37,279 nt of DNA from a bacterium (GCA_030649305.1 JAUSFV010000022.1:1-37279), one strand, 5' to 3'. Counted from the stretch's first letter, positions 1-37,279 are shown. Notes: generated by a model not told the origin, from the letters alone. Made by a program: numbers and translations.

Positions 1-1032
1 AGATGCCCGATGATGACTGCCAGCGCTGTTATATCCCTGCACCAGTCTCGGGCTAGCCGTGTAACAAGAAAAGCGACCCCGCTCCTCAAGCCACACACAA
101 GCTGCCCTACCATCGGACGGGGCCATCCAATGCCCTGATTCCCGCCTTCTCCCGCGCTGGTTCGAAGAAAGAGGTTTTGCCGGTATCTCCAATCTGAGAT
201 GACTGGAGCCGCAAGCCCTGCGCCGTGGATTCACCACGGTCGTGGGCGGGTTTTCTTATGAACTACTAAGACTGTTGACTAAAACTACTTATGGAGCTTT
301 GTTTGGCCAACCCCACGCCCCAGACAATCCGTGCCACTATCGTATGAGCACGGCCATCCGGAGTAACGTTCTCTCTTACGAGAGGCAGTTGAGTCAATCC
401 TCTTCTGAATCATCCAGTATTTTTATAAAAAGTACGACTTGTGATGATGAATGTGGATTGACCCAACTGCCTCCCCCCGACGAAAATCCGTCAGGAGAGG
501 AAGCAATTTGGCCTTAATGCTATCGGGGCATTTGTGTGCAAGTGTCGCACACATGTTTGCCCCCGCGCATATCTCCCTAGACGCGAAACGTGCGACATGA
601 AACATGAGACACGAAACGCCGATAGAAACATGCACGGGAGCAGTTGTAAGAGACCGGAGTCTCCGAGATCCGCCAAACCGTTACCAGGAGACCTCTTATA
701 TAGCAACCTTTCTCCTGCGCGCTTCTGATTTCGGCTGCAAATTATTCAGAACTCATCAACGTATATTTCATATACGCCCTCCTCGTCCTTCATAATTTTC
801 GCTCAAAATCAGAAGCGCTCGGCTACGAAAATTGCTATATAAGAGGCCTCCATTCTCTCCCCCTGCCCTCCCAAGGAAAGCAAGTTATAATATTGCAAAA
901 AGTTGCTTTTAGGATCTTTTCGACCCGAAGGCGAAAAGATGTGTAAAGAGAGAATGTAACGTATTCAGCAGAACGTCCGCCCCAACATCAAGTCCTTTTC
1001 AAGGTGTAAGCTTGGCACATGTCCAGCTTACA
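1..1032 (-). ncRNA. Large structured RNA of unknown family, 5' part (runs off left edge)
   Basis: Reading leftward, transcription should start near 1032, just after a perfect consensus promoter (1039-1067). No convincing protein gene lies in this kilobase on either strand. The transcript would be rich in stems: a 5'-terminal hairpin (1005-1012 with 1025-1032), a 9-bp hairpin (914-922 with 932-940), a very long compound hairpin (687-706 with 832-851, and inside it 719-731 with 806-818), a 19-bp near-perfect stem (382-400 with 455-473) and a tight hairpin at 223-239. I searched by eye for RNase P, tmRNA, SRP, 6S and rRNA signatures and found none. It could be an unknown large ncRNA, a long rRNA-type leader, or an intron; the 3' end is not in the window. 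Words of the type ATGAAAC/ACGAAAC cluster at 583-622. Confidence 0.6.
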
Positions 1033-1038
1033 TTTTGG

Positions 1039-1067
1039 ATTATAACTAATACTTGACTAGTTGTCAA
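1039..1067 (-). promoter_or_regulatory. Perfect consensus sigma-70-type promoter for the large RNA
   Basis: On the minus strand TTGACA (1062-1067) and TATAAT (1039-1044) are separated by exactly 17 bases. This is the strongest promoter match in the window. It points left, into the structured, gene-less region, so it argues that the region is a highly expressed RNA. Confidence 0.85.
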
Positions 1068-1194
1068 TAGTAGTTCAAAATATAAAACACTAAATCTTAT
1101 AAAAATGCTAAAATTCCGCATAAATACTAATATATTTTGATATGCTAATTTGTCAAAAATTTATAACAATTTTTGAAGTTTTGGAAATATAAAC

Positions 1195-1223
1195 AAAAAA
1201 GCGCCTTTCTTAAAGCGCTTTTT
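1195..1223. terminator. Bidirectional terminator-like hairpin
   Basis: A GCGC-based stem with A-run on the left and T-run on the right can work in both directions. It separates the leftward RNA promoter region from the rightward RNA promoter. The rest of 1068-1194 is AT-rich and I see nothing else in it. Confidence 0.5.
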
Positions 1224-1245
1224 CAACAGATTGTCCACACTTAGT

Positions 1246-1274
1246 TTGACTTATTTTTTCTGATATGATACAAT
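1246..1274 (+). promoter_or_regulatory. Promoter of the 290-nt RNA
   Basis: TTGACT (1246-1251), a 17-base spacer and TACAAT (1269-1274). The predicted start is about 1281, immediately before the first strand of a stem. Confidence 0.75.
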
Positions 1275-1280
1275 GAAAGT

Positions 1281-1573
1281 GCTGAGTAATGGTTGTGGTA
1301 AGCCAAGCGAATATTTACCCGCTATGGGCTAGGCGAAATTGCCGCCTCACCAACTCAGCATTTGATCTTTTTTCAGAAGGAGGGCAAACCATGCATGGTG
1401 GCAGAGGCTAAATAACAGGAAACAATCGTTTACGATACATTTCTACTATTTCTGTTCGTAGCAACACACTAACGCCACATCCATCCCTCATAAAAATTAG
1501 GAACTAATTGGTGTTATCAATCACCAAATCAGCATCAGCAGGGGCGTCTTACGACGCCCAATTCTTTTTTTAC
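1281..1573 (+). ncRNA. Small structured RNA with own promoter and terminator, family unknown
   Basis: Bounded by a good promoter and a classic Rho-independent terminator (1541-1571). A closing stem pairs 1280-1287 with 1353-1360 and encloses smaller hairpins. Further on lie a 12-base palindrome at 1389-1400 and a hairpin at 1508-1527. A possible six-codon reading frame (1391-1411, MHGGRG) follows a good Shine-Dalgarno (AAGGAGG) and overlaps the palindrome; it may be a leader peptide or chance. No protein gene follows in the same direction, so this looks like a free-standing RNA and not a leader. I could not assign it to SRP RNA, 6S RNA or tmRNA. Confidence 0.6.
1541..1571 (+). terminator. Rho-independent terminator of the 290-nt RNA
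   Basis: Stem GGGCGTC (1542-1548) with GACGCCC (1553-1559), four-base loop, then a T-run at 1565-1571. Confidence 0.85.
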
Positions 1574-1685
1574 CCCGTTAGAAATGAATTATCAGCAATG
1601 TTTAAATATGATGAAGAAGCCAAAATTAAAGAAAATAATAATTAGTTTTCCGTTTCAATTTCTAACGGGGCTATTTCTAACGGGG
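1573..1685. repeat. Inverted-repeat element with two right arms
   Basis: Left arm CCCCGTTAGAAAT (1573-1585) is the reverse complement of two tandem right arms (1658-1670 and 1673-1685). The arms are about 70-85 bases apart. The right arm abuts the stop codon of the TrmB-like gene. The paired right-arm layout is seen again at 18537-18562. Confidence 0.7.
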
Positions 1686-1686
1686 T

Positions 1687-2430
1687 TTATATCTCCTCTG
1701 CCCCGCGCCACGCCAATTCAAAAATAGTTTCAAATGTTTTTGCGAGCGCCGGATTTTCAATAATAATACCAATTTGCTTTCCTTGCAGAGTATGAAACGC
1801 GACCCGGTCTCCATACATGACGATATCGCTCATAATAGGAAATTTGTCCGCGGAAACAAAGCGGTCTTCTCCCAGCGGTATCGGCTCTGAATATGGCCCC
1901 TCTTTTCTTGTATAGAGCGCGCGCCACCGCATACCAAGACTTGTTCGTCTCCGAAGAACTTCTTTGGTTTCTTCGGCACTTAACACAGAACGGATATAAT
2001 CGGCGGCATAAATTTCACGAATTTCTTTCGCTCCGCTCTCAAATACATCATTCAAAATTTCCTTAATTCCCTCCTTACCTTCATAAAATCTCATTTTTGG
2101 TTTTTCGGGGGAGCCCGCATATAACGCTTTTAATTCTGGGAGAAGTTCTTTAATCTCTTCCGCCTCATCCTCAAGTTTTTTCCGTTTCTCATCCAATACA
2201 TGCGTAAGTTTCTCGGGACTGTTGACCGCAAAATGCGTGCGCTTCCCGACTTGCGCTTTATACGCGAGCCCCCTTCCTTGCAAAGCCTCAATCATAAGAT
2301 ACGTGGTCGCGCGATTCACTCCGGCTTTTTTCGCAATATCCTGAACTGACGCCTTGCCCAATTCCAAGAGTGCCACATATACTTTGGCTTCTTTATCCGA
2401 AAGGCCGATTTTTTTTAATTCGTGCAACAT
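1687..2430 (-). CDS. TrmB-family HTH transcriptional regulator
   Basis: A 247-residue protein. Residues about 1-70 form a winged helix-turn-helix of the TrmB type: an N-terminal 'LKKIGLSDKEAKVYVALLEL' helix, then AKKAGVNRATTYLMIEAL as recognition region. A charged helix follows (about 75-100), then a C-terminal domain that starts with a 'FYEGKEGI' motif typical of TrmB-like proteins in this kind of bacterium. The family usually senses sugars or related ligands and represses or activates transport and metabolic genes; the ligand here is unknown. No clear Shine-Dalgarno precedes the ATG. Its upstream region is a cluster of ATTTCTAAT words. It is probably transcribed alone or behind gpmI, which lies 153 bases upstream in the same direction. 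Confidence 0.8.
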   Translation of the reverse strand: MLHELKKIGLSDKEAKVYVALLELGKASVQDIAKKAGVNRATTYLMIEALQGRGLAYKAQVGKRTHFAVNSPEKLTHVLDEKRKKLEDEAEEIKELLPELKALYAGSPEKPKMRFYEGKEGIKEILNDVFESGAKEIREIYAADYIRSVLSAEETKEVLRRRTSLGMRWRALYTRKEGPYSEPIPLGEDRFVSADKFPIMSDIVMYGDRVAFHTLQGKQIGIIIENPALAKTFETIFELAWRGAEEI

Positions 2431-2433
2431 GTA

Positions 2434-2575
2434 AATAAAAATTTCTAATTTCTAATTAACCTAATTTCTAATCAATGTCTAATGCTAAAATTTCTAATGT
2501 CTAAATTTTTAATCATTGGTCATTTCAAAATTTGTGATTTTATTAGGAATTAGAAATTATGGCTTAGAAATTCTC
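2434..2575. repeat. ATTTCTAAT word cluster
   Basis: The intergenic space between the regulator and gpmI is made mostly of TTTCTAAT-type words, at least five copies rightward, then two in the opposite sense (around 2547 and 2567). No gene is visible. Confidence 0.75.
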
Positions 2576-2582
2576 TCCGAAA

Positions 2583-4160
2583 CTATTGCAATAGTTGCGG
2601 GAGCAAGCTTTCCCCCGTCATCTCAGGCTGTTTTTCAATGCCCATCAAATCAAGCACAGTGGGAGCGATATCGCTTAGCACGCCGCCAACGGCTGATTTT
2701 TGTTGTCGGATTTCTTCATCCGTCCGTTCAATTTTTCTCTCAAATGCTTTTCCGACAAGATAGAACGGCACGGGATTGATAGTATGTTTTGTAATCCGCT
2801 CACCCGATACTGAATTAATTTTTTGCTCGGCATTTCCATGGTCTGCGGTAATGATGAGTACTGAATCTGACAGACGCACCTGCTCCACAATTGGTGCAAG
2901 AGCGCGGTCAAGTGCCTCCACTCCTTTCACCGCCGCGTCAAAATTGCCCGTATGTCCCACCATATCGGCATTCGCGAAATTAGCAATAATCAAATCATAC
3001 GCGGAAAAATTTTTCAAAATTGCCTCGGAAATTTCTTTAGCGCGCATCTCAGGTACCTCATCAAAATGCTCTGCAAGAAGCGATGGCACCAGAATGCGGT
3101 CTTCTCGCACAAACGGCTTCTCATTCCCACCGTTGAAAAAGTATGTGACATGCGCATATTTTTCACTTTCGGCAATTCGAAGCTGAGTTTTTCCGGATTC
3201 CGCAATAATTTTTCCAAGAGACCATGTGGCGGGAAGCGGGGGAAACGCAGATACTGCCGCCAACTCTTTTTCATATTCGGTCATAGTAACGAAGAAAAAA
3301 TTTTCTAATTTTTTTCGGGAGAATCCCTCAAAACGCTCCGCCGCAAAGACTTCAGAAATTTCTCGAACCGAATCCTCGCGGAAATTGAAAATAATCAGCG
3401 CGTCATTGTCGGTAATCCGGGGAGCAGGGGCGCCATCCGGTCCCGTAACAACGGCGGGTTTTAAAAATTCATCCGATACTCCTGCCGCATAGGATTTGTG
3501 AAGATACATAGCCACGTCTGTCACAGCCTCACCAGCACCTTGCGTCAAAAGCTCATACGCGGTCCGCACGCGATCCCATTTCTCGTCGCGATCCATCGCG
3601 TAAAATCTACCCACAAGAGACGCGATCCGCACGTGCGGATATTCTTTCGCGATCCGTTCCTCGAGTTCGGCGATAAATTTTTCTCCTCCTTGCGGCGGCG
3701 CGTCTTTACCGTCGGTAATTATATGTAAAAAAACACGCTCTATCCCTTCACGCTTCGTAAATTCACACAAAGCATATATATGCTCGGCGTAACTATGCAC
3801 GGACCCGGAAGATACAAGACCCAAGAGATGCAAATTTGAATTATTCGCAACAACGTGTTCTTTTGCTTTCAGAAACGCGGGATTCTGATAAAACGATCCG
3901 TCGCGAATCGCAGTAATGATACGCGGAAGGTGGTGGAAAAACGGGCGCCCCGCACCGATGGTGAGATGCCCAACTTCGGAGTTTCCCGGCTCACCAAACG
4001 GAAGCCCAACCGCGGAGGACGATGCCTGCAGAGTCGTGAACGGAAAGTGTCGGTCAAGCATATCAAACATAGGCGTTTCTGCCGCCGCAATCGCATTGCC
4101 CTGAGTTTCAAGACGCGTACCAAAACCGTCGAGAATGATTAAGATTATTGGTTTATACAT
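2583..4160 (-). CDS. gpmI: 2,3-bisphosphoglycerate-independent phosphoglycerate mutase
   Basis: Interconverts 3- and 2-phosphoglycerate in glycolysis, in the cytoplasm, as a two-manganese enzyme of the alkaline phosphatase superfamily. The ATG at 4160 gives 525 residues, close to the usual 510-515. The N-terminus has the metal-binding DGFG motif, followed by the catalytic-serine region (GNSEVGHLTIGAGR). The middle has HIITDGKDAPP and the phosphatase-type segment FANADMVGHTG. The C-terminus has ITADHGNAEQ, the second metal site. A longer reading from TTG at 4175 adds only five residues and is less likely. With the pyruvate kinase at 11.3 kb and the GAPDH-like gene at 13.2 kb it represents lower glycolysis. 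Confidence 0.95.
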   Translation of the reverse strand: MYKPIILIILDGFGTRLETQGNAIAAAETPMFDMLDRHFPFTTLQASSSAVGLPFGEPGNSEVGHLTIGAGRPFFHHLPRIITAIRDGSFYQNPAFLKAKEHVVANNSNLHLLGLVSSGSVHSYAEHIYALCEFTKREGIERVFLHIITDGKDAPPQGGEKFIAELEERIAKEYPHVRIASLVGRFYAMDRDEKWDRVRTAYELLTQGAGEAVTDVAMYLHKSYAAGVSDEFLKPAVVTGPDGAPAPRITDNDALIIFNFREDSVREISEVFAAERFEGFSRKKLENFFFVTMTEYEKELAAVSAFPPLPATWSLGKIIAESGKTQLRIAESEKYAHVTYFFNGGNEKPFVREDRILVPSLLAEHFDEVPEMRAKEISEAILKNFSAYDLIIANFANADMVGHTGNFDAAVKGVEALDRALAPIVEQVRLSDSVLIITADHGNAEQKINSVSGERITKHTINPVPFYLVGKAFERKIERTDEEIRQQKSAVGGVLSDIAPTVLDLMGIEKQPEMTGESLLPQLLQ

Positions 4161-4271
4161 GAATGCTTCAGCCAAGGGCTGATCAGCCTCGGGCTAAAAA
4201 TTATGAATAAGAAAAAATGTCAATTTATATTAACAAATTTATTGTAGCATGACGACTGATTTTGGAGTGTA

Positions 4272-4300
4272 TTGACTTTTTAGTAAAATTAGAGTATAAT
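4272..4300 (+). promoter_or_regulatory. Promoter of the three-gene unknown operon
   Basis: TTGACT (4272-4277), 17-base spacer, TATAAT (4295-4300). It lies 37 bases ahead of the first start codon. Confidence 0.8.
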
Positions 4301-4336
4301 AAATATAATAGTTCTCCAAAAGGAGGTTGTGTAATC

Positions 4337-4699
4337 ATGCATCCGATGAGTCGCGAATACGAGCCGAAGACGTGGAAAACGTACGAAATAGTGATGGGGT
4401 CAGAAGAGAGTCGGGAACTCGACTCGCTACTGACTGAATCAACCCTTGTGTCTTGCGGAGAGGAAAGTCCATTAGCGCTGGATCATTGGGAGCGCGCGCG
4501 TTCAACCAAGGACCTGTTTTTCTATGACACAGAACAAGTCCTCGGCATGAACATGGATAAAATCTACGGAGTTGATCGGTTCGGCGTTCTTACCAAAGAA
4601 TGGCGGGGGCATCCCGCGGGGTCGCTCGTGTTTTCCGTGTACAGCGGCGTGGAAAAAAATCCGCCGACGGTTACGCTTGGTGTAACAATCACTTCATAA
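4337..4699 (+). CDS. Unknown 120-residue protein, first gene of a small operon
   Basis: I do not recognise this family. The ATG at 4337 is chosen because AAAAGGAGG lies at the right distance ahead; an upstream in-frame start at 4262 would overlap the promoter. The protein is soluble and mixed alpha/beta in character, with no signal peptide or membrane helix. It has a short acidic N-terminal part (SEESRELDSLL), a central FFYDTEQVLGM stretch and a hydrophobic beta-rich C-terminus (SLVFSVYSG...TVTLGVTITS). It is followed after 16 bases by a 29-codon gene and then by a 129-codon gene, all with strong ribosome binding sites and one promoter and terminator. Confidence 0.75.
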   Translation: MHPMSREYEPKTWKTYEIVMGSEESRELDSLLTESTLVSCGEESPLALDHWERARSTKDLFFYDTEQVLGMNMDKIYGVDRFGVLTKEWRGHPAGSLVFSVYSGVEKNPPTVTLGVTITS

Positions 4700-4715
4700 C
4701 ATAAGGGGGGGACAC

Positions 4716-4805
4716 ATGATCGCTCCGAAAGAAGAACCGGCGAAAGAACAGGAAGAGGACGAAGAACTCGAGAATTTCAAGATTGGTTTGACCGATCCGG
4801 ATTAA
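4716..4805 (+). CDS. Acidic 29-residue small protein
   Basis: ATG at 4716 is preceded by a G-rich Shine-Dalgarno (AAGGGGGGG) and the frame ends at TAA 4803-4805. The peptide is strongly acidic: a run of Glu/Asp/Lys/Pro followed by ENFKIGLTDPD. It is flanked closely by two genes with equally strong ribosome binding sites, which supports real translation. The function is unknown; a small regulatory protein is possible. A modified-peptide precursor is less likely because no modifying enzyme is next to it. Confidence 0.65.
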   Translation: MIAPKEEPAKEQEEDEELENFKIGLTDPD

Positions 4806-4835
4806 CCGAGAAACAAAGGGAGGGGGAAAACACAA

Positions 4836-5225
4836 ATGACCGACCAAACTCTTTCGATGGACGAACCAAAGCAGAAGCTGATAAAGCTAGAAGAGCTCAT
4901 CCCGAACGATGCCTCCTGCGGTCTACTCTACGAATTCGGACGCTACCTCGCAAGCCGCTTCAACAGCTATTCACAACTCGTCCCGGCAGGATTCGTACTG
5001 GGATGTGAACTAGCTCTCCGCAATCTCCAAACAGAAAGGGATGGCATCACCGGGGAGCGACCCCACGGTGGACTCACGGGCTATCCGCCGGAGATTTACG
5101 CTTTACTCCGTGCGGAAATTCCGCGCATCGCTGATGCCATCTTTCCTGCGGAGTTCGCAACGGGTGTGAAGACCTACATCGAGGGGATCAACGCCAAGAT
5201 GCGGGCCGAGCGAACGGCGAAGTAA
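4836..5225 (+). CDS. Unknown 129-residue protein, last gene of the operon
   Basis: ATG at 4836 follows GGGAGGGGGAAAACACAA. The predicted protein is helical and soluble: an N-terminal KLIKLEELIPND segment, then GLLYEFGRYLASRFNSYSQL, and a C-terminal FATGVKTYIEGINAKMRAE helix. I do not recognise the family. A terminator follows at 5258. The tight spacing with the two genes upstream suggests they act together. Confidence 0.75.
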   Translation: MTDQTLSMDEPKQKLIKLEELIPNDASCGLLYEFGRYLASRFNSYSQLVPAGFVLGCELALRNLQTERDGITGERPHGGLTGYPPEIYALLRAEIPRIADAIFPAEFATGVKTYIEGINAKMRAERTAK

Positions 5226-5257
5226 CGCCAACCACACCAACGCACCAAGATACATCA

Positions 5258-5284
5258 GGGGCTCCACCACACGGAGCCCCTTAA
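5258..5284 (+). terminator. Terminator of the three-gene operon
   Basis: GGGGCTCC (5258-5265) pairs with GGAGCCCC (5273-5280), followed by a weak T-rich tail. Confidence 0.75.
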
Positions 5285-5322
5285 AATTTCCTAAAAATCT
5301 TAGACATCGCATGTCGTAAGAT

Positions 5323-5351
5323 TTGACATCCGAATGACGTTTTGCTACCAT
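5323..5351 (+). promoter_or_regulatory. Probable rny promoter
   Basis: TTGACA (5323-5328), 17-base spacer, TACCAT (5346-5351). A near-perfect hairpin (5297-5322) precedes it. The leader to the rny ATG would be about 210 bases; I see no gene or clear structure in 5358-5567. Confidence 0.65.
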
Positions 5352-5567
5352 ACAAATATCAATTCGTTATTCAAACTTTTGAAACATACTGAAAGCGTTT
5401 GCGCGGCTGATCGCACGCATAATCGTCCGACAGCGGCACATTTTCTTCGTATTTCCTCCATTGGCCTTTCTTTTTCTCATAAAAACCAATGAAGCATTCG
5501 TGGCGTTACTCTCTGCCATGAAATAAAACGGGCTCTCGGTCCGCGACTCTTTTAGTACTAACCAACA

Positions 5568-7106
5568 ATGGAAAATCAATTTTTTATCCTCGTCATTGCC
5601 GGAGGCGCTGTTTTGTTTGTGGGCGGTATCGCGCTCGGCTATCTTATCCGACAGCTCATCGCGCGAAGGCGCAAAAGCTCTATTGAAGCGAAGCTGAAAA
5701 AACTTATAGATGATTCAAGGGCCGAAGCAAAGGAAACGCTTCTTTCCGCAAAAGACAAGGCCGTTAAAATGGTTGAGGAGGCAACGCATGAGGCGCGCGA
5801 ACGAGAAGGGGAGTTTAAGAAAAAAGAGGAACGCATTGATAAACGCGAAGAAGCGCTTGATAGAAAACTCACATCGCTTGATGAGAAAGAAAAAGACCTT
5901 GAAACAAAAATTGAGCGCGTAAAATCAATCAAAACCGAGGTGGAGGCGGCAAAAGAAGGCATGATTAAAGAATTGGAACGCGTCGCAAAAATGACCAAAG
6001 AAGACGCGGCGGGAGAGCTTATCAAGCGCATTGAAAAAGACCACAGCGAAGACATGATTTCGCGCATCAGAAAACTTGAAACCACGGGCCTTGAAGAGCT
6101 TGATAGAAAGGCAAAAAATATCCTGACCACGGTCATCCAGCGCCTTGCCTCATCAACCGCATCAGAAGTCACCACAACCACCGTGAGTATTCCATCGGAC
6201 GACCTCAAGGGAAAAATAATCGGAAAAGAGGGGAGAAACATTCGCGCTTTGGAACGCGCCGCGGGAGTTGAAATTATCGTTGATGATACGCCGGGGGCAA
6301 TCGTAATTTCGGGTTTTGACCCGGTGCGACGGCACATCGCAAAAAACGCGCTTGAAAACTTAATCGCTGACGGGAGAATTCAACCCGCGCGCATTGAAGA
6401 GGCGGTTGATAAAGCGCGACAAGACATTGAGCGGCAAGTAAAAGAAGCGGGGGAGGCCGCGGCATATGAAATTGGCGCATTTGACTTAGACCCGCGGCTT
6501 TTGACGCTTTTGGGGCGCATGAAATTCCGCACCAGCTACGGCCAAAATGTGCTCCTTCATTCCATTGAAATGTCGCACTTGGCAGGTATGCTTGCGGAAG
6601 AACTAGGAGGCGATATACAAATTGCCAAAAAGGGAGCGCTCCTGCACGACATCGGCAAAGCGGTTGACCACGAAGTACAGGGAACGCACGTGGAAATCGG
6701 ACGCAGAATTTTGCAAAAATTCAACGTGGACAATCGCATTGTGCAAGCCATGCAATCGCATCATGAGGAATATCCCTATGAAACACTTGAATCAATTATC
6801 GTGCAAACGGCTGACGCGATTTCGGCATCCCGCCCGGGCGCGCGACGCGATTCAGTAGAAAACTATCTAAAACGCCTTGGCGACCTTGAAGCAATCGCAA
6901 ATTCATTTCCCGGAGTTGAAAAATGCTACGCCATTCAGGCAGGAAGAGAAGTCCGTATTTTTGTAACACCCGAAAAAGTAAGTGATCTTGAAGCGCGCGA
7001 GCGCGCGCGCAACATCGCCCAACGAATTGAAACCGAACTCAAATACCCGGGAGAAATCAAGGTGCATGTGATTCGGGAGACACGGGTGATTGATTACGCG
7101 CGTTAG
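5568..7106 (+). CDS. rny: Ribonuclease Y
   Basis: Membrane-anchored endoribonuclease that starts mRNA decay in bacteria lacking RNase E. The 512 residues match the usual length. There is one N-terminal membrane helix (about residues 5-27), then a long charged coiled coil (about 35-190), a KH RNA-binding domain (about 203-270, with GKEGRNIRALE around 218) and an HD phosphohydrolase domain (about 325-420, with LLHDIGKAVDHE around 357). The C-terminal region is the conserved Y-family tail (KVHVIRETRVIDYAR). No strong Shine-Dalgarno precedes the ATG. Two hairpins follow the stop codon. A long Ser-rich frame on the opposite strand within the coiled coil is a by-product of the Lys/Glu codons. Confidence 0.95.
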   Translation: MENQFFILVIAGGAVLFVGGIALGYLIRQLIARRRKSSIEAKLKKLIDDSRAEAKETLLSAKDKAVKMVEEATHEAREREGEFKKKEERIDKREEALDRKLTSLDEKEKDLETKIERVKSIKTEVEAAKEGMIKELERVAKMTKEDAAGELIKRIEKDHSEDMISRIRKLETTGLEELDRKAKNILTTVIQRLASSTASEVTTTTVSIPSDDLKGKIIGKEGRNIRALERAAGVEIIVDDTPGAIVISGFDPVRRHIAKNALENLIADGRIQPARIEEAVDKARQDIERQVKEAGEAAAYEIGAFDLDPRLLTLLGRMKFRTSYGQNVLLHSIEMSHLAGMLAEELGGDIQIAKKGALLHDIGKAVDHEVQGTHVEIGRRILQKFNVDNRIVQAMQSHHEEYPYETLESIIVQTADAISASRPGARRDSVENYLKRLGDLEAIANSFPGVEKCYAIQAGREVRIFVTPEKVSDLEARERARNIAQRIETELKYPGEIKVHVIRETRVIDYAR

Positions 7107-7121
7107 TAGAAGCAAAGATAA

Positions 7122-7150
7122 ACCCTCACACCAAGATTTGGTGTGAGGGT
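7122..7150 (+). terminator. rny terminator hairpin
   Basis: A 13-bp perfect stem (ACCCTCACACCAA and its complement) with a very short loop directly after the rny stop codon. The following bases are not T-rich, so a second hairpin at 7194 may do the terminating. Confidence 0.6.
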
Positions 7151-7193
7151 AAACGCCAACGGGAGACGCAAAACTAAACGCCAGCCGAAAATC

Positions 7194-7219
7194 AAAAAAT
7201 CCCCGCGAGGGGATTTTTT
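7194..7219. terminator. Bidirectional terminator between rny and HU gene
   Basis: AAAAAATCCCC, GCGA loop, GGGGATTTTTT. It suits both converging genes. An 18-base perfect palindrome (7236-7253) lies between it and the HU stop codon. Confidence 0.85.
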
Positions 7220-7259
7220 GAATAGTGGTCCAAGATACTTTCGGCCGAAAGTACTTGAA

Positions 7260-7544
7260 TTACTGCACCGCTTCTTTCAATTGCTTTGCCGCGCGGAATT
7301 TTGGCGCGGTTTTGGCTGCAATTTGAATTTTCTCCTGTGTTCGAGGATTAATACCCTCGCGCGCGGCGCGGCGTGATACTTTGAAAACGCCGAATCCCGC
7401 GACTTTGACCTGCTCGCCCTTCACCATCGCCTTCATAATATTGTCGAACAAGCCGTCCACGAGCTCTTGCGACGCCTTCTTTGTTCCGTTTGTCTGGCCC
7501 ATCACCCACTCAGCAAGCCACTTTTTATCGTATTTCATTGCCAT
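7260..7544 (-). CDS. hup: HU-family DNA-binding protein
   Basis: Small nucleoid-associated protein that bends DNA as a dimer. The 94 residues show the full HU fold: an N-terminal helical part (KKWLAEWV...ASQELVDGLFDNIMKAMVKGE), the conserved VKVAGFGVFKVSRRAAREG strand-turn, the INPRTQEKI arm that intercalates DNA, and the closing PKFRAAKQLKEAV helix. The start may be the first ATG (7544) or the one two codons later; neither has a Shine-Dalgarno. The upstream region contains one copy of a 111-nt RNA-like element (7594-7704). Confidence 0.95.
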   Translation of the reverse strand: MAMKYDKKWLAEWVMGQTNGTKKASQELVDGLFDNIMKAMVKGEQVKVAGFGVFKVSRRAAREGINPRTQEKIQIAAKTAPKFRAAKQLKEAVQ

Positions 7545-7593
7545 AGTTTTATAAATACGTTGTTATTACTAGAGTTTATCGACCTTTGAAAAT

Positions 7594-7704
7594 ATGCCAT
7601 TTTATCTATTTATTTAAGGTCTGGCACAAGAAACTTATAAATCAAGACCGGCAAAGTGCGGAGCATACTCGTACCCGACTATAAAAGAATAAATAAGAGG
7701 GTAT
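7594..7704 (-). ncRNA. Copy 1 of a 111-nt conserved RNA-like element (upstream of HU gene)
   Basis: Aligns without gaps to 14692-14802, with 19 differences in 111 bases. In both copies a 5-bp stem forms (element positions 25-29 with 52-56), and its outer pair changes from G-C here to T-A there, a compensatory change. A second pairing (TACCC, 79-83, with GGGTA, 106-110) is kept. Positions 71-86 are identical in both. The strand is uncertain; minus is given because it would place the element in the HU leader. The family is not recognised. Confidence 0.5.
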
Positions 7705-7804
7705 GAATAAAAACTATTTTGTATATATATAATATCAAAACGCAAGCATTTACGCAATTTTTACTTATCCACAGTTATTATACAGTAGTTTTATACTGAG
7801 TTTT

Positions 7805-7832
7805 AAATAAAAAAGCGGCCAATAGCGACCGC
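7805..7832 (-). terminator. Terminator of the small zinc-protein gene
   Basis: GCGG (7815-7818) pairs with CCGC (7829-7832), and the minus-strand product continues into a T-run (7805-7814). Confidence 0.55.
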
Positions 7833-7848
7833 AATGATAAAAAATTAA

Positions 7849-8031
7849 TCAGTCCTTATTTCGTAGCGAATCCAACGCCTTTTCATTTTTTCTCGCGGTT
7901 TTACAATCATGCCCTGACACGCAGTTCTCGCACAAACTAGCACCAAGACCACACTTAGGGCATCTGGGAAAAGCATAAACCGCCAATCGTTTGTCACACC
8001 CTACGCAGTTAATCTGAAATTCTCCGCTCAT
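7849..8031 (-). CDS. Small zinc-ribbon-like protein, 60 residues
   Basis: The ATG is preceded by TAGGAGGAAATA, a strong ribosome binding site. The protein has paired cysteines CVGC (residues 10-13), CPKC (24-27) and CENC (34-37), then HDC, as in a zinc ribbon or treble clef. The tail is basic and charged. I do not recognise a named family. Such small zinc proteins may bind nucleic acid or another protein; no partner is evident. It lies between the HU gene and tRNA-Gly, with its own terminator. Confidence 0.75.
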   Translation of the reverse strand: MSGEFQINCVGCDKRLAVYAFPRCPKCGLGASLCENCVSGHDCKTARKNEKALDSLRNKD

Positions 8032-8072
8032 TATTTCCTCCTAATTTCAAAGGGCTGTTTAATAAGTAAAAC

Positions 8073-8098
8073 AAAAATAGCACAGCCATGCTATTTTT
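8073..8098 (-). terminator. Hairpin downstream of tRNA-Gly
   Basis: AAAAATAGCA (8073-8082) and TGCTATTTTT (8089-8098). It is symmetric, and fits termination of the leftward tRNA-Gly transcript. Confidence 0.6.
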
Positions 8099-8104
8099 AC
8101 AATA

Positions 8105-8176
8105 TGCGGACAGGGAGAATCGAACTCCCGCCTGCTGCTTGGAAGGCAGCCATACTAGCCACTATACGATGTCCGC
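8105..8176 (-). tRNA. tRNA-Gly (anticodon TCC)
   Basis: A complete cloverleaf: 7-bp acceptor GCGGACA-type stem, anticodon loop CTTCCAA giving TCC, and a canonical T-arm (GGGAG TTCGATT CTCCC). The discriminator is A and CCA is not encoded. Confidence 0.95.
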
Positions 8177-8220
8177 GTTGCTTTCGTGATGCCACTATAA
8201 CAAATTATTCTCTAATATTC

Positions 8221-8253
8221 AAACGCCCCCGATTCAAATCGGAGGCGTTTTTT
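8221..8253. terminator. Bidirectional terminator
   Basis: AAACGCC...GGCGTTTTTT with an inner CCGAT/ATCGG stem. It lies just after the stop of the DUF5671 gene. Confidence 0.8.
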
Positions 8254-8268
8254 ATCTATATCATTATA

Positions 8269-9258
8269 TTATTGCAGTACATCCCTCATCTCTTTCGGCA
8301 CGCGCTCAAGCGTAAAATCAAAACAATTATTACCCTCGGTATGCGTCAAAACCTTATCAGAATCACCATACGGATTAAACGGATCGCGGGCTGGCGGCGG
8401 CGTAAATTTGTAGGTTGATTCCCCATCACTCCCGCTCGGAAGCGAAAAAGTGGCGCAAAGCTCAAACGAATTTTCGGTAAAAATGCGATACGGATACGGC
8501 GCGTCAGTTTCGGGGTCAACCGGAATCTGCGCAAACGCATCAAGTTTTTTTATATCTTCCAGCGTTGCCGGAAGGCCCAGTCGCATATCCCAGAAATTTC
8601 TCACCTGATAATAAATTTGCTGGAGATGCTGCGATCGCTCCTGATCAAACCGACGAAGCCGCTGAGTTTGTGGGGAGCCCACGATAAAAAATCCATACAA
8701 TACAGAAAATAAAACAAGGGCACTTACTACTCCCGCGAACACGCGAACATTCGGAATTGCTTTGCCGCGGATATCAAAAAGATAATACGCAAATATCACG
8801 CCCGCGATAAACAATACCGCCAAAACTTTCAAAATAAACCGGCTGGAAATCTCGCCCCCGAGGAAGTTATATAAAAGCGTTACCAGGTCAGTCACAATAA
8901 CAACAGCCGCGACAAAAAGCGTAAAATACGTAAGCCATTTCCTGATGCGGGACTGTTCCAGCGCGGGATGTCGCAAAAATTCCTGTTTCAAATAGCGCAG
9001 GGCAAAAAGATAGAGGGGGTATACAATAATGAGCGAAGCAATTGACCAACGCAAAGAAGATGAAAAGCCTTCATTATATAAATAGGGCGCTAACCGGTCC
9101 GGAAACCAGCGGTCAATATAACCGAATACAAGCGACCCAAAACTCACCGCGCTGATGTAGAGCGCGACAAAGGTAAACAGATGTAAAAAGATGTTTTTCG
9201 GGGCGCTTGGGGCTTCTGCACTATGAACCATATTGTTTTTAGAAGTTTGTTTTGCCAT
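8269..9258 (-). CDS. DUF5671-type membrane protein with extra C-terminal domain
   Basis: A 329-residue integral membrane protein. Five hydrophobic segments are visible (about residues 23-48, 68-90, 108-132, 138-162 and 172-196). The first part, with its FGYIDRWFPD and SLRWSIASLIIVYPLYLF stretches, matches the DUF5671 type often seen in Patescibacteria. After the last helix a soluble domain of about 125 residues follows, with NFWDMRLGLPATLEDIKKLD and a likely disulfide pair (CATFSLP and NNCFDF). That tail resembles an extracytoplasmic pseudopilin-like domain, but this is only an impression. The function is unknown. The gene is divergent from rarA across 32 bases and is probably nearly leaderless. 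Confidence 0.7.
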   Translation of the reverse strand: MAKQTSKNNMVHSAEAPSAPKNIFLHLFTFVALYISAVSFGSLVFGYIDRWFPDRLAPYLYNEGFSSSLRWSIASLIIVYPLYLFALRYLKQEFLRHPALEQSRIRKWLTYFTLFVAAVVIVTDLVTLLYNFLGGEISSRFILKVLAVLFIAGVIFAYYLFDIRGKAIPNVRVFAGVVSALVLFSVLYGFFIVGSPQTQRLRRFDQERSQHLQQIYYQVRNFWDMRLGLPATLEDIKKLDAFAQIPVDPETDAPYPYRIFTENSFELCATFSLPSGSDGESTYKFTPPPARDPFNPYGDSDKVLTHTEGNNCFDFTLERVPKEMRDVLQ

Positions 9259-9266
9259 ACTACTTT

Positions 9267-9274
9267 TATAATAT
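9267..9274. promoter_or_regulatory. Overlapping -10 boxes of the divergent DUF5671 and rarA genes
   Basis: The intergenic space is only 32 bases. TATAAT (9267-9272, plus strand) overlaps TATTAT read on the minus strand. Start sites would fall about 5-12 bases from the two start codons, so both mRNAs should be almost leaderless; neither gene has a Shine-Dalgarno. Confidence 0.5.
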
Positions 9275-9290
9275 CACATAACCAAAAAAT

Positions 9291-10565
9291 GTGTCAAAAG
9301 ACCTCTTTTCACAAAACGCCGACGCGGTGCTGAAAATCTCCGCACCCCTTGCCGAGCGAATGCGCCCGCAAGATTTTGATGATTTCGTCGGGCAGGAAAG
9401 CGTGGCAGGGCCCGAAAAACCACTTCGAAAATCCATTCAAAATGATACTCTACAATCGGTTATTTTGTGGGGTCCGCCGGGTTCGGGCAAAACAACATTA
9501 GCGCATATCATTTCACAAACAACTAAAGCGTTTTTCCAGCCGTTTTCCGCGGCAACCTCGGGGATTCCCGAACTTCGCGCCGTTATTAAAGACGCCGAAG
9601 AACGGCTGAAATTCCATAAACAGCGCACCATTTTATTTGTTGACGAAATCCACCGCTTCAATAAAACCCAACAGGATGCGTTTCTCCCGCACGTAGAACA
9701 CGGGACAATTATTTTAATTGGCGCCACTACTGAAAATCCATCATTTGCGATTGTTGCCCCGCTTATGAGCCGTTCGCTTCTTTTGGTATTGCATCCGCTC
9801 GCGCCCGAACATATCCGCACTATTATTGATAACACACTTAAAGATGCGAAGCGGGGATTCGGAAAAATGAAAATTGCGATAACCGACGGCGCAAAAGAAA
9901 TGCTCGTGCAATTCGCCGACGGCGATGCGCGTGTTGCGCTAAACTCGCTTGAGTTTGTGGTGATGCACACACTAGTCGGAAAAAATAATACTATTACGAT
10001 TGATGAAAAAATTATTGAAGACGCACTGCAAAAAAAAGCGCTCCGCTATGACAAAACGGGCGAGGAGCACTATAATGTCATTTCCGCATTCATCAAAAGC
10101 ATGCGCGATTCAGACCCGGACGGCGCCCTGTATTGGCTTTCACGCATGATTGAAGCGGGGGAGGACCCGCGATTTATCGCACGGCGCATGGTGATTTTTG
10201 CATCGGAAGATGTTGGGATGGCTGATATAAAAGCACTATTGGTGGCAAACGCGGTGTTTGATGCGGTAGAACGCATCGGCTTGCCCGAAGCGCAAATCAA
10301 TTTGGCACACGGAGTTGTATACTTGGCGCAAGCGCCCAAAGATAACTCAGCATACATGGGGCTCCTCGCCTCGCGTGAAGACGTACAAAAATATGGCGCG
10401 CTTCCTGTGCCGCTTCATTTACGAAACGCTGTTACCAAAATGATGAAAGGCCTCGGCTACGGCAAAGGATATAAATATGCGCATGATGCGCCCGATGCAA
10501 AAGTGATGCAAGAACATTTGCCGGAAAAATTGAAAGGGGGAAAGTACTATAAACCAAAGAAATAA
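9291..10565 (+). CDS. rarA: RarA/MgsA-family AAA+ ATPase (replication-associated recombination protein A)
   Basis: A clamp-loader-like AAA+ ATPase that acts at stalled replication forks with SSB. The 424 residues match the family. The N-terminus has PLAERMRPQDFDDFVGQE, then Walker A GPPGSGKT (about 61-68), Walker B ILFVDEIHRF (about 115), sensor 1 GATTENPSF and the MgsA C-terminal tetramerisation region (SAFIKSMRDSDPDGALYWL, EDVGMAD). The start is GTG at 9291; an ATG two bases earlier is out of frame and closes quickly. The gene is divergent from the DUF5671 gene. Confidence 0.93.
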   Translation: MSKDLFSQNADAVLKISAPLAERMRPQDFDDFVGQESVAGPEKPLRKSIQNDTLQSVILWGPPGSGKTTLAHIISQTTKAFFQPFSAATSGIPELRAVIKDAEERLKFHKQRTILFVDEIHRFNKTQQDAFLPHVEHGTIILIGATTENPSFAIVAPLMSRSLLLVLHPLAPEHIRTIIDNTLKDAKRGFGKMKIAITDGAKEMLVQFADGDARVALNSLEFVVMHTLVGKNNTITIDEKIIEDALQKKALRYDKTGEEHYNVISAFIKSMRDSDPDGALYWLSRMIEAGEDPRFIARRMVIFASEDVGMADIKALLVANAVFDAVERIGLPEAQINLAHGVVYLAQAPKDNSAYMGLLASREDVQKYGALPVPLHLRNAVTKMMKGLGYGKGYKYAHDAPDAKVMQEHLPEKLKGGKYYKPKK

Positions 10566-10643
10566 CAGCTTTGACACCGACACGAAGATATGCAACGAAT
10601 ATCGAAAGAACACTTCAATATTTAAAATGGGAGAGGGAGAAAA

Positions 10644-11153
10644 ATGAAGATCCGCGGTGTATTTTCTGCTCTTTTGCTCGCCATATTCATATCCGGAACG
10701 CCCGAAAGTGCAAGAGCCACGCATATTCATCGTGCAGAAACATGTTATCGCATCGTGAAAGCAGAGACATTTTACAACGCGTCTGGCTGGTTTCTGAAAG
10801 TCCAACTTCCGAGCGAGGCAAAGATAATCAATGATACGTTAGTAATCAATCTGCGAGATGAGCCTGTAGATATACGTATCGGCTATACCAACGTCGTAGA
10901 AACTAAAGACACAATCAAAAAAGTAGCCTGCCTCTTAACACAGTATCCGGATGAATACAAAAACGGAGCTGGGTATGTAATTTTCGTTCCAAGTTACTAT
11001 GCGAAGTTAGAATGGGTCCAAACTATTGCAAAGGCGGAGGTCAGTTATCTTATGTTGCAGCAAGGGATAAGCAACCCCCGCCATTATGACAGATTCTCTA
11101 AGCCGCATGATTATATTTTTCCCGACTCCCCGCGGTATCTCCCGGATAAATAA
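10644..11153 (+). CDS. Secreted protein of unknown function
   Basis: ATG follows GGGAGAGGGAGAAAA, a strong ribosome binding site. The 169-residue product begins with a Sec signal peptide (positive MKIR, hydrophobic GVFSALLLAIFISG, cleavage likely after SARA near residue 25). The mature part of about 145 residues is beta-rich at first (YRIVKAETFYNASGWFLKV, TLVINLRDEPVDIRIGY). It has two cysteines (YCR-region CYR and VACLL) that may form a disulfide. I do not recognise a family. It is a single gene with its own terminator. Confidence 0.7.
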   Translation: MKIRGVFSALLLAIFISGTPESARATHIHRAETCYRIVKAETFYNASGWFLKVQLPSEAKIINDTLVINLRDEPVDIRIGYTNVVETKDTIKKVACLLTQYPDEYKNGAGYVIFVPSYYAKLEWVQTIAKAEVSYLMLQQGISNPRHYDRFSKPHDYIFPDSPRYLPDK

Positions 11154-11161
11154 AAAGGCCG

Positions 11162-11185
11162 AGGCGCAATAAAGCGCCTTTTTTT
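11162..11185 (+). terminator. Terminator of the secreted-protein gene
   Basis: AGGCGC, loop AATAAA, GCGCCT, then a run of seven T. Confidence 0.9.
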
Positions 11186-11265
11186 CAACACAAAAATCTA
11201 TTTCTAAATTCTTACCTGTCCGCCTCTGGCGGAAGAACACCAGAATAGATTTTTCTGATGCTCCC

Positions 11266-11305
11266 TTTCTCATTCTCATGTTCTTAAGAACATGAGAATG
11301 AGAAA
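11266..11305. repeat. 40-bp perfect palindrome
   Basis: Positions 11266-11285 are the exact reverse complement of 11286-11305, with no loop. It lies between two convergent terminators. A second perfect palindrome of similar size is at 35559-35602. Confidence 0.9.
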
Positions 11306-11310
11306 ATAAA

Positions 11311-11336
11311 AAAACCCGCCTCTGGCGGGATTTCTA
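11311..11336 (-). terminator. Terminator of the plsC-pyruvate kinase operon
   Basis: CCCGCC/GGCGGG stem with TCT/AGA loop followed, on the minus strand, by T7. The stem uses the same CCGCCTCTGGCGG palindrome that recurs at 11218, 14381 and 25177. Confidence 0.85.
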
Positions 11337-11346
11337 TTTTATTTCT

Positions 11347-12165
11347 TTAGAGCGGATGATGCGCCCGCGATTTTCCGAGATGCGCCTCGGCCTCCACAAT
11401 AATTCGCTCCATCATCGCGACGGCTTCAACGGGGTATTCGCCAATCGCAGTTTCTTCGGAAAGCATCACGGCATCAGACCCCGCCATAATCGCATGTGCA
11501 ACATCAGAAACCTCTGCCCTCGTGGGGGTTTTTTCATGCACCATGGAGTACAACATCTGGGTTGCCGTAATCACTGACTTGCCCGCGTGATTACACTTTT
11601 TAATAATCATATCCTGAATAAACGGCACTTTCTCCGGAGGAAGCGATAACCCAAGGTCACCGCGCGCAACCATAACCGCATCCGCAACTTCAATAATTGC
11701 ATTAATATTTTTAACCGCTTCCGAGCGTTCTATTTTTGCAATAACGGGACGCTCAATGCCGTTTTTTTCCATAAGACGCTTCAGCGCTAAAACATCATCA
11801 GCATTTCCTACATACGAAAGCGCTACGTAATTAACACCGAGTTTTAATCCAAACGCCAAATCTTTTTTGTCTTTTTCAGTTATGGCAATCACGGAGCCCT
11901 CATGAAAATGATGTCCCCTAATATCTTCGTCGCGGGGGCCGGAAAGGTCTTGAATTATAAGAATGCGTTTCCCAAGCTCCTCCGCGATTTTTCGAACCCA
12001 ACGAAACGATGTTTCGTGCTCTTTGTGGGTGCCGTGGGAAAAATTAAGCCGTGCTAAATCCATGTGGCACTGCGCCATCTCGCGAATGACGGATTCATTT
12101 CTACTCGCAGGCCCAATTGTTGCTATAATCTGTGTGTTTGATGTATTTCTCATGTCTTTCTTCAT
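11347..12165 (-). CDS. pyk: Minimal pyruvate kinase (A domain only)
   Basis: Converts phosphoenolpyruvate and ADP to pyruvate and ATP. At 272 residues it is far shorter than the usual 470 or more. The barrel motifs are present: ATIGPAS, LARLNFSHG (R39, N41, S43), IAKIERSEAV (K144, E146), ARGDLG (D170) and ITATQMLYSM (T202). The B domain that closes over the active site is almost gone: the normal LDTKGPEIR is replaced by IQDLSGPRDEDIRG and, after about ten residues, the chain resumes at TEKDKKDL. The C-terminal regulatory domain is missing. Most catalytic residues remain, so activity is possible but unregulated. The ATG follows AAGGAGGTATA and overlaps the plsC stop codon (TAATG), indicating translational coupling. 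Confidence 0.85.
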   Translation of the reverse strand: MKKDMRNTSNTQIIATIGPASRNESVIREMAQCHMDLARLNFSHGTHKEHETSFRWVRKIAEELGKRILIIQDLSGPRDEDIRGHHFHEGSVIAITEKDKKDLAFGLKLGVNYVALSYVGNADDVLALKRLMEKNGIERPVIAKIERSEAVKNINAIIEVADAVMVARGDLGLSLPPEKVPFIQDMIIKKCNHAGKSVITATQMLYSMVHEKTPTRAEVSDVAHAIMAGSDAVMLSEETAIGEYPVEAVAMMERIIVEAEAHLGKSRAHHPL

Positions 12166-12884
12166 TATACCTCCTTGTCCGTTCCATAACGAATCGCCTC
12201 GGCGTTTGACTCACTATGCTCTTCGTACAATTCAGCAATCGCGGAACGAATGCATTCAGAATTTTCCACCATATCCGCGTCCGGCTGGAGGTATAGTGGC
12301 GTGCCCCATACAACAGATACTTTCTTCCTGCCAAATAAAAACGCCCGCCAACTTAAATACTCAATTCCGCAGATGGCAACGGGAAGTATCGGCGCTCCCG
12401 ATTTTTGCGCCAAATATGCCGCGCCAATTTTTACCGGATGCACGCCCGGCCGAAACCGAATACCGCCCTCGGGATAAATTGCCGCAACATATCCTTTGCG
12501 CAAGACCTCAAGCGGCTTTCGCAATGAGACATCAAGGCCGCTTCCTCGCCGTGTGGGATATGCCCCACAGAGCCACAATGTCCAACGCACGAGAAAACCA
12601 CCTTTCCAATTAGGAATTTCAAAAAGCCAATCAGCTGCAATGGCACGAGCGGGCAGAAGTCTAGAAAAAAACGGCAAGGCAGCCATAAGAAAAAAATGGT
12701 CCACATAACTTTTGTGGTTCGGAGTTACAATAAGCGGTCCGTAGAGATTTTCCACATTTTCTCTGCCGACCACACGCAACCGAAAAAAGAGCAACCCAAA
12801 CGTTGCATACGAAATGATACTCAAAATGTAAAAGATCAATCCGGCAATCCGCTGACTCCAGAGGTATAACCGCCATCGTTTCAT
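12165..12884 (-). CDS. plsC: 1-acyl-sn-glycerol-3-phosphate acyltransferase (PlsC/LPLAT family)
   Basis: Adds an acyl chain to lysophosphatidic acid at the membrane. The protein has 239 residues, with an N-terminal membrane helix (about 12-35). Motif I is NHKSYVD (residues 56-62, the H-x4-D catalytic pair), and motif III is YPEGGIRF, a variant of FPEGTR (E138, R142). Motif IV LPVAICGIE is present. It overlaps the downstream pyruvate kinase by one base. Substrate specificity cannot be read; some CPR bacteria with such genes lack a full lipid pathway and may use host lipids. Confidence 0.88.
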   Translation of the reverse strand: MKRWRLYLWSQRIAGLIFYILSIISYATFGLLFFRLRVVGRENVENLYGPLIVTPNHKSYVDHFFLMAALPFFSRLLPARAIAADWLFEIPNWKGGFLVRWTLWLCGAYPTRRGSGLDVSLRKPLEVLRKGYVAAIYPEGGIRFRPGVHPVKIGAAYLAQKSGAPILPVAICGIEYLSWRAFLFGRKKVSVVWGTPLYLQPDADMVENSECIRSAIAELYEEHSESNAEAIRYGTDKEV

Positions 12885-13225
12885 AAAGATTCTCCCGCAG
12901 GCCGGAATCCGTATCGCGCTTTATTATACACAAAACAAAGAAAAAAACAAGGTCTCAAAAATAATACGTGAAACCAAAACCACTCCGACTTGAATCGGAA
13001 TGGTTTTTTTCAATCGGGTCGCCGGGAGTGATCGTTGATACTTACCACAAGTTACCCGCCGTAATCGGATTGTCCCACACATATAACCGCATTACCGCAA
13101 ACGATACGGAGATACCGCAAGCGCTTCTGGTGCGGCTATTTATCTGGCGCAACCCCTCATTGCAATTTTTGGTCTTCCTTGATACGGTGGAAAATAGTTT
13201 TCGCACCTTGATAACAGGAGGATCC
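12885..13225. other. Intergenic stretch with terminator and leader, no gene seen
   Basis: Contains a bidirectional terminator (12976-13010), then about 215 bases ahead of the GAPDH-like gene. The GAPDH frame is open upstream to 12968, but there is no start with a ribosome binding site and the predicted extension has no family resemblance. Confidence 0.6.
12976..13010. terminator. Bidirectional terminator
   Basis: AAAACCACTCCGA pairs with TCGGAATGGTTTT, followed by T's on the plus strand and by an A/T-rich tail on the minus strand. Confidence 0.8.
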
Positions 13226-14311
13226 ATGAAAATACTTATCGTCGGTTTTGGAACCATAGGAAAACCGCTCGTACCATTGTTCTTAAAAACTCTTGAGGCG
13301 CTTACTATAGAAGAAATTATGTTCCATAAAAATACGCCAGAACTGGATTTTCGCGGTGGAATCGTCGATTTCTGTAGGGGAGGAGCAAAACTTGTAGTAT
13401 TCAAAGAACGATGGAGGGAATTTCAAGAAATCCTCAAGCCGTTTGATGTTGCCCCGACATATACCTTTGAAGAAGCCCTGGAGAGAGCCGATGTTGTCAT
13501 CGATTGTACCAAAGAAGGAATAGGACGAGCGCTCAAAGAAGAATTTTATACCAACTATAATAACGGAAAACGGGTCTTTGTAGCACAGGGAAGTGAAAAA
13601 GGATTTGGAAAACCATATGCGTTTTCTATAAACGACTCCGCCCTTCATCCTGAAAAGGACAAATTCCTACAAGTGGTAAGCTGCAATACGCATCAGCTGC
13701 TTTGTATCTTAAAAACGCTGGTATTCGACTACGAGGGTGGGGGAAATCTCATAAAAGCAAGATTTGCCCTTGGCAGAAGAGCGGCTGATATTTCACAAAG
13801 AATTTCAACTATCGGTATGGAGTTCAAAAAACCGATCCACGCAATATTCGGCTCGCATCAAGCAGAAGATGCCGACCGCATTTTACAAACTATGGGCATG
13901 AACAAACTTGATATCCATGCGCAAGCAATAATATCTCCCCAACCATTTATGCACTTTGTATCATTTCGTATAGAAATAAGGACCCCCATTTCTCATAGTG
14001 AAGTTGAGCGTCGCTTTAGGGAAAATCCCCTCGTTGCGGTAACCTACTGGCAAACAAACAATGAAGTATTTTCAGAGGGAAGAGATCGCGGTCACTTTGG
14101 AAGAATTCTGAATCAAACAGTAGTACATCTTCCAACACTTGAAGTAATTTCGAGGGGAAAAGAAATTGCGGGAATTTGTTCCACACCCCAAGACGGCAAT
14201 GCGCTTCTTTCGTCCATGGCAGCGACACTTTGGTCAAGAAGCCCAGAAAAATATCAGGAAGAAATGCGAAAGCACTTTTTCAATCCGCCATTCATATTTA
14301 ATGAAATATAA
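13226..14311 (+). CDS. Type II (archaeal-type) glyceraldehyde-3-phosphate dehydrogenase-like protein
   Basis: Probably oxidises glyceraldehyde 3-phosphate with NAD(P). The ATG at 13226 is chosen because AACAGGAGGATCC precedes it. The 361-residue protein starts with a Rossmann motif, MKILIVGFGTIGKPL (GFGTIG, residues 7-12). It then has ADVVIDCTKEGIG (89-100), which matches the DCTPxGxG motif of archaeal GAPDH, and VVSCNTHQLL with the predicted catalytic Cys153. The VFVAQGSEK segment fits the type II pattern of VxFQGGEK. It is slightly longer than archaeal enzymes (about 335-340). Together with gpmI and pyruvate kinase it suggests a reduced lower glycolysis. A different dehydrogenase activity within the superfamily is possible. 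Confidence 0.75.
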   Translation: MKILIVGFGTIGKPLVPLFLKTLEALTIEEIMFHKNTPELDFRGGIVDFCRGGAKLVVFKERWREFQEILKPFDVAPTYTFEEALERADVVIDCTKEGIGRALKEEFYTNYNNGKRVFVAQGSEKGFGKPYAFSINDSALHPEKDKFLQVVSCNTHQLLCILKTLVFDYEGGGNLIKARFALGRRAADISQRISTIGMEFKKPIHAIFGSHQAEDADRILQTMGMNKLDIHAQAIISPQPFMHFVSFRIEIRTPISHSEVERRFRENPLVAVTYWQTNNEVFSEGRDRGHFGRILNQTVVHLPTLEVISRGKEIAGICSTPQDGNALLSSMAATLWSRSPEKYQEEMRKHFFNPPFIFNEI

Positions 14312-14326
14312 GTAACACGTGAAACT

Positions 14327-14358
14327 AAAACCGCACCACATCTGTGGCGCGGTTTTTT
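14327..14358. terminator. Terminator after the GAPDH-like gene
   Basis: AAAACCGC..CCACA / TGTGG..GCGGTTTTTT stem and T-run on the plus strand. Confidence 0.85.
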
Positions 14359-14497
14359 CATTCGGGGTGCCGAGAATCGTCCGCCAGAGGCGGATTGCGT
14401 TTTGTAGCCGTGCTCAGCCGACTTCATCGGCTTGCGCTTCGGACAAAACGGGAAAACTCAATCTCGAACTATCATTAACAAGGTTAGAAATACAAAC

Positions 14498-14568
14498 TCG
14501 GGCTGCTGGGAATTGAACCCAGTCTACGTGCTCCCAAAGCACGTGTACTACCGGTATACTACAGCCCG
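14498..14568 (-). tRNA. tRNA-Pro (anticodon TGG)
   Basis: The acceptor stem has the C1-G72 pair typical of bacterial tRNA-Pro. The anticodon stem is CGTGC/GCACG with loop TTTGGGA (anticodon TGG). The T-arm is CTGGG TTCAATT CCCAG. The discriminator is A and CCA is not encoded. Confidence 0.93.
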
Positions 14569-14580
14569 GCAATTTCTAAC

Positions 14581-14639
14581 GGGGCAAGAAGCACGCGCCT
14601 GCCTGCCGCAGGCAGATACTACCAGTATACTACACCCCG
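14581..14639 (-). pseudogene. Truncated tRNA-Pro-like relic
   Basis: Directly upstream of tRNA-Pro on the same strand. The first 24 bases closely resemble the 5' half of tRNA-Pro (acceptor CGGGGTG and D-arm). The anticodon arm is CTGCC/GGCAG with loop TGCGGCA, whose centre reads CGG (Pro), but base 33 is G instead of U. The T-arm is missing before the closing CCCCG. A CTGCCTGC/GCAGGCAG palindrome makes up the anticodon arm, so a dispersed palindromic repeat may have replaced it. Confidence 0.55.
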
Positions 14640-14691
14640 ATATCTATCTTAATATGTTCCACGTGTTACGTGATGTTGTGAAACATGTTCT

Positions 14692-14803
14692 ATGCCATTT
14701 TATATATTTGTTTAATGTCTGGCACAAGCAACTTATAAACCAAGACAACCAAGGTGCTTGGCATACTCGTACCCGACCATGAAAGAATATATGGAGGGGT
14801 ATA
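14692..14803 (-). ncRNA. Copy 2 of the 111-nt RNA-like element
   Basis: Matches 7594-7704 without gaps (92 of 111 bases identical). The 25-29/52-56 stem is retained with a T-A outer pair in place of G-C. Here an extra hairpin (CCAAG GTG CTTGG, element positions 58-70) also forms. It lies between the tRNA-Pro relic and the end of yraN, so it is not in an obvious leader; this favours an independent RNA or a dispersed element. The strand is uncertain. Confidence 0.5.
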
Positions 14804-14814
14804 CGTGAAACAAC

Positions 14815-15189
14815 TTAAAGTATTACATTTTCAAAATGGTTGATTTTATGATTGCCATACTCATCAAATATAACAGAAATTACATCAATACGCCATTTTT
14901 GGTCTATTTTGTTCAAATCACGCTCAAGCAAATAGAGCTCTCCAAGTTTCTTAAGTTTTGAAAATTTTCGATGGTCCACGTGAAACTCCGGCAAAAAATA
15001 AACCGTACTTTTTGGCGTTCCGGTTTTTACCTCAACAAAGCATATTATTCCGTTCTTTTGAGCGATAATATCAATTTCACCTATTTTCGTGCGATAGTTT
15101 CTATCAAGAACGGCATAGCCCCCTCTAATGAGATATTCCTCGGCTATTTCTTCACCAGCATTCCCGAGATCTTTTGTTTCTATCGTCAT
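14815..15189 (-). CDS. YraN/UPF0102-family protein (endonuclease-like fold)
   Basis: The 124-residue protein (from ATG 15189; a GTG at 15219 would add ten residues) has the family pattern: GNAGEEIAEEYLIRGGYAVLDRNYR, then GEIDIIAQKNGIICFVEVKTG. The E...D...EVK set is the catalytic signature of restriction-endonuclease-like nucleases. The second half has KFSKLKKLGELYL and WRIDVISVIF. The family is widespread; its role is unclear, with DNA or RNA processing suggested. Several CACGTG-containing sites lie in and near the gene. Confidence 0.88.
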   Translation of the reverse strand: MTIETKDLGNAGEEIAEEYLIRGGYAVLDRNYRTKIGEIDIIAQKNGIICFVEVKTGTPKSTVYFLPEFHVDHRKFSKLKKLGELYLLERDLNKIDQKWRIDVISVIFDEYGNHKINHFENVIL

Positions 15190-15263
15190 ATTGAATGTTT
15201 CACGTGTTACCTGTTTCACAATTTTTAGTTTGTTAACTTGTCGTTGATATGTCGTTTATATAT

Positions 15264-15306
15264 TGGGCAGTGAAGGAATCGGGCCTTCGCTCTCTACAAC
15301 TTGCCC
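15264..15306 (-). pseudogene. tRNA-derived minihelix (acceptor plus T-arm only)
   Basis: A 43-base element: GGGCA pairs with TGCCC, and a perfect 5-bp T-stem GAAGG/CCTTC has a 7-base loop CCCGATT that keeps C56, G57 and A58. The anticodon arm is absent. It is third in a row after tRNA-Val and the D-armless element, on the same strand and with similar GGGC acceptor ends. It is either a decayed tRNA copy or a functional tRNA-like RNA. Confidence 0.5.
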
Positions 15307-15315
15307 GCCAAAATT

Positions 15316-15379
15316 TGGGCGACGTTGGGATCGGACCAACGGCCTCTCCGACCTCGGGTCGAAACGTCCCACTTCGCCC
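15316..15379 (-). pseudogene. tRNA-like element without a D-arm
   Basis: Acceptor GGGCGA pairs with TCGCCC, the discriminator is A, the T-arm GTTGG TCCGATC CCAAC is intact. The anticodon arm is TTCGA/TCGGA with a 7-base loop CCCGAGG (centre CGA, Ser-like). The D-arm is replaced by nine bases and base 33 is C, not U. Probably a degenerate tRNA, but the retained arms make a functional RNA conceivable. Confidence 0.5.
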
Positions 15380-15395
15380 AGCCAGATTTGGGCAT

Positions 15396-15467
15396 TGGGC
15401 ATTGCTGGGATCGAACCAGCGACCTTTGCAATGTGAATGCAACGCTCTACCACTGAGCTAAATGCCC
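15396..15467 (-). tRNA. tRNA-Val (anticodon CAC)
   Basis: Acceptor GGGCATT/AATGCCC, canonical D-arm (TAGCTCAGTGGTAGAGC), anticodon stem TTGCA/TGCAA with loop TTCACAT, and T-arm GCTGG TTCGATC CCAGC. The discriminator is A. The 3' acceptor strand is tandemly repeated just beyond (15390-15396). Confidence 0.95.
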
Positions 15468-15505
15468 ATAAAACAAAGCTAGCAAATTTCCATAGTCGAC
15501 ACAAC

Positions 15506-15527
15506 AAAACCCCCAATTGGGGGTTTT
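15506..15527. terminator. Palindromic terminator
   Basis: AAAACCCCCAATTGGGGGTTTT, a perfect 22-base palindrome overlapping the stop codon of the gene at 15527. It ends the leftward ribosomal-protein operon. Confidence 0.8.
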
Positions 15528-15910
15528 CAGATGCCTAATTTATTAATCATTTTCTCATGCGGGTCCTCCAGAATATCCCGTAAAAACCGATCGTACATAT
15601 CCATACGATATTTAAATTCGTCGGTTGTAAGCGCTACATAATTCAATTCCTTGCCGATTTCCGATTCAAGCCACGCCATAAATGAATTCAGGCGGCCTTT
15701 TTTTATGCCGTCTCCCACAATCAAAAGGTCAGCACGTGACGTGTCGGAATTAATAAAAACCCCCGCCAAAACAGCCAATTTAACACGCCCCAGCGCCCCG
15801 ATGCGTTTTGCAAGCACGAAACGATTTGCCGGTACGGCTTTCAAAATAAGCATCCGGAGTTCGGGGAAAAGAGCAAATTCTTTGTTGATGAAATAGACCT
15901 GTTTTTTCAT
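15527..15910 (-). CDS. C-terminal half of a Patescibacteria-type regulator/nucleotidyltransferase-like protein (split gene)
   Basis: The 127 residues begin MKKQVYFINKEFALFPELRMLILKA. In related organisms, as I remember them, this stretch follows an HTH domain within one chain. The rest (RVKLAVLAGVFINSDTSRADLLIVGD) looks like the core of a nucleotidyltransferase fold, with DLLIVGD as the usual acidic strand. The HTH half is the next gene upstream (15965-16381), in the same reading frame but separated by TGA and TAA. No Shine-Dalgarno precedes the ATG; the 54 bases between contain GCGGAT words. A split or repeat-interrupted gene is the likely origin. Confidence 0.65.
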   Translation of the reverse strand: MKKQVYFINKEFALFPELRMLILKAVPANRFVLAKRIGALGRVKLAVLAGVFINSDTSRADLLIVGDGIKKGRLNSFMAWLESEIGKELNYVALTTDEFKYRMDMYDRFLRDILEDPHEKMINKLGI

Positions 15911-15917
15911 AGAAAGT

Positions 15918-15968
15918 AGAAGCGGATCTCGCGCGGATTACCTGACACGCGGATTAAACGCGGATCAC
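15918..15968. repeat. GCGGAT word cluster splitting the regulator gene
   Basis: Four GCGGAT words within 51 bases. They carry the two in-frame stops (TGA, TAA) that separate the HTH half from the nucleotidyltransferase-like half. Confidence 0.6.
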
Positions 15969-16381
15969 CGTCTCTTTTTGGATTTCTGTTTTTTCTTAAA
16001 CGCGCGGCGCGCGGTTTTTCGTACGGCCTTTTTTATTTTCCTTTTTACTTTTGCCGCATTTTTTACTTTTCTCTTTGCCTTTGCAACTTTTGCGACCTTC
16101 CTTACTTTCTTTTTCGCTTTCTTTTTCGCCCTTGCAACCTTTGTTGCTTTTGTGGTCTTTTTTACTTTCTTTATTTTCACGATATGCACCTTCACTACCT
16201 TCGTTTTTACAAGTCCCAATCGCATCAGTTTTGCAAGTTCTTTTTGAATAACGCGGCGCTTTAATTGGGTCTGTTTCACGATTTCCTGCACAACAAATTC
16301 GCGCTCCGGACTCATCAAAAAGAGCTTCAAAAGCCGCGCTTTTGGCGTTGATTCAAACAACTTGTCTAAAATGGCCTCCAT
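15965..16381 (-). CDS. HTH protein with a long Lys/Ala-rich tail (N-terminal half of split regulator)
   Basis: Residues 1-60 form a winged-helix domain (LLKLFLMSPEREFVVQEIVKQTQLKRRVIQKELAKLMRLGLVKT, cut here for reading). Residues about 62-138 are almost only Lys, Ala, Val and Arg in KKAKKK/VKR-type repeats, like the tails of histone H1 or bacterial Hc1-type proteins. The tail should bind nucleic acid without sequence preference. The gene starts 12 bases after rplL ends, so it is co-transcribed with the ribosomal genes. The tail may be an expansion inserted at the old junction with the following half. Confidence 0.7.
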   Translation of the reverse strand: MEAILDKLFESTPKARLLKLFLMSPEREFVVQEIVKQTQLKRRVIQKELAKLMRLGLVKTKVVKVHIVKIKKVKKTTKATKVARAKKKAKKKVRKVAKVAKAKRKVKNAAKVKRKIKKAVRKTARRAFKKKQKSKKRR

Positions 16382-16392
16382 ATTGCTTACCG

Positions 16393-16767
16393 TTATTTTA
16401 TTTCAACCGTGGCTCCCGCTGCCTCTAATTTCTTTTTAATTTCGGCTGCCTCTTCTTTGGTCACGCCCTCCTTTACCGTTTTCGGAGCGGCATCAACCAA
16501 ATCCTTCGCTTCTTTCAAACCAAGCGTTGTTACCTCGCGAAGCGCCTTGATAACATTAATCTTCTGAGCTCCCGCCGCTTTTAATTCAACCGTAAACGAG
16601 GTCTGCTCTTCCTTGGCACCTCCCTCATCACCCCCCGCAGGAACCGCTGCTACTGCCATCGGCATTGCGGCTGATACGCCGAACTTCTCCTCAAGCGCCT
16701 TCACGAGTTCTGAGAGCTCTAAAACGCTCATTTTTTCTACTGCTGTAATCATGTCTTCTTTCGTCAT
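16393..16767 (-). CDS. rplL: 50S ribosomal protein L7/L12
   Basis: Forms the flexible stalk that recruits translation GTPases. The 124 residues have the N-terminal dimerisation helix ([26 protein letters not shown]), an Ala-rich hinge and the highly conserved C-terminal domain ([23 protein letters not shown]...[20 protein letters not shown], shortened). It lies downstream of rplJ in the classical order. The 99-base spacer is made of ATGCGAAT-type words and the ATG has no Shine-Dalgarno. Confidence 0.97.
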
Positions 16768-16777
16768 TTTTTTAAAA

Positions 16778-16862
16778 AAACACGAATGTTTATGCGAATT
16801 TTTGCGAATTATATGCGAATCATCCGCATACTATTTGCATATATTAGCATACGCATTAGCGT
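16778..16862. repeat. ATGCGAAT/GCATA word cluster between rplJ and rplL
   Basis: Repeated TGCGAAT, GCATA and ATTAGCRTA words fill the spacer inside a ribosomal operon. Similar words recur at 36414-36458, beside rpmG. Confidence 0.65.
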
Positions 16863-16866
16863 AATA

Positions 16867-17376
16867 TTATTTTTTTATTTTGCTTAAAACCACGACCAAA
16901 TTTCTTAAATTCCCCTGCAAAACGTTATAAAATCCTTGAATAGGGGAGTTCAGAACCCAAACCAATTTTCCAAGCAGCTGTTCACGCGACGGCAATTTCG
17001 CAAGCGCCAATACTTCTTTGCCCTCTATCAATTTGCCGTCAAGCAAGCCCTTCAACACCTTGAATGTCTCGTTTTCTTTCCCGAATTTCGCCGCGGCTTT
17101 CGCCGGTCCGACCTGATCTTCATAACCAAAAATAACGCCAATCTCTCCCTCAAGCTCTTTTGGGTCATATTCAACTCCGATAGATTTGAGAGCAATTCGC
17201 AAAAACGTCTTTTTGGCAACCTTAAATTCGGCGCCGAGCTTCCTCATTTCGCGCCGCAAGGTCATCAATTTATTCACGCCAATCCCCCGAAAGTCAGTAA
17301 AAATAACTGATTTCTGTTTCTCAAATTTATCTGTCAATTCCTTGACAATTTCTTGTTTTTTTGACTTGGTAAGCAT
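16867..17376 (-). CDS. rplJ: 50S ribosomal protein L10
   Basis: Anchors L7/L12 dimers to the ribosome and represses its own operon by binding the leader. The 169 residues are normal for the family: VKELTDKFEKQKSVIFTDFRG, then NKLMTLRREMRKLGAEFKVAKKT, and the C-terminal helix. It is followed by rplL, and preceded by an L10-leader-like UTR and a strong promoter. Confidence 0.97.
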   Translation of the reverse strand: MLTKSKKQEIVKELTDKFEKQKSVIFTDFRGIGVNKLMTLRREMRKLGAEFKVAKKTFLRIALKSIGVEYDPKELEGEIGVIFGYEDQVGPAKAAAKFGKENETFKVLKGLLDGKLIEGKEVLALAKLPSREQLLGKLVWVLNSPIQGFYNVLQGNLRNLVVVLSKIKK

Positions 17377-17420
17377 GCTAATTTTATTTATGAGTGAAAC
17401 GAATAACTATAAAATTGAGC

Positions 17421-17460
17421 ACCCCGTGAGATAGCGCGTAAGGCGCGCATCTCATGGGGT
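17421..17460. repeat. ACCCCGTGAGAT hairpin within the rplJ leader
   Basis: ACCCCGTGAGAT(A)GCGCG pairs with GCGC(GC)ATCTCATGGGGT across a four-base loop. The same arm occurs at 18443-18454. It may act as attenuator of rplJ, being the last stem before the start codon. Confidence 0.6.
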
Positions 17461-17463
17461 TAT

Positions 17464-17664
17464 TTATTCGTGCACCAATCGGACTGCGCTACGGCTTGTC
17501 CTCTTGGACGAACAAATAAAAAATGGGCCAAAAATGCCCAAAGACCGTGCAAAAAGCACGTTTTTCCTAGGCAGGTCTTATTGTTCGCCCGTCCCGATGC
17601 CTCATTGAAAATATATTAAGGAAGTCGGGACTCCGACCTCGCGTCGGAGCCGTCTTTGGAAACT
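17464..17664 (-). promoter_or_regulatory. L10-leader-like autoregulatory 5' UTR of rplJ
   Basis: The leftward transcript from about 17664 contains AAGACGGCTCCG, a long stem (GTCCCGAC near 17630 with GGCATCGGGAC near 17600), and then AGACCTGCCTAGGAAAAA, similar to the CCTGCCGAGG element of known bacterial L10 leaders. Further 3' are hairpins AGACC..GGTCT enclosing GTGC/GCAC (about 17542-17580) and TGGGC/GCCCA (17524-17540). An extra hairpin element (17467-17513) that recurs at 18388-18437 lies between this and the start codon. The position upstream of rplJ and the motif support an L10-binding leader; exact boundaries are uncertain. Confidence 0.6.
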
Positions 17665-17670
17665 ATTACC

Positions 17671-17698
17671 AGTATAACCAACCCGAAAAGTTTGTCAA
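17671..17698 (-). promoter_or_regulatory. Promoter of the rplJ-rplL operon
   Basis: Minus strand TTGACA (17693-17698), 16-base spacer, TATACT (17671-17676). Confidence 0.75.
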
Positions 17699-17820
17699 TG
17701 GTTCTACGGGATCACCATACATCAAACCGCTCGTCCGCCTAAGGCGGATTAGCGCGGAGTCAAATGCTAAACGTAAAAAAGAAAAGCCGTCGAGCTCTGC
17801 TCATACGGCACAAATCCAAA

Positions 17821-18006
17821 CTATCTCTTTATCCCCCCGCCCCCGCAATCATCGCAAGGAAACGGGTAATCGCCCAAACCGGTTCCACCGCAAGACATGC
17901 AAGCATCAAATTTACAGCCGCAAAAAGAGCAAACAATCTTTTTGTTTCTGCCGGGTTCTGTTTCTAAGGGTATCCCCCGACGACGACATTTTTGGCATTC
18001 GTTCAT
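17821..18006 (-). CDS. Small DnaJ-type zinc-finger protein, 61 residues
   Basis: The ATG at 18006 is chosen because GGAGGAGTATC precedes it; a longer frame would overlap tRNA-His. The cysteines are arranged CQKC (residues 4-7), CSFC (27-30), CMSCGGTG (37-44) and CDDCGGGG (52-59). The last two are CxxCxGxG-like repeats as in the zinc-binding region of DnaJ. There is no J domain. It may bind unfolded protein or nucleic acid; the role is unknown. Confidence 0.75.
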   Translation of the reverse strand: MNECQKCRRRGIPLETEPGRNKKIVCSFCGCKFDACMSCGGTGLGDYPFPCDDCGGGGIKR

Positions 18007-18042
18007 GATACTCCTCCAGCACAAGGAAGCGATTTCGTTTGG

Positions 18043-18117
18043 GGTGATCGGTGGGATTCTAACCCACAACCACACGGGCCACAACCGTGCGCTCTGGACA
18101 ATTGAGCTACGACCACC
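18043..18117 (-). tRNA. tRNA-His (anticodon GTG)
   Basis: The extra G-1 (18117) pairs with C73, the His identity pair. Acceptor GTGGTCG/CGATCAC, anticodon stem CACGG/CCGTG with loop TTGTGGC. CCA follows directly (18042-18040), so it is encoded. The T-loop reads TTAGAAT, with A56 in place of C56, and the D-loop has U at position 19 in place of G: a matched change of the usual G19-C56 elbow pair. Confidence 0.93.
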
Positions 18118-18158
18118 GAATACATCATATTATAAACAAAGATTTTTGTCAAAAACAA

Positions 18159-18182
18159 GAGGCAAAACCGCAGTTTTGCCTC
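18159..18182. terminator. Hairpin upstream of tRNA-His
   Basis: GAGGCAAAAC, CGCA loop, GTTTTGCCTC. On the minus strand a T-rich tail follows. Confidence 0.55.
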
Positions 18183-18246
18183 GAATATGGAATGAGAGAA
18201 CGAAATATCGTTATGTGTAAAAGATCACTTGAATGACCTTGCGGAG

Positions 18247-18309
18247 GTTTTGTGCGTCCAAGGGGACGCAGGCCTTTTTAAATTGACTGCCAACTTTGGC
18301 GTACAAAAC
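18247..18309. repeat. Three-way-junction-like hairpin element
   Basis: GTTTTGT/ACAAAAC closing stem encloses two hairpins: GCGTCC/GGACGC and GCCAA/TTGGC. The closing stem is similar to those at 18388 and 18568. The whole stretch 18183-18646 has no gene that I can support. Confidence 0.5.
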
Positions 18310-18387
18310 CCTACTCAACGACATTCACATTTCTAGTATGTCGCTTATAAAAAATGATAGCAAACAGAGCCTGTGGATAACTTTATT

Positions 18388-18612
18388 GTTTGTCCAAGAG
18401 GACAAGTCCGCAGACGAAGTCCGATTGGCGCACAAACAATAAACCCCGTGAGATGCCCCATTAGATAAGGACAAGAAAAGCAGGAATACATCTTAACCGA
18501 CTAGTGCCGTCCGAAGCTTAAATACATCAATAATATTATCTAACGGGGCTATCTCACGGGGTCATTCGTTTGTAACTCCTCTGGCGTCGCTTAGCTCGCC
18601 ATCGGAGACAAA
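18388..18612. repeat. Composite hairpin element (two GTTTGT/ACAAAC stems flanking a nested inverted repeat)
   Basis: Order: a GTTTGT..ACAAAC element (18388-18437), a nested inverted repeat with ACCCCGTGAGAT (18443-18454) pairing 18551-18562 and an inner 11-of-12 pairing (18456-18467 with 18537-18548), then another GTTTGT..ACAAAC hairpin (18568-18612). The first part plus the ACCCCGTGAGAT arm is found again, inverted, in the rplJ leader (17421-17513). Confidence 0.65.
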
Positions 18613-18646
18613 CAAATGAAAAAAGCCAAACCATTCCGGTTTAGCT

Positions 18647-19141
18647 TCAAAAGATTATATGCTCAAGGCCTAAAGAATAAGGAAGCGTATAGAACGCATC
18701 ACGGAAACCGAGGAGCCGGAGAATCGGCTCGCAAATATCCTTACATGGTCTGGCGTTCGCAAACATGCCGGTTTGAGTTTCGCGGTAGGAATACATCGTC
18801 ATACCAAGAAACTGCCGAGGAATCTCGCCCCTGAAAATTCGAAGTGAATCCTTGGGCGCTATCCCCCGAAGCACGCCAAGAATTGCCTCAAATTCGGCAT
18901 GAATCGGTGCGGCCTTCTCTCTGAATTTCCGCCCCAACATAACAGAAAAAAATGAATTGCGGGACGTGTCGCCATTATATCCGATGCCGATAACCGCGCC
19001 CCGCTCGTCAACGACCGCGGCGGCGTGTTTATTCTTCTGTCGCGACTTTTGTACCTCACGCTGAAGCCGCAAAAGTATTGCGCGATGACGCGACTGCGTC
19101 TGTAGAAACCCCGCAAGCGTTATCCGATTATTCCTTCCCAC
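18647..19141 (-). CDS. Cytidine-deaminase-superfamily protein
   Basis: The 164 residues carry the zinc deaminase signature: HAE (residues 81-83, zinc His and proton-shuttle Glu) and PCKDIC (132-137), a PCxxxC form in place of the usual PCxxC. NKHAAAVVDERGAVIGIGYNGD is the preceding strand pair. The GTG start follows AAGGAGGTTTCTC. It may deaminate a nucleoside or nucleotide; the extra residue between the cysteines makes the substrate uncertain. It sits 27 bases after a GDPD gene under the same promoter. Confidence 0.7.
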   Translation of the reverse strand: MGRNNRITLAGFLQTQSRHRAILLRLQREVQKSRQKNKHAAAVVDERGAVIGIGYNGDTSRNSFFSVMLGRKFREKAAPIHAEFEAILGVLRGIAPKDSLRIFRGEIPRQFLGMTMYSYRETQTGMFANARPCKDICEPILRLLGFRDAFYTLPYSLGLEHIIF

Positions 19142-19168
19142 GAGAAACCTCCTTTACGAAAAATACTC

Positions 19169-19921
19169 CTACAATCTGTCTGGATAATCGGAGAATATCC
19201 CATCAACGCCCATTGCTTTTATGCGAGCAATATCGTCCGGTTCGTTAACGGTCCAAACGAACACCTTCATGCCGCTCGCATGAGCGCGCGAAACCATCTC
19301 TCTCGTCACAATGTCTTTTGACGGATTAATGGCATATACTTTCTCGTTCCATGTTGCCCTAACCTCAAATGCTCGCTGTAAATTCTCCGCCCGTTCTACC
19401 AAGAGAGCTATCCGCAACTTAGGCTCACGCACCTTCATCACAAAAAGATCATTCCATGTTGAGGTGTCACCCGACTCGTTCTCATTCATATCAAAAGCGG
19501 AAACAATCACGGAATCAACCAGATTATACCGCTGAATGAGCCGCAAAACATCTCCTACCATGGCTTTTTCCTTCAACTCCACATTAAAAAGAGGTTTCCA
19601 ATCGAATATGTTCCCCTTTCCCAAAACCCCAAACACCTGATCGAGAAGAGGAATCCTCTCGCACTTGCCCGCATCAAGTCGCCGAAGTTCGTCGTAGCTA
19701 AAATTACAAACCAAACCCCTTCCATTGGTCGTTCGTTCAAGTGCGGGATCATGAAACACCACAATTTCCCGTTTCCGATCAGATTTCCGAGAACCGGAAA
19801 AACGCACATCAAACTCAAGAGCTTCCGCCCCGCGCTCTATCGCATCTATGAAAGAAAGAATCGTGTTTTCCGGCTCATAACCTCGGGCACCCCTGTGCCC
19901 AATTTTCATAAATTTCCCCAT
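19169..19921 (-). CDS. Glycerophosphodiester phosphodiesterase
   Basis: Hydrolyses glycerophosphodiesters to glycerol 3-phosphate and an alcohol. The 250-residue TIM barrel has all family motifs: GHRGARGYEPENT (His9, Arg10, Glu17), EFDVR (Glu36, Asp38) and FHDPALERTTNG (His57). The C-terminal FVWTVNEPDDIARIKAMGVDGIFSDYPD is also typical (written here in part). No signal peptide is present, so the enzyme is cytoplasmic. The ATG follows AGAAGGAGGGGCTTCG. First gene of a two-gene operon. Confidence 0.93.
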   Translation of the reverse strand: MGKFMKIGHRGARGYEPENTILSFIDAIERGAEALEFDVRFSGSRKSDRKREIVVFHDPALERTTNGRGLVCNFSYDELRRLDAGKCERIPLLDQVFGVLGKGNIFDWKPLFNVELKEKAMVGDVLRLIQRYNLVDSVIVSAFDMNENESGDTSTWNDLFVMKVREPKLRIALLVERAENLQRAFEVRATWNEKVYAINPSKDIVTREMVSRAHASGMKVFVWTVNEPDDIARIKAMGVDGIFSDYPDRL

Positions 19922-19965
19922 CGAAGCCCCTCCTTCTAGATTATTATGTCGAAGATCGTAGCTAC

Positions 19966-19994
19966 ATTATATATAGAAAATACTATTTAGTCAA
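19966..19994 (-). promoter_or_regulatory. Promoter of the GDPD-deaminase operon
   Basis: Minus strand TTGACT (19989-19994), 17-base spacer, TATAAT (19966-19971). The -35 box lies in the last codons of the upstream Pcm-MltG gene. Confidence 0.8.
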
Positions 19995-21824
19995 GTATTT
20001 TCTGACCGCCGCATTATGCTCCTCAAGCGTGCGGGAAAAAATCGTCCGGCCATCGGGAGCAGAAAGATAGTAAAAATAATCAGATTCTTGCGGGTATATT
20101 GCCGCGCGGATTGCCGAAATACCGGAATTCGCAATTGGTCCCGGCGGTAATCCATAATATTTATAGGTGTTATACGGCGAATCAATCAGCGTGTCCTCGA
20201 TAAGGACACGAGAGGTGAAAGGTGAGAGGTGAGAGGTGAGAGATTTCGCATAAAGAACTGTTGCATCAACTTGAAGCGGAATACTTAGACGCAACCGTTT
20301 CCACAATATTCCCGAGACAATCGCGCGGTCCTCATCCGATACGACCTCTTTTTCAATGAGGGATGCCATCCGCACGATATCAAAAATTGTCTTTTTCTGA
20401 CGCGTTATTTCCTCGCGCAAATCCGAGGTTAATTTTCTGTCAAAATTCGTGAGCGTTTTCGCAACAATACTTTCCAACGAAGCATCGCGAAAAATGCGAT
20501 AGGTATCGGGAAACAAATACCCCTCAAGCCCCGCATTTTGCGGCGCATCAGTCAAAAACGAAAAATCAGCACGAAAACGCGACACCCCGTCTTTTCCGAC
20601 CAAACGCAAAAAGTCGTTTTGCGATACAATGTTTTCCCGTAAAAAATACTCCGCAATCTCGCGTGTTGTCCACCCCTCAGGAATGGTGATAGCGCGTTCA
20701 TTCGTTCCTCCCCGACGCAAGTCGCGAACAAGTTCAGGAATCGTTACGGTATCATTCCAGATATAAAACCCCGGCTTCAAGTCGGATGCAACGCCCTTGA
20801 GTGACACATACGTCACAAATACCCACTTAGAATCAATAACGCCCCCCTGTTTCAAAAATGCGCCGATTTTCCGCGACCCAAGCCCTTGTTCAATCATAAT
20901 ACTTTTTGAGCCACGAAAGTCGGCGTGGGGCCAATATATCTGATACGCAAAGGCGGCAAAGGCAACAAAAGCGGCAAAGGCAAGAAGTAAGAAGTAGGAA
21001 GTAGGAAGTAGGGGACGAGAAAAAAATTTTTTATTCCTTTGGCGAGAAGCTGGGAGCTGGGAGCTGGGAGCTCTGCTCACAAGCGGCACGAACGCAAATC
21101 CGGGAAATTCTTCTTCTTTCCATTCGGTTTCTGCCGCCTCAACCTCGGTCGAGGCGAACCTCGCCCCGCTTCCAGCGGGGCGGGATTTTTTCGTAAAACG
21201 CCAAATGGAATTATCGATGGGCGCCACAATCCTCCCGCCGACTTTCAGTTTCCTCCGCCATTCATCCGGAATGTCGCGGGACGCGGCGGCTGCCGCAATA
21301 ATTTTATCATACGGCCCGTCGGGAATTTCCGCGGTCGCGTCCTGACAGAAAAATTCTACAACGCCGCGCGAGATAAATCCGTACTTCTCTATATTTTTCC
21401 GCGCATACTCGCAAAGCTCCGATATGCGTTCAATGGTCACTACGTGGCCCGCAGACCTCCGCCGACTTGACGCAGACATACGCTGAATATTGTCCGCGTT
21501 ATTCTGCGTTCCGTCTGCGTTAGTCTGCGACTCGCTCACCGCGTGAGCGAGTAACGCTGTCTGCCAACCGGAACCGGCTCCGATATCCAAAATTTTCTCC
21601 CCCTCCTGCGGATCCAAAAGTTCCAGCATAAATGCAACGGTCAGGGGCTGCGAAATCGTCTGGCCGTAGCCAATGGGCAGGGGATAATTGCCGTATGCTT
21701 CTTGTGCGTATTCCGACAGGACAAAATCCGCACGAGCAATCGCACGGAATGCGTCAATAATACGAGGAGTTTTCAGATACCCCCCGTTAATTAATTCTTG
21801 AACAAGCCCTTCTTTTCCTTCCAT
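19983..21824 (-). CDS. Fusion of protein-L-isoaspartate O-methyltransferase and MltG-type endolytic transglycosylase
   Basis: Residues 1-250 are a Pcm domain (TISQPLTVAFMLELL, then the SAM motif ILDIGAGSGWQTALL at 78-92), which repairs isoaspartyl residues. After one membrane helix (about 278-297), residues 300-613 are MltG, which cuts nascent peptidoglycan: EGYLFPDTYRI (434-444), ASLIEKEV with catalytic Glu491, LQVDATVLYA and SPYNTYKYYGLPPGPI. Pcm is normally cytoplasmic and MltG periplasmic with one anchor, so this topology is consistent. Word repeats are built into the coding region: CGCAGAC words (residues about 99-125), a hairpin repeat (213-235), AGCTCCC, TTCCTAC and GGCAAAG words in the linker and membrane helix (252-295), and TCACCTC words (528-540). 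All keep the frame. Whether this is one product or two domains joined by repeat growth needs protein evidence. Confidence 0.85.
   Translation of the reverse strand: MEGKEGLVQELINGGYLKTPRIIDAFRAIARADFVLSEYAQEAYGNYPLPIGYGQTISQPLTVAFMLELLDPQEGEKILDIGAGSGWQTALLAHAVSESQTNADGTQNNADNIQRMSASSRRRSAGHVVTIERISELCEYARKNIEKYGFISRGVVEFFCQDATAEIPDGPYDKIIAAAAASRDIPDEWRRKLKVGGRIVAPIDNSIWRFTKKSRPAGSGARFASTEVEAAETEWKEEEFPGFAFVPLVSRAPSSQLPASRQRNKKFFSRPLLPTSYFLLLAFAAFVAFAAFAYQIYWPHADFRGSKSIMIEQGLGSRKIGAFLKQGGVIDSKWVFVTYVSLKGVASDLKPGFYIWNDTVTIPELVRDLRRGGTNERAITIPEGWTTREIAEYFLRENIVSQNDFLRLVGKDGVSRFRADFSFLTDAPQNAGLEGYLFPDTYRIFRDASLESIVAKTLTNFDRKLTSDLREEITRQKKTIFDIVRMASLIEKEVVSDEDRAIVSGILWKRLRLSIPLQVDATVLYAKSLTSHLSPFTSRVLIEDTLIDSPYNTYKYYGLPPGPIANSGISAIRAAIYPQESDYFYYLSAPDGRTIFSRTLEEHNAAVRKYLTK
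20211..20243. repeat. Tandem GAGGTGA words inside mltG
   Basis: Four to five GAGGTGA/AAGGTGA units in tandem, encoding an SLTSHLSPFTS insert just before the conserved SPYNTY motif. Confidence 0.8.
20946..21072. repeat. Three adjoining word repeats in the Pcm-MltG linker
   Basis: GGCAAAG words (20946-20982), GAAGTAG words (20981-21014) and GAGCTGG words (21045-21072). Together they encode the linker and much of the membrane helix. Confidence 0.8.
21450..21531. repeat. CGCAGAC word cluster inside pcm
   Basis: Several CGCAGAC/TCTGCGTT words. They encode a Ser/Gln/Asn-rich insert between methyltransferase motif I and the next strand. The same words occur at 33250-33440. Confidence 0.75.
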
Positions 21825-21825
21825 A

Positions 21826-21960
21826 CCAGGTAGTAGAAATTCGACTTTAATACACCTACCCTATCTCTCATTATTTATTATTTCTAAACTTATTGCCATG
21901 CTCAAGTAGTTAATAATCTTTTTTCGCCCGTGGCGACAGTCGAATTTTCACTACCTGGCA
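21826..21960. repeat. Long inverted repeat upstream of pcm-mltG
   Basis: CCAGGTAGT..AAATTCGACT (21826-21846) is matched by AGTCGAATTTT.ACTACCTGG (21938-21958) with a 90-base AT-rich loop. It separates the divergent pcm-mltG and proteasome genes. Confidence 0.7.
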
Positions 21961-22005
21961 TAAAATGGCTTGTAACAAAAAAAAGCGCTTAAGACGAACT
22001 CTCCA

Positions 22006-22034
22006 TTGCGCCATATGTTCCAAAATAGTATAGT
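22006..22034 (+). promoter_or_regulatory. Possible promoter of the proteasome operon
   Basis: TTGCGC (22006-22011), 17-base spacer, TATAGT (22029-22034). The -35 box is weak. Leader of about 40 bases. Confidence 0.45.
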
Positions 22035-22080
22035 AAAATAAGCATTCTTGAAAAAATATTAATACGGAACGGAGGAAATT

Positions 22081-22956
22081 ATGTCAATCCCAGAAGTGCT
22101 TGAAATGATACGCGGACGCACTGCCGCGCGGCACCAAGCGAAAGAAGCGTTTGTCCGCCCCACCGACTTGCAATCAATCATGTTGGCACAGGCGGCACGC
22201 CTTGCGAAAAGCGCTCCCCACGGCACCACTATCGTAGCAATTGAATATAATGATGGTATCGTTATGGCGGCAGATCGCCTCGCAACGCAATACCACGGAG
22301 ATGTGTTTTCGCGTACCGAAATAAAATTACAGGATATTAATAAAAACGCGGTACTCGGTATTTGCGGGTCGCTTGCGTTCGCGCAACACGTCATTGAAGA
22401 CCTACAAAATGACTGCGATGTCATCTCGGCAAAAATCAAACGGCCGGTTTCTATTCAAGGCAAAAGCAACCGCTTGAAAAAAATTATCGCAGAAAATATT
22501 TTTGACCTGCCGTGGTATCAATTGATGGGCGTGTCATTCGGCGCGATTCTCGGCGGATATGACCGCCACGACGGAAAAATTATACTCTCTTTTGATACGG
22601 ACGGCGGCGTCTATCCGCACGAGAAATTCGCAACCGACGGGTCGGGATACTCGCAGGCGCGCGATTATATTCATGACCGCTTTCAATACGACCTCTCTCT
22701 TGAAGAGGCAACTGGTATTGCGATTGGCGCAATACGCCAAGCGGGGAAATTCGTGACCTCGGTGTCACACCCTCTTGACCCGCCCCCGACAGTCAAAGTT
22801 ATACATCAGGACGGCATCCTTGATGTATCGGAAGAATCAATTCTCCAGTGGATCCTGGAAACCGAAGAAGAAGAGGAGCAACATCTTTTTGGAAAACAAA
22901 ATCCGGAAGAGGGGCGTAACTCCGAAGAAGGAGGGGGCGATGGAACACCTGCTTGA
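22081..22956 (+). CDS. prcB: 20S proteasome beta-type subunit
   Basis: Predicted N-terminal threonine peptidase. A pro-region of 48 residues ends in SAPHG, and maturation before Thr49 would expose TTIVAIEYNDGIVMAADRLA. Thr1, Asp17 and, one residue later than usual, Lys34 of the mature chain (SRTEIKL) match the catalytic set. GICGSLA and DGSGYSQA match the loop around Gly47 and the conserved Ser-Gly-Ser-like region (ATDGSGYS). The acidic residue expected after the last core helix is not obvious (AIRQAGKFVTSVS). The HGTTIVA context resembles actinobacterial PrcB more than HslV. A Glu-rich tail of about 35 residues follows the core. The ATG follows AACGGAGGAAATT. It overlaps the alpha-like gene by 17 bases, in the actinobacterial beta-alpha order. 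Confidence 0.88.
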   Translation: MSIPEVLEMIRGRTAARHQAKEAFVRPTDLQSIMLAQAARLAKSAPHGTTIVAIEYNDGIVMAADRLATQYHGDVFSRTEIKLQDINKNAVLGICGSLAFAQHVIEDLQNDCDVISAKIKRPVSIQGKSNRLKKIIAENIFDLPWYQLMGVSFGAILGGYDRHDGKIILSFDTDGGVYPHEKFATDGSGYSQARDYIHDRFQYDLSLEEATGIAIGAIRQAGKFVTSVSHPLDPPPTVKVIHQDGILDVSEESILQWILETEEEEEQHLFGKQNPEEGRNSEEGGGDGTPA

Positions 22957-23578
22957 TCCCATCAGCATTCTAAAAAAGAAAGAAGAATATGCCCTTGAGG
23001 AACTCAAAAAAGACGAACCGATTGTACTTCTGACGTCTCCCCGCGCAATGTATTGCGCCTCAATAAGCAACTCTAAGGCGCATCAAAAAATAACGCCCCT
23101 CGCGGATTATCCGGGGGCTCGCATACTCCTCTGCGGACGGGGGAATCAATCTGACTTAATTGTATTTAAAAATGAAGTCCGGCGCGCCATCACAGCCTAC
23201 GAGCAGATGGTCCACGGAAAAGACCTGTCGGGGCGCCTTATTGCGTTTACCGCGGCAGAAATCCTTCGGAAACACTATCTGGAAGGACAAAAGGCCCTCT
23301 CGGTACAAGTGGCATTTGTTGACATTCTTGATCCGGAGGATCCCATATGCGCCATTTCATTTACGGGAGAACAATTCGTAGGAAACAATTTTCTCTTCAA
23401 TGCATCGGGAATCATGCCCATCACAGAACAACCCGAGACGCTTGAAGAAATGAAGGCCTATGCGAAAACCATATTCGGTGAACGCAAAGAGGGAACTATA
23501 TTCTGGAATTTCGAATTAACGATAACGCCCGAATCGCCAACACCGGAGCCCGAAACGCAGTCGGAAAAAAATAAATAA
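22940..23578 (+). CDS. prcA: Divergent 20S proteasome alpha-type subunit
   Basis: ATG at 22940 inside the end of the beta gene, after GAAGAAGGAGGGGGCG; 212 residues. No catalytic threonine is present. The pattern follows PrcA: an N-terminal helix (ISILKKKEEYALEELKK) that would shape the pore entry, EPIVLLTSPRAMYCASIS in place of the first beta strands, KITPLADYPGARILLCGRGNQSD for the strand and turn, then AITAYEQMVHGKDLSGRLIA (compare GYxxxRxDVTGRxLA) and KALSVQVAFVDI (compare PFEVEICVAEV). The C-terminal 25 residues are Pro/Glu-rich. Similarity is by pattern, not strict identity, but position and overlap with the beta gene support it. Confidence 0.75.
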   Translation: MEHLLDPISILKKKEEYALEELKKDEPIVLLTSPRAMYCASISNSKAHQKITPLADYPGARILLCGRGNQSDLIVFKNEVRRAITAYEQMVHGKDLSGRLIAFTAAEILRKHYLEGQKALSVQVAFVDILDPEDPICAISFTGEQFVGNNFLFNASGIMPITEQPETLEEMKAYAKTIFGERKEGTIFWNFELTITPESPTPEPETQSEKNK

Positions 23579-23579
23579 A

Positions 23580-23604
23580 AAAAGTGAGACAATGTCTCAC
23601 TTTT
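23580..23604. terminator. Bidirectional terminator between prcA and the AAA+ gene
   Basis: AAAGTGAGAC, AAT loop, GTCTCACTTTT. It overlaps the stop codon of the convergent AAA+ gene. Confidence 0.85.
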
Positions 23605-25075
23605 ATTTTTGTTCTTTTCTGTTCCGTGTATCAGCCCGAAATACGGGTCTTTTTTCATTTTCCACCAAACCCATATCTACATGGAGAATATCGCCTTGAT
23701 GCAATTGTCCTGTTTGAATCATGGTATCAATGGGGTCTCTGATATAATGGCTGAGCTTTTTTTGAACGAGCCGCGCGCCTTCCTCCGGTTTATCTGTACT
23801 TTCCTTCCATAAAAAATCGATGATCGCTTCGCTCACGTAAAGCGTAATATCCATCTCTTTTTCAAAAAGAAGTTCCTGAAATTGGCTAATTTCCATTTTA
23901 ATAATTGCTTTAATTTGTTCGACGGTAAATTCACGCGCAACCACTATTTCGTTAATTCTACCCCGCATAGGCGCAAGAAACATATCGGTGATAGCATCAC
24001 GCGCCGCCGTATAGAGCGCTTGCTGTTTTTCCTCAAAACTCGCTTCACGCTCAATGCGAAACCCCGGCGGCTTTCGTCCGCGCATGATCGCTTCCATTTC
24101 TTTATCGCCCTTATTGGAAGTCATACCAACAATCGTTTCCGAAAAATCAGTCACCGTTCCGTTTTGAAGCGTAATACGCCTACGGTCGAGGATCTCATAA
24201 AAAATATTGGTAAACGCAGGGTGGGCCTTATCCACTTCATCGGCAAGCATTATTGCGCGTTTATGAACCTCGGGATTGAAAGAAAGGTCCTGTCCCGTTT
24301 CCATACTCAGATACATACTAATCCAATCGATCTTGCCATAAATTCCCGCAAGAACCGTGGTATATTGCGCAATCCTTATTTTCGCATTATGCGCAATTTC
24401 GGCAATCAAAAGTTCCTGATTGCTTGATTTGGCGTCCCGTCTCTCCGTGGGGAAATCATTTTTTGCCTCAAGCGCGCTGACAGCGTCCGAAAGTGTTCTT
24501 AAGCGATACGAATAAATCTCTTCCTGATTCTGAAATTGCAATAAGGCATCCTTGGCTTCTTGCGGTGTCATAGTAATCCCGTTGGTTTTCGTAGGTGTCT
24601 TTTCCGCGGCATCACGCAATACCTTAAAATAATGATACTTCCCGATATTCCACGGAGAAAGCATGGGAAAAGGGCCTCGCTCATCAATATTAGAGCCGAC
24701 ATAGCCCGGAGGAGAACCAATGAGTTTTGAAATCGCATGCTCCTCCCGATATTCTTGCCCCGAGAGTTTCGTCATGGCGCGTTTTTCTCCGAAAAGAAAC
24801 TGTGCCATCAACTCAAAAATCATGGTCTTGCCGGTACCGCTTGGCCCAAGGACGAGAATGGAACGAATGGGTTGGTCAGGATTGCGAAGCGTTCCTTCAA
24901 ATCGCCCCATCGCATGAACCGCGGCGCGCTGAAGACGCTCCTGTCCGATCATGCGCGGTTTTTGGAGAAATTCAGAAAATGCGCGTGCCGTTGCATTCAA
25001 CGCTTCGGGATTTAATTGTACCAGACGGGATACCTCAAGGGCTGTTTCCTCGGGTTTATGCTTTTCCTCTGACAT
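23603..25075 (-). CDS. Single-ring Clp/Hsp100-type AAA+ ATPase with inserted domain
   Basis: The start at 25075 follows AAGGAGAGAGAC; 490 residues. It has one ATPase module of the ClpB/ClpA second-ring type: Walker A GPSGTGKT (77-84), HAISKLIGSPPGYVG with the substrate-gripping GYVG pore loop (124-127), Walker B IMLADEVDKAHP (275-286), sensor 1 GMTSN (317-321), an arginine-finger region (RGRINEIV) and the sensor 2 GAR of the small domain. Between the pore loop and Walker B, where ClpB has about 25 residues, there are about 145, predicted mostly helical (KDALLQFQNQEEIYSYRLRT). There is no N-domain, first ring, ClpP-binding IGF-type loop that I can see, or HbYX tail. It converges with the proteasome genes, so it is a candidate unfoldase for them, but could also act alone. 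Confidence 0.8.
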   Translation of the reverse strand: MSEEKHKPEETALEVSRLVQLNPEALNATARAFSEFLQKPRMIGQERLQRAAVHAMGRFEGTLRNPDQPIRSILVLGPSGTGKTMIFELMAQFLFGEKRAMTKLSGQEYREEHAISKLIGSPPGYVGSNIDERGPFPMLSPWNIGKYHYFKVLRDAAEKTPTKTNGITMTPQEAKDALLQFQNQEEIYSYRLRTLSDAVSALEAKNDFPTERRDAKSSNQELLIAEIAHNAKIRIAQYTTVLAGIYGKIDWISMYLSMETGQDLSFNPEVHKRAIMLADEVDKAHPAFTNIFYEILDRRRITLQNGTVTDFSETIVGMTSNKGDKEMEAIMRGRKPPGFRIEREASFEEKQQALYTAARDAITDMFLAPMRGRINEIVVAREFTVEQIKAIIKMEISQFQELLFEKEMDITLYVSEAIIDFLWKESTDKPEEGARLVQKKLSHYIRDPIDTMIQTGQLHQGDILHVDMGLVENEKRPVFRADTRNRKEQK

Positions 25076-25240
25076 GTCTCTCTCCTTATTTTTAAAGCAA
25101 CTTCTTTCAGTATAACAGGACAAAGCGCATTATTGGAATGCTTGACTTTCTTATCTGAATCACGCTTGGTATATCCGCCAGAGGCGGATATTTTCGTGTC
25201 CCGCAATTCGCCCAAACTTCATTTAAGCGAATTAAGGACG

Positions 25241-25269
25241 AAAATAAAAAAGGCCGAAGTTCGGCCTTT
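25241..25269 (-). terminator. Terminator of the metallophosphoesterase-like gene
   Basis: AAAGGCCGAA/TTCGGCCTTT stem with the minus-strand T-run at 25241-25251. Confidence 0.8.
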
Positions 25270-25293
25270 GAGAAATTATGCTTTTTCCGATAT

Positions 25294-27915
25294 TTACAAA
25301 GCATTCGGAAAGAGCTGTTTAACATTGATTCGCCAAGGATTCTTCAAATATCTGAAGAAAACCTCATAGGTGAACCTGGTAATCACGATGGGTCCTTTTC
25401 GGTCTTTCGGCACCCCGATTACTTTTGTACCGATATCGCCAAGACCAAAGTCAAGCGATTCCGCGAAAGGACTTCTGAATTCCTGCGCGGGGCTTATTGA
25501 ATAGAGGGAGCCCCGAGAAATAAATGTGGTATCCCGATCAATATGGCCCGCGAGCTCCAGAGCGAAACGGCCTTCATACAGGGGATCAGTCGGACCCCGT
25601 TCTGAACGCGCTCTTCGCAAAGATTTTACCGGCAAACCTTTTGAAGAAGTGCCCTGGCCTGACGGCTTATGCTTCGCGGAAAGACAGTACGGAAAGATTT
25701 TCTTAAGCTCCGCTTTGGAAAGCTTCGCGATATCTTCCCGCTTCATGCCATCCGGCAGAATGCCAAACGCCCCGAGAGCGCCGGAAACGCCGGAGATTTT
25801 CTCCGCAACTACCAGACGGTCCAAATCTTCATCGGTAAAACCCGCGCACTTCCGAAGCATTTTTATCAACGCCTCTCTCACAATTTCAGACTCTTCAAAA
25901 TGTTTTCCAACACCGCCGGAGTTCTTCCGACCGGTATTGCCAAAGTGATTTCCGCCAACGGCGGTAATAACACCCGCTTTCTCAATAAATTCCAAACGCA
26001 CTCTGCGGGCATTATTCAGCACCATGCAAAAATATTTAGCACCGCCAATAATAGCCCGAACCTCATAATTCTTGAGCTGATGGTCAACTCTCGGCGTACC
26101 GCCCAAAAACGAATTGAGCTCGGCAAGACGACCAACCTTCTCCGCTTTTTGATCGCCAGTCAGCCCCGCGTCACGAAGAATTGTATCTATATCCGCCACA
26201 AGCTCGTGAGTGATTCTATAATCCTCGGGAATCTCCAGGTGATATTCATGATTTTCTCCCTGAACGATGTCTCCGAGATTAACATAATGATGAATGGGTG
26301 CGGCAATTTTCACAAAGAAATCGTGGTGTACTGCGTACAGGGGTTTTTTGGACGGAAACCCGGGAACACTGTAGTAAGCCTGATGATGCGCGCCTTCCTG
26401 CATGTCACCTTCGTGTTCTCCGTAAATTTGGTAAGAGCCAAGAACGAGTTTTTCAATTTCCTCATTTTTCTCGAAAATCGTTTCATCAGCAAGATTGTTT
26501 GATGACCAAAAACGCGATTGCGGGAATTCCGAAGGCCAGCAGTAACTAAGCATTCCGGAGGTGAAATCCTCGTCATTAATCAACTTCGTAATTTCGGTTC
26601 CGATTTTGATACCACGCGCAGTTATTTTTTCAATGTAATCGTTATCAAGACACGTCGGCAGCTGCACGATAGCGACCTCGGCAATTTCCCGAGGCAGGCC
26701 GTCGGCTTTCGGATATTTAATTGAAAAATCGGTTGGCGCCAAGTTCAGCCCGCCGATAAGAATCAGGTCGGGCTGGCGCTTTCCATTTTTCTGCTCTTTC
26801 TGAATTTTTTTCGAGAGCTTATCAATAAAGACATCGGTCGTGGAATCGGTGTCCTTTTGTACCACACTGATCACTTTATCGCCAACCTTCACAAAACACT
26901 TTCCTGTTGAGATAACCCTAGCATTTGGGACGGCCTCTTCAATCATCTGCTTAAGCCGCAGCTGGCCTTCAAAAAACCAACGCTTGATATCTGCGGCATC
27001 ACAGGTGGTGGCTCTGGTATTTTCAAGTTCTCCGATAACATCCCTTAGCTTTGCCTCGGTTTCGGGAAAAGATACCTGTTCTTCTTGAAGACGAACCTGA
27101 AGCTTCGCGATGCTTTCAAGAATTACCCGACGGTTATTTTCTCGTTCATCCGACGGAGCAACCCGATCCAGTCCTTGCAATGCTTCTGTATCTTTAGCAA
27201 TTGCTTTCTGAAGCAAGCCCATTTGTTTAGCCGCGCTCTTCACCCCCGCTCGAAGAAAACTTCGTTCCATGCGAAGTTTTTCTTGTTTTTCAGCAACAAC
27301 CTTACGCGTATGCTCATCAACCCAAAACTGAATGATTTCTTCTTCACATTTGCCAAAGGGACAATAGATAGGACCGTTATAGAGGGGCTTACCCCCCTCA
27401 TCAAGCGACGCCTTCTTCAGCATTTCAATCCGATCTTTGATGCGATTCTCAACACTGATGAAATTCGCCTCACGATCTTCTTCCATGTTGAGTTCAGAAA
27501 GAGTAATGGGCTTTGTTTGCTCAACCAGCGCCCTATGGACCCGCAGCTTTGAATATTTTTTTGTATCAACGTGAATAAGATTCCCGGTCACGAGCACCAC
27601 CGGCGCGCCAACCACATCAGCGTGCCGACGATGAACTTCCGCAAGACGAAGGGCGTTTGAAAACGGATTGCGATACGGATGAGTATCCGCGCAAACGCCG
27701 ATCATCGGAGTGTTGATAGCGTGAATGATAGGCATCAAACTCTTAGGCGTTTCAATAACAAGCGGATTCTCAAGCGTGGTTTCTCCAACGATTGCCGGAA
27801 AAACCGACGTTTCAATCACGTATGCTACAGAAGAATTTTTCTTCCGTTCTTTCTTTACCCCTACCCGCTTCTGTTCGCGACCACCCGACTTTCGTTTCTC
27901 TGACTTTTTCGCCAT
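25294..27915 (-). CDS. Very large metallophosphoesterase-like protein, 873 residues
   Basis: The ATG follows AAAGGAGGAACTCC. The N-terminus is a Lys/Arg-rich tail (1-27). MIGVCADTHPYRNPF (71-84) resembles the D-x-H metal motif of calcineurin-like phosphoesterases, and VVLVTGNLIHVDT (106-118) the usual GD motif, with Asn for Asp. A strongly charged coiled coil follows (about 205-310). Further on, HHYVNLGDIVQGENHEYH (about 545) and VITAVGGNHFGNTG (about 655) could be the true GD and GNH motifs. Near the C-terminus, ALELAGHIDRDTTF may give the last metal His. If so the phosphoesterase domain is split or duplicated. I do not recognise a named family. It is followed by the AAA+ gene and preceded by the HIT gene on the same strand, each with its own terminator or promoter region. 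Confidence 0.6.
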   Translation of the reverse strand: MAKKSEKRKSGGREQKRVGVKKERKKNSSVAYVIETSVFPAIVGETTLENPLVIETPKSLMPIIHAINTPMIGVCADTHPYRNPFSNALRLAEVHRRHADVVGAPVVLVTGNLIHVDTKKYSKLRVHRALVEQTKPITLSELNMEEDREANFISVENRIKDRIEMLKKASLDEGGKPLYNGPIYCPFGKCEEEIIQFWVDEHTRKVVAEKQEKLRMERSFLRAGVKSAAKQMGLLQKAIAKDTEALQGLDRVAPSDERENNRRVILESIAKLQVRLQEEQVSFPETEAKLRDVIGELENTRATTCDAADIKRWFFEGQLRLKQMIEEAVPNARVISTGKCFVKVGDKVISVVQKDTDSTTDVFIDKLSKKIQKEQKNGKRQPDLILIGGLNLAPTDFSIKYPKADGLPREIAEVAIVQLPTCLDNDYIEKITARGIKIGTEITKLINDEDFTSGMLSYCWPSEFPQSRFWSSNNLADETIFEKNEEIEKLVLGSYQIYGEHEGDMQEGAHHQAYYSVPGFPSKKPLYAVHHDFFVKIAAPIHHYVNLGDIVQGENHEYHLEIPEDYRITHELVADIDTILRDAGLTGDQKAEKVGRLAELNSFLGGTPRVDHQLKNYEVRAIIGGAKYFCMVLNNARRVRLEFIEKAGVITAVGGNHFGNTGRKNSGGVGKHFEESEIVREALIKMLRKCAGFTDEDLDRLVVAEKISGVSGALGAFGILPDGMKREDIAKLSKAELKKIFPYCLSAKHKPSGQGTSSKGLPVKSLRRARSERGPTDPLYEGRFALELAGHIDRDTTFISRGSLYSISPAQEFRSPFAESLDFGLGDIGTKVIGVPKDRKGPIVITRFTYEVFFRYLKNPWRINVKQLFPNAL

Positions 27916-27998
27916 GGAGTTCCTCCTTTGTATACGGCTCTCTGGAGCCTGTCAAAGATCAAGTACTATACTAAGTATCACAAGAAACAAAGCAACAC

Positions 27999-28040
27999 AA
28001 CAACTTCCGCTCATAGAATTTTGTTGCATAATATAAAAAC
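27999..28040 (-). promoter_or_regulatory. Shared 42-bp upstream element, copy A
   Basis: 33 of 42 bases match 28843-28884. It lies 84 bases ahead of the large phosphoesterase-like gene. On the minus strand it holds an ATATTATGCAA core just after a terminator. Probably a promoter or operator shared with the HIT gene. Confidence 0.45.
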
Positions 28041-28062
28041 CGCTCCGACTACGGTCGGAGCG
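28034..28062 (-). terminator. Terminator of the HIT gene
   Basis: CGCTCCGAC, TACG loop, GTCGGAGCG, then T5 on the minus strand. Confidence 0.85.
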
Positions 28063-28073
28063 ACTTTGTTCAT

Positions 28074-28775
28074 TTATGAAAAATAGGGCTTCAGGCGGGT
28101 AACGGTCCCCGACCCTAGTTGTTTATCCAATTCCGGGTCCATGGTGCGCCAGTTTGCGCGCTCCGGCCTACCGAGAAGCTCTGCGGCAATAATACGGAGA
28201 TACTGAAGGGGTGCCGGAGGATTCCAACAAACCATTGGCCGACCAATTGTCGTTGTCCAAAAAAGATACGGTTCCTGACGCTTTTTATAAATTTCGTACA
28301 GATGCACATACGTGTTACCCAAGCTCACATGCACATAACCATCCCGCTGAAGATGCGCATCATAAGATAGTTCTTGTATTTCTGCTGTCGGAAAGTCCGC
28401 ACGTATCTTTGGAGAGAGGTCAATAACCGCGGGCAAAAGATGGAGATGCGCGTGTTTTATGGTCTGCCCAACGATGCCATGCTCAAATATAGTTACCGGG
28501 CAAAATCTTATTGAAGCACTATACTTATGCTTATATTCGGAAGCAAGCGCGGTGTATGCTTCTTGAAGCGCAGTAACCATGGAGCCCATTTCGTGACTCG
28601 GAAGTGCGGCCATGCACGAAATATGTTTTTTGGGGACCACCAATACATACCCGCCATCTGTTATCTGGCCAAGCGTGGCAATAATATTGTATTCTTCGTT
28701 TTCAACAACACTATGTTCAGCAACAAGACGTTCTTCAAATTGAGTTCGGTCGCAAAAAACGCAATCATTCTTCAT
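28074..28775 (-). CDS. HIT-family (histidine triad) nucleotide hydrolase/transferase-like protein
   Basis: The N-terminal 120 residues are a HIT domain. CVFCDR (5-10) is the usual start, GGYVLVVPKKHI the central strand, and KHAHLHLLP (107-115) the His triad with H108, H110 and H112; the last His is followed by LP as in bacterial members. A second part of about 110 residues (YVHVSLGNTYVHLYEIYKKR, then RPMVCWNPPAPLQYLRIIAAEL) is not typical of small HIT proteins; total length 233. Family members split nucleoside phosphoramidates or dinucleotides. The ATG follows AGAGGAGGCGAC. The shared upstream element links it to the large phosphoesterase-like gene. Confidence 0.82.
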   Translation of the reverse strand: MKNDCVFCDRTQFEERLVAEHSVVENEEYNIIATLGQITDGGYVLVVPKKHISCMAALPSHEMGSMVTALQEAYTALASEYKHKYSASIRFCPVTIFEHGIVGQTIKHAHLHLLPAVIDLSPKIRADFPTAEIQELSYDAHLQRDGYVHVSLGNTYVHLYEIYKKRQEPYLFWTTTIGRPMVCWNPPAPLQYLRIIAAELLGRPERANWRTMDPELDKQLGSGTVTRLKPYFS

Positions 28776-28842
28776 GTCGCCTCCTCCTCTATTTCAAATT
28801 CAAAGACCAACGCATCCTATTATTACAATGCTATCACGTTAT

Positions 28843-28884
28843 CACAACTTCCTTTTCAAAAATTTTATTGCATAATATCAAAAC
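28843..28884 (-). promoter_or_regulatory. Shared 42-bp upstream element, copy B
   Basis: Same as copy A; 68 bases ahead of the HIT gene and directly after a terminator. Confidence 0.45.
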
Positions 28885-28906
28885 GCCCCAATACATTGGG
28901 GCGTTT
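28881..28906. terminator. Terminator of guaB
   Basis: AAACGCCCCAAT, AC, ATTGGGGCGTTT; symmetric, T-rich on both sides. Confidence 0.85.
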
Positions 28907-28978
28907 GAAAAAACATGCGTTATAACAGCGATAGCAAGTATGGCTACATTTTCGAAAAATCAAAACAAGGGGGGTGAA

Positions 28979-30520
28979 TTATGCTTCGTGGGGAGCGTTC
29001 TCATTTCTCGCATTCGGGCTTTGATACGCAAAACTCGCGTTCTGGCGCAACTCATCAATCGTACGACATCCCGCATACGACATCCCCGACTGAAATGCCT
29101 CAAGAAACGATTTTAATACAGGACCCACTTCACCGCGGTACGGAATTTTTTTTGAAACACCCTCGGGAGTGCGTACTTCCGCGACACCCGCCCCCTCAAC
29201 CGACCCTAAACCGGCTTCTGCCGGTCGGGGAACGCGGTCCTGCCGTTCAATCTGAAATTCAAACGATGCCGAGCCGTGATAAAACTTATATGCCTTGCCA
29301 TCTTCATAGATAATCGTGCCGGGCGTTTCTTTCGTTCCCGCGAGCATCCCGCCCGTCATAAAGGTGGAAGCCCCCGCGGCAATCGCTTTGACGGGATCAG
29401 CGGGGATCCTTCCGCCGCCATCCGCCATAATCGGAATACCATACTGCTCGCCAACCGCAGCACACGCAACTATGGCTGAAAGCTGGGGGATACCAACGCC
29501 CGCCACGAGACGCGTCTCGCACGCAGAACCCGGGCCAATACCAACTTTGACGCCATCAACCCCCGCATCCGCAAGCATCTTTACAGCATCCGGCGTATCT
29601 ACATTTCCCGCGATAACCTGCGCTTTCTCGCCAAAGGCCTTTTTAATTTCACGCACAATAACTTCGGTGGGCTTTGCGTTTCCCCGCGCCGTATCCACGA
29701 CGATCACATCCGCCCCCGCATCAAGCAATTTTTCCACACGGCGCAAAACATCGCGCGAGACGCCAACCGCGGCTGCCACCACAAGACTGCCGTTTGTATC
29801 TTTTGCCGCACGGGGAGATTTCTGAGCGCTCATCAAATCACGAAGGGTAATGAGGCCGCATACGACCCCCGACGAATCCACAAGCGGCAATTTTTCTTTA
29901 CGATTTTTTACAAGAAGTTTTTTAGCCTCATCAAGCGAAATATCGCACGAAGCAGTTACCAACCCTGCCGCCGTCATAACATCTGCCGCTTTTTTTGTTC
30001 CGTCATCCTCAAATGAAACATCGCGCTGGGAGATGATACCGATGAGCTTCTTTGAAGAATCCGTTACGAGAAACCCCGAAATCTGAAAACGCTCCATGCG
30101 TTCCTTAATTTCAGCAATCGAGGTTTCGGGCGGGATACAAAAAGGGTCGCGGATAACGCCGCTTTCCGTGCGTTTCACCTTTGCAACTTCTTCGGCCTGC
30201 AAAAACCGCTTACCCGCTTCATCAAAAGGAAAAAACTGGTGAATCACCCCAATTCCGCCCCAACGCGCCATGGTAATTGCCATATCCGCACCCGTAACGG
30301 TTGCCATATTGGATGATACAATCGGAAAATTGATTTTACAATTTCGCGTAATCTTCGTTGAAAAATCCTGTATCTCGCCCCGTCGTACAATGTCGGAATA
30401 GCGGTCAATAATTTCAACATCGTCAAAAACCAACGCTACGTCCTCGGGTAGATTTTTTTTACGAAACGCTTCCTCCGCAATTGCCGCGGTTTGTTGTTGG
30501 GAATAGATGAATGGTCTCAT
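28979..30520 (-). CDS. guaB: Inosine-5'-monophosphate dehydrogenase
   Basis: Oxidises IMP to XMP, the first committed step to GMP. The 513 residues contain the catalytic barrel, with a CBS-domain pair inserted at about 95-215 (IRDPFCIPPETSIAEIKERM; KAADVMTAAGLVTAS). VGIGPGSACETR carries the catalytic Cys near residue 333; the next residue is Glu where many bacterial enzymes have Thr. IMADGGGR and MTGGMLAGTKETPG are the phosphate-binding loops. The flap region (EGVSKKIPYRG) is present, which fits IMPDH better than GMP reductase. No Shine-Dalgarno precedes the ATG; the leader holds TCTAAA-type words. Confidence 0.95.
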   Translation of the reverse strand: MRPFIYSQQQTAAIAEEAFRKKNLPEDVALVFDDVEIIDRYSDIVRRGEIQDFSTKITRNCKINFPIVSSNMATVTGADMAITMARWGGIGVIHQFFPFDEAGKRFLQAEEVAKVKRTESGVIRDPFCIPPETSIAEIKERMERFQISGFLVTDSSKKLIGIISQRDVSFEDDGTKKAADVMTAAGLVTASCDISLDEAKKLLVKNRKEKLPLVDSSGVVCGLITLRDLMSAQKSPRAAKDTNGSLVVAAAVGVSRDVLRRVEKLLDAGADVIVVDTARGNAKPTEVIVREIKKAFGEKAQVIAGNVDTPDAVKMLADAGVDGVKVGIGPGSACETRLVAGVGIPQLSAIVACAAVGEQYGIPIMADGGGRIPADPVKAIAAGASTFMTGGMLAGTKETPGTIIYEDGKAYKFYHGSASFEFQIERQDRVPRPAEAGLGSVEGAGVAEVRTPEGVSKKIPYRGEVGPVLKSFLEAFQSGMSYAGCRTIDELRQNASFAYQSPNARNENAPHEA

Positions 30521-30527
30521 ATAAATA

Positions 30528-30568
30528 AAATTCTAAATCCTAATTTCTAAACTCTAAACAAATCACAA
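30528..30568. repeat. CTAAA/TTTCTAA word cluster in the guaB leader
   Basis: AATTCTAAATCCTAATTTC-type words, in tandem, between the guaB start codon and its promoter. Confidence 0.6.
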
Positions 30569-30595
30569 ATGTCAAGCTTTCGAAAGTCCTGTATT

Positions 30596-30624
30596 ATTAT
30601 ACTCCTCAAAAACAAGAATTGCAA
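30596..30624 (-). promoter_or_regulatory. Promoter of guaB
   Basis: Minus strand TTGCAA (30619-30624), 17-base spacer, TATAAT (30596-30601). The -35 box overlaps the T-rich tail of the terminator at 30633-30659. Confidence 0.7.
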
Positions 30625-30659
30625 AAAGCAAAAGCCGCCTCGCGCGAAGCGAGACGGCT
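30616..30659 (-). terminator. Terminator of the 95-residue gene
   Basis: AGCCG.CTCGC and GCGAG.CGGCT stem (30633-30659), T-rich minus-strand tail after it. Confidence 0.8.
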
Positions 30660-30678
30660 GCTCTTCTGGTTGGATTGA

Positions 30679-30966
30679 TCACTCCCCGAAACGTCGCCCG
30701 ACTGCCTTGCCGGCGAAGTAATGCCGCCGTTCCACGGGCCTGCCGGCATTGATGATAACCGGCGACTTGGGTGCCAACGAAACGCATGAAGGACAGAATT
30801 TCGCCTCCCTAGCGATTTCCTTGCTGGCGACCTCGGTGTGGAGAGTTTCGTGCCCACTCTCGTTAAGAGAAAAATGCTTGTTCAGCACTTCTCGAGCCTC
30901 GACAACGACGACTGTGGGCTTTTGGTGAGGCTCCGATATGTGGCCACCGCGCGCGCAAATGAACAT
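30679..30966 (-). CDS. Unknown 95-residue protein with CxxC motif
   Basis: The ATG follows GGGAGGATGCAGAT. A strong promoter and a terminator frame the gene, so it is a monocistronic unit. Visible features: MFICARGGHISEPHQK at the start, a beta/alpha stretch PTVVVVEAREVLNKHF, then AREAKFCPSC with one CxxC, and a basic end. With Cys4 and the CxxC it might bind zinc. I do not recognise a family. Confidence 0.65.
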   Translation of the reverse strand: MFICARGGHISEPHQKPTVVVVEAREVLNKHFSLNESGHETLHTEVASKEIAREAKFCPSCVSLAPKSPVIINAGRPVERRHYFAGKAVGRRFGE

Positions 30967-31022
30967 ATCTGCATCCTCCCTTCCTTTGTTTGGGGTAAAT
31001 TCGTAGGTTGTCTTATATTTTT

Positions 31023-31052
31023 ATTATATCATATAATTTATATATTTGTCAA
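31023..31052 (-). promoter_or_regulatory. Promoter of the 95-residue gene
   Basis: Minus strand TTGACA (31047-31052), 18-base spacer, TATAAT (31023-31028). Confidence 0.75.
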
Positions 31053-31141
31053 GTTTTCATAGAATTCGCGGAATTCTCTCACAAAGCCCAAAATAATATC
31101 CTTATAATCTCAAGTTTGTCAGTATATTGTGAATATGGTGT

Positions 31142-31171
31142 AAAAAAGCGGCAGGCGTAAATGCCTACCGC
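31142..31171 (-). terminator. Terminator of the glycoside hydrolase operon
   Basis: GCGGCAGGC pairs with GCCTACCGC (one mismatch), followed by T6 on the minus strand. Confidence 0.8.
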
Positions 31172-32214
31172 AGATTTGTTTTAAATGTTTCTTTTATGAT
31201 ATCCCAATACTCTGGATGTCCCCGATGTTTCAGATATAACGCGGACTCAACGCCCCAGAGATACACACGGTCAAAGCCGGTACGCTTGCTGTCATAAATT
31301 ATCTCGCGAAGTTTCTGAGGTGATAAGGCCTCATGCTGTTCTGCAATGGTCATCTGCAAAAACGGTTTTGGTCCCCATGGCTCCGCTTGCAGTTCCGAGA
31401 TAAAAATAGAAAGGTGGGGGATTACTAAACGATACGCCCACGCTTTTAAGCGATAAAACGCGGGATATCGAAAATAATCACGATACTTCTCCCTACCAAG
31501 AAAATTCGTCCATGCGCGACGATAAAATGAAAAGCCAATACCCTCAACGGTGCGCAACATAGCGATACGAGAAGGTGCAAACCAAAATCCAAGTTCCCCC
31601 GATTCCGTAGTAATAATCTTTCGCGTTCCGGACGGGTCATTTTCATGAACTATCTCCACAAGTTCCCAAAAGAACCCTGACGTATACGGAGGACATTGCC
31701 AATGTTTCGGGTCGCCGAATCCGCCAAGAAGCGGCTCGTTCTCCACCTGCCACATGATAATCGCGTGATTTCTGCGATATCGCTTCACCGTCGTTGCGAC
31801 TATTTTTTTCACGGCTTCATTCTGGACATCAAGCGGCGCGCGCTTTGCCCATTCCGGCACATGACACTCGGGCCACCGCGGCACGCGCCTGCCCACCACG
31901 AGAATCACACGGCTCCCATTTTTCTCCGCATCCCGGAGAATTTTGTCGTACAAACGGAAATCGTACACACCCTCGCGATACTCAACCATATCCCAATACA
32001 CAGGAACGCGCCAATCGCGAATACCGATTGCGGAAAGTTCTTTATAGGTCCACCATGGGTCCATCCCTAAATCGCGCGCGTATTTAACCGAATAGGTCGC
32101 GCCGAAACGTACCTTTTCCGCGCCCGGAAGATATGCCGCGAAAATAAGCAGAGCCGTGATAAGAATAACGCACACTCCGCAAAACCACATCCCGAACCGC
32201 ACGAAACGTCGCAT
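31165..32214 (-). CDS. Membrane-anchored glycoside hydrolase, (beta/alpha)8 clan A type
   Basis: The start at 32214 overlaps the stop of the upstream transporter gene (TAATG), giving 349 residues. A membrane helix (about 7-28) should anchor it outside the cytoplasm. The barrel carries WQVENEP (N159, E160, P161: predicted acid/base) and ISELQAEPW (E274: predicted nucleophile). These place it in clan GH-A, near GH5/GH42/GH39-type enzymes; the exact family and sugar are not clear. Last gene of a GH1 - EamA - GH cluster. Confidence 0.75.
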   Translation of the reverse strand: MRRFVRFGMWFCGVCVILITALLIFAAYLPGAEKVRFGATYSVKYARDLGMDPWWTYKELSAIGIRDWRVPVYWDMVEYREGVYDFRLYDKILRDAEKNGSRVILVVGRRVPRWPECHVPEWAKRAPLDVQNEAVKKIVATTVKRYRRNHAIIMWQVENEPLLGGFGDPKHWQCPPYTSGFFWELVEIVHENDPSGTRKIITTESGELGFWFAPSRIAMLRTVEGIGFSFYRRAWTNFLGREKYRDYFRYPAFYRLKAWAYRLVIPHLSIFISELQAEPWGPKPFLQMTIAEQHEALSPQKLREIIYDSKRTGFDRVYLWGVESALYLKHRGHPEYWDIIKETFKTNLR

Positions 32215-33209
32215 TATGAAACGCCCTTTCCGGTTAATGCAAGCACCAGAAGGCCGATGCAAAGAAACACTCCGGCGCCAACGGCCCATTTCCACCCAAG
32301 AGTCCGCTTCACGCCGACGCGGTATTCCTGAAAAAACGAGGCAAGATACTTAACGCCGTCAAGCGAGGAGACATAAACGGCATCTCCGTTTTTTATCGCA
32401 ATACTCAGCATAAAAACGGACGCGAGGCCAAGCACCTTATTTACCACATAGAGCCGAATAAACCGGCTAAACGGCACGCGCTCTTGGGGCGCATGTTTCG
32501 TGGTGCGATGCAAAGAAAGCTCCACTGTCTGTTCACGCAACCACGCCCATACCGCTTTTATCGAAAAAAACGACACAAGCGCCATAATGCAAAGCTGGCC
32601 GACGCACTGCCAGTACACCGCCATAAGGAACGAGAAAGGGGATTGGTTAAACCAAAACGCATACAGCCCGAATCCCGCTCCCGCCCCGAGCGCCAAAAAG
32701 AGTGACGCGCGGGATTTTGTTTCCACGCCTGATGCGGATTGAAAGACAAGAGAGAACCCGGCGAACCATGCTGCCGTGATAAGAAAAAAGAGTGCCAGTA
32801 ATTCCGCTCCGGAAAAAATTCTTCCGAGAAAAAAGAAGCTCGCAGAAACAACCATGATGGGCTTCGCGATTCCGATTGCCATAATCACGCGCGAAGGAGC
32901 GCCCCACCCTACGGCATAATACATAAGGAGAAGGGATAACGACCCGCACCATCCCGGACGAAGGGCTACCATCCACTGCTCAAATGACGCGGGATAATAG
33001 AGAAGCGCCCACGTACCCATGCGAGAGGCGACCCGCGCGTTCCATGCGTCAAAAAATAAAGGAAACAGCAAGAGCGGAAGCCACATGACCTCGGATATCA
33101 CGAAAAAAACTCTGGGAGAAATCTTTTTCAGAAGCTCTTTATCAAGGAGCGTTGCTCCGCTTCCCACCAAATGGCTTACCGCGGCAAATCCAATCCATAT
33201 CCATCCCAC
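32214..33209 (-). CDS. EamA/DMT-superfamily membrane transporter
   Basis: A 331-residue protein with about ten hydrophobic segments and the two-fold repeat expected for EamA transporters (first half about 1-150, second half about 165-325). The end has LDGVKYLASFFQEYRVGVKRTLGWKW before the last helix. GTG start after GGGAGGTGATCGCGC. The position between two glycosidase genes and the one-base overlap with the second suggest export or uptake of a sugar-related compound, but the substrate is unknown. Confidence 0.7.
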   Translation of the reverse strand: MGWIWIGFAAVSHLVGSGATLLDKELLKKISPRVFFVISEVMWLPLLLFPLFFDAWNARVASRMGTWALLYYPASFEQWMVALRPGWCGSLSLLLMYYAVGWGAPSRVIMAIGIAKPIMVVSASFFFLGRIFSGAELLALFFLITAAWFAGFSLVFQSASGVETKSRASLFLALGAGAGFGLYAFWFNQSPFSFLMAVYWQCVGQLCIMALVSFFSIKAVWAWLREQTVELSLHRTTKHAPQERVPFSRFIRLYVVNKVLGLASVFMLSIAIKNGDAVYVSSLDGVKYLASFFQEYRVGVKRTLGWKWAVGAGVFLCIGLLVLALTGKGVS

Positions 33210-33249
33210 GCGCGATCACCTCCCTTCTTCGGGGAAGCCCGTAGCTTCC

Positions 33250-33440
33250 CCGCGCAGACACACGCAGACGGTACGCAGACGTACGCAGAATCTCTGCAGA
33301 GTACAGAAGGTCGCAGAATTAACGCCGGAATCACGCAGAAACTTATGCGTTTTCTTTATCTTGTCTGCGGATCTACGAAGCAATACGAAGTATTATTCAT
33401 TCAGCGTTATTCCGCGTCATGTCTGCGTTCATCTGCGACA
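33250..33440. repeat. CGCAGAC word cluster upstream of the transporter gene
   Basis: Many ACGCAGA/TCTGCG words, denser than elsewhere, reaching into the 3' end of the GH1 gene, whose last 13 or so codons (about GAFVADERRHDAE) are built from them. Confidence 0.75.
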
Positions 33441-34663
33441 AATGCACCATTTGTACGGGCAATTTCCGCCCACACACGCGCCGAGGAACGCCACACGCGC
33501 TCGCGCGTCTGTAGGCCAAACTTCGGCCAGAAACTCATGGGTGGCGGCATTTCAAAATTATCAATGAGCGACCATACAAGAAATCCGCGAAGGTCAACGC
33601 CATCAGCCCGAAGACGCGCCGCCTGCCTCACTCCTTCCGCAAGATACCACGCGCGCCATGTGTCTGTTTCATCCGCGAGACCGTATTCGGTTATATAAAT
33701 CGGCTTCCGGAATTTTTTCCACGCCCATCGGCACACATGGTACAACCCTTCCGGCACGAGCTCCCAGCCCATATCGCTTTGCCGCTCCACGGGCTCATGC
33801 CAGAAAAGACCCCACCGAGGCAGTTTCGGATTCACCCGAATCTGAAAATGGCGGTAATAATTCACGCCGACAAAATCCTGTTTCTTTTTTGCGAGCATAA
33901 AAAACCAACGCATCGCAAAAAACCGACGGATAAACGCCGCGACATCATTGATAATGTTATGGCTCCACGGCGTAATCCACTGAAGGCCCGCCGCAATACC
34001 GACTTGCACGTCTTTCCGCGGGCTCATGTGATGAATCAATTCATACGCCTCCGCATGCGCATAAGAAAGCGCATACATCGTCTCAATCGCTTTCCATGGA
34101 TTGCGAAATCCCGGCGGAGCTTCGCCAGCAAGACAACCATAGCCAACATACACCGTGGGCTCGTTTATCGTAATCCAAATTTTTACATCATTCCCAAGTT
34201 CCCGGACCATCCGCTCCACATACTGAAGCCACCGCGCCGTAACGCCCCGCCAGAGCCATCCGCCCTTTTGCGATGCCCACAGCGGGAGAGTCCAGTGCCA
34301 CAGCGTTACTATGGGCTCAATCCCGAATTCACGGCATGTTTTTACGACATCGCGATAATACGCGATTTCTGTTTCATCCCACCTGCCTTCTTCCGGCTCC
34401 ACGCGCGACCATTCAATGGAAAAACGAAACGCATTGGTGTGCAGTTCTTCCGCGGCTCGTTTTATATCTTCACGATACCGATGCCGGAAATCGCAAGCCG
34501 ACCCAGAAATATAATCATCAGGGTTTTTGCCTTCGGCTTTTAGCCGCGCAATGCGCTTCGGGTCAGTTTCCCACCGGTACCAGTCATTTTTCGTATTGCC
34601 ACCCTCAATCTGATGCGCGCTTGTCGCGGCACCCCACAGAAACCCTGATGGAAATTGGGTCAT
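33407..34663 (-). CDS. Family 1 glycoside hydrolase (beta-glucosidase type)
   Basis: Hydrolyses beta-glycosides with retention. The start at 34663 is chosen because GAAGGAGAAAAAAAG precedes it (an ATG eight codons upstream is possible); 418 residues. It opens with FPSGFLWGAATSAHQIEGG, the GH1 N-terminal signature, then FRFSIEWSRVEP, TINEP (E168, acid/base) and ITEYG (E326, nucleophile), and ends in the DNFE motif. No signal peptide, so it is likely cytoplasmic. It heads the cluster with the EamA transporter and the anchored hydrolase. The C-terminal tail seems to come from a word repeat. Confidence 0.92.
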   Translation of the reverse strand: MTQFPSGFLWGAATSAHQIEGGNTKNDWYRWETDPKRIARLKAEGKNPDDYISGSACDFRHRYREDIKRAAEELHTNAFRFSIEWSRVEPEEGRWDETEIAYYRDVVKTCREFGIEPIVTLWHWTLPLWASQKGGWLWRGVTARWLQYVERMVRELGNDVKIWITINEPTVYVGYGCLAGEAPPGFRNPWKAIETMYALSYAHAEAYELIHHMSPRKDVQVGIAAGLQWITPWSHNIINDVAAFIRRFFAMRWFFMLAKKKQDFVGVNYYRHFQIRVNPKLPRWGLFWHEPVERQSDMGWELVPEGLYHVCRWAWKKFRKPIYITEYGLADETDTWRAWYLAEGVRQAARLRADGVDLRGFLVWSLIDNFEMPPPMSFWPKFGLQTRERVWRSSARVWAEIARTNGAFVADERRHDAE

Positions 34664-34783
34664 CTTTTTTTCTCCTTCGTTATCCATATCCTTATTCTAC
34701 CGTATTTATGAGTCAAAAAACTACCTTAACTATAACGGCGGATGCTAATGTTGCAAAGGTGACAAAAGACGCAAATGTTATAC

Positions 34784-34809
34784 AAAAAAGACGAGCTTAT
34801 GCTCGTCTT
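34784..34809 (-). terminator. Terminator of the 193-residue unknown gene
   Basis: AAGACGAGC/GCTCGTCTT stem, minus-strand T-run at 34784-34789. The same GACGAGC stem ends the gene at 35637. Confidence 0.85.
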
Positions 34810-34817
34810 GAATATGC

Positions 34818-35399
34818 CTATGAACGAAAGGACGGCTCGTCCCATGCCGCAATCACAATCATCTCGGCCATACCGGGAGCGCTCACAGCAAGAAACGGAT
34901 CGCCACTACGGTCTTGGGGCCTCATGATATCCGAAACAAAAAAATGAAGCCCCGGAACGGCCGAAATGAGTTGTTTAACCGAATCTAAAACGCCAAAGGG
35001 AATAGCACCATGGTAAGTGCGATTAAATGAAAACCCTCCATTATCATTATTAAAATTGCGCGCGGGAAGATCACTCATGGATTGATCGGCTTCGCGGAGA
35101 GGACACCAACCCCATGTGTGGCCCCAGTCCTGTCGATCCTTCTTGCCAAATTGTGCGTCAAGATATTCCTTGACCCCCTGGTAAGGATACACCCGCAATT
35201 GCTTCTCTTGAAGAAAGGCTAAAAGTTCTTCTTTGATCAGCGCTGCCGGACGGAATCCGATTTCATCACAAAGCTTTGCGTATTGCTTCTTTTCCTCTTC
35301 CTTCAATTCAGCTTCCAGCGAAATCGGAACTGGCCGCTCGACACGGATCGGGACCAACGGCTCCTGGACCAAGACCACGGCTGATTTTCTGCCGAACAT
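34818..35399 (-). CDS. Unknown 193-residue protein
   Basis: ATG at 35399 follows GAGAGGAGGAGCGT. The first 30 residues are probably extended (VLVQEPLVPIRVERPVPISL), then a helical segment (AELKEEEKKQYAKLCDEIG). The second half has WGHTWGWCPLREAD and HFFVSDIMRP...DPFLAVSAPGM. This layout, with conserved Trp-rich core and a DPFLAV end, recalls hypothetical proteins of other Patescibacteria, but I know no function. There are no membrane helices. Confidence 0.65.
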   Translation of the reverse strand: MFGRKSAVVLVQEPLVPIRVERPVPISLEAELKEEEKKQYAKLCDEIGFRPAALIKEELLAFLQEKQLRVYPYQGVKEYLDAQFGKKDRQDWGHTWGWCPLREADQSMSDLPARNFNNDNGGFSFNRTYHGAIPFGVLDSVKQLISAVPGLHFFVSDIMRPQDRSGDPFLAVSAPGMAEMIVIAAWDEPSFRS

Positions 35400-35558
35400 A
35401 CGCTCCTCCTCTCCTATTTTCGGGAAACCCCCAAGCATAGGTACTTTTTTGATTATTAGGTTGTCGGAGAACTACGAATCAATCGTAGTCCCATAAATTA
35501 AAAATGTCAAGTGCCCTGAACAAAAGAGTTAAAAACAAAAAAATATTTAAACTACGCC

Positions 35559-35602
35559 TATAATCTACTCCTAAATTCTCGAGAATTTAGGAGTAGATTA
35601 TA
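35559..35602. repeat. 44-bp perfect palindrome
   Basis: Positions 35559-35580 are the exact reverse complement of 35581-35602 with a TCGA centre. It lies between a gene start and a terminator. The rest of 35400-35636 shows nothing more. Confidence 0.9.
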
Positions 35603-35612
35603 TATCATAAAT

Positions 35613-35635
35613 AAAAAAGACGAGCAATGCTCGTC
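35613..35635 (-). terminator. Terminator of the 60-residue gene
   Basis: GACGAGC/GCTCGTC stem with minus-strand T6. Confidence 0.85.
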
Positions 35636-35636
35636 C

Positions 35637-35819
35637 TTACTCTTCTTCTGCCCCCGCGCAATAGCAGGGTACCGGCTTGCAGCAATACGTGCAAAATACA
35701 TCAAAAATAACTTGCCGTTCCTCGTCATTTAACTCGCGCAAAATTTTCCGTTCATTAGCGCTCAGTTTATATAAGGCCTTAACCGCCCTCCGCACTGCTT
35801 CGGGTCTCAAAATCGGCAT
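35637..35819 (-). CDS. Unknown 60-residue protein with Cys-rich C-terminus
   Basis: ATG follows GCGGAGGGAACT. The helical first part (RRAVKALYKLSANERKILREL, shortened) is charged. The end holds CTYCCKPVPCYC, five Cys within twelve residues, likely to bind a metal. Its terminator supports it as a real gene. Unknown family. Confidence 0.65.
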   Translation of the reverse strand: MPILRPEAVRRAVKALYKLSANERKILRELNDEERQVIFDVFCTYCCKPVPCYCAGAEEE

Positions 35820-35889
35820 AGTTCCCTCCGCTCATTTGTATTCATAAAAAAGAACCAACGTAAGTATAGCGAAAACCGAAACAAAGTCA

Positions 35890-35923
35890 AAAAAGAAAAA
35901 GCGGCCTGGGTCTAGCAAGCCGC
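35890..35923 (-). terminator. Terminator of the 58-residue gene
   Basis: GCGGC (35901-35905) with GCCGC (35919-35923), then an A-run that reads as T on the minus strand. Confidence 0.6.
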
Positions 35924-35945
35924 CTTATGTGTCTTATCGTCCGTA

Positions 35946-36122
35946 TTATGCGCTCTTGGGGACTTTCAGCGGAGCAATCGTCTTAACTTCAATAGAATTG
36001 TTGGACTCCTTACCCAGTACTATCTCAACCCCCGCATTATCCTTAGTAATGACTATCTTGCTCATATGTATAAATTCCATAACGTCAATTGTGGTCCCAT
36101 CCTCTAAACGAATTTGCGACAT
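35946..36122 (-). CDS. Unknown 58-residue small protein
   Basis: ATG at 36122 follows AAGGAGGGAAA; the frame ends at TAA (35946-35948). The chain starts MSQIRLEDGTTIDVMEFIHM and continues with alternating hydrophobic residues (KIVITKDNAGVEIVLGKE), so a small beta-rich fold is likely. No known family comes to mind. It is followed by a terminator and preceded by a promoter-like AT-rich region. Confidence 0.65.
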   Translation of the reverse strand: MSQIRLEDGTTIDVMEFIHMSKIVITKDNAGVEIVLGKESNNSIEVKTIAPLKVPKSA

Positions 36123-36230
36123 TTTCCCTCCCTTTTTCCTTAAAAAATTAATATCCTGCTTTTATTCTATCCGCCGAAAACCAATTGTCAAGTGTTTATT
36201 ACCACGAGAACATTTCGGTTTTTAACAAAA

Positions 36231-36267
36231 AAAATCAAAAAACGCCACGAGGGCGTTTTTTGATTTT
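36231..36267. terminator. Perfect 16-bp bidirectional terminator
   Basis: AAAATCAAAAAACGCC and its exact complement around a five-base loop, downstream of tRNA-Trp. Confidence 0.85.
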
Positions 36268-36272
36268 ACGTA

Positions 36273-36343
36273 CGGGAGATGAGGGAATCGAACCCCCGAC
36301 AGCGGTTTTGGAGACCGCAGTTATACCACTTAACTAATCTCCC
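36273..36343 (-). tRNA. tRNA-Trp (anticodon CCA)
   Basis: Acceptor GGGAGAT/ATCTCCC, discriminator G, anticodon stem GCGGT/ACCGC with loop CTCCAAA, T-loop TTCGATT. CCA is not encoded. Confidence 0.95.
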
Positions 36344-36346
36344 TAA

Positions 36347-36372
36347 ATCAATTTTGTTATCACAAAATTGAT
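36347..36372. repeat. 11-bp perfect hairpin upstream of tRNA-Trp
   Basis: ATCAATTTTGT and its complement with a four-base loop, starting four bases from the tRNA 5' end. It may be a processing or termination structure. Confidence 0.5.
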
Positions 36373-36458
36373 CGGGCGACCAATCCCGCTCAAAGCTGGA
36401 TTGGTTTAGCCCATTCGCAAATCATTCGCATATATTCGCGCATCCATTCGCGAAACGA

Positions 36459-36617
36459 TTATTTTTTGGTTTCTTTGTGTTTTGTGCGCGCCCGGCACCA
36501 CCTGCAGTATTTCTGCAGCTCAATCTTTTTTTCAACCGTTTTTTTATTTTTGCGCGACCAATAATTAATACGCTTGCACTTCGTGCATTGCATTTTGATT
36601 AAACGTTCTTGTGCCAT
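36459..36617 (-). CDS. rpmG: 50S ribosomal protein L33
   Basis: The start at 36617 gives 52 residues, the normal size (a longer frame to 36662 would enter a palindrome). CTKCKRINYWSRKNKK and LQKYCRWCRARTKHKETK carry the two CxxC pairs of the zinc-binding L33 form, with the standard HKETK end. Single gene near tRNAs, with no clear Shine-Dalgarno. ATTCGCA words (36414-36458) lie directly after the stop codon. Confidence 0.93.
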   Translation of the reverse strand: MAQERLIKMQCTKCKRINYWSRKNKKTVEKKIELQKYCRWCRARTKHKETKK

Positions 36618-36640
36618 GCCAATTTTCTCAGCGAGGCAAG

Positions 36641-36673
36641 CCATTATAATTTTGCCAGGCAAAATTATAATGG
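36641..36673. repeat. 33-bp palindrome ahead of rpmG
   Basis: CCATTATAATTTTGCC and its complement around a single base (36657). On the minus strand it contains TATAAT twice by symmetry, so it may also hold the rpmG -10 box. Confidence 0.7.
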
Positions 36674-36700
36674 TGTAGCCGAGATGTTAGAAAAATGAGC

Positions 36701-36806
36701 ACCCCCTCACTCGAAATGATAATAATCGCTAATAATGAAAATGAAGGTAGTGATTATTGAATAACTTGATGCGAAAAACCGTCTTTGTCATTTCGAGTGA
36801 GGGGGT
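36701..36806. repeat. Inverted repeat with 19-bp perfect arms
   Basis: ACCCCCTCACTCGAAATGA (36701-36719) is the exact complement of 36788-36806; loop of 68 bases. It starts with the same TGAGCACCCC boundary as the element at 17416. A further hairpin (CCAAAATTTT/AAAATTTTGG, 36820-36853) lies before tRNA-Thr. Confidence 0.75.
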
Positions 36807-36865
36807 AAAAGCTTTGTCGCCAAAATTTTTTCAGCTACGCTTCAAAATTTTGGACAAATTCTCTT

Positions 36866-36937
36866 AGCCGGAGGGGAGGATTGAACTCCCGACCTACTGC
36901 TTACCATGCAATTGCTCTACCACTGAGCTACTCCGGC
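36866..36937 (-). tRNA. tRNA-Thr (anticodon GGT)
   Basis: Acceptor GCCGGAG/CTCCGGC, D-arm TAGCTCAGTGGTAGAGC, anticodon loop ATGGTAA, T-arm loop TTCAATC. Discriminator T; CCA not encoded. Confidence 0.93.
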
Positions 36938-37070
36938 AGAAGACTCAAAAAAAAACAGGAGTTATTCCCTGTTTGTATGCGAGCACAATGCGAGCATCTA
37001 CAAACAGCAATCCGCCAAAGCGTTAGCGACGGTGGACTCTGCCGTCTCGGCTACTTGGGCATACTCCCTA

Positions 37071-37151
37071 TGGGCAGGGAGAGAGTCGAACTCTCACGCC
37101 TTGCGGCACTAGCTCCTAAAGCTAGCGTGTCTGCCATTCCACCACCTGCCC
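37071..37151 (-). tRNA. tRNA-Leu (anticodon TAG)
   Basis: Class II tRNA with a long variable arm (GCCGCAAGGC). Acceptor GGGCAGG/CCTGCCC, anticodon stem CTAGC/GCTAG with loop TTTAGGA, T-loop TTCGACT. Discriminator A. Confidence 0.93.
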
Positions 37152-37202
37152 GCACGGCGTACCACCATGGTACGCAAAACTAATTAAAAAATCAAAACCG
37201 GA

Positions 37203-37279
37203 TGCCCGGGGTCGGAGTCGAACCGACACGTCCTTGCGGACAACAGATCTTAAGTCTGTCGTGTCTGCCAGTTTCACCA
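37203..37279 (-). tRNA. tRNA-Leu (anticodon TAA), 5' end beyond the window
   Basis: Anticodon loop CTTAAGA within ACAGA/TCTGT; long variable arm (GTCCGCAAGGAC); T-loop TTCGACT; 3' acceptor CCCGGGC with discriminator A. The first acceptor bases lie past 37279. Confidence 0.9.

Follow-up and report, generated by a model that had tools for sequence, protein, structure and literature searches.

The genes at 22081-23578 of the window, that is, of the whole stretch of 37,279 nucleotides analysed here, are a genuine 20S proteasome beta-alpha pair. With a probability of about 75%, the 20S core that they encode and the AAA+ protein of the adjacent gene do not form a pair; this neighbour is probably a separate Clp-type unfoldase and not a proteasome partner. 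The best explanation of the locus is that two unrelated units lie tail to tail, the first of them being an operon for a divergent bacterial 20S core. To our knowledge, 20S proteasomes of bacteria have been described chiefly from Actinobacteria and Nitrospirae and hardly ever without Pup and Mpa/ARC. Beta-alpha pairs with no linked Pup ligase or Mpa are called unlinked below.

The beta subunit

The gene for the 20S beta subunit (22081-22956, plus strand) is preceded by a GGAGG Shine-Dalgarno sequence at 22071-22075. In profile searches its product matches PF00227 with E=6.9e-24 and TIGR03690, the bacterial 20S beta profile, with 87.5 bits, which is below the NCBIfam equivalog cut-off of 191.9 bits. 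The HslV profile gives 21 bits against a cut-off of 137 bits, so that a comparison proposed in the first-pass annotation comes out in favor of the 20S family. The pair also differs from HslV in possessing an alpha gene and in adjoining an ATPase that is ClpB-D2-like, not hslU. Anbu is a beta-only complex with a C-terminal helix H5; the window beta, in comparison, has an alpha partner, and the bacterial 20S beta profile was the better match among the 20S and HslV profiles compared.

The catalytic residues can be assigned directly. A propeptide is predicted for residues 1-48, with HG preceding Thr49, the equivalent of Thr1. Asp65 corresponds to Asp17, and Lys82, shifted by an insertion of one residue in a loop, to Lys33. 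The columns of Thr1, Asp17 and Lys33 show no variation in an alignment of 11 beta homologues. The HG-Thr site, the Asp17 and the Lys near 33 recognized in the first-pass annotation are borne out. Judged from its sequence, the protein therefore carries the Thr1/Asp17/Lys33 set together with a propeptide whose cleavage is predicted. It is proposed that beta is made with this propeptide and cut before Thr49.

The second triad, formed by Ser129 and Asp166, is incomplete. The GSG motif with Ser129 is retained in the window beta, and Val225 stands at the Asp166 column. In the archaeal enzyme, D166A blocks autolysis and self-processing, while D166N reduces activity in yeast (PMC4792962). Because of this substitution and the archaeal result, the activity of the window beta is uncertain. 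Asp166 is absent or variable in several other betas of the class as well, unlinked ones included, and its loss therefore weakens the claim of full activity, not the claim of homology. The same substitution could mean that the proteasome is degenerate, with a beta unable to mature and a pair in decay. However, both frames are open, the pair has intact ribosome-binding sites, beta retains Thr1, Asp17 and Lys33, and position 166 varies in several members of the class, all of which makes decay improbable.

The alpha subunit and the beta-alpha operon

The second gene (22940-23578, plus strand) encodes a 20S alpha subunit of 212 amino acids without a catalytic Thr. The best choice of start is the ATG at 22940, which gives an overlap of 17 nt with the end of beta, and its Shine-Dalgarno sequence, GGAGG at 22930-22934, lies within the beta gene. 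The match to PF00227 (17.2 bits) is under the cut-off of 22.4, and the profile search gave zero NCBIfam matches. The AlphaFold model, computed from a 20-row alignment, has a pLDDT of 81.5 and begins with a helix at residues 7-23. Foldseek matches this model to Mycobacterium tuberculosis proteasome chains with E of about 1e-10 and TM of 0.66-0.70. The matched chains comprise 210-223 residues, which is the size of alpha, while the listed beta chains have 234 or more. The protein thus has the N-terminal helix of an alpha subunit and no Thr1, and the earlier assignment of this gene as an alpha without a catalytic Thr stands.

The known system closest to the pair is the actinobacterial PrcB/PrcA (Rhodococcus 2h6j, M. 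tuberculosis 3mi0), which supplies its best structure and sequence matches. Both systems possess coupled genes in the order beta then alpha, a propeptide, the Thr1/Asp17/Lys33 set and the N-terminal helix of alpha. In contrast, the window pair reaches about 30% identity at best and stays below the NCBIfam equivalog cut-offs, Asp166 of its beta is replaced, and its locus is without Pup and Mpa genes. The alpha subunit, translationally coupled to beta, would cap the beta rings to form alpha7-beta7-beta7-alpha7.

The AAA+ gene and its neighbors

The AAA+ gene (23603-25123, minus strand) converges on the alpha gene. Based on profile, fold and synteny, it encodes a single-ring Clp/Hsp100 AAA+ protein that is ClpB-D2-like and is judged to lie outside the proteasome. 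Its likely ATG is at 25073-25075 on the minus strand, in agreement with the first-pass annotation. Walker A, Walker B, the sensor and the GYVG pore loop are all intact. From GYVG to Walker B there are 144 residues, compared with 14 in the ClpC of the same genome, and the window protein therefore has about 130 extra residues. The description of a single-ring Clp/Hsp100 protein with GYVG and an insert before Walker B was thus correct, the insert being somewhat longer than the 110-120 residues first estimated. In the predicted structure, the insertion consists of three long helices.

The protein shares its D2-type core and GYVG loop with the second ring of ClpA and ClpC, and its relatives have the (I/L/V)GF-type docking loop. 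Specifically, an (I/L/V/M/F)G(F/L) tripeptide occupies the position of the ClpA/ClpC loop that docks ClpP in all 19 AAA+ relatives aligned, whereas the window protein has PGF and not a hydrophobic residue followed by GF. It differs from ClpA and ClpC additionally in having one ring, in being without the N-domain and D1, and in the long helices inserted between its pore loop and Walker B. The top fold match of the modelled protein is ClpC within a ClpC-ClpP complex. Features of Mpa/ARC are missing from it: TIGR03689 and OB-domain profiles gave no match, and the C-terminus, KEQK, is without an HbYX-like tail. An ordinary ClpP is encoded in the window genome, on contig C40, and the AAA+ protein would act as an unfoldase with ClpP as its most likely partner. 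In one other genome (G066), a clpP-like gene (PF00574, 2e-16) directly follows the single-ring AAA+ gene. At this locus (L132, 5165-8075), the AAA+ lies between weakly LonN-like and ClpP-like proteins, an arrangement that suggests a split protease operon. The single-ring AAA+ gene of G048 (L053, 4306-5772) contains an in-frame TAG stop.

This AAA+ family was found in about 17 of the 384 genomes surveyed. A beta-alpha pair is present at the window only among the 17 loci inspected (0 of the 16 others), and the recurring neighbors are other genes. A metallophosphoesterase-like gene lies within a few genes of the AAA+ at 6 of the 17 loci, and PCMT, YceG or rplJ/rplL are nearby at several, the window likewise. 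In the window, the first of these neighbors is a protein of 873 amino acids (25294-27915, minus strand), whose homologues match PF00149 and winged-helix profiles; the protein itself gave no direct match in the Pfam search. On the other side, a PCMT-YceG fusion of 613 amino acids (19983-21824, minus strand; PF01135 and PF02618) belongs to the conserved backbone that flanks the AAA+ gene. PCMT and YceG are fused in some relatives and encoded by separate genes in others. In a genome of the same order (G011), a gene judged metallophosphoesterase-like by its sequence abuts PCMT-YceG without an AAA+ gene and without beta-alpha. In two genomes of the same family (G001 and G004), it is a lon-like gene that takes this place.

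On the reading put forward tentatively in the first-pass annotation, the window 20S core would receive its substrates from the single-ring Clp AAA+, docked on the alpha ring. Separation of the AAA+ gene from the pair in relatives, together with the lack of a predicted contact with the ring, was named there as grounds for giving it up. The two genes are adjacent in the window, both were missing, at the thresholds used, from the family's five other genomes, and the ATPase and pore-loop motifs of the AAA+ protein are intact, all of which is in keeping with docking. However, the genes are unlinked elsewhere. No AAA+ gene adjoins beta-alpha at the 12 other unlinked loci (at G034 the contig breaks off immediately before beta, and the G276 locus begins close to a contig end, so that for these two the finding covers the downstream side), and no pair accompanies the 16 other AAA+ loci, the backbone of the AAA+ locus being conserved without beta-alpha. 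Moreover, the two units are convergent and share a bidirectional intrinsic-terminator-like site at 23580-23604, with an 11-bp stem and a T tail on both strands. The missing HbYX tail and the ClpP-type loop of the relatives also argue against docking, which is very unlikely overall.

A Pup-proteasome set in the same genome

The first-pass annotation had noted that no Pup, ligase or Mpa-like gene is visible. This holds within the window, where Pup, PafA/Dop and Mpa profiles gave no match, but does not extend to the genome. Contig C28 (locus L046) of the same 1.02-Mb assembly carries a complete set: an Mpa/ARC gene (644 bits, cut-off 505), a Pup that ends in GGE (76 bits), and two PafA/Dop-family genes, with a third on contig C36. 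A further beta-alpha pair is also found on C28, and it is this pair that lies near such genes. It is encoded on the strand opposite to the Pup cluster, about 2.3 kb from the nearer ligase-family gene, with three unassigned ORFs between (L046, 11355-13326). One of the three matches ClpP weakly (E=0.0053). Given the Mpa/ARC, Pup, PafA/Dop and beta-alpha genes on C28, the window pair represents a second proteasome.

Misbinning of C28 is unlikely. The composition correlation between C28 and the window is 0.72-0.76, compared with 0.69 between the two halves of the window and at most 0.64 for ten other genomes. The C28 Mpa is 71% identical to the copy in a genome of the same family, and ribosomal protein L10, encoded on the contig of the window, shares 73% identity with that of the same relative. 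Because of their composition and their closest kin in one family, C28 and the window contig appear to belong to a single organism.

The two pairs have the same gene content and share a genome, but their betas are only about 23% identical, and the C28 beta apparently has Asn at position 166, where the window beta has Val. In Rhodococcus, two alpha and two beta genes co-assemble. With two pairs in one genome, the window beta and alpha could similarly co-assemble with the C28 subunits into mixed or alternative cores. The low identity of the betas and their separate branches in the beta tree make shared rings less likely, and this arrangement is considered rather improbable.

Distribution within the class

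The survey covered 384 genomes of the class to which the window genome belongs; kinship groups and gene content suggest that this class falls within the Patescibacteria/CPR. Beta matches were obtained in 21 of these genomes. Two of them, the short betas of G183 and G345, were set aside as being of a different type and without a propeptide. Short beta-like proteins without a propeptide (L098, 8574-9275; L099, 8822-9517) start with MTLVIG, and each lies beside a gene for a protein of 120-130 amino acids; they represent a proteasome-like type of their own. A phylum-wide beta search added one weak match outside the class (G595, E=1.1e-4).

Beta-alpha pairs are present in 19 of the 384 genomes. Seven are Pup-linked, each with PafA/Dop and an Mpa-level match, and in the remaining 12 neither a Pup ligase nor Mpa was found: PF03136 is absent genome-wide, and the best TIGR03689 score is 146 bits, no higher than the FtsH level. 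An alpha-like gene adjoins beta in all 12. The window genome (G000) is the only one to have both a Pup-linked and an unlinked pair. In the beta tree, the window copy groups with the unlinked betas with moderate support (79/76) and long branches. Genes in the vicinity of unlinked pairs, as named by sequence inspection, include argS, ileS, and htrA-like and glycosylase-like genes.

The idea that unlinked pairs generally depend on a single-ring AAA+ was rejected. Two of the 12 genomes (G270 and G276) do encode a single-ring Clp AAA+, but it is without the insertion and is encoded on other contigs. In G314 and G270, the gene immediately downstream of the unlinked beta-alpha is a divergent ClpP-like one (L085, 10421-11068; L091, 10500-11270), and a ClpP match is absent in G276, G294, G324, G338 and G368. 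The reverse arrangement, with Mpa and PafA/Dop-family genes and no recognized beta-alpha at the locus, was seen in G003, G005, G012, G044, G054 and G079 (L145, L146, L055, L058, L060, L061). Pup is present at several of these loci, and some carry three or more PafA/Dop copies.

Possible modes of action

If the window core does not use its neighbor, its substrates could be delivered by the Mpa of C28 or could enter unaided. The activator-docking Lys is Lys66 in the Thermoplasma alpha, and its column was used to place Lys50 of the window alpha. A Lys or Arg followed by Ile or Val occurs at this column in all seven Pup-linked alphas and, among the unlinked alphas, in those of the window and G043; the 11 others lack it. 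This alignment was made at 12-20% identity, so the Lys50 pattern depends on the alignment and is suggestive. The Mpa of C28 ends in GHYL. An HbYX-like ending was found in none of the six other Mpa copies examined, with ORFs as called, and C-terminal motifs therefore discriminate weakly. Since Lys50 is kept and the Mpa ends in GHYL, the window core could be served in trans by the C28 Mpa, its tail fitting the Lys50 pocket; this is the likelier of the two modes and is given somewhat less than an even chance.

Alternatively, the window core may be an ATP-independent 20S peptidase with no dedicated ATPase, degrading unfolded, damaged or loosely folded proteins. This is a tentative reading. The occurrence of the pair in 12 genomes where no Mpa or Pup ligase was found speaks for it, as does the apparent lack of the docking Lys or Arg in 11 of the 12 unlinked alphas, whereas the Lys50 of the window alpha and the GHYL ending of the genome's Mpa speak against it. 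ATP-independent work has also been suggested for many proteasome homologues without AAA+ partners, including BPH, WPH and PHI, among others (Fuchs et al., 2021; PMC8665760). The window pair is likewise prokaryotic and without a linked AAA+ partner. However, a true alpha gene stands beside its beta, which makes it a 20S of the two-subunit type, unlike the beta-only homologues (PMC8665760).

Under either mode, the reading preferred here is that of a 20S core independent of the adjacent AAA+. A wider claim is also tentative, with odds clearly short of even: that a lineage of small-genome bacteria within this class keeps an alpha-beta 20S without the Pup tag or a proteasomal ATPase, and that the window genome runs two separate 20S proteasomes, one near Pup/Mpa and one independent.

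Implications

In a 2020 study of Dop and PafA, pupylation was described from Actinobacteria and Nitrospirae and sporadically elsewhere (PMC7947786). In the open-access literature, no report was found of Patescibacteria, Parcubacteria or CPR that have alpha-beta pairs but neither Pup nor Mpa. The present locus also calls for caution, as adjacency in a single genome is poor ground for pairing an AAA+ protein with a protease.

In conclusion, the main interest of the finding is in proteasomes without any Pup genes. The parts of the system separate within this class: in 12 genomes alpha-beta is present and no Pup ligase or Mpa was found, several have Mpa and PafA/Dop at loci without a recognized alpha-beta, some have all of the parts, and the window genome has all of the parts plus a second core. 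Such genomes are natural gene-loss experiments on two questions: did the tag, the unfoldase and the core evolve independently of one another, and can a bacterial 20S work without an ATPase?
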